Assembly: GCA_020445745.1 (NCBI GenBank)
Contig: JAGRGB010000046.1
Coordinates: 27,571-91,570 of the forward strand
Reading direction: 5' to 3'
Origin: Rhodocyclaceae bacterium
Lineage (GTDB): Bacteria > Pseudomonadota > Gammaproteobacteria > Burkholderiales > Rhodocyclaceae
Length of the DNA stretch: 64,000 bases
Position numbers and translations under genes: made by a program
Notes under the pieces: generated by a model
Told to the model about the DNA's origin: nothing
Seen by the model: only the letters and a program-made list of their open reading frames with translations
Databases searched by the model: none
Shown here: positions 1 to 64,000 of the stretch, piece by piece
How the letters are laid out: each line of letters opens with the position of its first letter
Position numbering within the stretch: the stretch's first letter is position 1

Positions 1-614
1 AGGGCGTGAACTACAGCCGCACCTTCGGCCTCGCCGAAGCCATCCACACGACTTCGCTGTCCCACAACGGCTCGCTGACCTATCACACCAGTCCGTCCGA
101 TTCGAGCAGCGGGTCGCTGGGCATCAGCGTCTCGGACACCCGCATCCGTGGCGATCGGGAATCCCAGTTCCAGATGCTGAACGTCCAGTTGAACGGTTTC
201 TGGAACCTGTCGCGTCGTTCGCAACTGAACGCCAACCTCAGCTACCAGAAAAGCTGGCGGGACGAGACCGAGGATACCGTCGAGGAGGATCCCTTCGACC
301 CGTTCGCCAGCGAGGATCGTAAGAGCGAGGACTCGTCCCTCAACGGCTCACTCAGCTACTACCTCGACCGCCCGTTCTCGGTGCGCGGCCTGCGTTATAC
401 CTTGCGCTACACCGCCGCCGAATCGAATGGCAACGAACGCGAGTTCGGCGTCCTCGATGGCGAGCGCGAACAGACCAGCCAGGATCTCGAACAAAACCTC
501 GACTATCGAATCGGGCGTCTCGGAGCGCGACTGCAGCTCCGGATCGCAGAGGTCGATGGCCGGAAAAATGCTGTACTTTTCTTTCGTGTCAGTAGAAGCT
601 TCGGAGGCTTCTAG
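1..614 (+). CDS. Outer-membrane beta-barrel protein, C-terminal part (5' end outside window)
   Basis: The frame is open from the first base and ends at TAG 612-614, so about 203 C-terminal residues are visible and the true start lies upstream. The visible part alternates polar and hydrophobic residues in strand-like stretches separated by acidic loops, and it ends in Phe after a strand reading RVSRSFGGF. A terminal aromatic residue is the usual recognition signal for outer-membrane insertion by BamA. Its position directly before triheme cytochromes suggests the porin of a porin-cytochrome electron conduit (MtrB/PioB- or OmbB-like). That role is inferred from context; no family-specific motif is visible. 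A 7-bp inverted repeat (593-613) lies over the last codons. Confidence 0.6.
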   Translation, partial: GVNYSRTFGLAEAIHTTSLSHNGSLTYHTSPSDSSSGSLGISVSDTRIRGDRESQFQMLNVQLNGFWNLSRRSQLNANLSYQKSWRDETEDTVEEDPFDPFASEDRKSEDSSLNGSLSYYLDRPFSVRGLRYTLRYTAAESNGNEREFGVLDGEREQTSQDLEQNLDYRIGRLGARLQLRIAEVDGRKNAVLFFRVSRSFGGF

Positions 615-703
615 GGAGTGGGGAGGCCGGTCACGACCGCCCGTGGCCGCGGATCCGTGCCGGTCGCAAGTCAGATTTACAACCTGAAATGAGGCATGCA
701 TCA

Positions 704-1129
704 ATGAGATTACGACACCCCAGGGCACCTTGGCGCAGCGCACTCGCGCTCGTCGCGGCCGTCTGGATCGGCAGCATCGGCACCTCTGGCGAAGCCCGCG
801 CTGAGTACGCGGACGTGGTGATCAACAATTACTCGGACGCGGCCGGCATGCGGCCGGTGATCTTCCCCCACTGGTTTCACCGCATTCGTTTCCGTTGCAA
901 GGTCTGCCATGCCGACCTGGGCTTCCAGTTCAAGGCCGGGGGCAACGAGATCAACATGGTGAAGATCATCGACGGCCAGTTCTGCGGCGCCTGCCACAAC
1001 GGTGACATCGCGTGGTCGGTCGAAAACTGCAACCTGTGTCACTCCGGCAAGCCCGGCACGCCGACGCAGGTCCATGAGAGCACGATCCAGAAGCTCGCCA
1101 TTCAACCCCAGGCAGGAGGCCAGCAATGA
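704..1129 (+). CDS. c7-type triheme cytochrome (module A)
   Basis: This is a small periplasmic electron-transfer protein of 141 residues. A signal peptide covers about residues 1-28, ending near GEARA. Three heme-attachment motifs follow (CKVCH, CGACH, CNLCH), together with extra histidines in FPHWFHRIRF that can serve as distal ligands, as in cytochrome c7-type triheme domains. The start at 704 is preferred over ATG 689 because GAGG at 691-694 sits nine bases before 704 and nothing similar precedes 689. The stop overlaps the next start (ATGA). The protein is closely similar to the one at 4167-4565, so the two are paralogues. Its role is probably to pass electrons across the periplasm to an outer-membrane partner. 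Confidence 0.88.
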   Translation: MRLRHPRAPWRSALALVAAVWIGSIGTSGEARAEYADVVINNYSDAAGMRPVIFPHWFHRIRFRCKVCHADLGFQFKAGGNEINMVKIIDGQFCGACHNGDIAWSVENCNLCHSGKPGTPTQVHESTIQKLAIQPQAGGQQ

Positions 1130-2049
1130 TCAGGACCCTGCGAAATCCGGCTGTCGCACTCGGTGCGCTGTGCTGCACGCTGTTCGCCACCGGCACCGCC
1201 CTCGCCCAGCAGGACAAGGGCAAGGCGGTCTACGACAAGGTCTGCGTCGCATGTCATTCGGCGGGCATCGCAGGCGCGCCCAGACTCGGCGACGCCAAGG
1301 CCTGGGCGCCGCGCATCAAGACCGGCATCGACACCCTGTACGGATCGGCCCTCAAAGGCAAGGCACCGGCGATGCCGGCGAAGGGCGGCGCGACCGACCT
1401 CCCCGACGCGGACATCAAGGCGGCGGTCGACTACATGGTGGCCGCGGCCAAGGACGGCGGCTCCGGCGCTGCGGCAACGGCACCTGCCGCGGCCGCACCG
1501 GCGGCTGCGGCGGCCGCAGCGACCAAGCCCCGGCCTGCCGCGCTGAGCTTCAACCGGCTGCTCAAGCCGGCATCCAAGCGCAACCCGCCGCCGCCGGAGG
1601 ACGGGATCCACGACCCGCAAAACGACGGCACCCACGCACTGCAGCCGCCGCTTCAGGTGTTCGAATCCCTGCCTCGCAGCAATGCGGGCAATCGTGTGGA
1701 CTGGGTCAAGGCACTCGACAACAACCTCATCGCGCCACGCTGGGATCGCACCGATCCGGCGGCAGCGCCGGTGGTGATGGACCTCAACATCGTGCGCGAG
1801 GTCAAGGGCTCGATGCCGGACGTGGTCTATCCGCACAAGCAGCATACGGCCTGGCTGGACTGCTCGAACTGCCACCCGCAGATCTTCATTCCGCAAAAAG
1901 GCGCCAACCAGATCAGCATGGCGGCGATCCTGCTCGGCCAGAAGTGCGGGGTCTGCCACGGCAAGGTCGCTTTCCCGGTATCCGAGTGCAGAATCTGCCA
2001 CTCGAAGAAGAAGAACGTGATGCCGGTCAAGAACGCCCAGGCGAACTGA
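1126..2049 (+). CDS. Fusion cytochrome: class I c-type domain plus c7-type triheme domain (module B)
   Basis: The protein has 307 residues. A signal peptide (about 1-27) is followed by a monoheme cytochrome domain with CVACH near residue 41 and a downstream Met-rich stretch that could supply the sixth ligand. An Ala/Pro-rich linker (about 113-138) leads to a triheme c7-type domain with CSNCH, CGVCH and CRICH near the C-terminus. It therefore carries four predicted hemes. The C-terminal half resembles the proteins at 3523-4170 and 27577-28182, which share a GNxVxWxKAL-like segment, the block MP-V-(Y/F)PH and the motif CxNCH. The start overlaps the stop of the preceding cytochrome. The fusion suggests a periplasmic shuttle joining a mobile monoheme unit to a multiheme wire. 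Confidence 0.87.
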   Translation: MIRTLRNPAVALGALCCTLFATGTALAQQDKGKAVYDKVCVACHSAGIAGAPRLGDAKAWAPRIKTGIDTLYGSALKGKAPAMPAKGGATDLPDADIKAAVDYMVAAAKDGGSGAAATAPAAAAPAAAAAAATKPRPAALSFNRLLKPASKRNPPPPEDGIHDPQNDGTHALQPPLQVFESLPRSNAGNRVDWVKALDNNLIAPRWDRTDPAAAPVVMDLNIVREVKGSMPDVVYPHKQHTAWLDCSNCHPQIFIPQKGANQISMAAILLGQKCGVCHGKVAFPVSECRICHSKKKNVMPVKNAQAN

Positions 2050-2055
2050 TCGACA

Positions 2056-2098
2056 GGCCACGGCCCGCATGCCACGCGATGGCCACTGGGCCGTGGCC
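2056..2098 (+). terminator. Inverted repeat just after the module A-B cytochrome pair
   Basis: A perfect 11-bp inverted repeat, GGCCACGGCCC (2056-2066) and GGGCCGTGGCC (2088-2098), is separated by 21 bases and starts six bases after the stop of the fusion cytochrome. No T-run follows, so it is not a standard intrinsic terminator. It could stabilise the 3' end of the message or act with Rho. Confidence 0.4.
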
Positions 2099-2601
2099 GG
2101 TCACCCTGCGGCGGTCACGGCGCAGGGCCGCTGCCCCGGTAGCAGCCGCCGCCGCGGCGAGCCCTCGCACATGGCGCTCGAGCGGGTCGCCACGCCCGCC
2201 GGCCGTGTGGCGCTGCCGACCGCACGGCGACCGAGGCGCCAATCCATGCGCGACGATCGCTACGGTAGTCAAGGTCGACGTGCGCCCAAGCAGCCTGGCC
2301 CGGGCGTCGCTCACGGGTGATCCGAGAATACGCGGACCGCAGGCCGATAGGGGCCCGCCGCGCTCAACATTCCGCAACATGCGAACGGTGCCCTGGCTGC
2401 GACGCGAGGTAGAATCGGCATGACGAGGCGCATTCGCCGCCCACTGCCGACGAAGTCGCGCCGGCGATCGTGGGCGAAGCCATCGGGGCACTGAAACCAA
2501 TCCGCAACGGTTCGATCTTAGAACCGTCGAACGAACACCGAGAATGTCCGCGCGGTGACGAAGCTTTCCCGGTCCGCGCGACATGATTTAGGAGTGCTGC
2601 A
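2099..2601. other. Intergenic region without a supported gene
   Basis: No open frame here has convincing protein character or a ribosome-binding site. The only structure seen is a pair of overlapping dyads about 75 bases before the next gene: ACGGTTC (2507-2513) with GAACCGT (2521-2527), and GTTCGA (2510-2515) with TCGAAC (2527-2532). The two cannot form at once. A promoter for the gene at 2602 is expected here, but no clear sigma-70 or sigma-54 box was found. Confidence 0.5.
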
Positions 2602-3504
2602 ATGTCAGTCAAACATGTTGCCGGTGTCGGACTCGCCTGGCTGGCGCTGGTCGGCGCCGCCAGTGCCGTCGAGGGCGAGACTGCAGCGACCCGCATGCAG
2701 GCCCAGACGGTCGATGTCGCACAACTCGAGAAGCGCTTCACGTCGGTCGGGACGCTGCTGACGACGTCGTCCGCCGCAAAGCAGATCGAAGCGAGTGGTG
2801 AACCCGAATCGATGCGCCGCCATGCCGATGCCAAACGGCTCTACCAGCAGGCCAGGGATGCTTTCGCCGCCGGCGACAACGCCACCGCGTCGCGCCTGCT
2901 CTCCGAAGCCAGCGTGACGATGTTCTCGGCGGTCAGGACCGCCGCTCCCGAGCGCATCAGTTCGCAGAAGGCGCAGACCGACTTCAACAACAAGCTGGAA
3001 AGCGTCAAGGCGCTGCTCGCCGCGCAAAAGCGGATCAGCGAGGAGAAGACCGAAGTGAAGGACGCCGCCGACAGCGCGCGCCAGATCGAGGGTCTGCTTG
3101 CCGAAGCGCAGCAGCAGGCCAACGCCAATCGCCTGACCGAGGCGCGGGCTACGCTGGAGCGCGCCTACCTGATGGCAAAGGCGTCGATCAGTTCGATGCG
3201 CACCGGCGACACCCTGGTCCGATCCCTGCATTTCGCGACCAAGGAAGAGGAGTATCACTACGAGCTCGACCGCAACGATACCCACCAGATGCTGATCAAG
3301 GTGCTGGTGGAAGACCGGAGCAAGTCGAACCCGTCGATGGACGAGCGCATGAGGGCCTTTCTCGAACGCGCCGGACAATTGCGCGGGCAGGCCGAATCGA
3401 GCGCCTCGCGTGGCGACTTCAGCGGCGCGATCCAGTTGCTCGAAACGTCCACCGCCGAGCTGGTCAAGGCGATCCGCAATGCCGGCATCTACATTCCCGG
3501 TTGA
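2602..3504 (+). CDS. Secreted alpha-helical protein of unknown function
   Basis: I do not recognise this 300-residue protein. It has a Sec signal peptide (about 1-22, ending GAASA). The rest is almost entirely helical, rich in Ala, Glu, Gln and Arg, with several TPR-like helix pairs such as ARDAFAAGDNATASRLL and a similar one near the C-terminus (SASRGDFSGAIQLLE). There is no Cys and no heme motif. AGGAG at 2590-2594, seven bases before ATG, supports the start. It lies between two sets of triheme cytochromes on the same strand. A periplasmic scaffold or assembly factor for them is a reasonable guess, but only from position. Confidence 0.8.
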   Translation: MSVKHVAGVGLAWLALVGAASAVEGETAATRMQAQTVDVAQLEKRFTSVGTLLTTSSAAKQIEASGEPESMRRHADAKRLYQQARDAFAAGDNATASRLLSEASVTMFSAVRTAAPERISSQKAQTDFNNKLESVKALLAAQKRISEEKTEVKDAADSARQIEGLLAEAQQQANANRLTEARATLERAYLMAKASISSMRTGDTLVRSLHFATKEEEYHYELDRNDTHQMLIKVLVEDRSKSNPSMDERMRAFLERAGQLRGQAESSASRGDFSGAIQLLETSTAELVKAIRNAGIYIPG

Positions 3505-3522
3505 GTCGGGAGTCCAGCTTAC

Positions 3523-4170
3523 GTGTCGCTCCGCCGGATCCTGACCACCCTCGCCGTTTCGTTGTTGTCGTCGGCAACGGCGTGGTCCGGCGAATGGGCG
3601 AAGCTTTCCGAGGACGGCGTCCACGACCCCCGGGGCCCGGCGATCGGGCTGCTGCAGCAGCCCGGCGACGCGTTGTCCAACCTGCCCGGCGACGGTGCCG
3701 GCAACCAGGTGCATTGGATCAAGGCGCTGCGATCCGGGGTGATCCGGCCACGCCCGAACATCGACCCCGCACGCGAAGACCGCAGGCTGGACAAGGATAT
3801 CTACCTCGATCTCTACGGCAGCATGCCGTCGGTCCGCTTTCCGCACCTGGCGCATACCGAATGGCTGGATTGCACGAACTGCCACGACCAGCTGTTCCTG
3901 CCCAAGCGTGGAGCCAACGGCATCAGCATGTTCCTGATCCTCCAGGGTCAGCAATGCGGTGTCTGCCATGGTGCCGTCGCCTTCCCGCTGACCGAATGCA
4001 GTCGCTGTCACTCGGTGCGGAACCACATCGCTCAGCGCATCGTCGCCGAGCTCGAAGCCGAAGAGGCGCGCAAGGCGGCAGGCGGGGGATCGAAGGAGGC
4101 CGGCTCCGCCGACGCCCCTCGCGGGGCCCCGGCGAAGCCGCCCAAGGACGCCCGGGGAGGCGCCCGATGA
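3523..4170 (+). CDS. c7-type triheme cytochrome with charged C-terminal tail (module B')
   Basis: The GTG start has GGGAG about ten bases upstream. The 215-residue product has a signal peptide (about 1-22) and three heme motifs (CTNCH, CGVCH, CSRCH). It resembles the C-terminal half of the fusion cytochrome at 1126-2049 but lacks that protein's monoheme domain. After the last heme it carries a tail of about 50 residues rich in Glu, Ala, Lys and Gly, a plausible flexible or docking segment. Its stop overlaps the next start (ATGA), so it is translated together with the module A paralogue. Confidence 0.87.
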   Translation: MSLRRILTTLAVSLLSSATAWSGEWAKLSEDGVHDPRGPAIGLLQQPGDALSNLPGDGAGNQVHWIKALRSGVIRPRPNIDPAREDRRLDKDIYLDLYGSMPSVRFPHLAHTEWLDCTNCHDQLFLPKRGANGISMFLILQGQQCGVCHGAVAFPLTECSRCHSVRNHIAQRIVAELEAEEARKAAGGGSKEAGSADAPRGAPAKPPKDARGGAR

Positions 4171-4565
4171 CCGGATCCGCGTCCCTGCGCGCCGCGCTCG
4201 CCGTGCCGCTGCTGGCGATCGCGCTGACGGTCGGACTCAGCGCCGAGTCGCGTGCCGAATACGCCGACGTGGTGCTCAACCGCAATGCCGAAAAGGAAGG
4301 CATGCGGCCGGTCGTGTTCCCGCACTGGTTCCACCGCATCCGTTTCCGCTGCAAGGTCTGCCACGCCGAACTGGGCTTCAAGATGCGGGCCGGCTCGAAC
4401 CTGGTGACGATGGGTGACATCATCGACGGCCGCTTCTGCGGCGCTTGTCACAACGGCCAGATCGCGTGGGCGCCGGAGAACTGCGATCTGTGCCATTCCG
4501 GCAAGCCCGGCCTGCCGCCGGGCATCTTCGGAGGACACGAGACCAATGGCCCGGGTATCTGGTAG
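4167..4565 (+). CDS. c7-type triheme cytochrome (module A')
   Basis: This 132-residue periplasmic cytochrome has a signal peptide (about 1-31) and three hemes (CKVCH, CGACH, CDLCH). The central segment MRPVVFPHWFHRIRF is nearly identical to the protein at 704-1129. A GGGGAGG ribosome-binding site lies six bases before ATG. The next gene starts inside its 3' end in another frame. The pair B'-A' here reverses the order of the pair A-B at 704-2049. Confidence 0.88.
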   Translation: MTGSASLRAALAVPLLAIALTVGLSAESRAEYADVVLNRNAEKEGMRPVVFPHWFHRIRFRCKVCHAELGFKMRAGSNLVTMGDIIDGRFCGACHNGQIAWAPENCDLCHSGKPGLPPGIFGGHETNGPGIW

Positions 4566-5475
4566 AGGCCTGCTCTTCTCGCTGCTCGTCATGCTGCTCG
4601 GCCCGGTCCCTGCCGCGCTCGGCGACGAGCCCGCGACCGTCGGCCCGGTCGACCGCTTGCTGCTGCGCGAGCAGTCGATCGGCGCCGGCTACTTCGTCGT
4701 GTCGGCCGAGGGTGCCGGCGGTTTTTCCGGTTTCATGAACCCGACATCGCTGGCCGCCGAAGGCAGCACGCTGTTCGTCGCCGATCAGGGATTGCGCCGG
4801 GTCTACCGGGTCGAACTTGACAGCCGCGAGGTCACGCCACTGGCTACGCTGGGCGGCGCCGCGCCGCGGCTGCGCATCGGCCTGGCACGCAGCTGGTTCC
4901 TGCTGCCGCCCGCCGGCAACGTGGTGCGCGAATTCGGGCCGGAGGGCGAACCGCGTGGCGAGTACAGCAACGTCGAACTGACCCAGGCCACCGACGTCCT
5001 TCGCGAGCCCAGCAGCGGACGGATCTGGATCTTCGACTTCGCGGGCACGATGCACGAGTTCTCGCCGGGCGGATCGCTGCTGCGCTCGCGCCGCATCCTC
5101 GCCGATCACGGCACCGCGATCCAGGCCGCGGCGGCCGGATCCCAGTTCATCTACGCGCTCGATCGCCACTGTGCCTGCGTCATCGAGCTCGACCATCACG
5201 GCTTGCCGCTGCGGATGATCGCCGATGGCGAGCTGGCTTTCGCGAGTGATCTCGCCGTCGATGGCTACGGCCGCATCTGGCTGAGCCAGCACGACCGGAC
5301 CCAGATCGTGATGATCGACAACACCGAGCGCGTCCATCACCTGGAACTCCACGATCTCGGACTCAATCTGGTGTCGGCCCTGACGATTGCCGATGGTCGC
5401 CTGTTCGTTGCGGATCCGACCACGGGCGCGGTCGTCGTCTTCAGTCTGTTGCCACCCGACCCGGGCGCCCAGTGA
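4546..5475 (+). CDS. Secreted NHL-type beta-propeller protein
   Basis: The start is ATG 4546, with GGAGGA at 4530-4535; the open frame continues further upstream but only as a shadow of the preceding cytochrome. The 309-residue product begins with a signal peptide (about 1-24) and then shows repeated blades such as GSTLFVADQGLRRVYRVEL and GRIWLSQHDRTQIVMID. These have the shape of NHL or SMP-30-like repeats, giving a six-bladed propeller. No catalytic residues stand out. NHL proteins often sit next to multiheme cytochrome genes in metal-reducing bacteria, which suggests a structural or scaffold role on the periplasmic or outer face. Confidence 0.82.
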   Translation: MARVSGRGLLFSLLVMLLGPVPAALGDEPATVGPVDRLLLREQSIGAGYFVVSAEGAGGFSGFMNPTSLAAEGSTLFVADQGLRRVYRVELDSREVTPLATLGGAAPRLRIGLARSWFLLPPAGNVVREFGPEGEPRGEYSNVELTQATDVLREPSSGRIWIFDFAGTMHEFSPGGSLLRSRRILADHGTAIQAAAAGSQFIYALDRHCACVIELDHHGLPLRMIADGELAFASDLAVDGYGRIWLSQHDRTQIVMIDNTERVHHLELHDLGLNLVSALTIADGRLFVADPTTGAVVVFSLLPPDPGAQ

Positions 5476-6545
5476 TTGCCGTGGATCGCACGCTGCGCTT
5501 GGCCCCCGTTCTGCTGGCGCTGGCTCTGGCAGCCTGCGCCAGCGCCCCGGCGCGGCTGCACCTGGGCGTCGGCGACGACCCGGGGCTGTCGCGCCTGATG
5601 TGGCCGCCCGGTCCCGACATACCCCGCTATCAGTTCGCCGGGCAACTGATCGGCGAGGAGAACTTCGTCCGGGACGAGGCCGCGGACGGCGCGCTGACCC
5701 GCTTCTTCCGCTGGCTGGTCGGGCTCTCCGACGAGCGGCCGAGGAGCCTGCAGCGACCGCAAGGGGTCGCGGTCGACGCCGACGGGCGCATTCTGGTCAG
5801 CGATGTCAGCCGGGCCGCGGTGTTCGTCTTCGACAACGTCGCCGGGGAACTGCGCATCCTCGAATACGCCTCCGGCCAGCGTCGCTTCGTCGCGCCGATC
5901 GGCATCGCCACCGACGGCGACGGCAGCTTCTGGGTGGCCGACGCCGAACTCGGAATCATTGCCCACTTGTTGCCCGACGGAACCACCCTGGCGCCGATCG
6001 GTGCCGGCGAGCTGGAACGGCCGACCGGCCTCGCGCGCGATCCCGACAGCGGTCGCCTGTACGTCGCCGACACCTATGGCCACGTGATCCGGGAATTCTC
6101 CCGCGACGGCGAGCCGCTGCGTACCTTCGGCAAGCGCGGCCACGACGCGGCCGGCTTCAACTACCCCACCCACCTCGCAATCCGCGATGGTGAGCTGTAT
6201 GTCACGGACACGATGAACAGCCGGGTACAGATCCTGCGTATCGATTCTGGTGAGATCCTGCGAAGCGTGGGGCGGCGGGGCCTGTACACAGGCAACCTGG
6301 TGCGCCCCAAGGGGGTTGCGACCGATGCCGACGGGAACATCTACGTGGTCGAGTCGCTATACGATAATCTTTTGATATTCAATAACAAAGGGCAATTTCT
6401 GATGCCCATCGGCGGCGTCGGCCACGAGGTCGGAAAGTTCTACCTGCCCTCGGGTGTCGCCGTTGACGACCTTGGCCGGATATTCGTCGCCGACACCTTC
6501 AATGGTCGCGTCGCGATTTTCCAGTATCTGGGAAACAACCAATAA
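5472..6545 (+). CDS. NHL-repeat outer-membrane lipoprotein
   Basis: The GTG start overlaps the previous stop (GTGA); a second GTG at 5481 is also possible. The 357-residue product has a lipoprotein signal with the lipobox LAAC near residue 22, so it is probably lipid-anchored. Clear NHL repeats follow, for example RPQGVAVDADGRILVSD, RPTGLARDPDSGRLYVAD, YPTHLAIRDGELYVTDT, RPKGVATDADGNIYVVE and LPSGVAVDDLGRIFVADT. They form a full propeller. It precedes the 11-heme cytochrome by one base. It is probably a surface or inner-leaflet partner of that cytochrome. Confidence 0.87.
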   Translation: MIAVDRTLRLAPVLLALALAACASAPARLHLGVGDDPGLSRLMWPPGPDIPRYQFAGQLIGEENFVRDEAADGALTRFFRWLVGLSDERPRSLQRPQGVAVDADGRILVSDVSRAAVFVFDNVAGELRILEYASGQRRFVAPIGIATDGDGSFWVADAELGIIAHLLPDGTTLAPIGAGELERPTGLARDPDSGRLYVADTYGHVIREFSRDGEPLRTFGKRGHDAAGFNYPTHLAIRDGELYVTDTMNSRVQILRIDSGEILRSVGRRGLYTGNLVRPKGVATDADGNIYVVESLYDNLLIFNNKGQFLMPIGGVGHEVGKFYLPSGVAVDDLGRIFVADTFNGRVAIFQYLGNNQ

Positions 6546-6546
6546 G

Positions 6547-9141
6547 ATGAGACCTGCCCAACCCCTTGTCGCCATCGCCCTCGCCCTGCTCGTCGGCACC
6601 GCGGTCGCCGAAAAGGTGTCGGACGTGCGTGCCACCAAGCACAACTTTTCGGCGACCGAAGTCGGCCGCACCACCGGGACGGCGCCATCCCGCAATGTCG
6701 TCGCCAGCACCGAGACCGAGGTCTGCGTGTTCTGCCACACGCCGCACGCTGCCAACACCGCGGCGCCCGCCCCGCTGTGGAACCGCGAACTCGGCTCCAC
6801 CGCCTACACCCCGTACACGTCGTCCAGCCTCGATGCCGAGGTCATCCGTGGCCAGGCGCTCGAGCAGCCGGGCGGCAGCTCGAAGCTCTGCCTGTCGTGC
6901 CACGACGGCACGCTGGCAATCGGCAACGTCAATGTGCAGGCCGGCCGCACCGACGTGTCGATCTCGATGACCGGCACCGCCGCCGACGGTTCGATGCCGG
7001 CCGGCGCGGGAGCGAGCACCGGGTTCACCCGCGACCTCGGCGTCGACCTGACCAACGACCATCCGATCTCGGTGACCTTCGACAGCACGCTTGCCGCCCG
7101 CGACGGCGAGCTGCGACCGGTCAATACCCAGCAGCGCTGGCCGGCGGACGGCTCGATCATCGGCGTGCGCTCGGCCGGATTCAAGCCGGCGGTGCCCCTC
7201 GAACCGACCGGCAGTCTCAACGAAGGCCAGGTGCAGTGCGCCAGCTGCCACGACCCGCACCTGTACGACACCGAGGAGTCCACCAAGGGGCCGCAGAAGT
7301 TCCTGCGCCAGAACCGCTTCCAGGTCGTCCAGCCGACCAACACCCACAATCCCGATTCCGACATCATCTGCCTGTCCTGCCACGACAAGAACCAGGGCAA
7401 CGCGAGCTGGGCCTTCTCGGTCCATGCCAACGAGATCACCGCAGACGAGACCTACAAGAGCGCTTCGGCCAGCCTGCGGGAATTTCCGGACGCCCAGCCG
7501 GTGTGGCGCGCCGCCTGCCTGAACTGCCACGACACCCATACCGTGCAAGGTTCCCGGCGCCTGCTGCGGGAAGGCACGGACAGCATCGCGACACCGAAGA
7601 CCGGCGGCAACCCGGCGCTGGAGGAGACCTGCTACCAGTGCCACACGACGACGGCGTCGAGCGTCGTCAACACCGCCAACGGCACCGTGCCGAACATCCA
7701 GAGCGACTTCAACCTGACGCGCCACATGCCGATCCGCTCCATCGAACAGCCTGCCGGCGAGGAGCGCCACGACATCAACGCCAACTTCAGCGACGGCCTG
7801 AACGACTGCACCGGTCCGACCTCGGCGTGCGCCAAGGACTTGATGGAGCCGCGTGCGACGCTCGGCGTCGCCAACCTCGACAACCGTCACGCGGAATGCA
7901 CCGACTGCCACAATCCGCACCGCATCATCCGCAGCGCCGGCGGCCTGCCGGGCACCCTGTCGCAGCTCAACACCTCGTCGGACAGCCGCGCCACCCACGA
8001 CCATTCGGCGCCGCACAGCAACGCGATTTCCGGTGCGCTGCGCGGCCAGTGGGGGGTCGAGCCGGTCTACGGCAGCGGTTCTTTCTTCTCGCTGCCGGTC
8101 AGCTACATCGTCAAGCGCGGCGACCCCGGCACCAACACCAGCACCGCCGCCGCCCAGCCCTACCTGACCCGCGAATACCAGATCTGCCTGAAGTGCCATT
8201 CGGATTTCGGCTACACCGACGACAACGTGCTGCCGAGCGGCAACACCCGGCCCCAGCTCGACAGCGCGCCCAGCCTGACCGGCATCAACCCGGACGGCCG
8301 CACCAACTTCACCCGCTACACCAATCAGGCCCGCGAGCTGCAGCCGACCAACGCGAGCGGCGCGACCGGCGCCGACGCCGCCTATTCGACGAACAATTTC
8401 CGCGGTTGGCACCCGGTGATCGGCGCGACCGGGAGAACTCTCGGCGTCCGCGGGATCACCGGCTCGTCGCCATGGCTGAGCCCGTGGACCAACAACGTCG
8501 GCACCCAGACGATGTACTGCTCGGACTGCCACGGCAGCAGCACCGGCAGTACCACGGTCGACCCAGGCTCCAATCCCTGGGGACCCCACGGCTCCCAGAA
8601 CAAGTTCATCCTGAAGGGGGTGTGGGGCCCGGGCATGGGCGGCACCGATCGCGACGGCAACCCGACCTCGAACTTCCTGTGCTTCAAGTGCCACGACCGG
8701 CCGGTGTACGCCGGCCGCAGCGACACCGGCCGCCGCACCGGTTTCTACGACGGCGTGCGCGGCAAGAACAATCTGCACAACTACCATACCGACAAGATTC
8801 AGCGGATCTTCTGCACCTGGTGCCACGTCGCGGTGCCCCATGGCTGGAAGAACAAGATGCTGCTGGTGAACCTGAATGACATCGGACCCGAGGCCGGCCA
8901 GAGTGGCAGCAAGGAGGTGTCGACCAGTGGCGACAGCGACAACTACAGCAACGGGCCCTACTACGCCCGGGCGAAGCTGAAGATCGTCAACTTCTCGCCG
9001 AGCGGCGACTGGGACTGGGACAACTGCGGGTCGGCCGGCAAGGGCGACCCGGATCGCATCCCGAGCAGCAACGGCAACACCTCGAACAACACCCAGGTGG
9101 GCATCGACTGGATGAAGAGCACTTGCAACAATCCGCCGTGA
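6547..9141 (+). CDS. Secreted undecaheme c-type cytochrome
   Basis: The 864-residue product has a signal peptide (about 1-21). Eleven CxxCH motifs run from residue 60 to about 756: CVFCH, CLSCH, CASCH, CLSCH, CLNCH, CYQCH, CTDCH, CLKCH, CSDCH, CFKCH and CTWCH. Several are followed by DxH or NPH, and isolated His residues that could be distal ligands are scattered between them. The spacers are long and rich in Asn, Thr, Ser and Gly, as in large extracellular multiheme proteins. It follows the NHL lipoprotein directly and overlaps the ResB-like gene. A terminal electron-transfer protein or a filament-forming cytochrome is the likely role; which one cannot be told from sequence alone. Confidence 0.9.
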   Translation: MRPAQPLVAIALALLVGTAVAEKVSDVRATKHNFSATEVGRTTGTAPSRNVVASTETEVCVFCHTPHAANTAAPAPLWNRELGSTAYTPYTSSSLDAEVIRGQALEQPGGSSKLCLSCHDGTLAIGNVNVQAGRTDVSISMTGTAADGSMPAGAGASTGFTRDLGVDLTNDHPISVTFDSTLAARDGELRPVNTQQRWPADGSIIGVRSAGFKPAVPLEPTGSLNEGQVQCASCHDPHLYDTEESTKGPQKFLRQNRFQVVQPTNTHNPDSDIICLSCHDKNQGNASWAFSVHANEITADETYKSASASLREFPDAQPVWRAACLNCHDTHTVQGSRRLLREGTDSIATPKTGGNPALEETCYQCHTTTASSVVNTANGTVPNIQSDFNLTRHMPIRSIEQPAGEERHDINANFSDGLNDCTGPTSACAKDLMEPRATLGVANLDNRHAECTDCHNPHRIIRSAGGLPGTLSQLNTSSDSRATHDHSAPHSNAISGALRGQWGVEPVYGSGSFFSLPVSYIVKRGDPGTNTSTAAAQPYLTREYQICLKCHSDFGYTDDNVLPSGNTRPQLDSAPSLTGINPDGRTNFTRYTNQARELQPTNASGATGADAAYSTNNFRGWHPVIGATGRTLGVRGITGSSPWLSPWTNNVGTQTMYCSDCHGSSTGSTTVDPGSNPWGPHGSQNKFILKGVWGPGMGGTDRDGNPTSNFLCFKCHDRPVYAGRSDTGRRTGFYDGVRGKNNLHNYHTDKIQRIFCTWCHVAVPHGWKNKMLLVNLNDIGPEAGQSGSKEVSTSGDSDNYSNGPYYARAKLKIVNFSPSGDWDWDNCGSAGKGDPDRIPSSNGNTSNNTQVGIDWMKSTCNNPP

Positions 9142-10163
9142 TCGATCCGGGCGAGAAGGACGCGCTGACCACGGGCGGCCCCGCGCTGCCCGTTTTGCTT
9201 CGCGGCGTCGCGGCGCTGGGCTCGCTGAAGCTCACGCTGACGCTGCTCGTCGTGCTGGTTCCGGCGATCGTGCTCGCCTACAACTCGGAGCAATGGCGCA
9301 GCTGGCCCCTGGCGCTGCCGCTGGCCGGGCTCGCGGTGAATCTGCTGGCCGCGCTGCTGAGCAATCCCGCCTTTCGCCGGCAGACCGCGCTGATCGTCTT
9401 TCATCTCGCCCTGGTGGCGCTGCTGCTGCTGATCGCGGCCGGCCGCATGAGCTACCTCAAGGGCACGCTCGAGGTCACCGAGGGCGCCTGGTACGAGGGC
9501 GGGGCGCTGACCTCGACCGACGCCGCGCGCTGGCACGCCGGCGACCTCGACCAGGTCCGCTTCACCAATCTCGGCTTCACCATCGACTACGCCGCCGGCG
9601 TGCGCCGCGGCCCGACCCGCAACCATGTGCGCTGGATCGACGAGCATGGCCGCGCGCGCGAGGCCGTGATCGGCGACCAGGATCCGCTGGTGATCGAGGG
9701 CTACCGCTTCTACACCAGCTTCAACAAGGGTTTCGCGCCGACCTTCGCGTTTACGCCGGCCACGGGCGAGACGATCGTCGGCGCCGTTCATCTGCCGTCC
9801 TATCCGATCCACCAGTACGAGCAGACCCGGGAATGGGCACTGCCGGGCACCCACCGCAAGCTGTGGATCCTGCTCGATTTCGACGAGACCATCCTCGACC
9901 CGGCGCAGCCTTCGGCGTTCCGCGTGCCGGCGGAGTACCAGGTGATCGTGCGCGACGACGACCGGCGCTGGGCACTCCACGCCGGCGAGGCCATCGACCT
10001 GCCCGAGGGCCGGCTCGAGCTGGCCGGCCTTCGCACCTGGATGGGATACAACGTGTTCTACGACTGGACCCTGCCGTGGCTTGCGGCGACCGCGGCGCTG
10101 GCGGTACTCGGCCTGGGATGGCACTTCAGCGCGAAATTCCGCCGCAGGGCCTGGGACGCCTGA
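9138..10163 (+). CDS. ResB/Ccs1-like cytochrome c maturation protein (short form)
   Basis: The GTG start overlaps the stop of the multiheme cytochrome (GTGA). The 341-residue membrane protein has three N-terminal transmembrane segments (roughly 28-50, 58-80, 88-110), a periplasmic domain of about 190 residues and a last transmembrane segment near 308-328 followed by a basic tail. That is the topology of ResB, the partner of CcsA in System II heme ligation. It is shorter than classic ResB proteins, which exceed 450 residues. His residues near transmembrane segments 3 (FHLALV) and 4 (GWHFSAK) may contact heme. It is adjacent to the ResC/CcsA gene, which supports the call. Confidence 0.82.
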   Translation: MIDPGEKDALTTGGPALPVLLRGVAALGSLKLTLTLLVVLVPAIVLAYNSEQWRSWPLALPLAGLAVNLLAALLSNPAFRRQTALIVFHLALVALLLLIAAGRMSYLKGTLEVTEGAWYEGGALTSTDAARWHAGDLDQVRFTNLGFTIDYAAGVRRGPTRNHVRWIDEHGRAREAVIGDQDPLVIEGYRFYTSFNKGFAPTFAFTPATGETIVGAVHLPSYPIHQYEQTREWALPGTHRKLWILLDFDETILDPAQPSAFRVPAEYQVIVRDDDRRWALHAGEAIDLPEGRLELAGLRTWMGYNVFYDWTLPWLAATAALAVLGLGWHFSAKFRRRAWDA

Positions 10164-10167
10164 GCGA

Positions 10168-10980
10168 ATGGAACGGGAACTGCAGATTCTCTGGGCGGCC
10201 ATCGTCGCCTACGTGCTCGGCGGCGTGCTGGCGATCTTCGGCGTGGCCCTCGGTCGCCGACGGGGCCACGTGGTGCTGGGCCTGCTGCTCGCCGGCCTGC
10301 TGCTGCATGCGCTATCCCTCGGACTCCGCTGGCAACGCCTCGACCATGGACCGTTCATCACGCTGTTCGAGATCCTGTCGTCGAACGTCTGGAGCCTGAT
10401 GCTGGTGTACCTGATCGCCTACTGGCGGATCCCCAAGATCCGGCCCAGCGCGGCGATCGTCATGCCGGTGATGTTCGTGCTGATGGGCTGGCTGATGCTC
10501 GCCCATCCTGGCGAGGGCCATTTCCCGCCGACCTACCGCACCCCCTGGCTGTTCATCCACATCGGCATGGCCAAGGTCTTCCTCGGCGCCACGCTGGTGG
10601 CCCTGGGCATCGCCGGCATCGTGCTGCTGCGCCGCTACCGCCTCGCCGTCCAGCGCTTCGCGTCGCTGCCCGAGGACCGCCGGCTGGACGAACTCGCCTA
10701 CCGCTTCATGGCCCTGGCGCTGGTGTTCGACACCCTGATGCTGATCACCGGCGCGATCTGGGCGCAGGACGCGTGGGGGCGCTACTGGGCCTGGGACCCG
10801 CTCGAGACCTGGTCCTTCGTGACCTGGCTGCTGCTCGCCTTCGCGATCCACCTGCGCCTCACCTACCGCCCGCAGCCGGTACGGGGCGCGTGGATGATCG
10901 TGGCGGTCTTCGTGCTGGCGTTCCTGACCTTCTTCGGTGTGCCGTTCGTCTCCGAATCTCCCCACAAGGGGGCGATATGA
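10168..10980 (+). CDS. ccsA: ResC/CcsA-like heme transport and ligation protein
   Basis: This 270-residue polytopic membrane protein carries the tryptophan-rich WWD motif (WGRYWAWDPLETW near residues 205-217), which binds heme in the HHP family. Conserved His residues lie in FIHIGMAK and in FAIHLRL. With the ResB-like protein it forms System II cytochrome c synthetase, which exports heme and attaches it to CxxCH motifs in the periplasm. The gene starts five bases after the ResB stop and overlaps the next gene. It is probably dedicated to the cytochromes just upstream. ccsA and resC are both used for this family. Confidence 0.87.
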   Translation: MERELQILWAAIVAYVLGGVLAIFGVALGRRRGHVVLGLLLAGLLLHALSLGLRWQRLDHGPFITLFEILSSNVWSLMLVYLIAYWRIPKIRPSAAIVMPVMFVLMGWLMLAHPGEGHFPPTYRTPWLFIHIGMAKVFLGATLVALGIAGIVLLRRYRLAVQRFASLPEDRRLDELAYRFMALALVFDTLMLITGAIWAQDAWGRYWAWDPLETWSFVTWLLLAFAIHLRLTYRPQPVRGAWMIVAVFVLAFLTFFGVPFVSESPHKGAI

Positions 10981-12314
10981 GGCCCTTCCCTCCCATCGAC
11001 GATGCCGGCCGGCGCCGGCACGCTCAGAACTGGATGGCGCTGGCCGCCGGGGCAGTCGCCGCTGCAGGGCTGTTCGCGGTCCTGATTGCGCTGGCGCGGG
11101 TTCCGGCGATCGGACGGCTGTTCCCCGGGGCGGAGTTCTACCGCGTCGCACTGACGCTGCACGTGACCCTGTCCCAGGGCGTCTGGTTCATGGCCTTTGC
11201 CGCATGCCTGTGGTCGCTCGCGACGACCCGGGGACCGACGCCGATCGACCGCCTGTGCCTGGCGGCGGCGGCTGTCGGGGCGACCGGCATCGCTTTGTCG
11301 GTCGGGGTCGGGGAACCGGTAGCGCTGATGAGCAACTACCTGCCGGTGCTCGATTCACGACTTTTCATCGGCGCCTACCTGCTGTTCGGGCTGGCGCTCG
11401 CGGTACGTGCCGCTCGCAGCACCCTGCCCTTGCCGCTGCGCCCGCCTGCCAGCCTTGCCGACGCCCGCTTGCTGGGCCTGCGGCTCGCCGCGATGGGATT
11501 CTGCGCATGCCTGCTGATGGCGCTCGCTGCCCGTCATGGCGTCGCCGACAGCGTCGACGGGCTCGCCTACTATGAGTCCGTGTTCTGGGGAGCCGGCCAT
11601 CTGTGGCAGTTCGTGCTCGTGCTGCTGATGATGGTGTGCTGGCTGGAGCTGGCGCCGCCCGATCCGCGGCGGCTCGCGCCGGCAATGCCGGCCGGCCTGC
11701 TGGTGCTGGCCGCGGCGCCGATCATCGCCGGCATCGCACTGGCGATGTACCGCAGCCCCCTCGACACCGATTACGTCACCGGCTTCACGCAGTTGATGCA
11801 ATGGGCCTCGTGGCCGGCGCCGGTGATCCTGTTCGTGCTCCTGCTGCGCGCCAGTCCGCGCGCGATGCCCGGTTTCGGCCTGTCGGCCGTGCTGTTCGTG
11901 CAGGGCCTCGTGATCGGTGCGCTGATCGACGGCCAGACCACCCTGGTCACCGCCCACTACCACGGCACGATCGGTGCGGTGACGCTGGCATTCATGGCGA
12001 CCGCGCTGCAGTTGCTGCCGAGACTCGGCGCGACCGCCGTCGGCGCAGGCGCGGCGCGCAGCCAGCTGGCCTGCTACGGCTGGGGCATCATGCTGATGAT
12101 GCTCGGCCTCGCCGGCGCCGGGCTGATGGGCGCGCCGCGCAAGACGCCCGGGGACCTGGGCCTCACCTGGAGCGTCGAGACCGTGTCGCGGATCATGCTC
12201 GGCATCGGCGGCCTGCTCGCCACGATCGGCATTCTGATGTTCGCCTACCTGATTCTGGTCCGGCTGTGGCCGGTCGCGCTCGGACGAGGAATCGAGAATG
12301 AAGCAGCCCGCTGA
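10977..12314 (+). CDS. Heme-copper oxidase subunit I-like membrane protein without the CuB His pair
   Basis: The 445-residue product has about 11-12 transmembrane segments. Candidate heme ligands match the subunit I pattern: His62 (LHVTLSQ), His208 (GAGHLWQF) and the His-x-His pair 327/329 (TAHYHGTIG). The double His that ligates CuB on helix 7 of oxidases and the metal-binding residues of nitric oxide reductases are not seen in the matching stretch (about 225-290). No subunit II or III gene lies nearby. It starts inside the CcsA stop (ATGA), so it is coupled to cytochrome maturation. A heme-binding membrane electron carrier or a heme-handling protein is more likely than an active oxygen reductase. 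Confidence 0.75.
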   Translation: MRPFPPIDDAGRRRHAQNWMALAAGAVAAAGLFAVLIALARVPAIGRLFPGAEFYRVALTLHVTLSQGVWFMAFAACLWSLATTRGPTPIDRLCLAAAAVGATGIALSVGVGEPVALMSNYLPVLDSRLFIGAYLLFGLALAVRAARSTLPLPLRPPASLADARLLGLRLAAMGFCACLLMALAARHGVADSVDGLAYYESVFWGAGHLWQFVLVLLMMVCWLELAPPDPRRLAPAMPAGLLVLAAAPIIAGIALAMYRSPLDTDYVTGFTQLMQWASWPAPVILFVLLLRASPRAMPGFGLSAVLFVQGLVIGALIDGQTTLVTAHYHGTIGAVTLAFMATALQLLPRLGATAVGAGAARSQLACYGWGIMLMMLGLAGAGLMGAPRKTPGDLGLTWSVETVSRIMLGIGGLLATIGILMFAYLILVRLWPVALGRGIENEAAR

Positions 12315-12936
12315 CAAGCGTCGCGACCGACGCCCGCTGGCGCTGCTGCTGACCGTGGCCGGAGTCACCCTCGGCGGTCTGCTGGTAGCCCGTTACGACG
12401 ACATCGCGGCCGGCGTGCAGTCCCTGCGCCAGCGTGGCCACGCCGAGATGCAGCGCCGCGGCGAACTCGAACAGCGCTTCCGCCAGGGCGTCGTGATGCT
12501 TCATGCGCGCCGCTACGACGAGGCCGCCAAGGCCTTCCACCGGGTGCTGCAGCTCGCCCCGCGGCTGCCGGAAGCACACGTGAACATGGGCTTTTCGCTG
12601 GTCGGCCTGGCGCAATGGCCGGCCGCCCACGATTTCTTCGCGACCGCCATCGAACTCAATCCGGAACAGGCCAATGCCTACTACGGCCTGGCGGTGGCCC
12701 TCGAGGGGCTGGAAGACCTCCCCGGAGCGATCGGAGCGATGCGCACCTATGTCCATCGCAGCGGCCCCGAGGATCCATTCCGTCGCAAGGCCGAGGCTGC
12801 CATCTGGGAGTGGCGCGCGCGCCTCGAGCAGGCAAGGCCGCAGATCGAGGTGCCGGCGAACGCTTCGCCGGCCCGGCCGCCAACCGGCGCACCGGGCAGC
12901 TCGAGCGGCAGCACGGACGGAAAGGACCCCGGCTGA
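12298..12936 (+). CDS. Membrane-anchored TPR protein
   Basis: The 212-residue protein has one transmembrane segment (about 14-32), then TPR units: RQGVVMLHARRYDEAAKAFH, then LPEAHVNMGFSLVGLAQWPA, then EQANAYYGLAVALEGLEDLP. A Pro/Ser/Gly-rich tail ends the chain. The gene overlaps the oxidase-like gene by 17 bases and is the last gene of the cytochrome operon. TPR proteins of this shape often hold apocytochromes during heme attachment (compare CcmI), but the role here is inferred. A 16-bp perfect palindrome (12948-12963) lies 11 bases past the stop. Confidence 0.82.
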   Translation: MKQPADKRRDRRPLALLLTVAGVTLGGLLVARYDDIAAGVQSLRQRGHAEMQRRGELEQRFRQGVVMLHARRYDEAAKAFHRVLQLAPRLPEAHVNMGFSLVGLAQWPAAHDFFATAIELNPEQANAYYGLAVALEGLEDLPGAIGAMRTYVHRSGPEDPFRRKAEAAIWEWRARLEQARPQIEVPANASPARPPTGAPGSSSGSTDGKDPG

Positions 12937-13229
12937 GCCATCGCCCGTTCCCGAAATCGGGAAGCGCTGGCGCCGCCCTCGGCGGAGCAAATCCGTGCGC
13001 AATCCGCGGCACGATCCCGGCTCGGCGGCAATCTGGGCACACCGCTTGCTTATTACAAACTAGCTAAACCGGTCTCGGGCCAGGATCCGATGAAACCAAT
13101 CCAGTCACCCCACGCCTGCACAATGACGCCCCGGTGCCAACGAGCCGCGGACGTCCGCCGCCGACGGCCACCCGGTGCCGGTGAGCGCGATATGCCACGG
13201 CCGACGGCGAGCCGTCCTGTGGAGGAATC

Positions 13230-13424
13230 ATGAGCTGGGGCAACTGGCACGAATTCTGGAGCATGGGTGGCCACGGACTCTACGTGTGGGGTTCCTATGC
13301 GGTGACACTGGCCGTGATCGTGACCGAGATCGGCGTGCTGCTGGTGAAACGCAAGTCGATCCTGGAGCATCTCGGTCGTCTCAGCCGCTTGTCCCGCCGC
13401 AAGAACACGCCACGTCCCCAGTGA
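13230..13424 (+). CDS. ccmD: CcmD, heme exporter subunit
   Basis: The small 64-residue protein has the CcmD signature near its start (FWSMGGHGLYVWGSY), one transmembrane helix (about 17-38) and a basic cytoplasmic tail. CcmD holds CcmC and helps release heme-loaded CcmE from the CcmABC complex. GGAGG at 13221-13225 lies four bases before ATG. No ccmC lies upstream: the previous gene is the TPR protein, 293 bases away. Confidence 0.9.
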   Translation: MSWGNWHEFWSMGGHGLYVWGSYAVTLAVIVTEIGVLLVKRKSILEHLGRLSRLSRRKNTPRPQ

Positions 13425-13852
13425 GCACGCCACCCGCCCGCCGCTGCCCGCATCGGGTGCCGCAGGGGTTTCGCGGAGCCTTGCTCCGCGCCTGCGACAC
13501 GGATCGGCCGTGCCAGCCCGATTCCTCGAAGAATTCGTCTTCCACTGCGCTGCGGTGCGTCCCCGGCAAGGGTTCGCGGGTCGCGGTCGTGATCGGCCCC
13601 GGCGGCGCCACCCAGGGCAGTCCGGAACGCCGATCGGCGGCGCGGGAACCCTGTCCGACAAGCCCCGGTCCCAGGACTGCGGCGGTCAGTGACGGTGTTG
13701 CCGGGACGACGGGCCTCGGGGCGCGTATCTTCCATCCGGGTTAGACTAAGAGGTTAAGTGTACGCAACCGTGCGTGACCGGATCTCCGGCAGCGGCGATT
13801 GCTCGACTACCACGCGGCGGGCCGAACCCGCAACGCATTCGGAGGCCATGCC
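13425..13852 (+). other. 428-bp gap at the usual position of ccmE; no gene supported
   Basis: In standard System I operons ccmE lies between ccmD and ccmF. Here no frame encodes a protein with the CcmE heme-binding HxxxY motif or its N-terminal anchor, and the open frames present look like shadows. A less GC-rich patch around 13740-13765 may hold a promoter for ccmF, but no good -35/-10 pair is visible. Confidence 0.5.
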
Positions 13853-15871
13853 ATGGTTCCAGAGCTTGGACAATTCGCGCTGATCATCGCCCTGATCATC
13901 TCGCTGGTGCTCGGTACCGTACCGATTGTCGGTGCCGCCCGCGGCAACGCCATCCTGATGTCGGTGGCGCGCCCGGCGGGACAAGGCTTCTTCGTGTTCG
14001 TCGCGATGGCCTACGGCTGTCTGGTGTGGTCGTTCCTCGGCGACGATTTCTCGGTGCTCAATGTCGCCACGAACTCCAACAGCGCGCTGCCAATGGCCTA
14101 CAAGTTCGCGGCCAGTTGGGGCAGCCACGAAGGATCGTTGCTGCTGTGGACCCTGATGCTGTCGGGCTGGACGCTGACGGTCACGGTGTTCAGCCGCCAC
14201 CTGCCCGAGGACATGGTGTCCCGCGTGCTCGGCGTGATGGGTCTGGTCGGCGCCGGCTTCATCCTGTTCATGCTGCTCACCTCGAACCCGTTCGATCGCG
14301 TGCTCCCGGCCGCCGCCGACGGGCGCGACCTCAATCCGCTGCTGCAGGATCCGGGCATGGTGATTCACCCACCGATGCTGTACATGGGTTACGTCGGCTT
14401 CTCGGTGGCCTTCGCGTTCTCGATCGCGGCCCTGCTCGGTGGCCGCATGGACGCCGCCTGGGCGCGCTGGTCGCGACCGTGGACCACCGTCGCCTGGATC
14501 TTTCTGACCGTCGGCATCACGCTCGGAAGCTGGTGGGCCTACTACGAACTGGGCTGGGGCGGCTGGTGGTTCTGGGACCCGGTCGAGAACGCCTCCTTCA
14601 TGCCGTGGCTGGTCGGCACCGCGCTGATCCATTCGCTGGCGGTCACCGAAAAGCGGGGCAGCTTCAAGAGCTGGACGGTACTGCTCGCGATCGCCGCGTT
14701 TTCGCTGTCACTGCTGGGCACCTTCCTGGTGCGCTCCGGCGTCCTGACCTCGGTGCATGCGTTCGCCACCGATCCGCGCCGCGGTGTCTTCATCCTCGCG
14801 CTGCTGGTGCTGGTGATCGGCAGTTCCCTCGCCCTGTTCGCCTGGCGTGCCCCGAAGGTCGGCCTCGGCGGCAGCTTCGCGCTGTTTTCCCGCGAATCCC
14901 TGCTGCTGACCAACAACGTGCTGCTCACCGTGGCGGCGGGCTCGGTTCTGCTGGGCACGCTCTACCCGTTGTTCCTCGATGCCCTCGGCCTGGGCAAGAT
15001 CTCGGTCGGCCCTCCCTATTTCGATTCGGTGTTCGTGCCGCTGATGGTGCCGATCCTGCTGCTGATGGCGGTCGCTCCGGTAACGCGCTGGAAGCAGCAG
15101 GACATGGCGTCGATCGCACGCAGGCTGCGCATCGCGATGCTTGCCGCGGTCGTGCTCGGCTGTGCCGTGCCGTGGGCGATCGACAAGTTCACGCCGATGA
15201 TGGTGATGGCGATGTCCCTCGCCTTCTGGATCATGCTGGCCACGGCCACCGGCGTGATCGAGCGTCTGGCGGCTGCCCGCGGCAAGGCGGACAGCCGCAT
15301 TCCGCTGTCCTTCTGGGGCATGCATCTGGCGCATGTCGGGGTGTCGGTGTTCGTCATCGGTGTCGCGATGGTCAACGGATCGCAGTCCACCGCGGACCTC
15401 AAGATGGCGCCCGGCGACACCACCACGGTCGCCGGCTACACCTACCGCTTCGATGGCATCGGGGAAATCGAGGGGCCCAACTACATCGCGGCGCGCGGCA
15501 CCCTGACCGTGACCCGCGACGGCAAACCGGTAACCGTGCTCCACCCCGAGAAGCGCATCTACCAGGTGCAGCGCATGCCGATGACCGAGGCGGCGATCGA
15601 CACGTCGATCACCCGCGACCTCTATGTCTCGCTGGGCGAGGCGATCGAAGGCGAGACCTGGCTAGTGCGGATCTTCCACAAGCCCTTCGTCGTCTGGATC
15701 TGGGGCGGCAGCGCCCTGATGGCACTGGGCGGGCTGCTTGCCGCGACCGACCGTCGCTACCGCAAGCTGGCCGCACGCGATGCCCAGCGCGCCCCGGCGA
15801 GTGCCGGCCCAGGTCCGGTAGCAACCGCAACGGCACGGACGGCAGTGGCCGGCGCCAGTGACGGAGCCTGA
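13853..15871 (+). CDS. ccmF: CcmF, cytochrome c heme lyase subunit
   Basis: The 672-residue polytopic protein is of normal CcmF length. It has the WWD motif (WGGWWFWDPVENASF) and long conserved stretches such as NLNPLLQDPGMVIHPPMLY (partly seen here as NPLLQDPGMVIHPPMLYMGY) and RSGVLTSVHAFATDP. CcmF takes heme from CcmE and, with CcmH, ligates it to apocytochrome in the periplasm. ATG 13853 is preferred because GGAGG at 13841-13845 precedes it by seven bases. ccmG follows after five bases. Confidence 0.97.
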   Translation: MVPELGQFALIIALIISLVLGTVPIVGAARGNAILMSVARPAGQGFFVFVAMAYGCLVWSFLGDDFSVLNVATNSNSALPMAYKFAASWGSHEGSLLLWTLMLSGWTLTVTVFSRHLPEDMVSRVLGVMGLVGAGFILFMLLTSNPFDRVLPAAADGRDLNPLLQDPGMVIHPPMLYMGYVGFSVAFAFSIAALLGGRMDAAWARWSRPWTTVAWIFLTVGITLGSWWAYYELGWGGWWFWDPVENASFMPWLVGTALIHSLAVTEKRGSFKSWTVLLAIAAFSLSLLGTFLVRSGVLTSVHAFATDPRRGVFILALLVLVIGSSLALFAWRAPKVGLGGSFALFSRESLLLTNNVLLTVAAGSVLLGTLYPLFLDALGLGKISVGPPYFDSVFVPLMVPILLLMAVAPVTRWKQQDMASIARRLRIAMLAAVVLGCAVPWAIDKFTPMMVMAMSLAFWIMLATATGVIERLAAARGKADSRIPLSFWGMHLAHVGVSVFVIGVAMVNGSQSTADLKMAPGDTTTVAGYTYRFDGIGEIEGPNYIAARGTLTVTRDGKPVTVLHPEKRIYQVQRMPMTEAAIDTSITRDLYVSLGEAIEGETWLVRIFHKPFVVWIWGGSALMALGGLLAATDRRYRKLAARDAQRAPASAGPGPVATATARTAVAGASDGA

Positions 15872-15876
15872 CAGAA

Positions 15877-16404
15877 ATGACGCGATTCCTGTGGCCGCTG
15901 GCCATCTTTCTCGCCCTCGTCGGATTTCTCGCGGTGGGGCTCAATCTCAACCCCCGCGAGGTGCCGTCGCCGCTGATCGACAAGCCGGCCCCGCAGTTCT
16001 CGTTGCCGGTGCTGCACCGACCCGACATGACCCTGTCGCGCGACGAGCTGAAGGGCCAGGTGTGGCTGCTCAACGTGTGGGCGTCGTGGTGCGTGTCGTG
16101 CCGCCAGGAGCATCCGCTGCTGGTCGCCCTGGCGAAGTCCGGGGTGGTGCCGATCTACGGACTGAACTACAAGGACCAACGCGCAGCCGGGCTGCAATGG
16201 CTCAGCGAGCATGGTGACCCGTACACCGCATCGATCATGGATGCCGACGGCCGCATCGGCATCGAATATGGCGTGTACGGCGTGCCGGAGACCTTCGTGA
16301 TCGACAAGCAGGGCATCATCCGCCACAAGCACATCGGCCCGATCACGCCGCAGGCCCTGCAGGAAAAATTGCTGCCCATGGTGAGGGAACTCAATGCTTC
16401 GTAA
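15877..16404 (+). CDS. ccmG: CcmG/DsbE thiol:disulfide oxidoreductase
   Basis: The 175-residue protein has an N-terminal membrane anchor (about 4-23) and a thioredoxin fold. The active site is WCVSC within LNVWASWCVSCRQEHP, and a cis-Pro region reads YGVPETFVID. It reduces the cysteines of apocytochrome CxxCH motifs, with CcmH, before heme attachment. It overlaps ccmH by 11 bases. Confidence 0.96.
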   Translation: MTRFLWPLAIFLALVGFLAVGLNLNPREVPSPLIDKPAPQFSLPVLHRPDMTLSRDELKGQVWLLNVWASWCVSCRQEHPLLVALAKSGVVPIYGLNYKDQRAAGLQWLSEHGDPYTASIMDADGRIGIEYGVYGVPETFVIDKQGIIRHKHIGPITPQALQEKLLPMVRELNAS

Positions 16405-16870
16405 GTTGCTGCCGGCGCTGCTGGCGCTTTTCATTCACCTGCCCGCTCCGGCCGCCGAGGCGCTTCCGGCGAGCGAGGATCCGGTGCTCGAGGCGCGGGT
16501 CGATGAACTCGGGCACCTGCTGCGCTGCCTCGTGTGCCAGAACCAGACCATCGCAGATTCGCACGCCGAACTGGCCATCGACCTGAAGAACGAAATCCGC
16601 GAAATGATGCGCGCCGGCCAGAGCAACCAGGAAATCATCGATTTCATGGTCGCGCGCTACGGCGATTTCGTGCTGTACAAGCCGCAAGTCAAGTCCACCA
16701 CCTGGCTGCTGTGGTTCGGCCCCGGTGTGCTGCTGGTGCTCGGGCTCGGCACGCTGTTCTACAAGCTGCGCCGGCGCGTCACCCAGGCGCCGGCGGCGGA
16801 GCTCACCCCCGAGCAGAAGCGCCAGGCCTACAGCCTGCTGGAGCAGGCGGACGGCGGAGACGGCAAATGA
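16394..16870 (+). CDS. ccmH: CcmH, cytochrome c maturation thioredoxin-like subunit
   Basis: The 158-residue protein has a signal peptide (about 1-21), the defining redox motif LRCLVCQNQ, a three-helix periplasmic domain and one C-terminal transmembrane helix (about 104-124). It matches the short CcmH form (CcmL), so the TPR part is encoded separately as CcmI, which begins inside its stop codon (ATGA). Confidence 0.96.
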   Translation: MLRKLLPALLALFIHLPAPAAEALPASEDPVLEARVDELGHLLRCLVCQNQTIADSHAELAIDLKNEIREMMRAGQSNQEIIDFMVARYGDFVLYKPQVKSTTWLLWFGPGVLLVLGLGTLFYKLRRRVTQAPAAELTPEQKRQAYSLLEQADGGDGK

Positions 16871-18507
16871 TCACTTTCTGGGTCGTATCCGCCATGCTGA
16901 TGGCGGGCGCGCTGCTGTTCATCGTGCCCCCGCTGCTCGGTGGCCGCGTTCGCCTCGGCGGCAGCGCCGACCATCAGGTGGCGAACCTGAGCGTGCTCAG
17001 GGATCAACTGCGCGAACTGGAAGGCGAACACCGGGCCGGCGAGATCAGCGATGCCCAGTTCGAGAAGGCTCGCGGCGAACTCGAACGCCGGGTGCTGGAC
17101 GAGTCGGCCGCCGCCGAGTCGGCCGTGGCCGGGCGTCCGCCGACCGGACTGGTGGCGACCATCGTGTTGCTGGTCCCGGCGCTGGCGATCCCGCTCTACC
17201 TGTACCTGGGCAGTCCCGAAGCACTCAGCCCGGCCACCGTAGCCGCCCGTGCCAACGAGGCCGAGGGCCACGCACTGACCGCCGAGCAGGTCCAAGCGAT
17301 GGTCGACAAGCTCGCGGCGCGCCTGCGCGAGACACCGGACGACGCGGAAGGCTGGATCATGCTGGCGCGCTCCTACAATGCACTCGGCCGCTACGGCGAC
17401 GCCGCCGAGGCGTTCCGCACACTGACGCGGCTGCTGCCGGCCGACGCGCAGCTGCTGGCCGACTACGCCGACACCCTGGCGATGTCCCGCGGCCGGCAGT
17501 TGAGCGGCGAGCCCGAAAGCATCATCACGCGCGCGCTGGAACTCGACGCACGCAACGTCAAGGCGCTGGCACTGGCCGGTACCGCTGCCTTCGAGCGTGC
17601 CGACTACGCTGCCGCGATCGGCTTCTGGGAGCGCATCCAGACCCAGGTGCAGCCGGATTCACCGACCGCCCGCTCGGTCGCCGGCTCGATCGCCGAAGCA
17701 CGCAACCGGCTGGGCGCTGCCGGCGGCGGCGTCGCCGCCGCGGCGACCGCAGCCCCCCAGGTCTCGGTCAGCGGCCGAATCAGCGCGGACCCATCGATTG
17801 CCGACCGCCTGCAGCCGGACGACACGGTGTTCGTCTTCGCCCGTGCGGTAGGCGGCCCACGCATGCCGCTGGCGATCGTCCGCAAGCAGGTCCGCGACCT
17901 GCCGTTCGACTTCACCCTGGACGATTCGATGGCCATGACGCCGGCGGCGCGCCTGTCGTCGTTCCAACGGGTCGAGGTCGGCGCCCGCGTCTCGCGCTCT
18001 GGCAACGCAATGCCCCAGCCCGGCGACATCGACATCTTCTCCGGTGCCTTCGATCCGCACGCCGCGACCTCGGTCGAACTCGTCCTCGGTGGCGGCGCCC
18101 GCCTCTCCGCCGCGGCCGCGAAGCAACCCGCGCCGCAACGCGAGGCTACGTCGGCTCCACCGCCTGCCGGCATCAGTGGCGCAGTGTCGCTGGCGCCCGA
18201 AGTCGGAGCCCGGGTCGCCCCGACCGACACCGTCTTCATCTTCGCGCGCGCCGCGCGAGGCCCGCGGATGCCGCTGGCGATCGTCCGCAGGCAGGTCCGC
18301 GACCTGCCTCTCGAATTCTCCCTGGACGACTCGATGGCGATGACGCCGAACATGCGCCTGTCGGCATTCCCCGAGGTCGTCGTCGGAGCGCGCGTGTCGC
18401 GCTCGGGCAACGCCGCCCCCCAGGCCGGAGACTTCGAGATCGTTTCGAAGCCGGTGGGGTCGAACACCAGCGGACTCGAACTGGTGATCAGCCAGGAGAT
18501 CCACTGA
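16867..18507 (+). CDS. ccmI: CcmI, apocytochrome chaperone with duplicated C-terminal domain
   Basis: The 546-residue product has two N-terminal transmembrane helices (about 4-24 and 93-113) around a cytoplasmic coiled loop with DQLRELEGEHRAGEISDAQF. A periplasmic TPR domain (about 140-285) follows. It then carries two copies of the CcmI C-terminal domain, at residues 299-407 and 437-543. Each copy has VFxFARA, then GPRMPLAIVRxQVRDLP, LDDSMAMTP and VGARVSRSGNA. Most CcmI proteins have one copy and about 400 residues. CcmI binds the C-terminus of apocytochromes and presents them to CcmFH. Confidence 0.94.
   Translation: MITFWVVSAMLMAGALLFIVPPLLGGRVRLGGSADHQVANLSVLRDQLRELEGEHRAGEISDAQFEKARGELERRVLDESAAAESAVAGRPPTGLVATIVLLVPALAIPLYLYLGSPEALSPATVAARANEAEGHALTAEQVQAMVDKLAARLRETPDDAEGWIMLARSYNALGRYGDAAEAFRTLTRLLPADAQLLADYADTLAMSRGRQLSGEPESIITRALELDARNVKALALAGTAAFERADYAAAIGFWERIQTQVQPDSPTARSVAGSIAEARNRLGAAGGGVAAAATAAPQVSVSGRISADPSIADRLQPDDTVFVFARAVGGPRMPLAIVRKQVRDLPFDFTLDDSMAMTPAARLSSFQRVEVGARVSRSGNAMPQPGDIDIFSGAFDPHAATSVELVLGGGARLSAAAAKQPAPQREATSAPPPAGISGAVSLAPEVGARVAPTDTVFIFARAARGPRMPLAIVRRQVRDLPLEFSLDDSMAMTPNMRLSAFPEVVVGARVSRSGNAAPQAGDFEIVSKPVGSNTSGLELVISQEIH
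17761..18495 (+). repeat. Tandem duplication within ccmI
   Basis: Two copies of about 325 bp, 17761-18087 and 18175-18495, encode the repeated C-terminal domain. They are joined by a linker rich in Ala, Pro and Gln. The protein copies are clearly alike, but they differ at many positions, so the duplication is not recent. Confidence 0.85.
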
Positions 18508-18532
18508 GCCGCCGAATGCCGCCCGTCCGCCC

Positions 18533-19147
18533 ATGAACCGACGCTGCCCCGCCACGCTGTTGCTCGCCGCCCTGTCGCTGGGCTCGGTCGCCGGCACGAC
18601 GCCTGCCGCGTCCGACGCCGCGACGATCGCCACCCTGACCGCGGAGGCGCGGGCCGCCGCCGGCGAACTGAGCGGACAGCTCGCCGGTGAACTCGCCCGC
18701 GAATACGCGATCAGCGGGCGCCTGCGCTCGATCGTCGTCTGCAAGTACTCCGCGCCGGAGCTGTCATCCCAGATCTCGCGGCTCCACGGCGCCCAGGTGC
18801 GGCGGGTGACGCTGCGCACGCGCAATCCGGCCCTCGGTACCGCCGACGAATGGGAGCAGCGTCAGCTGCTCGATTTTGAGCGGCGCCACACCGGTGGCGA
18901 GGCCGTGTCGACGCTGGAGGTCGCGGCACTCGTCGACGAGCCGGCCGGACGCTACTTCCGTTTTCTGAAGGCGATCGAGGCCGGCGAACTGTGCGTGAGC
19001 TGCCACGGCACCAAGGACGCGCTGAACGCCGCGACCCGCACCCGGCTGTCGAGCGAATACCCCCATGACCGGGCGACCGGCTACCGGGTCGGCGACATGC
19101 TCGGCGCGGTCTCCTTCAAGAAAGCGCTTGCGGAGGCACGGCCATGA
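18533..19147 (+). CDS. Tll0287-like (DUF3365) heme-domain protein
   Basis: The 204-residue secreted protein has a signal peptide (about 1-25), a PAS-like Tll0287 fold with the typical segment LRTRNPALGTADEWE, and one c-type heme motif (CVSCHGT) near residue 153. The ending YRVGDMLGAVSFKK is also typical of the family. These periplasmic heme domains are thought to be redox or ligand sensors. It follows ccmI by 25 bases and overlaps the TlpA-like gene (ATGA), which ties it to cytochrome maturation or redox sensing. Confidence 0.87.
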   Translation: MNRRCPATLLLAALSLGSVAGTTPAASDAATIATLTAEARAAAGELSGQLAGELAREYAISGRLRSIVVCKYSAPELSSQISRLHGAQVRRVTLRTRNPALGTADEWEQRQLLDFERRHTGGEAVSTLEVAALVDEPAGRYFRFLKAIEAGELCVSCHGTKDALNAATRTRLSSEYPHDRATGYRVGDMLGAVSFKKALAEARP

Positions 19148-19665
19148 TCGCGGCGTTGGCTCGCAGCTGGCTGATCGGTCTCGTCATCGCCACCAGCCAG
19201 GCCTTCGCCGGACCGACCGAGCCGGCGCCGGAGCAATTACCGGCGCTGCCGCTGCGCGCAGAAGCCGGCGGACCGGCGGTATTGTCCGAGTTGCCGCGGC
19301 GCCCGACGGTTCTGAACGTGTGGGCCACCTGGTGCGGTCCCTGCCGCAAGGAAATGCCCGCCCTGCAGGCACTGGCCGGCCGGCTGAAGGAATACGGCAT
19401 CGATGTCGTCGCGCTGTCGGTGGACGACGACCTGAAACTGATGGAGGAATTCCTCCTCAAGTACGCGATCACCTTGCCGACACCGGTCGCCGTCAGCGCA
19501 TCGGAGACCTTCCGCCAGCTCGAAGCGATCGCGCTGCCGGTGACCTACTACGTCGCCGCGAACGGCCGGATCGTCGGCAAGTACCTGGGCGCACGGGAGT
19601 GGGACCAGGATGACGCCCTGCAGGACATCCTCGATGCGCTGGGCAGCGCCACCGCTGCCCGCTGA
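19144..19665 (+). CDS. TlpA-family periplasmic thioredoxin
   Basis: The 173-residue product has a signal sequence (about 1-22) and a thioredoxin fold with the active site WCGPC in NVWATWCGPCRKEMP and a cis-Pro region (ALPVTYYV). The family reduces periplasmic disulfides and often serves cytochrome or oxidase assembly. It is a second reductase next to CcmG, coupled to the heme-domain gene before it. The opposite-strand Sel1 gene ends 25 bases downstream, so the two converge. Confidence 0.92.
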   Translation: MIAALARSWLIGLVIATSQAFAGPTEPAPEQLPALPLRAEAGGPAVLSELPRRPTVLNVWATWCGPCRKEMPALQALAGRLKEYGIDVVALSVDDDLKLMEEFLLKYAITLPTPVAVSASETFRQLEAIALPVTYYVAANGRIVGKYLGAREWDQDDALQDILDALGSATAAR

Positions 19666-19690
19666 CACCGGCGGGGTCCCGCGCCGCGAG

Positions 19691-20224
19691 TCAGTTGCCG
19701 TGACCGTCGCCGCCGCCCAGGAAGTTCCTGGCGCCGGCGTGGCCGTGCTCGGCCGCCCTGCCGATCCATTTCATCGCCTCCTCCTGGCTGCGGATCACCC
19801 CCTTGCCGGCAAGAAACAGCAGGCCCAGATGGTATTCGGCCTCGGCATGATCCCGACTTGCTGCTTCGTAGAACCATTTTGCAGCTTCCAGATCCGGGTC
19901 GTCGGCGTCGTTCGGCACGGTATGCCCGAAGACGTAGATGTTGCCGGCCAGGAACATCGCGTCGACATTGCCGGCCTCGGCGCTGCGACGGGCCAGGTCG
20001 AGGGCCCGATTCTCGTCTTCGGGAACGCCGTGGCCGTAGAAATACAGAATGGCGAGCCGATGCTGCGCAGTCGCGTCGCCTTGCTCCGCCAGCGGCTCCA
20101 GTTGGCGGGCGGCCTCCTCGTACTTTCCCGCGTCGAGCAGCGCGATCGCGTCATCGACCGGCGCGGCCAGCGCCAGCACCGGGCCGGCCAGCAGGACAAG
20201 GGACAGACACAGACGTTTGAGCAT
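19691..20224 (-). CDS. Secreted Sel1-repeat protein
   Basis: The start at 20224 is chosen because a signal peptide (residues about 1-22) begins there and AGGAG lies about 11 bases upstream; the frame is open further upstream without protein character. The 177-residue product has Sel1-like repeats, for example GDATAQHRLAILYFYGHGVP and then AEAEYHLGLLFLAGKGV. Such repeats mediate protein contacts. It converges on the TlpA-like gene and is divergent from the histidine kinase. Partner unknown. Confidence 0.85.
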   Translation of the reverse strand: MLKRLCLSLVLLAGPVLALAAPVDDAIALLDAGKYEEAARQLEPLAEQGDATAQHRLAILYFYGHGVPEDENRALDLARRSAEAGNVDAMFLAGNIYVFGHTVPNDADDPDLEAAKWFYEAASRDHAEAEYHLGLLFLAGKGVIRSQEEAMKWIGRAAEHGHAGARNFLGGGDGHGN

Positions 20225-20496
20225 GGGGCGAGGGACTCCTTTTCTCGGAACGGGCGGACGCGCGGCAGGCCAGATGGCCGCCACCGGCGCGTGAACGACG
20301 GCATCGACCGGCGCAAGATTCGTACCGCAGCCGGTTCGGACCACCCGCAGACGGCGATCGACCCTGTCCAGGCGCGCATCTTGCGGCCGTTGCCGGAACC
20401 CGGGCTGCGGCGACCGATTGCCGGCATCCGCCGAATGCAGCACCATTCTAACGGTCCGCAGCCTTTCCGATGCTGCCGGCGGGCACCGGGCACCGC

Positions 20497-22023
20497 ATGA
20501 GCAAGTACGAAACCATCGACGGGCCGGCGGCGGAAAGCGAGTCGTTTTCCACTGTCGGGCGCCACGAAGGCCTCTCGCTGAAGGTCAAGGGGGTGCTCGC
20601 CTTTATCGCTTTCGTGCTCTACGCCTTGTTCGTCGGCATCTTCACCGACGCCGAACGCCAGAAGCTGCTGGTGATGGTCGAGGATCTCGAGCGGGTCCAC
20701 CGTTCCGAGGAATTGCTGGTCCAGATCAACATGTCGATGGCGCGTACCCTGCTTTCGGTGAACGTGGCCTTTTCCGCGACCGATCCGCTGGCGGCCGCAC
20801 CTGGCGCGGTGATCGAGATCGAGGCAACGCGCTCGCTGCTGCGCGCCCTCGAGGACAAGCATCCGCGCATCCTGATCCTGTCCCACGAGCTGCAGGCCCT
20901 GACCAACGATCTGGTCAGCGGTCCGGGGCGTGGGGTACTGGCGATCACCCGAACCACGCTGCACGAACTGATCACCGAACTCGAGCAGGTCACCCAGGCG
21001 ACCCGCGACCGCAAGGCCCGTCTGCTTTCGGAATACCGCGTCACCTACGACCGCGTCACGTTGCAGGGACTGGCCTTCGCGGTGCTCGGCATCATCGTGC
21101 TGGGGGCGGCGACCGCGATCTTCTTCAGCCGCCTGACCTGGGACATCCGCAAGCTCGAGGCACGCGCGCTCGACATCGTCAATGGCTACCGCGGCGAGGA
21201 ACTCGACGTCACCCGTCGCGACGAGGTCGGCAGCCTGATGCGGGCGGTCAACCAGATGCAGAGCGACCTGCGCGAACGCGAGCGGCACATCGAACGGGCC
21301 CGGCAGGAGCAGTTCCACCGCGAGAAGATGGTCGCAGTCGGCTCCCTGGCATCCCAGCTAGCCCACGAGATCAACAACCCGATCGCGGCGATCAGCGGCA
21401 TCGCCAGTTCGATCCGCTCGACCTGCAGTCCCGACTGCGAGCACCACGGCATCAGCTGCCAGCCCGAAATGATCCTCGAGCAGACGCGGCGCATTTCCCA
21501 GATCACTCGCCAGATCGCCGATTTCACGCGGCCGCAGCCGCTCTCGCCGGAACTGCTGGATCTGAACCAGCTGATTCGCTCGACGATCAACTTCGTCTCC
21601 TTCGACCGGCGCTTCCGTGGCATCGAACTGTCGACCGATCTCGACGGTGAGTTGCCGGCAGTGCGCGCGGTCGCGGACCACGTCACGCAGACCCTGATGA
21701 ACCTGCTGATCAACGCCGCCGACGCGATGGAGGAAAATCCCGGAACGCCCGAGATCCGGGTCATCAGCCGCACCGAGGCCGAGGATGCGGTGATCGAGGT
21801 CCGCGACAATGGCAAGGGAATGGATGCCGACACCCTGGCCCACGCCTTCGACGAGTACTTCACGACCAAGCCGGCCGGCAAGGGCTCCGGCCTGGGCCTG
21901 GCATTGAGCCGCGAACTGATCCGCGACGGCGGCGGCACCCTGGTGCTGGCATCCGAGGTCGGCACCGGTACCATGGCGCGAATCACCCTGCCCCTCAACC
22001 TAACCGAAACCGTGCGGACATGA
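20497..22023 (+). CDS. Membrane sensor histidine kinase with Cys/His-rich insert
   Basis: The start is ATG 20497 or the in-frame ATG 20470; neither has a clear ribosome-binding site. With the former, the product has 508 residues: transmembrane helix about 31-48, a helical periplasmic sensor, a second transmembrane helix about 190-211, HAMP, then HisKA with H290 in QLAHEINNP. An insert holds C310, C314, H316, H317 and C321 (STCSPDCEHHGISC). The HATPase domain shows N, G1 (DNGKGMD) and G2 (GKGSGLGL) boxes. It is followed after 40 bases by its likely partner, an NtrC-type regulator. The insert may bind metal or sense redox state. Confidence 0.92.
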   Translation: MSKYETIDGPAAESESFSTVGRHEGLSLKVKGVLAFIAFVLYALFVGIFTDAERQKLLVMVEDLERVHRSEELLVQINMSMARTLLSVNVAFSATDPLAAAPGAVIEIEATRSLLRALEDKHPRILILSHELQALTNDLVSGPGRGVLAITRTTLHELITELEQVTQATRDRKARLLSEYRVTYDRVTLQGLAFAVLGIIVLGAATAIFFSRLTWDIRKLEARALDIVNGYRGEELDVTRRDEVGSLMRAVNQMQSDLRERERHIERARQEQFHREKMVAVGSLASQLAHEINNPIAAISGIASSIRSTCSPDCEHHGISCQPEMILEQTRRISQITRQIADFTRPQPLSPELLDLNQLIRSTINFVSFDRRFRGIELSTDLDGELPAVRAVADHVTQTLMNLLINAADAMEENPGTPEIRVISRTEAEDAVIEVRDNGKGMDADTLAHAFDEYFTTKPAGKGSGLGLALSRELIRDGGGTLVLASEVGTGTMARITLPLNLTETVRT

Positions 22024-22063
22024 CCGCACGCCAATCCGGGCGACCGGAAGGAGACACCATCCG

Positions 22064-23434
22064 ATGCACGTGCTGGTAATCGACGACGAACGAGCCATCC
22101 GCGAGATCATCGCGGACGCCTGCGCGCGCGCCGGCTACTCGGTCGACCAGGCCGCGACCTGCAAGGAGGCCGCGGCCAAGCTGGTGCGCGGCGACGTGGA
22201 CATTGCCTTGTGCGACATCAAGCTGCCGGACGGCGACGGTGTCGAACTGGTTCGCTCGATCAAGGAATCGCGAATCGAGACCAACTTCATCATGGTGACC
22301 GCGTTCGCGTCGATGGAGACCGCGGTGGACGCGCTGCGCGCCGGCGCCTCCGACTACATCGTCAAGCCGGCCAACATGGAGGAGCTGCTGCACCGCGTCC
22401 AGCAGGTCGCCTCGCTGCGCGGGCTGCGCGAGGAAAACCGCGTGCTGCGCCAGTTCGCGAAGGGCGACGCACCGACCTTCCGCTTCAGCTCGCCGGCGAT
22501 GCAGGCGGTCGAGCGCCTGGCCGGCAAGGTCGCCCCGACCGAGAGCACGGTGCTGGTGACCGGCGAATCGGGAACCGGCAAGGGCGTCCTGGCGCGCTTC
22601 ATCCACGAACACAGCCGCAGGGCCGACCACCTGTTCCTGCCGGTCAACTGTTCGGCGATTCCGGAGACCCTGCTGGAGAGCGAATTCTTCGGCCATACCA
22701 AGGGTGCCTTCACCGGTGCCGACAAGGCCCGCAAGGGCCTCTTCCTGCAGGCGGACCAGGGCACCCTGTTCCTCGACGAGGTCGGCGAGCTGCCGATGCA
22801 CATGCAGACCAAGCTGCTCCATGCGATCGAGGAAAAGGAGATCCGTGCGGTCGGCAGCGAACAACCACGGCGGGTCGATTGCCGGATCATCGCGGCCACC
22901 AACCGGGATCTTCAGCAGATGGTCGGCGAGGGCAGCTTCCGCGAGGATCTGTTCTTCCGCATCAGCATGTTCCACATCCACATTCCGCCGCTTCGCGAAC
23001 GCCACGGCGATATCCGCGGATTGATCGATTTCCTGCTCGAGCGTGCCCGGGCGCAGGCCGGCGCCACCGACCGTCTCGGTCTGGCGGCCGACGCCGAACG
23101 CCTGCTGCTGGGTTACCCGTGGCCCGGCAACGTTCGCCAGTTGGAGAACGTGATCAACCGGGCCTGCATTCTCGCCGAGGACGAATCGATCACCGTCACC
23201 GACCTGCCGCCCGAGATCACCCGTGGCAGTCGCGCGGCGGGCGGTGCTGGCACGTCAATTGCTGCCGCAAGCTGTTTGCGCGATCAGCTGCGGGAAATCG
23301 AAGCCCAGCTGGTGTTCAAGGCGCTCGACGAGGCCGGTGGCGACCGACGGGTGGCGGCCCAGACGCTCGGCATCGGCCTGTCGAGCCTTTACCGGAAGAT
23401 CGAAGAGTTCGAATCGCTCGGTTTGCGGACATGA
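22064..23434 (+). CDS. NtrC-family sigma-54-dependent response regulator
   Basis: The 456-residue product has a receiver domain (1-120) with acidic pocket DDE, phospho-acceptor D in LCDIKLPD and the conserved Lys in IVKPA. The AAA+ domain shows Walker A GESGTGKG, the GAFTGAD loop that contacts sigma-54 and Walker B LFLDEVGEL. A C-terminal Fis-type helix-turn-helix ends the chain (GDRRVAAQTLGIGLSSLYRK). It should activate sigma-54 promoters when phosphorylated by the adjacent kinase. Target genes are not evident, because I found no convincing -24/-12 box near the cytochrome genes. Confidence 0.96.
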   Translation: MHVLVIDDERAIREIIADACARAGYSVDQAATCKEAAAKLVRGDVDIALCDIKLPDGDGVELVRSIKESRIETNFIMVTAFASMETAVDALRAGASDYIVKPANMEELLHRVQQVASLRGLREENRVLRQFAKGDAPTFRFSSPAMQAVERLAGKVAPTESTVLVTGESGTGKGVLARFIHEHSRRADHLFLPVNCSAIPETLLESEFFGHTKGAFTGADKARKGLFLQADQGTLFLDEVGELPMHMQTKLLHAIEEKEIRAVGSEQPRRVDCRIIAATNRDLQQMVGEGSFREDLFFRISMFHIHIPPLRERHGDIRGLIDFLLERARAQAGATDRLGLAADAERLLLGYPWPGNVRQLENVINRACILAEDESITVTDLPPEITRGSRAAGGAGTSIAAASCLRDQLREIEAQLVFKALDEAGGDRRVAAQTLGIGLSSLYRKIEEFESLGLRT

Positions 23435-23477
23435 GCCAGGTGCCGACCCTGCCCACCCCTGCCGGATCAACACGACC

Positions 23478-24113
23478 ATGACCATTCCCGTCACAAAGAA
23501 TCTGATTCTCGCTTTCAAGTCGCTGACCATCGCCGTGCTACTGGCGGCGGCTCCGATCACGGTCCGCGCCGATGTCGACGGCGACTTCGACGCCGGCATG
23601 GCCGCATTCCGCCGCGGCGACCTGTTCTCGGCAATGGAACCACTGCGCCGCGCGGCCGACGCAGGCCACGCTCACGCCCAGTCCCTGCTCGCCTACATCC
23701 TCGACCTCGGCGAATACAACGAAGAAGCCTACCGTTACTACAAGCTCTCGGCCGACCAGGATTTTCCGGACGGCATCTACGGCCTGGCACTGATGACGAT
23801 CAGCGGGGACGGCGTCGAAAAGGACGTCGAGAAGGGCTTTGCCTTGCTCAGGCGCTCGGCCGCCCTCGGCCACGCGCGCTCCTGGAACACCCTCGCCGAC
23901 GCGCTGCTCAACGGCATGCTGGCACCGCCGGCCGAGCAGCCCGATGCCGAGACGATCCTGATCAGGAGCGCCGACGGCGGCTACATGCGTGCGATCGACG
24001 CCCTGACAATGGCTTACTCGAAGGGCATGCTCGGCATCGCCCCCGATCCGGCGAAGGCGGCGATCTGGAAGGAGAAGGCCGGCAACGCAAAGGCGGACGA
24101 AACCAAGGAATAG
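23478..24113 (+). CDS. Secreted Sel1-repeat protein
   Basis: The 211-residue product has a signal peptide (about 1-30) and Sel1-type repeats, including AFRRGDLFSAMEPLRRAADA, then DFPDGIYGLALMTISGDGVE, and RSAALGHARSWNTLADALLN. It ends in a charged tail. The next gene, a small cytochrome, starts nine bases downstream, so they form one unit. It is unlike the minus-strand Sel1 protein except in repeat type. It probably mediates contacts between periplasmic proteins. Confidence 0.85.
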   Translation: MTIPVTKNLILAFKSLTIAVLLAAAPITVRADVDGDFDAGMAAFRRGDLFSAMEPLRRAADAGHAHAQSLLAYILDLGEYNEEAYRYYKLSADQDFPDGIYGLALMTISGDGVEKDVEKGFALLRRSAALGHARSWNTLADALLNGMLAPPAEQPDAETILIRSADGGYMRAIDALTMAYSKGMLGIAPDPAKAAIWKEKAGNAKADETKE

Positions 24114-24122
24114 GAGAACGCG

Positions 24123-24425
24123 ATGAAACATGCCATCCTGGCGGCCGCGCTGATTCTGGCCGCTGCTTCCACGACCCAGGCGGCCGATCCGGCCAACGGC
24201 AAGATGATCTACGATATGAACTGCGTGGTCTGCCACGGCGTCGGTGGCCACCCGGTGCTGCCTGCAGCGCCCAGCTTCGCCAAGGGCGAGCGCCTGATGC
24301 AGCCCGACACCATGCTGATCGAATCGATCGAGAACGGCAAGAACGTCATGCCGGCCTTTCTCGGCATCCTGCGCCGGCAGGAGATTCGCGACGTCATTGC
24401 CTATCTCAGAACCCTGCACCGCTGA
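24123..24425 (+). CDS. Class I monoheme cytochrome c
   Basis: The 100-residue product has a signal peptide (about 1-20), one heme motif CVVCH near residue 34 and a likely axial Met in KNVMPAF. The C-terminal helix reads EIRDVIAYLRTL, as in small soluble cytochromes. GGAG lies about eight bases before ATG. It sits between the Sel1 and propeller genes. It is likely a periplasmic electron shuttle or a redox signal carrier for this cluster. Confidence 0.93.
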   Translation: MKHAILAAALILAAASTTQAADPANGKMIYDMNCVVCHGVGGHPVLPAAPSFAKGERLMQPDTMLIESIENGKNVMPAFLGILRRQEIRDVIAYLRTLHR

Positions 24426-24431
24426 CAATCC

Positions 24432-25496
24432 ATGCCCATGCCCAGATTCCTGCGACACCTCGCAGCCACCGCCCTGTTCGCCGCCAGTTTCGTCGCGATC
24501 GCCGAGGACAGCCGTCCGGTGGTCCTCGAAACCTTCAACGTCGGACAGAATGTCTATGTCCGTTCGCTGCACCTCGATGAAGCCGACAACACCATGTGGG
24601 TCGGCACCTCGAGCGGCGTACACGCGATCGATCTCGGATCCAATGCGCCGAAGCACACCTTCACCCGCGACGACGGACTGGCCAACGAGTACGTCTTCGC
24701 GATCGGCACCGACAGCCGCGGCTACAAGTGGTTCGGCACCAATGCCGGTGGCGCCTCGAGCTACAAGGACGGGGAATGGAAGACCTATTTCCCGATGCAC
24801 GGACTCGCCGACTACTGGATCTATTCCTTCGCCAACGGCAAGGATGGCGATCTGTGGATCGGCACCTGGGCCGGCGCCAGTCGCTTCGACGTGAACACCG
24901 GCAAATTCACGACCTACGTGAAGGAGCTCATCAACGAATGGGTGTACGGCCTCGACGTGGATGCATCCGGCAAGGTCTGGTTCGGCACCGAGGGCGGTCT
25001 TTCGATGTATGACGGCGACAACTGGCACTCGTGGACCCACGCCGACGGACTCGGCGCAGCCAATGCCGACAACGCGCCGCCCAGCACCAACACCGGCCTC
25101 GGCACCCGCAGCCGACACGACCTGTCCACGATGGCCGCCGGCCTGCAGACCTACAACCCCAACTACTGCTTCGCGGTGCACGTCGATCAGGACCAGAAGG
25201 TCTGGATCGGCACCTGGGGCGGCGGCGTCAGCCGCTTCGACGGCAGCGCCTTCGCCAGCTACACCGTCAAGGACGGCCTCGCCGGCACGATCGTCTACTC
25301 GATCGCGCGCGACCACGACGACATCCTGTGGTTCGGCACCAGTGGCGGTGTCAGCCGCTACGACGGCGAGCGCTTCCAGAACGTCACGGTGGCCGACGGC
25401 CTGCTCGACGCCAACGTCTATGCACTGGCCGTGGCACCCGATGGCACGGTCTGGGCCGGGACCCGGCACGGTGTCGCCCGCATCGGCATGAAATGA
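24432..25496 (+). CDS. Periplasmic propeller protein with Reg_prop-type repeats (1)
   Basis: The 354-residue product has a signal peptide (about 1-24) and then repeated blades: TMWVGTSSGVHAIDL, YKWFGTNAGGASSYKDG, DLWIGTWAGASRFD, KVWFGTEGGLSMYDG, KVWIGTWGGGVSRFDG, ILWFGTSGGVSRYDG and TVWAGTRHGVARI. These are two-component-regulator-type propeller repeats. In large hybrid kinases such propellers form the sensor; here there is no transmitter domain. It has a paralogue directly downstream. It could be a ligand-binding sensor for the kinase encoded upstream or a structural cytochrome partner. Confidence 0.87.
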   Translation: MPMPRFLRHLAATALFAASFVAIAEDSRPVVLETFNVGQNVYVRSLHLDEADNTMWVGTSSGVHAIDLGSNAPKHTFTRDDGLANEYVFAIGTDSRGYKWFGTNAGGASSYKDGEWKTYFPMHGLADYWIYSFANGKDGDLWIGTWAGASRFDVNTGKFTTYVKELINEWVYGLDVDASGKVWFGTEGGLSMYDGDNWHSWTHADGLGAANADNAPPSTNTGLGTRSRHDLSTMAAGLQTYNPNYCFAVHVDQDQKVWIGTWGGGVSRFDGSAFASYTVKDGLAGTIVYSIARDHDDILWFGTSGGVSRYDGERFQNVTVADGLLDANVYALAVAPDGTVWAGTRHGVARIGMK

Positions 25497-25530
25497 ACCC
25501 GCAAGACTGAAATTCAGGAGTTTCCAAGCA

Positions 25531-26796
25531 ATGGATCACAAGACACTCGCGGTTGCGGTGATCGTGGCAGGCGCCGCGATTGCGGGCGCCTACACGGTCG
25601 GCAAGCAGCAGGGACAGAGCGGCGCCCATGCCCCCGCCCCGAAGCCGGCCGCAGCGGCGCCGGCCGCCAGCGCGCCGGCACCGGCACCGGCGCCGGCCGC
25701 ACCCCAGGCGTCCGCCATAGCAGCGGCCCACCAGGGGCTGGACCGCGAAGGCAAGGTCGGCTTCAATCCGGCCGAGCGCTTCACCCATTTCCGTGTCGGC
25801 AACAAGAACGTCAAGTCAATCTTCGCCGACGAAGGGGCGATGTGGGTCGGCACTTCCGGCGGCGTCGTCCGCTACGAGCTGGCGACCGACCGCTTCAAGC
25901 TGTTCGACGTGAAGTCCGGTCTGCTGTCGAACGGCATGTTCTACGTCGGCCGCATCCAGGGCAAGCTCACCGTCGGCACCTATGGCGGCGGCATGTCGAT
26001 GCTCGACGAGGAAAGCGGCAAGTGGGAGAACTTCAACATCCCCCAGGGACTCGGCGACGCCTTCGTCTATGACGTCATCGAGACGCGCGACGGCGACATC
26101 TGGATCGCCACCTGGTCGGGCGTGAACCGGGTCAAGGGCGGCAAGTTGCAGGATCGCTCCCAGTGGGAGCTCCACACCGTCGAGAGCACCGGCGGCGGCC
26201 TGCCGAACGACTGGGTCTACGGTCTCGCCGAAGGCAAGAACGGCGAGATCTGGCTCGCCACCGAAGGCGGCATGGCGCGCTATGCCGATGGCAAGTGGGA
26301 GAACTGGAACCACTCGCGGGGCGTCGGAGCCCCCTACGAGAAGGTACGCGACGACATCGCGTTCAAGGACGACCCCGGCAAGGCATCCCAGCACCACGCC
26401 CAGCAGAAGCGGGAAATGGGTCTGCAGGATGTCGATCAGGCGTACAACCCGAACTACATCGTCGCCCTCGAGGTGGACGGCGACGGCAGCGTCTGGGCCG
26501 GAACCTGGGGCGGCGGACTCGCCCACTACGTCGATGGCAAGTGGGTGAACTTCACCACCAAGGAAGGTCTGCCCGGCAACCACGTCTTCATGCTGCACCG
26601 GGACGAACGCAACCGCCTGTGGATCGGCACCAACAATGGACTCGCGCTGCGGCAGGGTGACGGCTACAAGATACTGAAGACCACCGATGGCCTGTTCAGC
26701 AACGCGGTGTTCTCGATGGCCACCACCGGGGACGGCAGCCTGTGGGTCGGCAGCTATGGCGGCGTCGCGCACATTCGCGGCGACGCCATCAACTGA
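25531..26796 (+). CDS. Membrane-anchored propeller protein with Reg_prop-type repeats (2)
   Basis: The 421-residue product has an uncleaved N-terminal anchor (about 5-23) and then an Ala/Pro linker (about 32-62). A propeller follows with blades such as AMWVGTSGGVVRYEL, DIWIATWSGVNRVKGG, EIWLATEGGMARYADG, SVWAGTWGGGLAHYVDG, RLWIGTNNGLALRQGD and SLWVGSYGGVAHI. The block YNPNY followed by the GTWGGG blade is shared with the upstream paralogue. AGGAG lies about ten bases before ATG. The anchor keeps it on the periplasmic face of the inner membrane. Confidence 0.87.
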   Translation: MDHKTLAVAVIVAGAAIAGAYTVGKQQGQSGAHAPAPKPAAAAPAASAPAPAPAPAAPQASAIAAAHQGLDREGKVGFNPAERFTHFRVGNKNVKSIFADEGAMWVGTSGGVVRYELATDRFKLFDVKSGLLSNGMFYVGRIQGKLTVGTYGGGMSMLDEESGKWENFNIPQGLGDAFVYDVIETRDGDIWIATWSGVNRVKGGKLQDRSQWELHTVESTGGGLPNDWVYGLAEGKNGEIWLATEGGMARYADGKWENWNHSRGVGAPYEKVRDDIAFKDDPGKASQHHAQQKREMGLQDVDQAYNPNYIVALEVDGDGSVWAGTWGGGLAHYVDGKWVNFTTKEGLPGNHVFMLHRDERNRLWIGTNNGLALRQGDGYKILKTTDGLFSNAVFSMATTGDGSLWVGSYGGVAHIRGDAIN

Positions 26797-26842
26797 GGGC
26801 AGCGGGCGGCTCGCCGCGCGGCGCGTGCGGAAGGGGGACGAG

Positions 26843-27568
26843 ATGCGGCCAACGCAGACCGGTGATCGCTCCGCCGCCGAGGCGAGCGGACCCGATCTGT
26901 ACAAGATGCTGGAACGCATGCCGATCCTGGCAGGACTGCCGGCGACAAGCATCGGCAAGCTGGCCAGCGAGGCGCGCATGACCCGCTTCTCGCGCGGGCA
27001 GACGATCTTCCGCCGCGGCACCGCACCGACCGGCCTCTATTTCGTGATCGGCGGTTCGGTCAAGCTCCTCGCCCAGGATGCGGACGGCCGCGAGAAGGTG
27101 ATCGAGCTCTTCAGTTCCGGCCAGATGTTCGGCGAGATCGGTATCTTCATGCACTCCTCGTACCGCTCGTGGGCCCAGGCGATCGATCGCTGCACGCTGG
27201 TGCACGTCGAGCGCCACCATGTGATGCAGGCGATCGAATCCGACCAGGAACTCTCCGGGCGCATGTTGCGGGAAGTCTCGAGCCGGGTCCAGAAGCTGAT
27301 CGATGCGATCTGCACGACCTCGTCGCGGCTAGGCGTCACCCGTGTCGCCTCCTATCTCAGCGAACTGTCGGAGCGTGCCCACGAGTCTGCGCAGGTGCAG
27401 TTGCCGGCCCCCAAGCGGACCGTCGCATCCCTGCTGTCCCTCACCCACGAGTCGTTCTCGCGGATCCTGCGCCGGCTCATCGACGATCGGGTGATCGAAA
27501 TGAGCGGACGAAAGGTGACGATCCTCGATCGGGACAAGCTCAAGTCGCTGATCGTCAATTCAGAGTGA
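26843..27568 (+). CDS. Crp/Fnr-family transcriptional regulator
   Basis: The 241-residue product has a cyclic-nucleotide-binding-type beta-roll (about 25-145, with GEIGIF) and a winged helix at the C-terminus (VASLLSLTHESFSRILRRL). There is no N-terminal cysteine cluster, so it is not an iron-sulfur FNR. The arginine that binds cAMP phosphate in Crp is not evident, so the ligand is unknown. AAGGGGGA precedes ATG 26843. It ends the propeller operon and converges with the minus-strand triheme cytochrome, eight bases away. It could control the redox genes around it. Confidence 0.92.
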   Translation: MRPTQTGDRSAAEASGPDLYKMLERMPILAGLPATSIGKLASEARMTRFSRGQTIFRRGTAPTGLYFVIGGSVKLLAQDADGREKVIELFSSGQMFGEIGIFMHSSYRSWAQAIDRCTLVHVERHHVMQAIESDQELSGRMLREVSSRVQKLIDAICTTSSRLGVTRVASYLSELSERAHESAQVQLPAPKRTVASLLSLTHESFSRILRRLIDDRVIEMSGRKVTILDRDKLKSLIVNSE

Positions 27569-27576
27569 GCACCCCG

Positions 27577-28182
27577 TCAGTTCGGCATCACCTGCCCGGG
27601 CTGCGGGACACTGTGGCAGCGGAAGCAGGCCCGGTGAGTAATGAAGGCCACGCGATCGTGGCATTTGCCGCAGAACCTCCCGCGGAAGATGTCCTCCATG
27701 CGGATCTTCGCGGTGCCCGCCTTCTGGGCGAAGATCGCCGGATGGCAGTTGCTGCAGGCGAGCCACTCGGTGTGGGTCTTGTGGGGGAAGCGCACGTAGG
27801 GCATGCCCTTGGTGTTGCGCATCAGGACGTCGAGGTCGAGCGGCAAATAGGTCTTGTCCCCGGTCAGTACCTCGCGCGGTGCAATAATTCCTTCCCGCAG
27901 GGCCCTCGCCCAGTCAACCTTGCCGTTCTGGTCCAGAGGAAATCCCTGCAGGGCGTCCTCCGGCTTCTGCAGCCGCAGGTAATCGGGATTGGCCCGGTCG
28001 TAGGAATCGAACTGCGGATCCACTACCGGCCCGGGCGGGCGCACCGGCGTCGCGGCAGGCTGGGTCTCGTCCGCCGTTTCCGGGATCTTGGCCGGGCGCA
28101 GGAAACCTGCCACCGGATCGCTGACGAGCAACGCGCACACCAGCACGAACGTGACCGGCAATCGTTTTTCTACTGGGGACAT
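27577..28182 (-). CDS. c7-type triheme cytochrome (third module B-like copy)
   Basis: The 201-residue secreted protein has an N-terminal signal (about 1-26). Its heme motifs are CSNCH, CGKCH and CFRCH. It matches the fusion cytochrome at 1126-2049 in GKVDWARALREGIIAPR, then MPYVRFPHKTHTEWLACSNC. The start at 28182 gives the signal peptide; the frame continues far upstream only as a shadow of the GGDEF gene. It stands alone on the minus strand, divergent from the heme-linked GGDEF-EAL gene with 111 bases between starts. Confidence 0.88.
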   Translation of the reverse strand: MSPVEKRLPVTFVLVCALLVSDPVAGFLRPAKIPETADETQPAATPVRPPGPVVDPQFDSYDRANPDYLRLQKPEDALQGFPLDQNGKVDWARALREGIIAPREVLTGDKTYLPLDLDVLMRNTKGMPYVRFPHKTHTEWLACSNCHPAIFAQKAGTAKIRMEDIFRGRFCGKCHDRVAFITHRACFRCHSVPQPGQVMPN

Positions 28183-28293
28183 TGTGCATTGACCATTGTG
28201 AGCACGGGAATTGCAACCAATAACACGAACCGGCCCTGACAACCCGCACCGCGCCCGGCAGGCGCGGCGGCCAGCTCGACACACTTCCTGCCC

Positions 28294-30834
28294 ATGACCC
28301 GTACCGTCCGCGGCCTCCTCGTCGTCACTTCGACCGCGCTCGCGGCCGGACTCTTCGCGCTCGGCTATTTCACGTTCTCCGCAGCCTACGAGCGCAGCCT
28401 CCGGGAGGACGCCGTCGCGGACGCGCAACTGCTTGCCCGGGTCAGCTTCAGCGGCATGTTCCAGCTTATGCGCACCGGCTGGAACCGGCAACAGCTGGAG
28501 ACCTTTCTGGCTTCGCTGAGCCGTGCTGCCGACGGCAGCCCGGCACGTATCGAAGTCTATCGGGCGCCCTCCGTCAGTGCACTGTACGGAGCCATCGAGC
28601 AGTCGGAGCCCGACCGGGCCGTGATGGACGCGGTGCGCAGCGGGCAGTCGGTCCAGCACCACGACGCGGGCGAGGTTCGCTACGTGATGCCGCTGGTCGC
28701 CGAGGAGGTCTGCCTCAGGTGCCACACCAATGCGGTGCCGGGCATGGTGCTCGGCGCGGTATCGGTGGCCCAGTCGATCGGACCGCTGATCGAGGCCCAT
28801 CGCGAGCGCTTCACGATCGCCGGCCTGCCGGCGATCCCGATCACCGCGGTGGCCGTGTTGCTGATGGTGGCCTACATCTCGCGCCGTCTCGGCGGCTCGA
28901 TCGCGGCCCTGTCCAGCGATATCGAGGCGATCAACTCGGTCTCCGATCTCAAGCACCTGGCAACGCGGCCGCCGATGCTGGCATTCGCCGAGTTTGCCCC
29001 GATCGGCGAACAGATCTCGCGCCTGACCGAGCGGCTGCGCGGCGTCGCGGTCGATCGCGACATGCTCGAATTCGAGATTCGGCTGCTCGAGAAATTCATC
29101 ATCACCTCCGAGGTCGTGCGCGACTGGCGCGACTACGTAACCAGCCTGCTGGTCGAAATCAACACCATTTTGCCGACCTACGCGCTGTTCTCGATCTTCA
29201 AGACCGGGCCCCAGGACTACGAGATCGAGGTGTTCTGGCTGAAGCGCGCCGGGATCGTGCTGACCACCAATTTCGAAAAGGCGCTGCGCCGCAACCTGCT
29301 GCAGGCCACCCTGGACCACAGCACCGCCGACTGCAGCATCCGCCACAACGTCGCCGACCCTGCCGGCACCCTCGATCCCGACGACGCCCGCGCCGAGGTG
29401 CAGACCAAGTCGCTGGTGATCAACGCCCCGAAGATCGGTGGCATCGTCGGCATCGGCCTGCAACCGGATCCGGCCGAGGACCCGGCCCGGCTGCTGGTGA
29501 TCGATTCGGTCCTGTCCACCCTGCTCAACGTGGTCGGTTCGGTCAAGGCGATCCACCGCTATACCAGCGAGCTCGAATACTTCGCCACTCGCGATCCGCT
29601 GACCAAGCTCTACAACCAGCGCATCTTCTGGGAACTGCTCGAGAACGAGATCGCCCGTTCGACGCGCCGCGAGACCCGCTTCGTGATCCTGCTGGTGGAT
29701 GTGGACAATTTCAAGTCGATCAACGACAGCCACGGCCACGCCTTCGGCGACAGCTTCCTGCAGGCGGTGGCGCAGGCGCTGCGCCAGTCGGTGCGGCCCG
29801 ACGACATCGTCGCCCGCTACGGCGGCGACGAATTCATCGCCCTGCTGCCGGGCGCGACCGTCATCGACGGCAGCGGCGTCGCCGAACGGATGATCGAGGC
29901 CGGCGCCCGCCTCGACCTGCTCGCCCCGGACAGCAGCATCGTCAAGGCCGGCTTCACGATCGGCCTGGCGGCCTTTCCGGAACATGCGCGCGACGCCAGG
30001 GACTTGTTCCTGCTGGCCGACAACATGCTGTACAAGGCCAAGAGCGAAAGCAAGGGCCAGCTGCGGGTACCGACCGCGGAGGACCTCGCCGACACCTTCC
30101 GCACCGCCGGCGAACGTACCCTGCAGTTGTTCGATGCGATCGAGGCGCGGAGCTTCATCCCCTACTTCCAGCCGATCGTGCGACTGTCCGACGGCGGCGT
30201 CGAGGCCTACGAGGTGCTGAGCCGCCTGCCGCGCGGCAAGGGCGTGCTCGGCGCCGAGGATTTCGTGCCGCTCGCGGAGCGCATGGGCGTCATGCACCGC
30301 ATCGACCTGATCGTCATCCGCAAGGCGCTCAGGCAACTCGCCGACTCCGGCTTCAGCGGCAACATTTTCCTGAACTCCTCGCCGCGCGCGCTGGTGCTCG
30401 ACGAATTCATCCCCGAGATCCGCCGCATCGTCAAGGATGCCGGCATCGATGCCAGGCGCATCGTGTTCGAGATCACCGAGCGCGAGACGATCCGCCACCC
30501 CGAGGTACTCGACCACTACATCACGCGCCTGACCGACGAGGGCTTCCAGCTGGCGATCGACGATTTCGGCTCGGGCTTCTCGTCGTTCCACTACCTGAAG
30601 CGCTTCCCGGTGAATTATCTGAAGATCGAGGGCGAATTCGTCACCAACATGCTCGACAGCGAGCGCGACCGCGCGATGGTCCGCTCGATCGCCGCCCTCG
30701 CCCGCGAGCTGGGCATCTGCTGCCTCGCCGAGCATATCGAGACCGAAGCGGTGCTCGACGCCCTGCGCGAACTCGACATCGAACTCGGCCAGGGCTTCCA
30801 ACTCGGCAGCCCGACGCCGCTGCACGGCAGTTGA
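28294..30834 (+). CDS. GGDEF-EAL protein with periplasmic c-type heme sensor domain
   Basis: The 846-residue membrane protein has transmembrane helices at about 7-29 and 172-194. Between them is a Tll0287/Cache-like periplasmic domain with a heme motif CLRCH at 140-144. A cytoplasmic linker and a GAF-like region (about 255-420) follow. GGDEF (510-514) has an upstream inhibitory RxxD site (501-504). The EAL domain reads EVL at 640-642 but keeps DDFGSGFSS, LKIEG, AEHIET and QGF. Both cyclase and phosphodiesterase sites look intact. It probably couples periplasmic redox or ligand state to c-di-GMP level. Confidence 0.93.
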   Translation: MTRTVRGLLVVTSTALAAGLFALGYFTFSAAYERSLREDAVADAQLLARVSFSGMFQLMRTGWNRQQLETFLASLSRAADGSPARIEVYRAPSVSALYGAIEQSEPDRAVMDAVRSGQSVQHHDAGEVRYVMPLVAEEVCLRCHTNAVPGMVLGAVSVAQSIGPLIEAHRERFTIAGLPAIPITAVAVLLMVAYISRRLGGSIAALSSDIEAINSVSDLKHLATRPPMLAFAEFAPIGEQISRLTERLRGVAVDRDMLEFEIRLLEKFIITSEVVRDWRDYVTSLLVEINTILPTYALFSIFKTGPQDYEIEVFWLKRAGIVLTTNFEKALRRNLLQATLDHSTADCSIRHNVADPAGTLDPDDARAEVQTKSLVINAPKIGGIVGIGLQPDPAEDPARLLVIDSVLSTLLNVVGSVKAIHRYTSELEYFATRDPLTKLYNQRIFWELLENEIARSTRRETRFVILLVDVDNFKSINDSHGHAFGDSFLQAVAQALRQSVRPDDIVARYGGDEFIALLPGATVIDGSGVAERMIEAGARLDLLAPDSSIVKAGFTIGLAAFPEHARDARDLFLLADNMLYKAKSESKGQLRVPTAEDLADTFRTAGERTLQLFDAIEARSFIPYFQPIVRLSDGGVEAYEVLSRLPRGKGVLGAEDFVPLAERMGVMHRIDLIVIRKALRQLADSGFSGNIFLNSSPRALVLDEFIPEIRRIVKDAGIDARRIVFEITERETIRHPEVLDHYITRLTDEGFQLAIDDFGSGFSSFHYLKRFPVNYLKIEGEFVTNMLDSERDRAMVRSIAALARELGICCLAEHIETEAVLDALRELDIELGQGFQLGSPTPLHGS

Positions 30835-31777
30835 ACCCCGTCTAGGTCGACGCGGCGCCGGCGGGCGCCAGTGCCGGAGTGCGAATCAGGGCCACGCCGA
30901 CCGAGTTGCGACGGCCGGCGCGGACAGCGTCCTTGGCATGGCCCTGCGGTGGCCGACCCATCGGTCGCCCCCACCCCAGGGCTCGACCGTGCCGGTGATC
31001 CGGTTCGCGACTGCCGGCATCGGGCGTACCGTCGGGCTGCATCGCGTTGCCACAAAGCGCATGATCTCCGGCCCACAGGCGGATTCCGCCACGTCCCGCG
31101 AGAAACGGCGCGCGACGAGGTAGGCCACAAGCTGTGGTACGTGGGGCCATGGTCTTGGCTGGCTGCGACCACCCTACGGCGGACACCTGTCGTCGCCGAT
31201 CGCGACCGGTCACTGGGTGTCGCCTACGCTGGCCCGCCCACCGGCGACGACACATCCGTGGATCGCATCGAAAGGTCGGATGACGATGGCCGGACAGGGA
31301 CACAGCCGCGGCTGACATCCCGCCAGCGCTGACGCCTCCGCCCAATACCGGTGGCGCACGGAAGCGGACCGCCATCAGCGCGAACTCGCGGCAAGAACGT
31401 GAAGCCGACATCGACAGATTCCTTATACCCCGCGCGTGACGCCATGGATGGCCTCGAGCCCGATCGGCTCGAATGAGAACTTCCCGGATCGATCGGCGAA
31501 GACGGCCGATCGTGACGCCAGGCCATGCCAGCGCGAGCACGCTGCGCGACATGGCGTGACTCGACGAGGGCAAGCGCGATGTCGACGCAGATCCAGCACT
31601 GGGGCCGCGAGCGAGCGACGAGCCTCGCTTTCGGATTATTCATTGCAGCTATATTGCGCAACAATACTGCAATCATCTGTTTTTCGGCGCAAATGCATCA
31701 ACAATCGAGCTGATGCCCTAAAATAGTGCCGCAACCCGCGTGTGGTCCTCCGCCATCGCGAACGACAAGAATGAGCC
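30835..31777. other. 943-bp region without a supported gene
   Basis: The open frames on both strands here are rich in Arg, Ala and Pro, lack ribosome-binding sites and show no family resemblance. They may be remnants of a decayed gene, but I cannot identify one. The last 150 bases are clearly less GC-rich and hold a 32-bp symmetric dyad (31642-31673) and a TAAAAT hexamer (31719-31724) that could be the -10 box of the CYTH-CHAD gene, although no matching -35 box is seen. Confidence 0.5.
31642..31673. promoter_or_regulatory. 32-bp three-part symmetric dyad upstream of the CYTH-CHAD gene
   Basis: ATTGCAG (31642-31648), the self-complementary TTGCGCAA (31654-31661) and CTGCAAT (31667-31673) are arranged with five bases on each side, all sharing one centre at 31657/31658. 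Outer arms and core are perfect; the five-base spacers are not paired. This looks like an operator for a dimeric or tetrameric regulator rather than a transcript hairpin. It lies about 100 bases before ATG 31778. Confidence 0.5.
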
Positions 31778-33283
31778 ATGGGCACAGAAGTCGAACTCAA
31801 ACTGGGGTTTCCCGCGTCGGCAATGGCCGAACTCAAGCGGCACCCGCTGATCACGGGCGCCGAAAGGGCCGCGAGGGCCGTCACCTTGACGAGTACCTAT
31901 TTCGACACGCCGCAACAGGATCTTGCCGCCGCGCGGGTGTCGGTGCGAACCCGCAAGCAGGGGCGACGCTTGCTGCAGACCGTCAAGGGTGACGCGGCGT
32001 CGTCCAGTGGTCTCAGTGTCCGACCGGAATGGGAGCAGGTCTTTCGCGGGACGTTCGACTTCGCCGCGGTCGATGACGAGGCGGTACGGGCGATTCTCGA
32101 CAGGCACGCCGGAGCGCTCGAACCGATCTTCGTCACGGAGTTTCGTCGCGAAACCTTCCGATGTGTGCCTCGCGAGGACGCGTCGCTGCTGATCATGATC
32201 GATCATGGCACGATCACCGCCGCCGGGCGCAGCTCGCCGATCTGCGAGGTCGAGCTGGAACTGGAGCAAGGCCGCGCCCAGGATCTGTTGGATCTGGCCA
32301 CCGCCCTCGCACGGGACGTCCCGCTGCGGCCGGTCAATGAAAGCAAGGCCGCCCGCGGCCTGCGACTGCTTCACGACGAAGCTCTGAAGCCGCTGCGGGC
32401 CGGGCCGTCTCCGATTCGCCCTGGCGACTCTCCGCTGGGAGCATTCCGCCGGATCGCCCAGGACTGCCTCGATCAATGCCAGGCCAATGCGAACGGTGCT
32501 GCCGCCGACCACGCGCCGGAGTTCGTCCATCAGATTCGTGTCTCGCTGCGTCGCCTGCGATCCGCTCTTAAGCTCTTCGAGCCGGCGCTGTCACCCGACT
32601 GGGTCACGCGCTGGTCGACCGAATTCTCGAATGCGGCGGACCAGCTGGGCGAGGCCCGCGACATCGATGTACTGCACGAGGAACTGATCGTTCCGATTCT
32701 CGCCGATCCATTGAGCCCCGCCGATGTCCGGGAGCTCAACGCCGCAGTCATGGCGGCCCGCGACCGGGCGCGAAAACATGTGCAAGCGTGCATGGAAGCG
32801 CCAGAACAAGGCCATCGAATGCTCGCCTTTGCGGCGGAGCTGGCGGGTCTGTCGGCGAATCCGCTCGATTCATCCGCCGATCTGTCGGCCTTCGCACGGC
32901 TGCAGCTCGACTTCCTGCGCAAGCGCGCCCGCAAGCGTTGGCGCAAGGCGAAAGGCGGCGACATCGCCGAGCTTCATGCGCTTCGAATCAGCCTGAAGAA
33001 GCTGCGCTATGCGATCGAGTTCTTTTCACCCCTGTTCCCACGCAAGGCGTTGAAGCGATTCAACGCGAAGCTCGCGCGCGCCCAGGAACACCTCGGCTAC
33101 CTGAATGACGTCGAAGTGGGTAACCGGCGGATGCGCCAGTGGGCCGGCGACAGCGCGACGCTGCAAGGTGCCGCAGCATTCGTCGCCGGCTGGCACTGCG
33201 CGGTTGCGGCGCAGGTGCGTCAGCAGGTGCTGCCTGAGATAGCTGCGGTGCTCGAAGGCAAGTTTCCTTGGCGCCGGGCGTAG
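31778..33283 (+). CDS. CYTH-CHAD domain protein, probable inorganic triphosphatase
   Basis: The 501-residue cytoplasmic protein has an N-terminal CYTH domain (1-200) with the ExExK signature at residues 4-8 (EVELK) and basic and acidic residues of the phosphate tunnel. A CHAD domain (about 215-495) follows, with conserved histidines and lysines such as HQIRVSLRRLRSALKLF and LHALRISLKKLRYAIEFF. This architecture is that of YgiF-type triphosphatases. CHAD domains bind polyphosphate. It stands alone on its strand and is preceded by a symmetric dyad and followed by a strong hairpin. Confidence 0.93.
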   Translation: MGTEVELKLGFPASAMAELKRHPLITGAERAARAVTLTSTYFDTPQQDLAAARVSVRTRKQGRRLLQTVKGDAASSSGLSVRPEWEQVFRGTFDFAAVDDEAVRAILDRHAGALEPIFVTEFRRETFRCVPREDASLLIMIDHGTITAAGRSSPICEVELELEQGRAQDLLDLATALARDVPLRPVNESKAARGLRLLHDEALKPLRAGPSPIRPGDSPLGAFRRIAQDCLDQCQANANGAAADHAPEFVHQIRVSLRRLRSALKLFEPALSPDWVTRWSTEFSNAADQLGEARDIDVLHEELIVPILADPLSPADVRELNAAVMAARDRARKHVQACMEAPEQGHRMLAFAAELAGLSANPLDSSADLSAFARLQLDFLRKRARKRWRKAKGGDIAELHALRISLKKLRYAIEFFSPLFPRKALKRFNAKLARAQEHLGYLNDVEVGNRRMRQWAGDSATLQGAAAFVAGWHCAVAAQVRQQVLPEIAAVLEGKFPWRRA

Positions 33284-33294
33284 TGCCCGGCGCC
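33270..33294 (+). terminator. Strong GC hairpin over the stop codon of the CYTH-CHAD gene
   Basis: A perfect 10-bp stem, GGCGCCGGGC (33270-33279) and GCCCGGCGCC (33285-33294), closes a GTAGT loop that contains most of the TAG stop codon. There is no T-run after it. It probably acts as a transcript-end or stability element. Confidence 0.45.
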
Positions 33295-33564
33295 GGCGGA
33301 GACGGGGTTCAGGATCCGCGCGCATTTGGGCGCACGAAAACGCCCCCTCCGCCCGCTGGTCGGACCCTCGAGATTCGCCAAGTTGGCTGTCGCCCACCTC
33401 TGCCGTAGACGCGCGAGCGCCCACCCCGCGCCTGATCGGTGCGCCGCCCCGTTTCCGCCATTCGCAGCACGCTTTCGCGGGCGCTCCCGGGAAGCCGCAA
33501 TCCGGGACGAGTTTGCCACATTGCACCGCTGTGGCGTCGTCGAACCCCTCGGTACCCGGATTCG

Positions 33565-33846
33565 TCAGCGCTCCCGCACGCGGACCAGCACGGCTTCGAC
33601 GGCATCGATCGGAATCACCGCATCGAAGAACTCGCGTCCGGAGACTTCCCCCAACACCAGCAGGCGCTCCGAAGAATCCCGGATCTTGCCCGACAGCTCC
33701 TGCCCGCTGCGCAGCCGCAACATCACCCTCTGGCCCTTGTGCGCGGCGATGAAGGACTGCGTGGTATCGGCGGGCGATATCGTCACGGCCTGGGCAGCCG
33801 CGTGGGTCGCTGCGAGCGTGAAGGCGATGGCTGCGAGTGCGCGCAT
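33565..33846 (-). CDS. Small secreted protein with Sm-like core
   Basis: The 93-residue product has a signal peptide (about 1-19). Its remainder, with GQRVMLRLRSGQELSGKIRD and then FFDAVIPIDAVEAVLVR, has the strand pattern of a small Sm/LSm-like barrel. AGGGGA lies about eight bases before ATG on the minus strand. No catalytic residues are visible. It stands alone between the CYTH-CHAD gene and the diguanylate cyclase, and its function is unknown. Confidence 0.75.
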   Translation of the reverse strand: MRALAAIAFTLAATHAAAQAVTISPADTTQSFIAAHKGQRVMLRLRSGQELSGKIRDSSERLLVLGEVSGREFFDAVIPIDAVEAVLVRVRER

Positions 33847-34193
33847 TTCGAGTTCCCCTGGACATGATGGATGGAGCCGGCGAAGTTTGCACCCGCCCTG
33901 CCCGCGCCATCAAGCCTTGCGCAGGCAGCGTTCCGTATGCCTCGCGGCGGACGTCGCATGGGTGGACTCACTGCGCGCCCGGCTGACGTGGCTCAGATCG
34001 CGAATTTCGGGAATCGCGGGTCGCGATCCCTTGGCGGAGATCGGGAATTCATGCCCTGTGCCTCGATGCACCAAGGACTGCTCGGGTGACCTCCGTCAAC
34101 CGGCGGCATCGAAGGCTGCCACCCAGCCGCAACGCGCCCTGAAAACCGGCCATCGTCATCGTGGATCCTGGTCGGGCACGGCAGGCGGCGAGC
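33847..34193. other. 347-bp region, no gene seen
   Basis: This is the space between the diguanylate cyclase stop and the small secreted protein start, both on the minus strand. No supported gene, terminator with T-run, or repeat is visible. It should hold the promoter of the small secreted protein. Confidence 0.45.
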
Positions 34194-36569
34194 CTAGCCG
34201 GCGGACCTGGGGCGTTCGGCCGCCAGGTTGCTGACGCAGTTCTTGCCCGCCCGCTTTGCCTGGTAGAGCGCCTGGTCCGCAACGGCGAGCAATGCCTCCG
34301 GGGTCTCGCCATCGTCCGGGAAGACGGCGATGCCAACGCTGCCCGAGATCTGCCGCGTCTGGTCGGCCAGGACGAAGGGCTGATTCAATCGCGCGATCGC
34401 CTCTTCGGCCACCCGGAGCAGATCTCCGCGGTAGGCGAGGTCCTGCACCATCAAAATGAACTCGTCGCCGCCGAGGCGCGCTGCGGTGTCCTGCTCGCGA
34501 ATGCAACCCTGCAATCGCCGCGCGACCTCGATCAGCAGCTCGTCGCCCCGGGCGTGGCCGAGGCTGTCATTGACATCCTTGAATCCGTCGAGGTCGATGA
34601 ACAGGACGCCCACCTTGAGCTTGTATCGCCTCGCCCGGGCCAGCGCGCGCTCGAGGCGATCGGCGCACAGGCTGCGATTGGCGAGCCCGGTGAGCGGATC
34701 GAAATTGGCCTGTCGCCAGATGGCCGCCTCGCTGCGCCTTTGCTCGGTGACGTCGCGCAGCGAAAACTGCATCAGATCCCGCCCCCCGTGCCTGAACCGC
34801 ATCAGCGAGACTTCGCCATCCCAGATCTCGCCGTCGGACCGCTGGTAACGCCAGTGAAAATCGGCGAATCCGGCGCTGCGCGCCTGCGCGATGCGGGCCA
34901 GCGCGGCCGGCGCGGAGTCGCTGCCGTCATATTGCGTCGGCGCCGACACGTCGCGAAGGTTCTTCCCCAACACCGCGTCGCGGCAACCGAGGTGAAAGAT
35001 CGCCACGGCCGCGTCGTTGCAGTCGATGAACGCACCGGTTTGCGGATCCATGATCACCAGCGGAATGTATGAGTGCTCGAACAGGGTCTTCGAATACGAT
35101 TCGCTGTCCGCCAGCGCGAGTTCCGCATGCTTGTGGTCGGTGATGTCCGTGATGATCCCGTGCCACAGCGTCGAGTCGTCGGGTTCGCGCTGCGGAAGCG
35201 CGTTGACGTGCAACCAGGCGGCGCTGCCGTCGGGGCGCGTGATCCGGAAATCCTGCTGCCATGGCGCCAGGGAGCGGGCCGACTCGTGAATCGACGCCAT
35301 GTGCGCGTCGATGTCGTCGGGGTGCACCCGGGTGAATATGGGCGACGCGTCTTCGACGACCTCGTCCGCTTCGACGCCATACACCTGCCGCAATGCTTGG
35401 CTGACGAAGGGGACACTGGTGCTGCCGTCGGCGTGAAGTCGGAACTGGAGGATCGCACCGGGTACCGCATCCAGGATCGAATGCAGCATGGCCTGCTGGC
35501 GACTCAGTTCCGTCGTGCGCAGCTCGACCTTGAGTTCGAGCTCCTGGTTGATCTCGTTCAGCCGCCGCGTCATGGTTTCGAAGGCGCGTGCCAGTTGGCC
35601 GATTTCATCCACGCCGTCGTCGTTGGCGGAAAAATCCCGCGCCGTGCCGTCGGCGACCTGGTTGGCCTTGGCGGTGATGTCGCCGAGGCGTGCGACCAGG
35701 GGCGGCACTGCCCGGCGTGCGATCCAGACCGCAGCCGCCACCAGCAGCAGTCCCGCCAGGCCGAACGCTGCCATCAACTGCATGACGGGCTGGTTGAACG
35801 CACTCGCATTCACGCCGAGGCTCAGGTGGAGCTGCAAGGCCTCCAGCGCGCCGTCCACCTCCAGACTGCGCGCGGCGTGGATGACGTGCTCCTCGTCCCG
35901 CCCGGCGCGATAGAGATCGCCGTCCGCTCCCGACAGGTGCAAGTGCGCAAAGCGCTCCGGATTGCCGATCGTCCTGTGGACCAGGCCGGCAAGGTCATAG
36001 CTGGCCACCACGGCGCCCTCGGCGCTGCCGGTACCCTCGTAGATGACCGGAGAGACAAAATCGAGGATCGGACGGTTATCGCCGGCGAGCGTGATACGGG
36101 CGGCCGGGCGACCCTCCTCGATGAGATGTGCGAGGCGATTGCGGTCGGTCTCCGAGCGGTCCTTCGCGCTCGCGCAGCCGAGGCTGCGGCCGCGATAGTC
36201 GGTAACGCAGATCCTGTCCGGTGTCCGGCCCAGGGGACGGAATCGTGACAGCAGCGGATTGAGGTAGGTCTCCTGGCCGCGCGTGTCGAGCACCGCCGAC
36301 ACGACCGTCGGGTTGGCCGCCAGCAAGCGATTGTCGTCGCAGATGGCTTCGAGCACGCGCTCGAGATCCTTGGCGATGTCCCGCGTGTCCTGCACCAGCG
36401 CGTCGTTGGCGATGCGCCGGGTCAGATGCAGTACGTACAGAAATGTGCCGACACCGGCGACGGTCATGAAGCCCAGCGTGAGCGCCAGCAGCACGGCGCC
36501 GAATCGATTGCCGACACTGACGTCGAGCCAGGCGCGAACCTTTCGTCGCAAGGCGCCCATCATCGGCAA
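34194..36569 (-). CDS. Membrane diguanylate cyclase with Cache-like sensor, HAMP and two PAS domains
   Basis: The 791-residue product has transmembrane helices at about 24-50 and 264-286 around a periplasmic Cache-like sensor. HAMP (about 287-345), PAS (about 365-480) and a second PAS (about 490-610) follow, then GGDEF (about 620-785). The active site reads GGDEF at 700-704, with an inhibitory RxxD site at 691-694. No EAL domain is present. It makes c-di-GMP. It begins two bases after the stop of a Liv-type binding protein, which suggests that protein feeds it a ligand signal. Confidence 0.94.
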   Translation of the reverse strand: MPMMGALRRKVRAWLDVSVGNRFGAVLLALTLGFMTVAGVGTFLYVLHLTRRIANDALVQDTRDIAKDLERVLEAICDDNRLLAANPTVVSAVLDTRGQETYLNPLLSRFRPLGRTPDRICVTDYRGRSLGCASAKDRSETDRNRLAHLIEEGRPAARITLAGDNRPILDFVSPVIYEGTGSAEGAVVASYDLAGLVHRTIGNPERFAHLHLSGADGDLYRAGRDEEHVIHAARSLEVDGALEALQLHLSLGVNASAFNQPVMQLMAAFGLAGLLLVAAAVWIARRAVPPLVARLGDITAKANQVADGTARDFSANDDGVDEIGQLARAFETMTRRLNEINQELELKVELRTTELSRQQAMLHSILDAVPGAILQFRLHADGSTSVPFVSQALRQVYGVEADEVVEDASPIFTRVHPDDIDAHMASIHESARSLAPWQQDFRITRPDGSAAWLHVNALPQREPDDSTLWHGIITDITDHKHAELALADSESYSKTLFEHSYIPLVIMDPQTGAFIDCNDAAVAIFHLGCRDAVLGKNLRDVSAPTQYDGSDSAPAALARIAQARSAGFADFHWRYQRSDGEIWDGEVSLMRFRHGGRDLMQFSLRDVTEQRRSEAAIWRQANFDPLTGLANRSLCADRLERALARARRYKLKVGVLFIDLDGFKDVNDSLGHARGDELLIEVARRLQGCIREQDTAARLGGDEFILMVQDLAYRGDLLRVAEEAIARLNQPFVLADQTRQISGSVGIAVFPDDGETPEALLAVADQALYQAKRAGKNCVSNLAAERPRSAG

Positions 36570-36571
36570 GC

Positions 36572-37780
36572 TTACTGGTCGGCTCGCACGATCGCGCCGT
36601 CACGGCGCCAGCGCGCCATGAACAGCTGCTCCGGGCCGAGCGCCTCGTGACGACCAACCGTGAAGGGCGGATCGTACTTCCGGATCAGCCCGTCCATCGC
36701 GCCCAGGTGTTCCAGCGCGTCGCGGATGCGTGTGCGATCGGTGGAGCCCGCCTTGTCGATCGCCATCGCCAGGATGTGGACCAGGTCGTAGGCATGTGCA
36801 ACTCCGACCGCGGACAGCACCCGGCCGGGTTCCGAAACCCCGAGTTTGCTCATCGCGGCCTGGAGAACCTGCCGTGCCCTCGGCGAAGGATTGTCGATGA
36901 AGCTGAAAGTCTGCACCACGGTCAGGTCGACTTTCGACAAGACCGGCCCGGCCAGCGCCGGCAGGTCACCGGCGCTGGGCCCCCAGTGCGAGAGCAACGG
37001 CCGCCATTGCCCGGTGGGCAGGGATGCCATGTCCTGTACGAGCAGGCCGACCTCGGGCTCGTTGCCGACGACCAGCACGGCCTGGGCGCCGGCCTGGATC
37101 AGCTCGAGGTACTCGTTGGCGAGGGAGGTGTCGGCCCACTCGTACTTGATCGTCTTGACGATCACCGGATCCGGATTGCGGGCCACATGGGCATCCGCTG
37201 CCCTCTGGTTGCTCCGGCCCCAGGCGCCGTTGGGTACCAACAGTCCGACTCGCTCGAAGCCGCGCCTTTTCGCCTCGTTGAGCAGGTGCGGCATCACCCA
37301 GCCATCCTTCAGCGACAGCCGAAACGAATAGCTCGGCTTGCGCTCGTGGTCGATGATGCCGTCGGCCGCCGACCAGGGGCCGAGCAGCGGCAGGTGCAGT
37401 TCGTGGGCGGCGTCGAGTTGCCCGAGCACCACGGGGCTGAACTTGCTGGTGAACAGCGCCGTCATGTCCGGCATTGCCGCCAGTTCCCGGAGGTTGTCGA
37501 CGCCGCGAGCCGGCACTCCGCGGTTGTCGCGAGTCACCAGCTCCAGCGGACGGCCGCCGAGCACCCCACCTGCGCGGTTGATCTCGTCGATGGCGATCTC
37601 CATGCCGATCCGGATCGCATCGTCGGCGCTACTGGTCTTGTTGCCAAACTCGGCGTCGAGGGCGACCCGAACCACCGGGGGCGACTGGGCATGCAGGGCA
37701 GAGCTGAACGCCAGCAACGCGGCGATCAGGAGTTGGAATGGAATGCGCACGACCGATCTGTTTCCTAGACGCTTGTTCAA
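36572..37780 (-). CDS. Liv-type periplasmic binding protein, probable sensor partner
   Basis: The 402-residue product has a signal peptide (about 1-31) and a type I periplasmic-binding fold. Family segments include AIDEINRAGGVLGGRPLELV, LPLLGPWSAAD and GAWGRSNQRAADAH. Proteins of this family usually deliver branched-chain amino acids or related compounds to an ABC importer. There is no permease or ATPase nearby. It is translated just ahead of the diguanylate cyclase, so a signalling role is more likely than transport. The ligand is unknown. Confidence 0.9.
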   Translation of the reverse strand: MNKRLGNRSVVRIPFQLLIAALLAFSSALHAQSPPVVRVALDAEFGNKTSSADDAIRIGMEIAIDEINRAGGVLGGRPLELVTRDNRGVPARGVDNLRELAAMPDMTALFTSKFSPVVLGQLDAAHELHLPLLGPWSAADGIIDHERKPSYSFRLSLKDGWVMPHLLNEAKRRGFERVGLLVPNGAWGRSNQRAADAHVARNPDPVIVKTIKYEWADTSLANEYLELIQAGAQAVLVVGNEPEVGLLVQDMASLPTGQWRPLLSHWGPSAGDLPALAGPVLSKVDLTVVQTFSFIDNPSPRARQVLQAAMSKLGVSEPGRVLSAVGVAHAYDLVHILAMAIDKAGSTDRTRIRDALEHLGAMDGLIRKYDPPFTVGRHEALGPEQLFMARWRRDGAIVRADQ

Positions 37781-38182
37781 GGGTTCGAGGCAGGATCATG
37801 CCGGGGATCCCGGGGCGCTATGATACGGTTTGTTGCAAGGTCCGAGCGTGACCGTGTTGCCATGCGCTCGCGAATGACCGACTTGCCGGTGTGATTCACA
37901 GCGCCGGTCGGCCAGGATGTCCACGCGACCGCCTCTCGCTAGAGCGGCCCCTGGGACGACATTCACCGTCCAGGTGGTGGTTGGAAACCGTGCCCAGACA
38001 ATCCGAGCCGGTACCCCAGCGACGCCGACCATCGCCGCGCTGCCGGTCGCCCGGCGCTGCAACGGCGCGGCTGGGCCGAGCCCGGCGAGCTTTCCGGGAT
38101 AGCGTTCGCCCTTCCGGCATGCCGCACTCCGGACTGCCCGCTCAGAACTGCCCCGGCAGGTGAGGCGGCTGCGCCGCGCTGT
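37781..38182. other. 402-bp region, no gene seen
   Basis: This lies between two minus-strand genes. A TATCAT hexamer on the minus strand (about 37820) could be the -10 box for the binding-protein gene, but its -35 box is not clear. Open frames here are short and Arg-rich and look like chance. Confidence 0.4.
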
Positions 38183-39082
38183 CTAGCCGACGCGCTTCGC
38201 CCGTCTCCGCGCGAAAGGCCATGACGCGTCCCGGCGGAACCGCTCCGAACCTTCTCGGGCGGGACGCGGGAACCGCTTCTCGATGCGCATCGCGCCCAGC
38301 GCCGCCAGGCCGAGTCCGAGCAAGGCGATCGTGCCCGGCGACGGGATCGGTGAATTTGCGACCTGAAAGAGCAGGCGCGGCTCGCCCGACACGTTCACGT
38401 AGAAGAAATCGTTCGCGGCCGAGTCGAGCGTCAGGATGCCGTTTGCTGCGGACACATCGAGCCCCTGGGCGGCCAGGGACGAAGCGAAGAGGCTTGCCAG
38501 TTCGTCTGCCGAAATCGAGTTGGCGATGTCCAGCAAGCTGCTTTCGGTGACGACTTCAAGATCCTGATTGACGACGAACACCGTCCAGTCGATGAGGTCG
38601 GTGTAGGCACCCTGCCCGCCAGGGCCGAATTCGATCGAGCTTCGCCCGGGACCCTTGCTGACGGTCGTGACACCGAACTGGCGGAATGGTTGTTCCTTCG
38701 GCTGCCCGACGTAATTCCACGTCGCGTTCGAATAGTTCTTCTTGTTGTCGACGGGCGTGATCGTGAGTATCTCCACCTTTTCCCCGTTGACGGTCTTGGA
38801 TGACCGCTCGACCTTGACCGAGTCGTCCTGTTTGAGGATGTCGGCAACCCGGTCGAGCTCCGCGCCAGTGCTCTTGGTCCGGTCGAAGCTCAGATTCTGC
38901 AGCACATTCGGTCCACCCTTGCTGGTGATCCGTATGTCGACGGAAGCCTTCGGATTGCCAGCGCTCACGCCGATCCTGATCGGATGAGCCTGGACGAGCC
39001 GTGCGCCTCCAACCGCCGAGGCAACGAGCATGATGCAGACAATCGACGACAACGCGTGGCGTAGTCTCTTGAACTCGAGCAT
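38183..39082 (-). CDS. Exported protein with PEP-CTERM-like sorting region and long basic tail
   Basis: The 299-residue product has a signal peptide (about 1-32) and a Ser/Asn/Thr-rich body without known domain. Near the C-terminus IPSPGTIALLGLGLAALGAM resembles a PEP-CTERM sorting signal, though with PSPG in place of PEPG. Instead of ending in a few basic residues it continues for about 35 residues rich in Arg, Pro and Phe. GGGGAG lies seven bases before ATG 39082. PEP-CTERM proteins are processed by exosortase and go to the surface or matrix. No exosortase gene is seen in the window. Confidence 0.75.
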   Translation of the reverse strand: MLEFKRLRHALSSIVCIMLVASAVGGARLVQAHPIRIGVSAGNPKASVDIRITSKGGPNVLQNLSFDRTKSTGAELDRVADILKQDDSVKVERSSKTVNGEKVEILTITPVDNKKNYSNATWNYVGQPKEQPFRQFGVTTVSKGPGRSSIEFGPGGQGAYTDLIDWTVFVVNQDLEVVTESSLLDIANSISADELASLFASSLAAQGLDVSAANGILTLDSAANDFFYVNVSGEPRLLFQVANSPIPSPGTIALLGLGLAALGAMRIEKRFPRPAREGSERFRRDASWPFARRRAKRVG

Positions 39083-39725
39083 GGCACTGCTCCCCGCTCG
39101 CGAATATTCCGGCGGGATCGATTCCATTGTCAGTATGGCGGCGCGTCCACGGCGTGCCGTCGCTCGGTGTCGTAGACCATCCCGGCCGAATGCGAAGGGC
39201 CGGCGATCTGGCGGCCGTACCCGCATTCCACGTCCGGGGCGTTTGCGGAAAAGGCAGGGCGGACAGCGGGCGTATCGATGCCACGGGTTCGACCACGCGC
39301 TTCACGTCCATTCCGATCGATCGTTGGTCAGTCGTGGATCCGTCGGTCGGACGGCCGGCCTTCGCGGCAAGAGGCCCCGACTTTTCGGACAGAAAATCCG
39401 GGAAATCGGCTGACCAGTTCACCAGCGACGACCGTGCAGGCGGCTGACGCCGGCCCGTTCCCGGTCACCGTGGGCCACCGACACGGGCTCCTCGCGGCTG
39501 ATCCGTCGGCGGGTTTGGCGCCCGACGTCATTGATCCGCGCCAGGCGAAGCGGCAGTTCCCGGGTCGGGCACTCGCTGAAGCTGTCCCCATTCTGTGGAC
39601 GCCATGAAGTGCGCTGTGGCAGCAAGTTATCCACGGCAAGGGCAGCAGCACGGCGCCGCATAGGCGCCTCGAGAACAGCCAATTCACGACAAGAAGAAGA
39701 CACCGTGCGGAATTCTATGCTGGAG
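39083..39725. other. 643-bp region without a supported gene
   Basis: No frame on either strand has protein character. One DnaA-box-like 9-mer TTATCCACG (39627-39635) is present but alone. The region holds the promoter of the PEP-CTERM-like gene and the 3' side of tRNA-Leu. Confidence 0.45.
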
Positions 39726-39807
39726 TGCCCGGGAGAGGACTCGAACCTCCACACCTTTCGGCGCCAGAACCTAAATCTGGTGCGTCTACCAATTTCGCCA
39801 CCCGGGC
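39726..39807 (-). tRNA. tRNA-Leu (anticodon UAG)
   Basis: The minus strand folds as a tRNA of 82 bases. Acceptor arms are GCCCGGG and CCCGGGC with discriminator A, the anticodon stem CCAGA/TCTGG encloses the loop TTTAGGT, a long variable arm is present as expected for Leu, and the T arm contains GGTTCGAGTCC. The anticodon TAG corresponds to 39771-39773 on the plus strand. The 3' CCA is not encoded and must be added. Confidence 0.95.
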
Positions 39808-39839
39808 CCTGCCTGCCGGCCTTGCGCCGGACGTCGCCG

Positions 39840-39845
39840 ATTATA
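39840..39845 (-). promoter_or_regulatory. -10 box for tRNA-Leu
   Basis: A perfect TATAAT on the minus strand lies 32 bases before the tRNA 5' end, followed by a GC-rich discriminator as is common for stable RNA genes. No TTGACA-like hexamer is present at the right distance. Confidence 0.5.
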
Positions 39846-39877
39846 CCCGGCCGGCGACGCGGTTTCGGCCGGCGCGC

Positions 39878-40981
39878 TCAGCGCCCCGGCGAACCCTCGC
39901 CGAGGCGCAGCCGCCCGCCGTAGCCGGTCAGCTCCAGGTAGCCGCGGGCCACCGGCTGGCCATCGCGCAGCGCGCGCACCGCGCCCTCCCAGTAGATCGC
40001 GCCGGTGCTGGCGCGCCCGTCCAGTTCCTGGTCGTCCATCAGCGGCTCCAGCACCAGCGCGAAGTCGCCGACATCGAGCCGCCACGACACCGGATAGTTC
40101 ACACCGCTGGCCGGCGAGCGCCAGTGGCGCAGCGCCTCGAACGAGATCGCGTCGGGGGGCAGTTCACGGGTCGTGCCGTGGGCGCTGCGCAAGGTGCCGA
40201 AACGCCACAGCGCGCTGCCGTCGGACTGGCGAATGCGGGCCGCCATCAGCGCGCCGCCGTCATCGAAGTTGAGCCCCACCCAGTCCCAGCCGACCGCCCC
40301 CTCGGGCAGATACTCGCTGGACCACTCGTGGTCGAGCCAGGCGACGCCGCGTACCGTCGTCGCCCGCCCGTCGAGGGTCAGCCTGCCGCTCGCCGCCAGG
40401 CCGCTCACGCTGTAGTAGTAGCTGGCGTGCTCGGGCCGCGGCCCCTTGCGGCTGAAGCCGGCGTCGCCGTTCAGCGTCGGCGCCCGCGACGGTGCCAGCC
40501 GCAGGTCGAAGGCGAAGCCGTCGCCGGCGGCTCGCGCGATGATCGCGCCGTCGTCCTGCGCCTCCAGACGCCAGTCGCCGATCCAGGCCTGCAGGTGGCC
40601 AGCAGTGGCGCCGGCCAGGCGGCCGGATGCGCGCGCGCTCTTCTCGGCGTGGCGCAGTCGACCGAGCGCCGGGTCGGACAGCGCGGCGTGGCCACTGATC
40701 AGCTGGGCCGGCGAGAAGCGCCCCGGACGGTCCTCGCCGATGCCGGTGCGTAGCCGGAAGAAGGTGAGCTGGAAACCCCGCGGATTGCCGTCGTCGTCCT
40801 CCAGCCAGCCGGTCACGTACCACCACTCGATGCGGTGTTCGGGATGGGCACCGGCATCGGCCGGGAAGACCAGCGGCCGGCCGGGGGTCACTGGCGCATA
40901 GTCGGTCGCCTCCGCCGCCCCGGCCAGCGCCAGCGCCAGCGCCGCAATCAACCACAGCATCCGCAAGCCGCCGCGCCCCAT
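39878..40981 (-). CDS. AttH/CrtC-like lipocalin-type secreted protein
   Basis: The 367-residue product has a signal peptide (about 1-26). Its body matches the AttH/carotenoid 1,2-hydratase lipocalin fold: EHRIEWWYVTGWLEDDDG near the start, ISGHAALSD, ASYYYSVSGL and WLDHEWSSEYLP. GAGG lies eight bases before ATG. It begins right at the stop of the FtsX-type permease, the third gene in an ABC exporter operon. It probably binds the hydrophobic molecule handled by that system. A hydratase activity is not supported by context. Confidence 0.9.
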   Translation of the reverse strand: MGRGGLRMLWLIAALALALAGAAEATDYAPVTPGRPLVFPADAGAHPEHRIEWWYVTGWLEDDDGNPRGFQLTFFRLRTGIGEDRPGRFSPAQLISGHAALSDPALGRLRHAEKSARASGRLAGATAGHLQAWIGDWRLEAQDDGAIIARAAGDGFAFDLRLAPSRAPTLNGDAGFSRKGPRPEHASYYYSVSGLAASGRLTLDGRATTVRGVAWLDHEWSSEYLPEGAVGWDWVGLNFDDGGALMAARIRQSDGSALWRFGTLRSAHGTTRELPPDAISFEALRHWRSPASGVNYPVSWRLDVGDFALVLEPLMDDQELDGRASTGAIYWEGAVRALRDGQPVARGYLELTGYGGRLRLGEGSPGR

Positions 40982-43474
40982 CTACCAGTCCTCGCTGACC
41001 GCCCGCACCGCGCTGCCCGACATCGCCAGCCGGCCGGCGAGCACCGCGGCGAGGGCGGCGAGCGCCACCAGCGCGACCACGAACAGCGACAGCGACAGCC
41101 ACGGCACGCGATAGTCCATGCTCCAGTGAAAGCTCTGGCGGTTCACCACCTCGACCAGCACCAGCGCGATCGCGCCGCCCACCAGCGCGCCGCCTAGGGC
41201 GCCGCTGGCCGCGGTCAGGCCGCCCTCGGCGGCGATCATCGCGGCGATCTGGCGCCGCCCCAGGCCGAGGTGGCGCAGCATGCCGAACTCGCGCCGCCGG
41301 GCGGCCGCCATCGCCGCGAAGCTGGCGGCGATGCCGGCCAGGCCGATCAGCACCGCCGCCGCTTCGAGCAGGTAGGTCACCGCGAAGCTGCGGTCGAACA
41401 GTCGCAGGCTCCTGCGGCGGATCTCGCCGGGGCTGACGACTTCCAGGTCGATGGCCGGAAAGGCCTCGTCGATCGCCGCGCCGAGATCCGCAGCATTGTG
41501 GCCCGGCGCCAGATGGATCGCAGCGTCGTTGGCCAGCTGGTCGCCGCTGAGTTCGCGGTAGCGTGCCAGCGGCACCATCAGCGCCCCGCCCTGGCGCACG
41601 TAGTCGCGCCACACGCCGGCCACCGTGAAGCGGTGGGCACGGCCGGCGAGCGGCACGTCCAGGCCGTCGCCCGGTGCGAGGCCCAGCAGGTCCACCAATG
41701 CCTCGGAGATCCACACCGGGTCGGCGGCGACGATGTGCTCGCCGACCAGGGGCAGCTCGCGGCCATCGGCCGACAGCGGCCGCGCGAGCAGGCTCACCGG
41801 CGCGATGCGGGCGTCGAGATTCAATTGGTCGTGCCTGCGGAAGTCGACCCGGGCGACACCCGGCAAGGCCGCCAGCCGCTGCTGGACCGATGGTGTCAGC
41901 TGGAGCGCAGGGCTGCCCCGGGCGGCCCGGACATAGACCTCGGCCGGCAGTACCTTGCCGAGCCACTGGTCCACCGAATCGCGGAACGAGGCCACCATCA
42001 CCGCCATCGCTATCGCCAGCGCGCTGCTCGCCAGCACGCCGGCCGCGGCGACCGCGGCCTGCCCCGGCGCTGCCTGCAGGCGGGCGCGGGCCAGGCCGAG
42101 GGGCAGCGGCACGGCCGGGCACGATGCCGCGACGAGGCGCGCCAGCCGGCCCAGGCTCAGCACCCCGCCGGCCAGCAGCAGCGCCACCGCCAGATAGCCG
42201 CCGACCGGAATGCCGGCCAGCGGCGGCATCAGGCAGGCCGCGGTGGCCAGCACCAGGCACAGCGGACCGGGCCAGCGCCAGCCCGGCGCGGCAGCCAGCG
42301 GATCGCCGGCGGCGGCCTTGAGGGCGGCCGCCGGCGAGATCGCGCCGGCCCGACGCGCCGGCAGCCAGGCGCCGGCCACGCCCGCCAGCACGCCGAGCGC
42401 GACGAAGGCGAGCATTGCCGCGGGGGAGGCATCGAGGGCGGGTGCGATGCCTGCGAAGTAGCCGGCGCCGAGATCGCCACCGAAGCCGTCCAGCACCAGC
42501 GCGGCAAAGCCGGTGCCGAGGGCGCAGCCGAGCAGCCCGCCCGCCAGTCCCAGCACCGCGCCCTCCCCCAGCAGCCAGGCAGCGAGGCGGCGCCGGCCGA
42601 GGCCGATCGCGCGCAGGAAGGCGAACTCGGCGCGACGGCGGGCGACCGACAGGGCCTGGGTCGAGAACACCAGGAAGCCGCCGCACACCAGCGCGATCAC
42701 CGCCAGCATCGTCAGGTTGACCCGATAGGCGCGCGACAGGCCGGCGTCCCGGGCCAGCGACGCTTGCGGCGTCATCGCGACGACCCCGGCCGGCAGCAGG
42801 GCGGCAAGCGCCCGCGACGCGGCCTCGGGGGTCGCGCCGGGGATCAGGCGCAGATCGATGCGCGACAGCCGGCCGGCCATCGCGAAGGCGTGCTGGACGG
42901 CGTGGATGTCCATCACCGCGACCGCCTGGCCGGCGACGCCGGGCACGCTGCCGATCACCTCGAGGCGAAGCGGCCCGGCCGACGACTGCAGCACCAGCGC
43001 TTCGCCGGCGGCGCGTGCCAGTCGGCCGGCCAGCGCCGGCGACAGGAAGATGCCGTGCTGGCTGAAGCCGGCGAACGGCGCGTCCGCCGTGCCGTCGTCG
43101 GCCCGCGGCACCAGGCCGGGCTGCACCGCGGGCAGGCGCAGGACGTCGACGCCGAGCACCCGCAGGGTGGTATCGCCACCGACCACCCGGGCCTCGATGT
43201 CCACCACCGGGCTGGCGTCGGCCACCAGCGGATGCAGCGCCACCGCCTCGAACAGCGCGTCGTCGAAGCCGCTGGCCGGCCCGGCGAGCCTCAAGTCGGC
43301 GTCGCCGGCCAGGGTGCGCATGCCGCGCCCGAACTCGGCCAGCGCGGCATCGTTGATCAGCTGCACGGCCAGCCCCAGCGCGACGCCGAGGGCGATCGCC
43401 AGCACCGACAAGGCGCTCGCCGCCCGTCGCCGCAGCAGGCCGCCTACGAACACCGCCGCCAGACCGCGCCTCAC
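40982..43474 (-). CDS. FtsX-type ABC transporter permease (ten-helix form)
   Basis: The 830-residue product starts with GTG inside the ATPase stop (GTGA). It has two MacB/FtsX-like halves, each with a periplasmic domain and a cluster of transmembrane helices. A FtsX motif with RRAEFAFLRAIGLGRRRLAAW is repeated near the C-terminus as RRREFGMLRHLGLGRRQIAA. This matches the YbbP/LolCE-like group, which moves lipids or lipoproteins by mechanotransmission rather than through a channel. The substrate is probably passed to the adjacent lipocalin-like protein. Confidence 0.92.
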   Translation of the reverse strand: MRRGLAAVFVGGLLRRRAASALSVLAIALGVALGLAVQLINDAALAEFGRGMRTLAGDADLRLAGPASGFDDALFEAVALHPLVADASPVVDIEARVVGGDTTLRVLGVDVLRLPAVQPGLVPRADDGTADAPFAGFSQHGIFLSPALAGRLARAAGEALVLQSSAGPLRLEVIGSVPGVAGQAVAVMDIHAVQHAFAMAGRLSRIDLRLIPGATPEAASRALAALLPAGVVAMTPQASLARDAGLSRAYRVNLTMLAVIALVCGGFLVFSTQALSVARRRAEFAFLRAIGLGRRRLAAWLLGEGAVLGLAGGLLGCALGTGFAALVLDGFGGDLGAGYFAGIAPALDASPAAMLAFVALGVLAGVAGAWLPARRAGAISPAAALKAAAGDPLAAAPGWRWPGPLCLVLATAACLMPPLAGIPVGGYLAVALLLAGGVLSLGRLARLVAASCPAVPLPLGLARARLQAAPGQAAVAAAGVLASSALAIAMAVMVASFRDSVDQWLGKVLPAEVYVRAARGSPALQLTPSVQQRLAALPGVARVDFRRHDQLNLDARIAPVSLLARPLSADGRELPLVGEHIVAADPVWISEALVDLLGLAPGDGLDVPLAGRAHRFTVAGVWRDYVRQGGALMVPLARYRELSGDQLANDAAIHLAPGHNAADLGAAIDEAFPAIDLEVVSPGEIRRRSLRLFDRSFAVTYLLEAAAVLIGLAGIAASFAAMAAARRREFGMLRHLGLGRRQIAAMIAAEGGLTAASGALGGALVGGAIALVLVEVVNRQSFHWSMDYRVPWLSLSLFVVALVALAALAAVLAGRLAMSGSAVRAVSEDW

Positions 43475-44139
43475 GACGCCGGCTCCAGTCCGGTCGACCG
43501 CAGCATCAGCACCCGGTCGGCGGTGGCGGCGGCCTCGCTCGAGTGGGTCACCAGGATACCGATCGCACCGACCTCCCGCACGCGCTCGCGCAACAGCGCC
43601 AGGATGCTGCCGGCGCGCGCCGGATCGAGGTTGCCGGTGGGCTCGTCCGCCAGTACCAGCCGCGGCCGATGCACCAGCGCCCGGGCGATCGCCACCCGCT
43701 GCAACTCGCCGCCGGAGAGCTCGGCCGGCCAGCCATGCTCGCGCCCCGCGAGCCCGACCGCGTCCAGCATCGCCGCGGCCGCCGCGTCGGCGTCACGCCC
43801 GCGGCGACCCTGCAGCCACAGCGGCAGGGCGACGTTGGCCAGCAGGTCGAGATGGGGCAGCACGTGGAAGGCCTGGAAGACGAATCCGAGGTGGTCGCGC
43901 CGCCAGCGCGTCAGCCCCTCGTCGTCGAGGGCGGTCAGGTCGATGCCATCGACGACGACCCGACCGCCGTCGGGGCGGTCGAGGCCGGCCACCAGGTTCA
44001 GCAGCGTCGACTTGCCGACCCCGGACTCGCCGACGATCGCGACGTAGCTGCCGGCCGCCAGGCCGAGCGACACGTGGTCGAGCACGGTGCGGCCGCCGGG
44101 GCCGCCGAAGCGGCGACTGAGATCGGAGATTTCGAGCAT
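43471..44139 (-). CDS. ABC transporter ATPase (LolD/MacB type)
   Basis: The 222-residue ATPase has Walker A GESGVGKST, a Q-loop at FVFQAFHVLPHL, signature LSGGE, Walker B LVLADEPTGNLD and the switch His in VTHSSE. These match LolD-type partners of FtsX permeases. It is the first gene of the three-gene exporter unit. The AraC-type gene upstream ends 15 bases before it on the same strand, so they may be co-transcribed. Confidence 0.95.
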   Translation of the reverse strand: MLEISDLSRRFGGPGGRTVLDHVSLGLAAGSYVAIVGESGVGKSTLLNLVAGLDRPDGGRVVVDGIDLTALDDEGLTRWRRDHLGFVFQAFHVLPHLDLLANVALPLWLQGRRGRDADAAAAAMLDAVGLAGREHGWPAELSGGELQRVAIARALVHRPRLVLADEPTGNLDPARAGSILALLRERVREVGAIGILVTHSSEAAATADRVLMLRSTGLEPAS

Positions 44140-44154
44140 CGGCCGGTGGACCGC

Positions 44155-45198
44155 TCACCCGGCCCGGAGGTTCGTCCGGTCACGGTAGGCACCGGGGCTG
44201 GCGCCGGTCCAGCGCCGGAAGGCGCGATGGAAGGCGCTGGCCTCGGCGAATCCGAGCCGGCAGGCGACGTCGAGCACGCTGTTCCCGGCGTCGGCCAGCA
44301 GTTCGATCGCCAGGTCGCGGCGCAGCGCGTCCTTGATCGCCTGGTAGGGCTGGCCCTCCTCGTCGAGGCGGCGGCGAAGCGTCGACGCGGTCGTGCGCAT
44401 CGACTTGGCGAGGGCGTCGAAGTCCGGCCAGTCCTCCGGCGGCAGCTCGCGCAGCCGGCGGCGCACCCGGGCCGCGAAGCTGTGGGGGTTGCGGTAGCGC
44501 ACCAGGAAGTTGGCCGGCGCCTCGGTCAGGAATTCGTCGAGGTCCTCCGCGCGCCGCTGCACCGGCAGCGCCAGCGCCGCAGCGTCGAACGCGAGCCGCG
44601 TGCATGCCGCGTCGAACCGCGTCCGTTCGCCGAACAGCACGCGATACTCGGCGGCATGGCGCGGTTCCGGCGCCGCGAAGTCGAGGCTCGCGATCGGCAC
44701 CCGCCGATCGACCAGCCAGCAGGAGAGGCCCAGCAGCAGGGTCATCACGGTCCCGTAGGCGAACAGCGGCACCGCGCCGCGCCGCGCCTCGACCACCACC
44801 ACGGCGATGTCGCCGTCGCGCGTCAGGCACGCGCGCTGGTCGTCCAGCACCAGGCCGAGGAAGCGGATCTGGCGGCGCAGGGCCTGCTCCAGCGTGGCCG
44901 CACCGATCGTCGCATGGCACATCATGCGAAAGCTGCCGCGGCGCATCGGATGGGCGTCGAGGCCGAAGAATTCGTCGTCCATGGCGTCGGCCAGCGCCCG
45001 CCACAGGCGGCCGAAGCTGGCCACCGTGACGCGCGCCCGCGGCTGCGCCAGGCGCGCCGGCGCGATGCCGGCAGCGGCGAGCATCGGCGCGATCGCGAGG
45101 CCGCGCCGGCGCGCTACCGAGACCGCGTCGTCGACGAACTGGATGGCGATGCTGCCGCGCCCGCCCGGTTCCGCCGCTTGCCCGTTGGCTGATTCCAT
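44155..45198 (-). CDS. AraC-family transcriptional regulator
   Basis: The start at 45198 is preferred; ATG 45237 is an in-frame alternative with no ribosome-binding site. The product has about 347 residues. The N-terminal domain is of the arabinose-binding-like type found in OruR/ArgR-like AraC proteins (LEQALRRQIRFLGLVLDD). The C-terminal double helix-turn-helix reads LLADAGNSVLDVACRLGFAE and then SAFHRAFRRWTGASPGAYR. It is divergent from the acyl-CoA operon with about 100 bases between, so it is likely its regulator. Confidence 0.9.
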   Translation of the reverse strand: MESANGQAAEPGGRGSIAIQFVDDAVSVARRRGLAIAPMLAAAGIAPARLAQPRARVTVASFGRLWRALADAMDDEFFGLDAHPMRRGSFRMMCHATIGAATLEQALRRQIRFLGLVLDDQRACLTRDGDIAVVVVEARRGAVPLFAYGTVMTLLLGLSCWLVDRRVPIASLDFAAPEPRHAAEYRVLFGERTRFDAACTRLAFDAAALALPVQRRAEDLDEFLTEAPANFLVRYRNPHSFAARVRRRLRELPPEDWPDFDALAKSMRTTASTLRRRLDEEGQPYQAIKDALRRDLAIELLADAGNSVLDVACRLGFAEASAFHRAFRRWTGASPGAYRDRTNLRAG

Positions 45199-45301
45199 GT
45201 GGCAAATTCTGCCATCGTCGATGGTCGCTGCGGGCATCGCCGTGGCGCGTCCCGCCCGCTAGACTGCAGCGAATTCGAGAGATCGACAGGAGATCCATCC
45301 G

Positions 45302-46069
45302 ATGCAGATCGACAACAAGGCTTTCATCGTCACCGGCGCCGCGTCCGGCCTCGGCGCCGAGACCGCCCGCCTGCTGGCTTCGGCCGGCGGCCGGGTGGTG
45401 CTGGTGGACCTGAACCGCGAGCAGGGCGAGCGGCTGGCCGACAAGCTGGGGCCGAACGCCCGCTTCGTCGCCGCCGACATCACCGACGGCAACGCGGCAC
45501 AGGAAGCGATCGCTGCCGCCCGCGAGGCCTTCGGCGAGATCCGCGGGCTGGTCAATTGTGCCGGCGTGGCGCCGGCCGAGAAGCTCCTCGGCCGAAAGGG
45601 CGTGCACCGGCTGGAGAGCTTCTCGCGGGTGGTCACGATCAACCTGGTGGGCAGCTTCAACATGCTGCGCCTGGCCGCCGCCGCGATGGCGGAGAACGAA
45701 GCCGACGACGGCGGCGAGCGCGGCGTGATCGTCAACACCGCTTCGGTCGCCGCCTTCGACGGCCAGATCGGCCAGGCCGCCTACGCCGCGTCGAAGGGTG
45801 GCATCGTGGCGATGACGCTGCCACTGGCCCGCGAGCTGGCCAGCCACGGCATTCGCGTCATGACCATCGCACCGGGAATCATGGAGACGCCGATGCTGCT
45901 CGGCATGCCCGAGGACGTGCAGCGCGCGCTGGGCGAGACCGTGCCCTTCCCGGCCCGCCTCGGCAAGCCGGCGGAGTTTGCCGCGCTGGTCGGCCACATC
46001 GTCACCAACCGCTACCTCAACGGCGAGGTGATACGCCTCGACGGCGCGATCCGGATGGCCGCCAAGTGA
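45302..46069 (+). CDS. Short-chain 3-hydroxyacyl-CoA dehydrogenase (type II)
   Basis: The 255-residue product is a classical SDR. It has the NAD-binding [10 protein letters not shown], the NCAG-type motif (VNCAGVAP) and the catalytic Ser in [10 protein letters not shown], with YAASKGG supplying Tyr and Lys. Length and sequence fit the HSD17B10-like 3-hydroxyacyl-CoA dehydrogenase group, which oxidises hydroxyacyl-CoA in branched-chain, short-chain or steroid side-chain breakdown. AGGAG lies ten bases before ATG. It leads an operon with an acyl-CoA dehydrogenase and a racemase. Confidence 0.92.
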
Positions 46070-46118
46070 GCGCGCGGCATCGCCCCTTCCCCGACAACCT
46101 GCAGCCCCGGAGACCGGC

Positions 46119-47252
46119 ATGATCCTCAGCGACGAACAGCAGATGATCCGCGACACCATGCGCGCATTCGCCCAGGAGCGGCTGGCGCCGAATGCCGCGG
46201 CCTGGGACCGCGACCACGTGTTCCCGGCCGAGGCGCTGAAGGAACTGGCCGGACTCGGCGCGCTGGGCATGGTGGTGCCGGAGCAATGGGGCGGCGCCGG
46301 CATGGACTACCTGAGCCTGGTGCTGACGCTCGAAGAGATCGCCGCCGGCGACGGCGCCACCTCGACCATCGTCTCGGTGCAGAACTCGCTCGCCTGCGGC
46401 ATCCCGAACCGCTACGGCAGCGATGCCCAGAAGGATCGCTGGCTGAAGCCGCTGGCGCGCGGCGAGATGCTCGGCTGCTTCTGCCTGACCGAACCCCACG
46501 TCGGCTCCGACGCCGCGGCGATCCGCACCACCGCGGTACGTGACGGCGACGGCTGGGTGCTGAACGGCGTCAAGCAGTTCATCACCACCGGCAAGCATGC
46601 CGACGTCGCGATCGTCTTCGCGGTCACCGACAAGGCGGCGGGCAAGAAGGGGATCTCGTGCTTCCTGGTGCCGACCGCGACCACCGGCTACGTCGTCGCG
46701 CGCATCGAGGAAAAGATGGGCCAGCGGGCCTCGGACACCGCCCAGATCCTGCTCGAGGACTGCCGCGTGCCGGCGGACGCCCTGCTCGGCGCCGAAGGCG
46801 ACGGCTACCGCATCGCGCTGTCGAACCTCGAGGCCGGCCGCATCGGCATCGCCGCCCAGAGTGTCGGCATGGCCCGCGCCGCCCTCGACGCCGCGGTGGC
46901 CTATGCCCACGAGCGCGAGACATTCGGCAAGCCGATCTTCGAGCACCAGGCGGTGGCCTTCCGGCTGGCCGACATGGCCACCCGGCTCGAGGCCGCCCGC
47001 CAGCTGGTGTGGCACGCCGCCAGCCTCAAGGACGCCGGCCGGCCGTGCCTGAAGGAAGCCTCGATGGCCAAGCTGTTCGCCTCGGAGATCGCCGAGCAGG
47101 TGTGTTCCGACGCGATCCAGATCCACGGCGGCTACGGCTATGTGACCGATTTCCCGGTCGAGCGCATCTACCGCGACGTGCGCGTCTGCCAGATCTACGA
47201 AGGCGCCAGCGACATCCAGCGGCTGGTGATCGCGCGGGCGCTGGCCGAGTGA
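46119..47252 (+). CDS. Acyl-CoA dehydrogenase
   Basis: The 377-residue flavoprotein has the usual acyl-CoA dehydrogenase domains. FAD- and substrate-contact segments read [15 protein letters not shown] and [17 protein letters not shown]. The C-terminal helical domain contains [20 protein letters not shown], with catalytic Glu in [14 protein letters not shown]. It introduces the alpha-beta double bond in acyl-CoA oxidation. The chain preference cannot be read from sequence, but partners suggest branched or 2-methyl acyl-CoA. Its stop overlaps the next start (GTGA). Confidence 0.95.
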
Positions 47253-48373
47253 GCGAGCGCGGCGGTCCGCTCGCCGGCCTGCGCGTGGTCGAGTTCGCCG
47301 GCCTCGGGCCGGGCCCGTTCTGCGCGATGATGCTGGCCGATCTCGGCGCCGAGGTGGTGTGCGTCGACCGCCCCGGCCAGGGGGCCGCGGCCGGCCTGTT
47401 CGACCCCCGCAGGAACATCCTGAACCGGGGCCGGCGCAGCGTCGCCCTCGATCTCAAGTCCGACGCGGGCCGCGCCACCGCGCTGGCGCTGGCGGCACGG
47501 GCCGACGCGCTGATCGAGGGATTCCGCCCCGGCGTCATGGAGCGCCTCGGTCTCGGACCGGATGCCTGCCTCGAACACAACCCGCGCCTGGTCTATGGCC
47601 GCATGACCGGCTGGGGCCAGCACGGCCCCTATCGCGACACCGCCGGCCACGACATCAACTACCTGGCGATCTCCGGCGCCCTGCACGCGATCGGCCGACG
47701 GGATTCCGGCCCGGTGCCGCCGCTCAACCTGGTCGCGGACTTCGGCGGCGGCGGCATGCTGCTGGCGGTCGGCCTGCTGGCGGCGATGCTGGAGGCGCGC
47801 GCTTCCGGCCGCGGCCAGGTGGTCGACGCGGCGATGACCGACGGCAGCGCCCTGCTGATGGCGATGACCTACTCGCTGAAGGCAATGGGGCGCTGGTCGA
47901 ATCAGCGCCAGGGCAACGTCCTCGACGGCGGTGCGCCGTTCTACGACACCTATCGCTGCGCCGACGGCAAGTGGCTGGCGGTGGGTCCGATCGAACCCCA
48001 GTTCCATCACCTGCTGCTGGCGACCTGCGGCATCGACGCGGCCGACTACGGCGACCAGTGGGACGAATCCGCCTGGCCTCGCCAGCGCGCACTGCTCGCC
48101 GCGGCCTTCGCCCGCGATCCGCGCGACCAATGGTGCCGCCGCTTCGACGGCAGCGACGCCTGCGTGATGCCGGTGCTGGATCTCGACGAGGCGCCGGACG
48201 ACCCCCACAACCGGGCCCGTGGCACCTTCGTCGAGCATCACGGCCTGCTGCAGCCGGCAGCCGCGCCGCGCTTCTCGCGCACGCCGACGCTACCCGGCGC
48301 GCCGCCCTTTGCCGAGACCGGCGTGGATACCGACGCGGTGCTGCGCGACTGGGGCATTGCGCCACCGCCCTGA
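47249..48373 (+). CDS. CaiB/BaiF-family alpha-methylacyl-CoA racemase
   Basis: The GTG start overlaps the dehydrogenase stop. The 374-residue product has the family fold with [19 protein letters not shown] near the start. The catalytic pair of methylacyl-CoA racemase is present: His134 in GHDINYLA and Asp164 in [10 protein letters not shown]. It should convert (2R)- to (2S)-2-methylacyl-CoA so that the dehydrogenase next door can use it. The three genes together fit breakdown of methyl-branched chains or steroid or isoprenoid side chains. The pathway's other enzymes are not here. Confidence 0.92.
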
Positions 48374-48421
48374 GCATCAACCGTTCCCATAGAGATCGAT
48401 CCGGAACAGACAAGGGCGTCC

Positions 48422-48443
48422 GGCCGCCCGAGGGCGAGCGGCC
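48422..48443 (+). terminator. Hairpin after the acyl-CoA operon
   Basis: GGCCGC (48422-48427) and GCGGCC (48438-48443) can pair around a 10-base loop, 48 bases after the racemase stop. No T-run follows, so terminator function is uncertain. Confidence 0.35.
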
Positions 48444-48475
48444 AGACAAGTTAGAAACTCTGAATCATCGATTGA

Positions 48476-48490
48476 ACAAGCATTGCTTGT
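48476..48490. promoter_or_regulatory. Perfect 15-bp palindrome overlapping a -35 box
   Basis: ACAAGCA-T-TGCTTGT is a perfect seven-base dyad with one central base. It overlaps the putative -35 hexamer (48487-48492) of the small gene at 48569. Such a position fits a repressor site. Confidence 0.45.
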
Positions 48491-48515
48491 CGCCATCCGG
48501 GTTTTCCCGTACAGT
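48487..48515 (+). promoter_or_regulatory. Sigma-70-type promoter of the small gene at 48569
   Basis: TTGTCG (48487-48492) and TACAGT (48510-48515) are separated by 17 bases and lie 53 bases before ATG 48569. Each box matches four of six consensus positions or so, and the region is less GC-rich than its surroundings. Confidence 0.5.
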
Positions 48516-48568
48516 CGTGATTGTGCACTGCACTATCCGCGTGCCATTCACGATCAGGAGATCCGAAC

Positions 48569-48781
48569 ATGAGCGATCCCGCCAATCGGCCCGAGGCCAC
48601 CGCCGCCACAAGCGTGCATGTGTCGAACGAACTTATCCAGCACTACGTCGAACGCGCCCATCAGCTTCGCAGCGAAGCGCTGCACGAATTCTTTTCGAAC
48701 ATCTGGAGCGTCGGAAAGCAGGCCACCAGAGGCTTGTTGCACCGCAGCGCACCTCGCCACGATCGGATCGCGATGTCCTGA
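48569..48781 (+). CDS. Small helical protein of unknown function
   Basis: The start is ATG 48569, with AGGAG eight bases before it and a promoter-like pair upstream; an upstream in-frame ATG at 48521 lacks such a site. The 70-residue product is soluble, with a disordered N-terminus and an amphipathic helical core (ELIQHYVERAHQLRSEALHE followed by FFSNIWSVGKQATRGLL). The basic tail may bind nucleic acid or membrane. I do not recognise a family. It stands between the acyl-CoA operon and the end of the minus-strand housekeeping operon. Confidence 0.7.
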   Translation: MSDPANRPEATAATSVHVSNELIQHYVERAHQLRSEALHEFFSNIWSVGKQATRGLLHRSAPRHDRIAMS

Positions 48782-48831
48782 CCCGTATCATCGGCCCGGC
48801 CGGTCGCGTGACGCAGGCCAGACAGTTTTGC

Positions 48832-48859
48832 ATTAGAAAACCAGGACCAAACCTGGCTT
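48832..48859 (-). terminator. Intrinsic terminator of the housekeeping operon
   Basis: On the minus strand AAGCCAGG and CCTGGTTT pair (eight pairs, one G-U) around a six-base loop and run into TTTTCTAAT. This lies about 30 bases beyond the stop of the RNA methyltransferase gene and is the clearest intrinsic terminator in the window. Confidence 0.7.
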
Positions 48860-48890
48860 CGCACGGGCGGCGCGGCAAGCGCAGCGGCGC

Positions 48891-49673
48891 TCAGGTGCGT
48901 CCCTGCCGTTGCCTGCGCTGCTCGAACAGGCAGATCGCGGCCGCCGACGACACGTTCAGCGATTCCACGACCGGCGCCATCGGGATCCGTATCCTGAGGT
49001 CGGCCCGCGCCGCCAGCGCCGGCGACAGGCCACCGCCTTCGGCGCCGAACAGCCACGCGACGTCGCCCCGCAGATCACAGTCGAACAAGCTGGTGCTGCC
49101 CGCGCCGGGCAGGGTCGCGGCGATCGCACCGCGATAGCCCTCGAGCAGCGCGGCAGGCATCGCCTGCTCGACGAGGGACATCACGAAGTGGGCGCCCATC
49201 GCCGCCCTCAGCACCTTCGGCGACCACGCCTGGGCGCAGCCCGGCGCGAAGATCGCCTGGCGCAGGCCGGCCGCCGCGGCGGTGCGCAGGATCGTGCCGA
49301 CATTGCCGGCGTCCTGGATGCCGTCGAGCACCAGCAGGTCGCCAGCGACGGCGGGTGCCCGGGGGGCCGGAATGTCGATCAGCGCGACGATGCCGGTCGG
49401 CGTGCTGACCGGGCTGATCGATTTCATCAGCTCGTCGGTGACCACGTGGCAGCACCCGGAGACGCGTGCCGCGAGGTCGCCGATCTCGTCGCTCGACAAG
49501 GCCTCCTCGGTGACCAGCACGGCCTTCAGCGGCACGCCGGCGGCCAGCGCCGCAGCGACCAGATGCGCGCCGTCGAGCAGCGTCTCGCCACTCCTGCGAC
49601 ACTCGCGCGGCGAGCGGCAGATCGCCCGCGCGCGTTTGATCAGCCCGTTGTCACGCGAGCCGATGCGCTGCAT
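48891..49673 (-). CDS. TrmH/SpoU-family RNA 2'-O-ribose methyltransferase
   Basis: The 260-residue product has an N-terminal RNA-binding substrate domain and a SPOUT knot. The three SpoU motifs are present: DAGNVGTILRTAAAAG, LFGAEGGGLSPAL and IPMAPVVESLNVSSAAAI. It methylates ribose in rRNA or tRNA using S-adenosylmethionine; the target base is not evident. It ends the long minus-strand operon and its start overlaps the stop of the CopD-like gene (ATGA). An intrinsic terminator follows. Confidence 0.93.
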   Translation of the reverse strand: MQRIGSRDNGLIKRARAICRSPRECRRSGETLLDGAHLVAAALAAGVPLKAVLVTEEALSSDEIGDLAARVSGCCHVVTDELMKSISPVSTPTGIVALIDIPAPRAPAVAGDLLVLDGIQDAGNVGTILRTAAAAGLRQAIFAPGCAQAWSPKVLRAAMGAHFVMSLVEQAMPAALLEGYRGAIAATLPGAGSTSLFDCDLRGDVAWLFGAEGGGLSPALAARADLRIRIPMAPVVESLNVSSAAAICLFEQRRQRQGRT

Positions 49674-50128
49674 CACCAGGCCAGGCCGAGGGTCGCCGCC
49701 GCGATGTTGACGGCCGACAGGCCGAGGTTCAGCGCCACCCGCTGGCGGATCGCGTTGAGCGCGCCCGCCCCGCTCGCCCAGTCCTGGCCTGCGACCGCGG
49801 CCTGCAGCCGCTGCCACGGCCCGAACCAGAGATTGACGAACACCGCCACCATCACCAGTCCGACCACCATCATCAGGTGCCAGGCGGGAGGAGCGTTGCC
49901 GAAGCCGACCTTGATTAGGGTGCCGAGGCCACTCACCAGGATCAGCGTGATGCTCAGCCATACCAGCGCGAAGAAGCGACGGAACACGCCGCACCACAGG
50001 GCCAGCCGATCGGCCGGCGACAGCGCGCCGGCGGCCGGCCGCAGGCAGAAGTACGCGAAGGCCATGCCACCGACCCAGGTGACGACGCCGAGCAGGTGCA
50101 GGAACAGCGCGACGTTGTGGAAACTCAT
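49673..50128 (-). CDS. CopD-family-like integral membrane protein
   Basis: The 151-residue protein has four transmembrane helices, roughly 5-27, 52-72, 83-103 and 128-149, with His near the first ([16 protein letters not shown]) and third (AWHLMMVV). The layout resembles CopD/YjgN-like membrane proteins that handle copper or heme. It is coupled to rnhB by an ATGA overlap and to the RNA methyltransferase downstream. Function is not clear. It is an unusual insert among housekeeping genes. Confidence 0.83.
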
Positions 50129-50730
50129 GGCAATTCCTCGTCGGTCCACAGCGGTGGGTTGTGCAGCAGCGCACGCACCGGCGCGAAGCTGCGGCGATGG
50201 AAGTCGCGCACGCCATGGCGCCTGAGGGCCGCCAGATGGGCCGCCGTGGGATAGCCCTTGTGGGCGGCCAGCCCGTACTCCGGGTGGCGCGCATCGAGCG
50301 CCACCATGCCGGCATCGCGCTCGGTCTTGGCCAGGATCGAGGCCGCCGAGATCGCCGCCTCGACGGCGTCGCCGCCGACCACCGCGCGGGCCTCGCAGGC
50401 CAGCTCGGGGCAGCGGTTGCCGTCGATCAGCGCGAGCTCGGGTGCCGGCGACAGGGCCGCGACCGCGCGCCGCATCGCCAGCAGGCTGGCGTGCAGGATG
50501 TTGAGGCGGTCGATCTCGGCGACGCTGGCCTCGGACACCGCCCAGGCCAGCGCCTTGGCGCGGATCTCGGCGGCGAGCTGCTCGCGCCGCTTCGCGCTGA
50601 GCTTCTTCGAGTCGGCGAGTCCGCTGATCGGTGCGGCCGGGTCGAGGATCACGGCGGCCGCGACCACCGGCCCGCACAGGGGCCCGCGGCCGGCCTCGTC
50701 CACGCCGCAGGTCAGCAATGGCCGGCTCAC
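50125..50730 (-). CDS. rnhB: Ribonuclease HII
   Basis: The 201-residue product starts with GTG that overlaps the lpxB stop (GTGA). Catalytic acidic residues are in [23 protein letters not shown] and the later DAGM region. The RNase HII fold is of normal size. It removes RNA from RNA-DNA hybrids and single ribonucleotides from DNA. Downstream of lpxB is its standard place in Proteobacteria. Confidence 0.96.
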
Positions 50731-51875
50731 GCCGGTACCTCCAGATAGGGCAGGATCGCGTCGGCGGCGCGCGCCGCGGTGTCCTGGCGCAGGTGTTCGT
50801 GCAGCTCGGTGAACAGCGCGGCGAGCCGATCGCAGGCATCCGGATCGGCGATCCACGCGTCGAGGGCGTCGGCCAGCGCTTCCGGCGTCGCGTCGTCCTG
50901 CAGGATCTCGGGCACCACGCCGTCGTTGCACAGGATGTTGGGCAGCCCGACCCACGGCAGGTAGGCCATGCGCTTCATCAGCTCGTACTGCCAGCGGCCG
51001 ATGCGGTAGGTTATCACCATCGGCCGCTTCAGCAGGGCGGCCTCGAGGGTCGCGGTGCCGCTCGCCACCAGCACCGCGTCGGCCGCCGTCATCGCTTCCC
51101 AGGCGTGGCCGTGCATCAGCCGGATCGGCAGCTCGCGGGCCTCGGCGGCATCGATCGCGTCGGCGAAGATCCGCATCGTCTCGCGCGTCGCCAGCGGCAC
51201 CAGGAACTGGGCGTCGGGGTGACGTGCGGCGAGCAGGCGGATGGTGTCGATGTACAGGCCGCCGAGGTTGCGCGCCTCGGACTGGCGGCTGCCGGGCAGC
51301 ATCGCGAAGATCAGTTGCCCGGCCGGCAGGCCCAGCACCTCGCGAGTGCCGTCGCGGTCGGGGCACATCGGCAGCACGTCGGCCAGCGGATGGCCGACGT
51401 AGCTCACCGGGATGCCGCGCTTCAGGTAGAGCTCCGGTTCGAACGGAAACAGGCACAGCATGCGATCGACGCTGCGCGCGATCTTGTCGATGCGCCCGCC
51501 CCGCCACGCCCAGATCGAGGGGCTGACGAAGTGGATCGTGGTGAGCCCGGCCTTCTTCAGCCGGGCTTCGAGGCCGAGGTTGAAATCGGGCGCATCGACG
51601 CCGATGAACACGTCGGGACGATCGCGCCGGATCAGGCGCGCCAGGCGGGCGCGGATTCCGGACAGCTCGCGGTAGCGCTTGAGGGCGTCCACGTAGCCGT
51701 GCACCGCCAGCCGCTCGGCACCCCAGATCGCGTCGAAGCCCTCGGCCTGCATCTTCGGGCCACCGATGCCGTAGAAACTCACCTGCGGCAGCCGTGCCTT
51801 CAGGGCCCGGATCAGATGCGCGGCCAGGAGGTCGCCCGAGGCCTCGCCGGCCACCATGGCGATGCGCAGGGTCAT
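50727..51875 (-). CDS. lpxB: Lipid A disaccharide synthase
   Basis: The start at 51875 is chosen because [15 protein letters not shown] begins the family sequence there. The 382-residue glycosyltransferase contains [32 protein letters not shown] and LPGSRQSE, all hallmark LpxB segments. It joins UDP-diacylglucosamine and lipid X into the lipid A disaccharide at the inner membrane. It follows lpxA after four bases. Confidence 0.97.
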
Positions 51876-51879
51876 CGTG

Positions 51880-52650
51880 TCAACGGACGATGCCGCGGTT
51901 CCGGACCGCGATGAAATCGGCGAAGGCGCGCACCGACGCGAAGGTCTCGGCGATCTCGTCGATCTTTTCACGAGCCTCGTCCAGCCCCAGCCCCGAGCGG
52001 TACAGGGTGCGATAGGCGCGCTTGATGGCGGCGATCTCGTCGGCGCTGAAGCCGCGGCGCTTCAGGCCTTCGGCGTTGATGCCGCGCGGCGCGGCCGGAT
52101 TGCCGGCGACCGTGACATAGGGCGGCAGGTCCTGCAGCAGTACGGTGCCGACGCCGCAGAACGAATGGGCACCGACCCGGCCGAACTGGTGCACGCCGGT
52201 GAAGCCGCCGAGGATCGCCCAGTCGCCGACCGTGACGTGGCCGGCCAGGGTCGCGTTGTTGGCGAAGATCGTGTGGTCGCCGACCAGGCAATCGTGGGCG
52301 ACATGCACGTAGGCCATGATCCAGTTGTCGTTGCCGACCCGGGTCACGCCGCCGTCCTGGGCGGTGCCGAGGTTGAACGAGCAGTACTCGCGGATCGTGT
52401 TGCGGTCACCGATCTCGAGCCGGGTCGGTTCGCCGGCGAACTTCTTGTCCTGCGGAATCGCACCGATCGAGCAGAACTGGAAGATGTGGTTGTCGCGGCC
52501 GATGCGGGTGTGGCCTTCGATCACCACCTGCGGCCCGACGCGGGTGCCCGCGCCGATCTCGACGTCGGGGCCGATGATCGAGAAGGCGCCGACCTCGACA
52601 TCGTCGGCGAGCTTCGCCGCGGGATCGACAATGGCGGTCGGGTGGATCAT
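51880..52650 (-). CDS. lpxA: UDP-N-acetylglucosamine O-acyltransferase
   Basis: The 256-residue product is a left-handed beta-helix with hexapeptide repeats from the N-terminus ([20 protein letters not shown]). The family landmarks [24 protein letters not shown] with the catalytic His, and [16 protein letters not shown] are present. It performs the first step of lipid A synthesis, moving a hydroxyacyl chain from ACP to UDP-GlcNAc. It is coupled to fabZ by an ATGA overlap. Confidence 0.98.
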
Positions 52651-53084
52651 GACAGCTTCTTCAGCGCGCACATCAGTTCGGCCTCGGCCGCGACCTCGCC
52701 GTCGACCCGGGCCACCGCCTTGTACTTCCAGATGTTGCGCTTGCTGTTCAGAATCGACACCGTCATCACGAGCTGGTCGCCGGGCGTCACCGGGCGCTTG
52801 AAGCGTACACCGTCGATGCCCGCGAAATACACCACCGAGTCGTCGTCCGGCAGCGCGCCCATGGTCTTGAACGACAGCACCGCGGCAGCCTGCGCCATCG
52901 CCTCGACGATCAGCACGCCGGGCATCACCGGATGATGGGGGAAGTGCCCCGGGAAGAACGGTTCGTTCATCGTCACGTTCTTGATCGCGACGATGTGTTC
53001 GCCCTCGACCAGTTCGGTCACCCGATCCACCAGCAGGAAGGGGTAGCGGTGCGGCAGGTACTGCAGGATTTCGTGGATGTTCAT
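52647..53084 (-). CDS. fabZ: 3-hydroxyacyl-ACP dehydratase
   Basis: The 145-residue product has a hot-dog fold with the catalytic motif [20 protein letters not shown], and [13 protein letters not shown] near the N-terminus. ATG 53084 overlaps the lpxD stop; the TTG one codon earlier is not needed. FabZ dehydrates hydroxyacyl-ACP in fatty acid synthesis and competes with LpxA and LpxD for that substrate, which explains the grouping. Confidence 0.97.
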
Positions 53085-54139
53085 CAACGGGAGGACCCTT
53101 GTTCCAGTTCGGAAAGTCTCTGTTCGAGGGCGCGTATTCTATCCGCCATCGCATCGAGATGGCGCAGGTGCGCGAAATTGCGTACCCAGTCGGCATGGGT
53201 CTGGAGCGGCGGAATCGAGGTGTACACGCCGCCCTTTCGGATGCTCTTGGAAACCACCGTGCCGCCGGACACGACGACGTCGTCGGCGATCTCGATGTGG
53301 CCGACGATGCCGGCCATGCCGCCGATCATGCAGCGCTCGCCGATGCGGGTGCTGCCGGCGATCGCGGCTGCGGCGGCGACGATGGTGTGGCGGCCGACAT
53401 GGACGTTGTGGCCGATCTGGATCTGGTTGTCGAGCTTGACGCCGTCGGCGATCACGGTGTCGTCGAGCGCGCCCCGGTCGATCGTGGTGTTGGCGCCGAT
53501 CTCGACGTCGTTGCCGACCATCACCCGGCCGGTCTGGGGAATCTTGACCCACGACTTGTCCGCGTCGCGCGCGAAACCGAAGCCGTCGGCGCCGATCACC
53601 GCACCGGAATGCACGATGCAGCGCGCACCGAGCCGACAGCAGTCGTAGATCGAGACGCCCGCGTGGAGCCGCGTGTCGTCACCGATCACCGCTCCGGCGC
53701 CGATCCGGCAGCCGGCGCCGACGATGACGCGCTCGCCGATCGTCGCACCGGGCCCGATCCAGCTGCCGGGACCGATCTCGGCGCTGTCGGGCACCTCGCT
53801 GTCGAGCACCGCGGTACTTGCCACGCCACCCGCGGCGAGCCGCGCCGGGACCAACAGCTGGGCGAGCCGCGCGAAATAGAGATAGGGATCCGGCGTCAGG
53901 ATGCGCGGTGCATCGGTGGCGTGGCGCGCGGCCGGCGCGAGGATCACGGCCGCCGCCCGGCTCCTGGCGACCTTGCCCTGGTAGCGCGGGTTGGCCAGGA
54001 AGCCGATGTCGCCGTCGCCCGCCGACTCCAGCGTGGCGACCCGCCGGATCGGCACCGAGCGCTCGCCGACCAGCTCGCCGCCGAGCAGATCGACGATCTC
54101 ACCGAGGGTGCGGGGGCTCGGCATCGTCGTCGCGCTCAT
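53084..54139 (-). CDS. lpxD: UDP-3-O-acylglucosamine N-acyltransferase
   Basis: The 351-residue product has an N-terminal uridine-binding domain ([14 protein letters not shown]) and a left-handed helix with hexapeptide repeats ([20 protein letters not shown]). The catalytic His segment reads [19 protein letters not shown]-terminal helix follows. It is the third enzyme of lipid A synthesis. It overlaps both neighbours by four bases (ATGA). Confidence 0.97.
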
Positions 54140-54636
54140 TTGCCGGTGGCCAGCGCCTCGATCACCTTGTCGGTGATGTCGATCCGCGTGCTGGCGTAGA
54201 CCGCTTCCTGGAAGATGATGTCGTAGCCGTCCTTTTCGGCGATCTCCTTGATCGCCTTGTTGGCGCGGTCGAGCACGGCCGCCAGTTCCTCGTTGCGCCG
54301 TGCGTTGAGATCCTCCCGGAAACCGCGCTGGGCGCGCTGATACTCGCGGTTGAGTTCGTTGATTTCGCGCTCGGCGGAGCGCCGGTCCTGCGGGGACATC
54401 GTCATCGCGTTGCGGTCGAAGTCCTCCTGCAGGGTCTGCAGGTGCTTGGCCTGGGTCTGCAGATCACGGTCACGCGGCTCGAATTCCTTCTCCAGTCGCT
54501 TCTGCGCCGCGATCGCCGGTACCGCCTCGCGCATCACACGGTCGGAGTTGACGAAGCCGATCTTGGCCTGGGCCCAGGCGGTCAGGGGCAGGCAGATCAG
54601 CGCGGCGGCGAGCACGGCCAGGCCGGATCGTTTCAC
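54136..54636 (-). CDS. skp: OmpH/Skp periplasmic chaperone
   Basis: The start is GTG 54636, with GGAG about six bases upstream; this gives a clean signal peptide (residues 1-22). Longer starts at TTG 54648 or ATG 54684 would add unneeded residues before it. The 166-residue product begins the mature part with AKIGFVNSDRVMREAVPAI. A coiled coil follows (about 45-130). Skp trimers hold unfolded outer-membrane proteins on the way to BamA, encoded just upstream. Confidence 0.93.
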   Translation of the reverse strand: MKRSGLAVLAAALICLPLTAWAQAKIGFVNSDRVMREAVPAIAAQKRLEKEFEPRDRDLQTQAKHLQTLQEDFDRNAMTMSPQDRRSAEREINELNREYQRAQRGFREDLNARRNEELAAVLDRANKAIKEIAEKDGYDIIFQEAVYASTRIDITDKVIEALATGK

Positions 54637-54667
54637 TTTGGTCTCCAATGTTTCCCCCGGGCACCGC

Positions 54668-56968
54668 TCAGAAGATCGACCCAAGCTGGAACTGGAAGCG
54701 CTGGGTGCGGTCCTCGGGCTCCTTGTTCAGTGGCCAGCCGAGGCTGAATTTCAGCGGTCCGATCGGCGAACTCCACGAGAACGCCAGTCCCGAACTGTAA
54801 CGCAACTCCGACAGTTGCAGCGGCTCGCCCTCGCCATAAACCTGGCCGGCATCGAGGAATGCCGAGATGCGGAAGGACTTGTCCCGTCCGGAGCCGGGAA
54901 CCGGGAAGTAGAACTCGGCGTTGCCGATCACCCGCCGATCACCGCCCAAGGACTCGCGGGAGCCGGTGGTACTGTCGACGAACTGGGGCCCCAGCGAACT
55001 CTGTTCGAAACCGCGCACCGATCCGATGCCGCCGGCGTAGAAGCTCTTGTAGAACGGCAGCGACTTGTTGTTCCACCCCTTCGCCCAGCCGATCTCGCCA
55101 TTGAGCATCAGGCTGAAGTCCGACCCGATCGGGAACCAGCGTTGATGCTCGTAGATCACCTTGCCGTAGCGCAGCGAACCGGGCGGCAGCGCGGTTTCGA
55201 ACAGCACCCGCTGGTAGGTGCCCTTGGTCGGATAGAGGAAGCTGTCGCGGCCGTCGCGCGACCAGCCGACGGTGCCGATCAGGCTGGTGACCGACTCGCA
55301 GTCGAAGTCCTCGCAGAAGCGCTGGTAGCGGTCCGGGCTGTCGTCGAAGGTGGTGATCTTGGTGCGGTCGATGGCCAGGCCGAAGTTGATCTTGTCGTCT
55401 TCGGCGATCGGGTAGCCGAAGCGCACGCCGCCGCCGATCGAGTCGGTCTCGTAGCGCGCCACCGTCAGCGAGGTCGGATCGACGTTGCGCTGGTAGATGT
55501 CCCAGCCGAAGCTGACGCCGTCCACCGTGAAGTAGGGATTCGTGAAGGACAGCGAAAGGGTCTTGTTGACGCGGCTGGTATTGACGTTGAGCGAGGCGGA
55601 GTTGCCGCTGCCGAACAGGTTCTGCTGGGAAATCGAGGCGTTGATGATGATCTTTTCCGAGCTCGAGAAACCCGCGCCGAACATCAGGTTGCCGGTCGGA
55701 CGCTCCTTTACCGAGAAGTTCACGTCCACCTGGTCGGTGGTACCCGGCACCGGCGGCGTCTCGACCGTGACCTCGTCGAAGTAGCCGAGGCGCTCGACCC
55801 GGGTGCGCGATCGGTTGATCTTGGCAGCGTCGTACCACGCGCTCTCGAACTGGCGCATCTCGCGACGGACAACCTCGTCGCGGGTCCGCGTGTTGCCGCT
55901 GACGTCGATCCGGCGCACATACACGCGCCGACCGGGATCGACGAAGATCGTGAACGCCACCTCGCGCTTGTCGCGATCCACCTCCGGCGAGGCATTGACG
56001 TTGGCGAAGGCATAGCCCTCGTTGCCGAGCCGGTCGGTGATCGCCTTGTTGGTCTCGGTCAGCTTGCGCCGCGAGAAGGTCTCGCCGGGCCGGATCGTCA
56101 CCAGCTCGCGGTATTCCTTCTCGTCGATGATCAGGTCGCCGGTGAGGCGAACACCCGACAGGGTGTACTTCTCGCCTTCGGACACGTTGACGGTGATGTA
56201 GACGTCGCGCTTGTCGGCGCTGATCGACACCTGGGTGGCATCGATGCTGAAGTCGATGTAGCCCTGGTCGAGGTAGAACGAGCGCAGCCGCTCGAGGTCG
56301 GCCGACAGCTTCTGCTTCGAGTACTGGTCGTTCTTGGTGTACCAGGTCAGCCAGCCCGGGGTCGTGAGTTCGAACAGATCGAGCAGGGTGTCGTCGTCGA
56401 AGGCCTTGTTGCCGACCACGCCGATCTTGCGGATCTTCGCGACATCGCCCTCGACGACCTCGAAGTTGACCGCCACCCGGTTGCGCTCGAGCGGCGTCGT
56501 CGACGCCTTGATGCGAGCCGAGTACAGGCCGCGCGACAGGTACTGGCGCTTGAGCTCCTGTTCGGCGCGGTCGAGCAGCGCGCGGTCGAAGATGCGCGAC
56601 TCGGCCAGCCCCACTTCCTTCAGGCCGGTCTTCAGCGCCTCCTTGTCGAACTCCTTGACGCCCTCGAAGTTGACCTGGGCGATCGCCGGGCGCTCGTCCA
56701 CCACCACCACCATCACGCTGCCGTCGGCCTCGATGCGGACATCGCGGAAGAAGCCGGTCGCGTACAGTGCCTTGATCGAGGCGCTGGCGCCGGCTTCGGT
56801 CAGGCGGTCGCCGACGCGCACCGGCAGATAGTTGAACACGGTGCCGGCCTCGGTGCGCTGGATGCCTTCGACGCGGATGTCGGTGATCACGAAGGAGTCG
56901 AACGCTGCGGCGGGCATGGACGCGGCGAACAGGGCCGCGGCGAGCCCGGCGGGAAGCTCTCGTATCAT
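54668..56968 (-). CDS. bamA: BamA outer-membrane protein assembly factor
   Basis: The 766-residue product has a signal peptide (about 1-22), five POTRA domains (about 24-420) and a C-terminal 16-stranded barrel. Landmarks include VEGIQRTEAGTVFNYLPV, the loop 6 motif GSVRGFEQSSLGP and the terminal strand ending in Phe (QFQLGSIF). It inserts barrel proteins into the outer membrane. It follows rseP by seven bases and precedes skp. Confidence 0.98.
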   Translation of the reverse strand: MIRELPAGLAAALFAASMPAAAFDSFVITDIRVEGIQRTEAGTVFNYLPVRVGDRLTEAGASASIKALYATGFFRDVRIEADGSVMVVVVDERPAIAQVNFEGVKEFDKEALKTGLKEVGLAESRIFDRALLDRAEQELKRQYLSRGLYSARIKASTTPLERNRVAVNFEVVEGDVAKIRKIGVVGNKAFDDDTLLDLFELTTPGWLTWYTKNDQYSKQKLSADLERLRSFYLDQGYIDFSIDATQVSISADKRDVYITVNVSEGEKYTLSGVRLTGDLIIDEKEYRELVTIRPGETFSRRKLTETNKAITDRLGNEGYAFANVNASPEVDRDKREVAFTIFVDPGRRVYVRRIDVSGNTRTRDEVVRREMRQFESAWYDAAKINRSRTRVERLGYFDEVTVETPPVPGTTDQVDVNFSVKERPTGNLMFGAGFSSSEKIIINASISQQNLFGSGNSASLNVNTSRVNKTLSLSFTNPYFTVDGVSFGWDIYQRNVDPTSLTVARYETDSIGGGVRFGYPIAEDDKINFGLAIDRTKITTFDDSPDRYQRFCEDFDCESVTSLIGTVGWSRDGRDSFLYPTKGTYQRVLFETALPPGSLRYGKVIYEHQRWFPIGSDFSLMLNGEIGWAKGWNNKSLPFYKSFYAGGIGSVRGFEQSSLGPQFVDSTTGSRESLGGDRRVIGNAEFYFPVPGSGRDKSFRISAFLDAGQVYGEGEPLQLSELRYSSGLAFSWSSPIGPLKFSLGWPLNKEPEDRTQRFQFQLGSIF

Positions 56969-56975
56969 GAATGGC

Positions 56976-58343
56976 TCAGCCCGAGATGAGGCGATTGATG
57001 TCGTTGTAGAAGGCGAAGGCCATGAGCATCACCAGCAGAGCGAGACCCACCTGCTGGCCGATCTCCATGATGCGGTCCGGAACCGGACTGCCCTTGACGA
57101 TTTCGACGAGATAATACAGTAAGTGCCCACCGTCCAGCACCGGAATGGGCAGCAGGTTCAGGACGCCCAGCGAGATGCTGATCAGCGCCAGAAACTTCAG
57201 ATAGTGCGGTATCCCCATCTTCGCCGACTGGCCCGCGAAATCGGCGATCGTGACCGGACCGGAGAGGTTCTTCCAGGAGACTTCGCCGACCACCATGCGG
57301 CCGATCACCGAGACGCTCAGAACCGAGGTCTCCCAGGTCTGCTGAAAGGCCTTGCCAAGGGCCTCGACGACGCCATAGCGCACCGTCGTGAACATCCGCG
57401 CGCGCAGGCCCGGATCGTTCGCCACCGCGACGCCGATGCGCGCCACCATGCGCCCGCCGACCTCCTCGAGCTGCGGCGTCACCTGCAGCACCAGCCGTTC
57501 GCCGTCGCGCTCGACGCCCACCGCCAGCGTGCGTCCTTCCGAGGCCACCACCTTGTCCACCAGTTGCGACCACGCGAGCACCGCCTCGCCGTCGATCGCG
57601 ACGATACGGTCACCGACCCGCATGCCGGCGACGTCGGCCGCGGCACCATCGATCAGGCGGCCGATCACCGGCGAGATCATCGGCTTCAGCGGCAGCAGCC
57701 CGAGCTGCTCGAGCACGTCGCCGGCATCGGATTCGAGCGAGGCACCGGCCATCGACAGCGTGCGCAGCTCGGCGCTGTGCCCGCCTTCCGGAATCACGCC
57801 GATGCCGACGTCGGCGCCGGCGAGCGCATGCTGCAGCATCGCCCAGCGCAGCTCCTGCCAGCTGCGCACCTCGTCGCCGGCGACCGAGACCACCATGTCG
57901 CCTTCCTCCAGCCCGGCTCGCGCCGCCGCACTCTCGGCGACCGGCTGCTCGATCAGCGGCTTCAGTTCCTCCGAGCCATGGACGAACAGCCCCCAGTAGA
58001 GCACCACCGCCAGCAGCAGGTTGGCGAGCGGCCCGGCGGCGACGATCGCGAAGCGCTTGCCGACGGTCTGGCGGTTGAAGGCCCGGTGCGCCTCGGCCGG
58101 CGACACCTCGCCCTCGCGCTCGTCGAGCATCTTCACGTAGCCACCCAGCGGAAATGCCGCCAGCGCCCATTCGGTGCGATCGGGCCCGAAGCGGCGCGAC
58201 ACCAGCCGCTTTCCGAACCCCACCGAGAAGCGCAGCACCTTGACGCCGCACAACCGTGCGACCAGGTAGTGCCCGAGCTCGTGGAACACGATCAGTACGC
58301 CCAGCGCGATCGCAAACGGTATCAGGTAGTCCAGCAGATTCAT
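56976..58343 (-). CDS. rseP: RseP site-2 metalloprotease
   Basis: The 455-residue membrane protease has the zinc-binding HELGH motif near the N-terminus (VFHELGHYLVARLCGVKV) and the second site NLLPIPVLDGGHLLYYL. Two PDZ domains lie between (about 115-310), one with GLEEGDMVVSVAGDEV and one with GMRVGDRIVAIDGEAV. It cleaves anti-sigma factor RseA in the envelope-stress pathway. It follows dxr by 14 bases and precedes bamA. Confidence 0.97.
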   Translation of the reverse strand: MNLLDYLIPFAIALGVLIVFHELGHYLVARLCGVKVLRFSVGFGKRLVSRRFGPDRTEWALAAFPLGGYVKMLDEREGEVSPAEAHRAFNRQTVGKRFAIVAAGPLANLLLAVVLYWGLFVHGSEELKPLIEQPVAESAAARAGLEEGDMVVSVAGDEVRSWQELRWAMLQHALAGADVGIGVIPEGGHSAELRTLSMAGASLESDAGDVLEQLGLLPLKPMISPVIGRLIDGAAADVAGMRVGDRIVAIDGEAVLAWSQLVDKVVASEGRTLAVGVERDGERLVLQVTPQLEEVGGRMVARIGVAVANDPGLRARMFTTVRYGVVEALGKAFQQTWETSVLSVSVIGRMVVGEVSWKNLSGPVTIADFAGQSAKMGIPHYLKFLALISISLGVLNLLPIPVLDGGHLLYYLVEIVKGSPVPDRIMEIGQQVGLALLVMLMAFAFYNDINRLISG

Positions 58344-58357
58344 GACGGTCTGTGTGC

Positions 58358-59530
58358 TCAACCGGGGATCAGCGCGGCCGCCTGCCGGCGCGCCGCGCTG
58401 TCCGCCTCGAAAACGTCCTGCATGCAACGGACAGCGCCAGCGCCGATCTGTTCCAGCACCGTGCGGCACACTTCGCTGATGCCCGTGAATGCCAGCCTGC
58501 CGGCGAGGAAGGCGTCGACCGCGACCTCGTTGGCCGCGTTGAGCACCGCCGCCGCGCTGCCACCGGCGTGCAACGCCTGGTAGGCCAGGCCCAGACACGG
58601 GAAGCGTTCGAGATCCGGCGCCTCGAACTCGAGCCGCCCGATGGAGAACAGGTCGAGCGCCGGGACGCCGGATTCGATGCGCCCGGGATGGGCCAGGGCA
58701 TGGGCGATCGGGGTGCGCATGTCGGGATTGCCGAGCTGCGCGATCACCGAGCCGTCGGCGTACTCGACCATCGAGTGGATCACGCTCTGGGGATGGACCA
58801 CCACCTGGATCGCGTCGGCTTCGGCGCCGAACAGCCAGTGGGCCTCGATCACCTCGAGCCCCTTGTTCATCATCGTCGCGGAGTCCACCGAGATCTTGCG
58901 CCCCATCACCCAGTTGGGATGGGCACAGGCCTGCTCCGGCGTGATGTCGGCGAGCAGGGCCGGCGACGTCGTCCGGAACGGCCCGCCGGACGCGGTCAGC
59001 AGGATGCGTCGCACGCCGCTGGCGGCGGGCCGGCGGTCGAAACCCGGCGGCAGGGCCTGAAAAACCGCATTGTGCTCGCTGTCGATCGGCAGCAGGGTCG
59101 CGCCACCAGCCTCGATCGCCTCCATGAACAGCGCCCCGGACATCACCAGCGCCTCCTTGTTGGCGAGCAGCACCTGCTTGCCGCTGCGCGCCGCGGCCAG
59201 CGTCGGCGCCAGCCCCGCGGCGCCGACGATGGCGGCCATCACCGAATCCACCTCCGGTGCCGACGCGACCTCGCACAGCGCCGCTTCGCCGTGGCGGATC
59301 TCCGGCCACGGCTGGTCGACAGCGAGCAGGCCGGCGAGCCGGTCGGCGGCTGCCGCCGAACCGACCACCACCACCTTGGGCCGGGTCTGGCGTATCAGCT
59401 CGTGCAGTCGCTCGACCCGGCTGTGGGCGGTCAGCGCGAAGACCTCGTAGCGCTCGGGATGGCGCAGCACCACGTCGATCGTGCTGCAGCCGATCGAGCC
59501 GGTGGCCCCCAGGATGGTCAGTCGCTTCAT
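58358..59530 (-). CDS. dxr: 1-deoxy-D-xylulose 5-phosphate reductoisomerase
   Basis: ATG 59530 follows GGAG at a six-base spacing and begins [14 protein letters not shown], the NADPH-binding motif. The 390-residue product also has [37 protein letters not shown] and [20 protein letters not shown], which carry metal and substrate ligands. It performs the second step of the MEP isoprenoid pathway. Confidence 0.98.
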
Positions 59531-59572
59531 GCCGTACTCCAACGGCGACGGGCTGCGTGGGCGAGCCCCATG

Positions 59573-60397
59573 TCAGGCCACCATGCCCAGCAGATGGGCA
59601 ACCAGCGCCACCAGCGGCAGCGTCGACAGCAGGCTGTCGATACGGTCGAGCACGCCGCCATGTCCGGGCAGCACGCTGCCGCTGTCCTTGACGCCGGCCT
59701 GGCGCTTGGCCAGCGACTCGAACAGGTCGCCGACGATGCTGACCACGGTGTGCACCACGCACGCCAGCGCGAGGACGGCCACCGCACCGGCCTGCGGTGC
59801 CAGTGCGCCGCTGGCGAAGGCCACGATCAGCGCATACAGCAGCACCCCGGCGACCGCCCCGTAGGCACCCTCGCGGCTCTTGCCCGGACTGATCAGTGGT
59901 GCCAGCTTGACGCGGCCGAAGCGCCGGCCGACGAAATACGCGGCGATGTCGGCCATCCACACCGACGCCATCACCGCCAGCAGCCACCACGGGCCGAATT
60001 GCTGGCGGATCGCGACCATCGCCAGCGCCGGCGGCAGCAACAGCAGCACGCCCAGCGCCAGGCCCGGCCATCCGCGCGGCACGGCCCAGCGGGATTTCAG
60101 CCACAGCGGCGCCACCAGCAGCCAGAACAGCGCGCTGATGGCGAACAGGATCAGGCTCGGCCAATGGGCCTCGGCGACGTGCCCGCTCGGCGCGACGACC
60201 AGCACCAACACTCCGAGCAGGCTCGCGAAGACGATCCGACCGGGGCCGACCAGGCGGATCAGTCCGGCCCACTCCCAGGCACTGAGCGCACCGATCACCG
60301 CCGCGAACACGGTCCACGCGGGCCCGGGCGCACCGAACAGGATGGCGCCGAACACCGACACCAGCACCAGCGCGGTCAGGACCCGTGTTCTAAGCAT
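59573..60397 (-). CDS. cdsA: Phosphatidate cytidylyltransferase
   Basis: The 274-residue integral membrane protein has about seven helices and the CdsA signature near the C-terminus ([20 protein letters not shown] followed by GVLDRIDS). It makes CDP-diacylglycerol from phosphatidate and CTP. Its start overlaps the uppS stop by eight bases. Confidence 0.97.
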
Positions 60398-61169
60398 CGC
60401 CGGAGGTGTCCTCGGCGCCGCCCTTCAGCTGCTCGCTGGTACGGCCGAAGCGCCGCTCGCGGTGCAGGTAGGACTGGATCGCATCGGCCAGCGCGCGCTC
60501 GTCGAAATCCGGCCACAGCGTGTCGGTGAAGTAGAGCTCGGTGTAGGCGAGCTGCCACAGCAGGAAGTTCGAGATGCGCTGTTCGCCGCCGGTTCGGATG
60601 AACAGGTCCGGCTCCGGCGCATAGGCCAGCGCCAGATGGCGCGACAGCTCCTCCTCGTCGAAGCCGCTGCGGCGCTCCGGCGAGGCCGCGAGCATCCGTT
60701 CCATGGCCTGCATGATGTCCCAGCGCCCGCCGTAGTTGGCGGCGATGGTCAGGGTCAGCCGCTCGTTGCCGGCGGTGCGCGCCTCGGCCTCGCGGATCAG
60801 CCGCGCCAGGGATTCGTCGAACGCCGACAGGTCGCCGATGACGTGAAAGCGGATCCCATTCTCGTGCAGCTTGTCGATTTCCTTCTGCAGCGACTTCAGG
60901 AACAGCTGCATCAGGAACGACACTTCGTCGGCCGGGCGCCGCCAGTTCTCGGAGCTGAACGCGAACAGCGTCAGGAACTCGACGCCGTTGTCGATGCAGG
61001 CGCGGATCACCGCGCGCACCGACTCGACGCCGCGCGCGTGTCCGGCGACCCGGGGCATCATCCGGCGACGGGCCCAGCGGCCGTTGCCGTCCATGATGAT
61101 CGCCACGTGGCGTGGACCGCGGGCGGTATCGGGAATCGAACGTGTGGAACTTACGAAGGGTATGGCCAA
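60390..61169 (-). CDS. uppS: Undecaprenyl diphosphate synthase
   Basis: The 259-residue product has the cis-prenyltransferase motifs: [16 protein letters not shown] with the catalytic Asp, [11 protein letters not shown] and [19 protein letters not shown]. It makes the C55 carrier lipid used for peptidoglycan and O-antigen. It follows frr by 36 bases. Confidence 0.98.
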
Positions 61170-61205
61170 GCCTGCGCCTCGCTCGGGGCTTGCGTTCGCG
61201 GGCGG

Positions 61206-61763
61206 TCAGACCTGAAGCAGTTCCTGCTCTTTCTGGGAAAGCAGGCGATCCACCTCGGCAACGTAACGATCGGTCAGCTTCTGCACCTCGTCCTGGGCAC
61301 GACGTTCGTCGTCCTCGGAGATCTCCTTCTCCTTGGTGGCGTCCTTGAGGTGGTTGTTGGCGTCCCGGCGCAGGTTGCGGATCGCGACCTTGGCGGTCTC
61401 GCCCTCGTGGCGAACGACCTTGATCAGCTCGCGCCGGCGCTCCTCGGTGAGGGGCGGCATCGGCACCCGGATGATGTCACCCTGGTTGGCCGGATTGAGA
61501 CCGAGATCGGAATCGCGGATCGCCTTCTCGACCTTGGCGAACATCGGCTTCTCCCAGGGCTGGACACCGATCGTGCGGGCGTCGAGCAGGGAGATGCCGG
61601 CCACCTGGTTGACCGGGACCATGCTGCCGTAGTACTCGACCTGGATATGGTCGAGCAGGCCGGTATGGGCGCGTCCGGTGCGCACCTTGGCGAGATCGGT
61701 CTTCAGGGCCTCGATCGACTTCTGCATCTTCTGTTCGGCGGTTTTCTTGATCTCGGCGATCAT
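61206..61763 (-). CDS. frr: Ribosome recycling factor
   Basis: ATG 61763 follows AAGGAG at seven bases. The 185-residue product shows the RRF sequence from [20 protein letters not shown] through [26 protein letters not shown] and LPPLTEERR-like ([16 protein letters not shown]). It releases ribosomes after termination together with EF-G. Spacing from pyrH is 11 bases. Confidence 0.98.
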
Positions 61764-61774
61764 CGATCTGCTCC

Positions 61775-62488
61775 TTAACAGTAGACGAGCGTGCCTTCGT
61801 CCTCGCCGATCACGACGCGGCGCAACGCTCCGGGCTTGAAGATGCTGAACACATTGACCGGCAGGCGCTGGTCGCGGCACAGCGCGAAGGCGGTGGCGTC
61901 CATGACCTGCAGGTTGCGGCTGATGGCTTCGTCGAAGCTGAGCCTGCTGTAGCGCGTGGCCCGGGCGTCGGCGTTCGGATCGGCGGTGTAGATGCCGTCC
62001 ACCTTGGTCGCCTTGAGGACGATCTCGGCGCCGATCTCGGCGCCCCTGAGGGCCGCGGCGGTATCGGTGGTGAAGAACGGGTTGCCGGTGCCGGCCGCGA
62101 AGATCACGACGCGACCGTCCTCGAGATAGCGGATCGCCTTGCCGCGGATGTAGGGCTCGACCACCTGCTCCATCGTCAGCGCCGACTGGACGCGGCTGAC
62201 GATGCCGGCGCGGCGCATCGCATCGGACAGCGCCATCGCGTTCATCACCGTCGCCAGCATGCCCATGTAGTCGGCGGTCGCCCGATCCATGCCCGACGAG
62301 GCGCCGGCCATGCCACGAAAGATGTTGCCGCCGCCGATGACGACGCCGATCTGTACGCCGAGGCGCGAAACCTCGGCGATGTCGTCGACGATGCCGCCCA
62401 CCACGCCCTCGTTGATGCCATAGGCGTCGTCGCCCATCAGGGCTTCACCCGAGAGCTTCAGCAGGATGCGTTTGTAGGCGGCGGCCAT
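61775..62488 (-). CDS. pyrH: UMP kinase
   Basis: The 237-residue product is an amino-acid-kinase-fold protein with [41 protein letters not shown] and [12 protein letters not shown], all hallmark PyrH segments. It phosphorylates UMP for nucleic acid and sugar-nucleotide synthesis. It follows tsf by ten bases. Confidence 0.98.
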
Positions 62489-62498
62489 GCGCGGATTC

Positions 62499-63389
62499 TT
62501 ACTTCTGGGCCGACGCGGCCTGGGCAGCCACTTCCGCGGCGAAGTCGCTGACCTTCTTCTCGATGCCCTCGCCGACCACGTACAGCTCGAAACCGGCGAC
62601 GCGGGCGCCGCGCGACTTCAGCAGGGCCTCGACGGTCTGCTTGCCGTCCTCGGCCTTGACGAAGACCTGGCCGAGCAGGGTCACCTCCTTGAGGAACTTC
62701 TGCACCGTGCCGTCGGCGATCTTCTCCAGCATCGCTTCCGGCTTGCCGGCCTCGCGCGCCTTCTCGATCGCGATGCGCCGTTCGGCGTCGATCAGCGCGC
62801 CCGGCACGCCGCTGGCGTCGACCGACTTGGGCTTGCTCGCCGCGATGTGCATCGCCAGGTCCTTGCCCAGCTGCTCGTCACCGCCGACCAGATCGACCAG
62901 CACGCCGATCCGCGAGCCATGCACGTAGCTGGCCATGCTGCCCTCGGCCTCGACCCGCACGAAGCGGCGGATGCTCATGTTCTCGCCGATCTTGCCGACC
63001 AGCGCGGCACGTACCTCCTCGACCGACTTGTCGCCGAGGCGGAGCGCCGACAGCGCGTCCACGTCGGCCGGTTCGTGCGCCACCACCAGCTTCGCGACGT
63101 CGGCGCCGAGGCCGATGAAATCGTCGTTCCGCGACACGAAGTCGGTCTCGCAGTTGAGCTCGACCATCGCCGCGCACTTGCCGTCCGCAGCGACCTCGAT
63201 GCCGACGATGCCTTCCGCGGTGATCCGGCTCGCGGCCTTGCTCGCCTTGTTGCCCAGCTTGACGCGGAGGAGTTCCTCCGCCTTGCCCATGTCGCCGTCC
63301 GCCTCGGTCAGCGCCTTCTTGCACTCCATCATCGGCGCGTCGGTCTTCTCGCGCAGCTCCTTGACCATGCCTGCGGTGATTGCCGCCAT
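62499..63389 (-). CDS. tsf: Elongation factor Ts
   Basis: The 296-residue product has the UBA-like N-terminus ([20 protein letters not shown]) and the core motif [11 protein letters not shown] that drives nucleotide exchange on EF-Tu. Its length is normal. It follows rpsB with 54 bases between. Confidence 0.98.
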
Positions 63390-63443
63390 GCTTGCTCCTG
63401 CCTGTATCCAGTGAATTCTGTTGCTGTTGCCGCGGGCGGGCCG

Positions 63444-64000
63444 TCAGGCCTCTTCGTCGCCCGTCTCTTCCTCGACCTCGACGAACTCGTCGCCGCCGGC
63501 AGCGACGATCTCCTGCACCACCTGGTTGCGTCCGGCCAGCACCGCGTCGGCGACGCCGCGCGCGTACAGGCGGATCGCCCGGGAGGAATCGTCGTTGCCC
63601 GGGATCACGTAGTCGATCGGTTCCGGCGAGTGATTGGTGTCGACCACCGCGACCACCGGGATGCCCAGCTTGCGGGCCTCGGTCACCGCGATCTTGTGGT
63701 AGCCGACGTCGATCACGAACAGCGCGTCGGGCAGGCCGCCCATCTCCTTGATGCCGCCGATGCTCTTGTGCAGCTTGGCGATCTCGCGGCTGGTCATCAG
63801 CGCCTCTTTCTTCGACAGGCGCTCCATCGAGCCGTCTTCGTGCATCGCCTCCATGTCCTTCAGGCGCTTGATCGACTGCTTGACGGTCTTGAAGTTGGTC
63901 AGCATCCCGCCCAGCCAGCGATGGTTGACATAAGGCATCTTGCAGGCCTGGGCCGACTCACGCACCGCCTCACGCGCAGAACGCTTGGTGCCGACAAACA
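63444..64000 (-). CDS. rpsB: Ribosomal protein S2 (5' end outside window)
   Basis: The frame runs off the right edge. The visible C-terminal 185 residues start within [12 protein letters not shown] and include [36 protein letters not shown] and [19 protein letters not shown]. An acidic tail ([11 protein letters not shown]) closes the chain. It is the first gene of the housekeeping operon, with its promoter outside the window. Confidence 0.98.

Follow-up and report, generated by a model that had tools for sequence, protein, structure and literature searches.

The first part of the window, a stretch of 64,000 nucleotides from a Rhodocyclaceae bacterium (positions 27571-91570 of contig C187, JAGRGB010000046.1, in a genome of 4.88 Mb), carries genes for a barrel end, multiheme cytochromes, propellers, ResB, CcsA, an oxidase-like protein and a TPR protein on one strand, and the question is whether they make up an undescribed electron conduit with its own maturation machinery, as a sequence-only reading had proposed, or a known one. 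Gene calls confirmed every part named in that reading on the plus strand and extended the block to 17 genes, all on this strand, with the 5' end about 6 kb before the window start on the same contig. The genes are listed below in order, with positions in the window unless stated otherwise.

Before the window, + strand: UcytX, cytochrome with 4 CXXCH motifs
Before the window, + strand: UNHL, NHL lipoprotein, lipobox read by eye
Before the window, + strand: UcytY (= UetA), second cytochrome with 4 CXXCH
Before the window, + strand: PpiC-type prolyl isomerase (PPIase), UetB position
1..614 (ORF 3-614), + strand: C-terminal part of the UetC-type outer-membrane barrel, whole protein 734 aa, start at C187:25980; Pfam OMP_b-brl match below cut-off
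704..1129, + strand: A1, triheme c7-type cytochrome, UetD-like; 3 CXXCH; TIGR04257 63.8 bits (cut-off 40)
1126..2049, + strand: B1, UetE-like cytochrome in which a triheme domain is joined to a monoheme cytochrome c domain; 4 CXXCH; PF13442, PF14522; TIGR04257 62.7 bits
2602..3504, + strand: heme-less helical protein, UetF position; YfdX match weak and under its cut-off; place between B1 and B2 conserved
3523..4170, + strand: B2, triheme cytochrome, UetG-like; 3 CXXCH; TIGR04257 59.4 bits
4167..4565, + strand: A2, fourth triheme cytochrome; 3 CXXCH; TIGR04257 66.6 bits; missing from three-triheme clusters
4546..5475, + strand: propeller-type protein, UetH position; weak match to the NCBIfam ScyE model (E 3e-4, under its cut-off)
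5472..6545, + strand: NHL propeller lipoprotein, UetI position; PF01436 E 3e-36; LAAC lipobox by eye
6547..9141, + strand: UetJ, 11-heme cytochrome with OmcE-like N-terminus and signal-like start; 11 CXXCH; PDB 7tfs E 1e-16
9123..10163, + strand: short ResB; PF05140 41.2 bits (cut-off 24.6)
10168..10980, + strand: CcsA; PF01578 109.5 bits; NCBIfam CcsB model 148.5 bits (under the cut-off of 187.6)
10977..12314, + strand: OX, heme-copper-oxidase relative (COX1-like); PF00115 40.3 bits (cut-off 34.8)
12298..12936, + strand: membrane-anchored TPR protein; TPR models

Overlaps between neighbouring genes had been noted from the letters, and among the 11 junctions within the window four were found to share 4 bases, while at three others the overlap is 17-20 bases. 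The four small cytochromes of the sequence-only reading are present, with 3, 4, 3 and 3 CXXCH motifs, although it had left out the gene at 2602-3504, and of its two NHL propellers the second is clear, while the first showed the weak ScyE match and had no match in the Pfam search. The barrel, of which the reading saw the end, is as a whole heme-less and is conserved with the block, so that it is not an unrelated transporter or receptor; the barrel call itself rests on this conservation, its Pfam match being below the cut-off. A scan of positions 600-2650 for promoters and terminators returned a sole promoter-like site on the minus strand (2583-2612) and two terminator-like sites, both on the minus strand within B1, and none of them was of use.

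By gene content and order, the core of the block corresponds to Uet (undecaheme electron transfer), a cluster already in the literature. Passages of PMC10734462 describe the Uet of Tenderiales as a tetraheme UetA, a PPIase UetB, a barrel UetC, trihemes UetDEG, NHL proteins UetHI and an undecaheme UetJ, and record Uet in six Gallionella, four of them with the barrel; the uetABCDEFGHIJ naming is found in a passage of PMC12575090. Passages of PMC5371394 give the Tenderia trihemes as Tel_16515, 16520 and 16530, the TPR gene as 16525 and the undecaheme cytochrome as Tel_16545, with the three trihemes and the TPR gene among the top-expressed genes, and UetJ with its porin is reported from Leptothrix relatives in passages of PMC13386937. 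The present block has the tetraheme UetA, the PPIase and the barrel (assigned by conservation) in this order, followed by trihemes around a heme-less gene that is UetF by position only, by a weak and a clear propeller at UetHI, and by the 11-heme UetJ, and it thus shares content and order with the Uet of 'Ca. Tenderia electrophaga' and Gallionella. The conduit is therefore not undescribed, insofar as the published passages go, and the proposal of a new system was given up; the cluster is a testable Uet variant with cytochrome-building genes.

The block differs from published Uet in having four trihemes instead of three, an extra OmcE-like tetraheme cytochrome and NHL lipoprotein upstream, and ResB-CcsA-OX-TPR downstream. 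In the Uet-related literature passages covered, among them passages of PMC5371394, ResB is not mentioned. What goes beyond known Uet is provisionally the ResB-CcsA pair after UetJ, OX, the fourth triheme and the OmcE kinship of UetA, and the module is provisionally regarded as novel.

Other conduits were also considered. Membership in MtrCAB/MtoAB was rejected: the DmsE family model scored at most 40.4 bits (cut-off 192.2), in UetJ, and the block, in contrast to those systems, holds no decaheme MtrA/DmsE-family cytochrome for its barrel. In Geobacter, the osc (omcS-companion) cluster for nanowire assembly places a prolyl isomerase, channel-like proteins and a propeller next to a filament cytochrome; by gene content, the present block shares these elements.

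The conservation of the block was analysed at three levels. The barrel was present in nine of 81 genomes searched, the own genome counted, and the gene order was kept in all eight other barrel loci (L014-L021) as far as contigs reach, with one of them rearranged; the contigs of L014 and L018 stop early, and L021 starts within the barrel, its first propeller not being recovered by BLAST. In the rearranged locus (L019), UetJ is missing at the block and lies 21-30 kb upstream of it, and A1, B1 and the YfdX-like gene are placed after TPR. When 150 genomes from the phylum were searched with TIGR04257, 22 matches were obtained, 16 of them over the cut-off including the own genome, and the block order recurs in all 15 other over-cut-off clusters, which lie outside the window's class. 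By profiles built partly from those same loci, four or more trihemes together with PPIase and barrel were called in 15/15, ResB in 14, CcsA in 12, OX in 11 and TPR in 8, where contigs end before CcsA (L129, L133), before OX (L134) or within OX (L122, L123, L132); L124 has ResB, and CcsA, OX and TPR are absent from about 5 kb behind it.

In the passages cited, the carriers of Uet are iron oxidisers and a cathode bacterium that has not been cultivated; the UetJ profile extends it to 40 of 369 sampled genomes of the class (E 1e-100, own genome counted). Twenty of the 39 others were taken for locus comparison. Of these 20 loci, 17 have the barrel; 14 carry three trihemes, four carry four and two carry none; ResB is present in 17 (15 of them within 300 bases of UetJ), CcsA in 15, TPR in 12 and OX in one; ResB, CcsA and TPR occur together in 12. 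No ResB was found within the locus stretch examined in L171, L185 and L186. The genes stay together in the relatives fetched, against the separate occurrence in most relatives that would have told against the initial reading. Its single porin-cytochrome-propeller block, which carries a System II pair of its own, is upheld and is conserved.

The cytochromes at the two ends of the Uet core share a relationship with OmcE. UetA matched the OmcE filament chains of 7tfs (E 3.6e-25) and 9yuq (E 2.2e-24), and weaker matches to 7tfs were obtained with UcytX (E 4.8e-13) and the UetJ N-terminus. In an alignment of 22 UetA sequences, selected for having four CXXCH, four further histidines line up with those of OmcE in 22/22 and all eight aligned heme histidines are kept, so UetA has the same four CXXCH and four further His as the OmcE filament of Geobacter sulfurreducens (PDB 7tfs), whereas in UcytX one of the four further His is replaced in 8/8. 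According to passages of PMC12954529 and PMC9473688, OmcE has a heme ligand common to neighbouring subunits. UetA is accordingly named here as an OmcE relative that may polymerise into filaments. UetJ relatives carry exactly 11 CXXCH in 25/25 full-length sequences, five of 30 rows having been set aside as shortened, split or not UetJ.

ResB and CcsA resemble the standard System II pair in that both families exceed their Pfam cut-offs, and differ from it in the short ResB, a CcsA below the CcsB cut-off, the attached TPR protein and oxidase relative, and the presence of System I, whose gene ccmF lies downstream of the block at about 13799. The own genome has a single ResB, inside the block; PF01578 matched four times in it, CcmF and the block CcsA included. 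Co-occurrence was analysed in 60 chosen genomes, 45 with uet or UetJ and 15 of the same family without the barrel (of 72 such). ResB was detected at E 1e-3 in 39 of the 45 (34 of the 39 above cut-off) and in none of the 15 (Fisher p 1e-9, kinship ignored), and CcmF (System I) in 43/45 and 15/15, respectively. Of the six genomes missed, G121, G181, G192 and G375 were positive with the family profile, in G035 the contig stops before ResB, and in G416 no ResB was found within the locus stretch. ResB lies on the UetJ contig at most about 6 kb away in 36 of the 39; the remaining three comprise two contig breaks (G005, G106) and one genome with ResB 37 kb from UetJ (G423). In some loci inserted genes separate UetJ from ResB.

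That the pair is a general System II that stands beside uet by chance would agree with the wide distribution of both families and with further copies in some genomes (an extra ResB elsewhere in G521 and G281, two in G014, and a second, below the cut-off, in G001). Within the family, however, ResB is found in 7/8 uet genomes against 0/15 that lack the barrel, CcmF being present in each of these 15, and the own genome has one ResB, and we regard a chance neighbourhood as very unlikely. From the linkage of ResB one would predict that cells equipped with System I have an additional maturation route for particular cytochromes. This route need not have UetJ as its client, since L019 and L097 hold ResB-CcsA-OX-TPR in a block without UetJ, which lies elsewhere in the same genomes; together with L124 they weaken the case for UetJ as the sole client.

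The oxidase-like subunit was found to belong to the heme-copper oxidase subunit I family and to retain heme-binding histidines. A profile scan of named genomes kept 80 of 188 relatives, a set selected by OX, in which 30 OX genes lie near ResB, CcsA or TPR (15 of the 30 with at least two triheme matches) and 50 near none of these. In an alignment of 96 OX sequences (two short ones left out; five or more genomes entered twice, with different locus ids), the histidines H62, H208, H327 and H329 never vary (96/96), and the His-His pair between H208 and H327 is missing in 95/96, including 46/46 from blocks, the lone OX of L089 being the sole exception. With these histidines assigned, as we presume, to heme and CuB binding, the three-His CuB site is not complete: H208 is kept and the His-His pair is not. 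Searched against 15 sequences, the OX profile aligned well with the own COX1 half alone (18.2 bits), where HxH and the following Arg align and the His-His does not, and not with NorB or CcoN; a profile comparison with the genome's NorB (named by eye) likewise gave no sensible alignment, and PDB searches with OX as a single sequence and as a profile returned no match. OX has PF00115 and HxH plus Arg like subunit I, but lacks the His-His at the CuB position and a PDB match, and its role as an active oxidase or NO reductase was rejected. With the pair missing it is probably no oxidase; the sequence predicts an oxidase-fold protein without a catalytic copper site.

OX and TPR are fused in one frame in 8/15 loci that hold both, a sign of joint work. 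OX matches of about 140-190 bits that coincided with TPR came from the TPR tails of fused queries and were dropped after a tail-less profile was used. The main rival to a role in heme handling places OX outside maturation, as an inner-membrane b-type redox protein that links the respiratory chain and the trihemes while TPR holds the partners. For this purpose heme could still be held by the four conserved histidines, and the cluster genes include no other quinone-linked inner-membrane protein. OX is, however, missing from 19/20 class-level loci, 12 of which keep ResB, CcsA and TPR, so electron flow cannot generally need it, and in the neighbourhoods of lone OX genes, compared for 49 of the 50, oxidase-assembly-like genes were recognised by eye (SCO1-like in 28 loci, CtaB-like in 24). 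We consider the redox role rather unlikely and lean towards heme handling by OX.

We regard the block as probably a Uet-type extracellular electron transfer locus with its own ResB-CcsA-TPR-OX heme attachment. The trihemes would ferry electrons within the periplasm, and the barrel, propellers and prolyl isomerase would provide the outer-membrane passage and assembly site. UetJ and the OmcE-like UetA would work outside the cell, UetA perhaps as a filament. ResB-CcsA, TPR and the CuB-less OX would load heme onto the cytochromes that the cluster encodes, above all UetJ, and System I would serve the rest of the cell; the parts would then form one system from the inner membrane to the outside, as the initial reading had supposed. 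A more specific version, which we put forward as a speculation, is an OmcE-like surface-filament conduit with its own assembly line, formed by a short ResB-CcsA with TPR; in one lineage this would have been joined by a one-time oxidase subunit which, having lost CuB, would now hold or reduce heme to load the 11-heme UetJ.

As far as the sequence tells, electrons may flow inward or outward. Outward transfer for mineral or electrode reduction, instead of uptake, would fit OmcE as the extracellular cytochrome of a metal reducer (passages of PMC12954529 and PMC9473688) and an own genome with a single, weak RuBisCO-family match (51 bits). Against it, the Uet carriers in the passages of PMC10734462, PMC13386937 and PMC12575090 are cathode and iron oxidisers, and we hold outward transfer to be possible though doubtful. 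Parts of the cluster were found in two named isolates, Aromatoleum toluolicum T and Noviherbaspirillum denitrificans TSA40, so that genetics is possible.

The part of the Uet-type block running from the triheme c7-type cytochrome A1 to the membrane-anchored TPR protein was also found in locus L040 (VEPL01000029.1), from a MAG titled MnB_19, Mn-Betaproteobacteria-3, which may originate from a manganese enrichment. Lone forms of OX, the heme-copper-oxidase relative, were recorded from Thiodiazotropha, Sedimenticola, Magnetococcales, Nitrospirae and others (49 loci, within L042-L101), and SCO1-like and CtaB-like genes were located near them. The following additional features were identified:

Window 27577-28182, - strand: fifth, solitary triheme cytochrome (TIGR04257, 63.8 bits)
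Contig C147:135680-136501, same genome as the window: additional OmcE-like cytochrome, outside the Uet-type block
Locus L003, 5416-7488: DUF5666 protein, upstream of the Uet-type block
Loci L036, 2588-7102, and L032, 1264-4283 (Sulfuritalea-type): inserted genes between UetJ-like cytochromes and ResB

The fifth triheme cytochrome has two neighbours that were named by eye, one as a regulator of the Crp/Fnr-like kind and the other as a GGDEF-EAL-like protein. The DUF5666 protein has an extended tail in which acidic-basic units are repeated. One of the genes inserted in the Sulfuritalea-type loci was carbamoyltransferase-like, as judged by eye.
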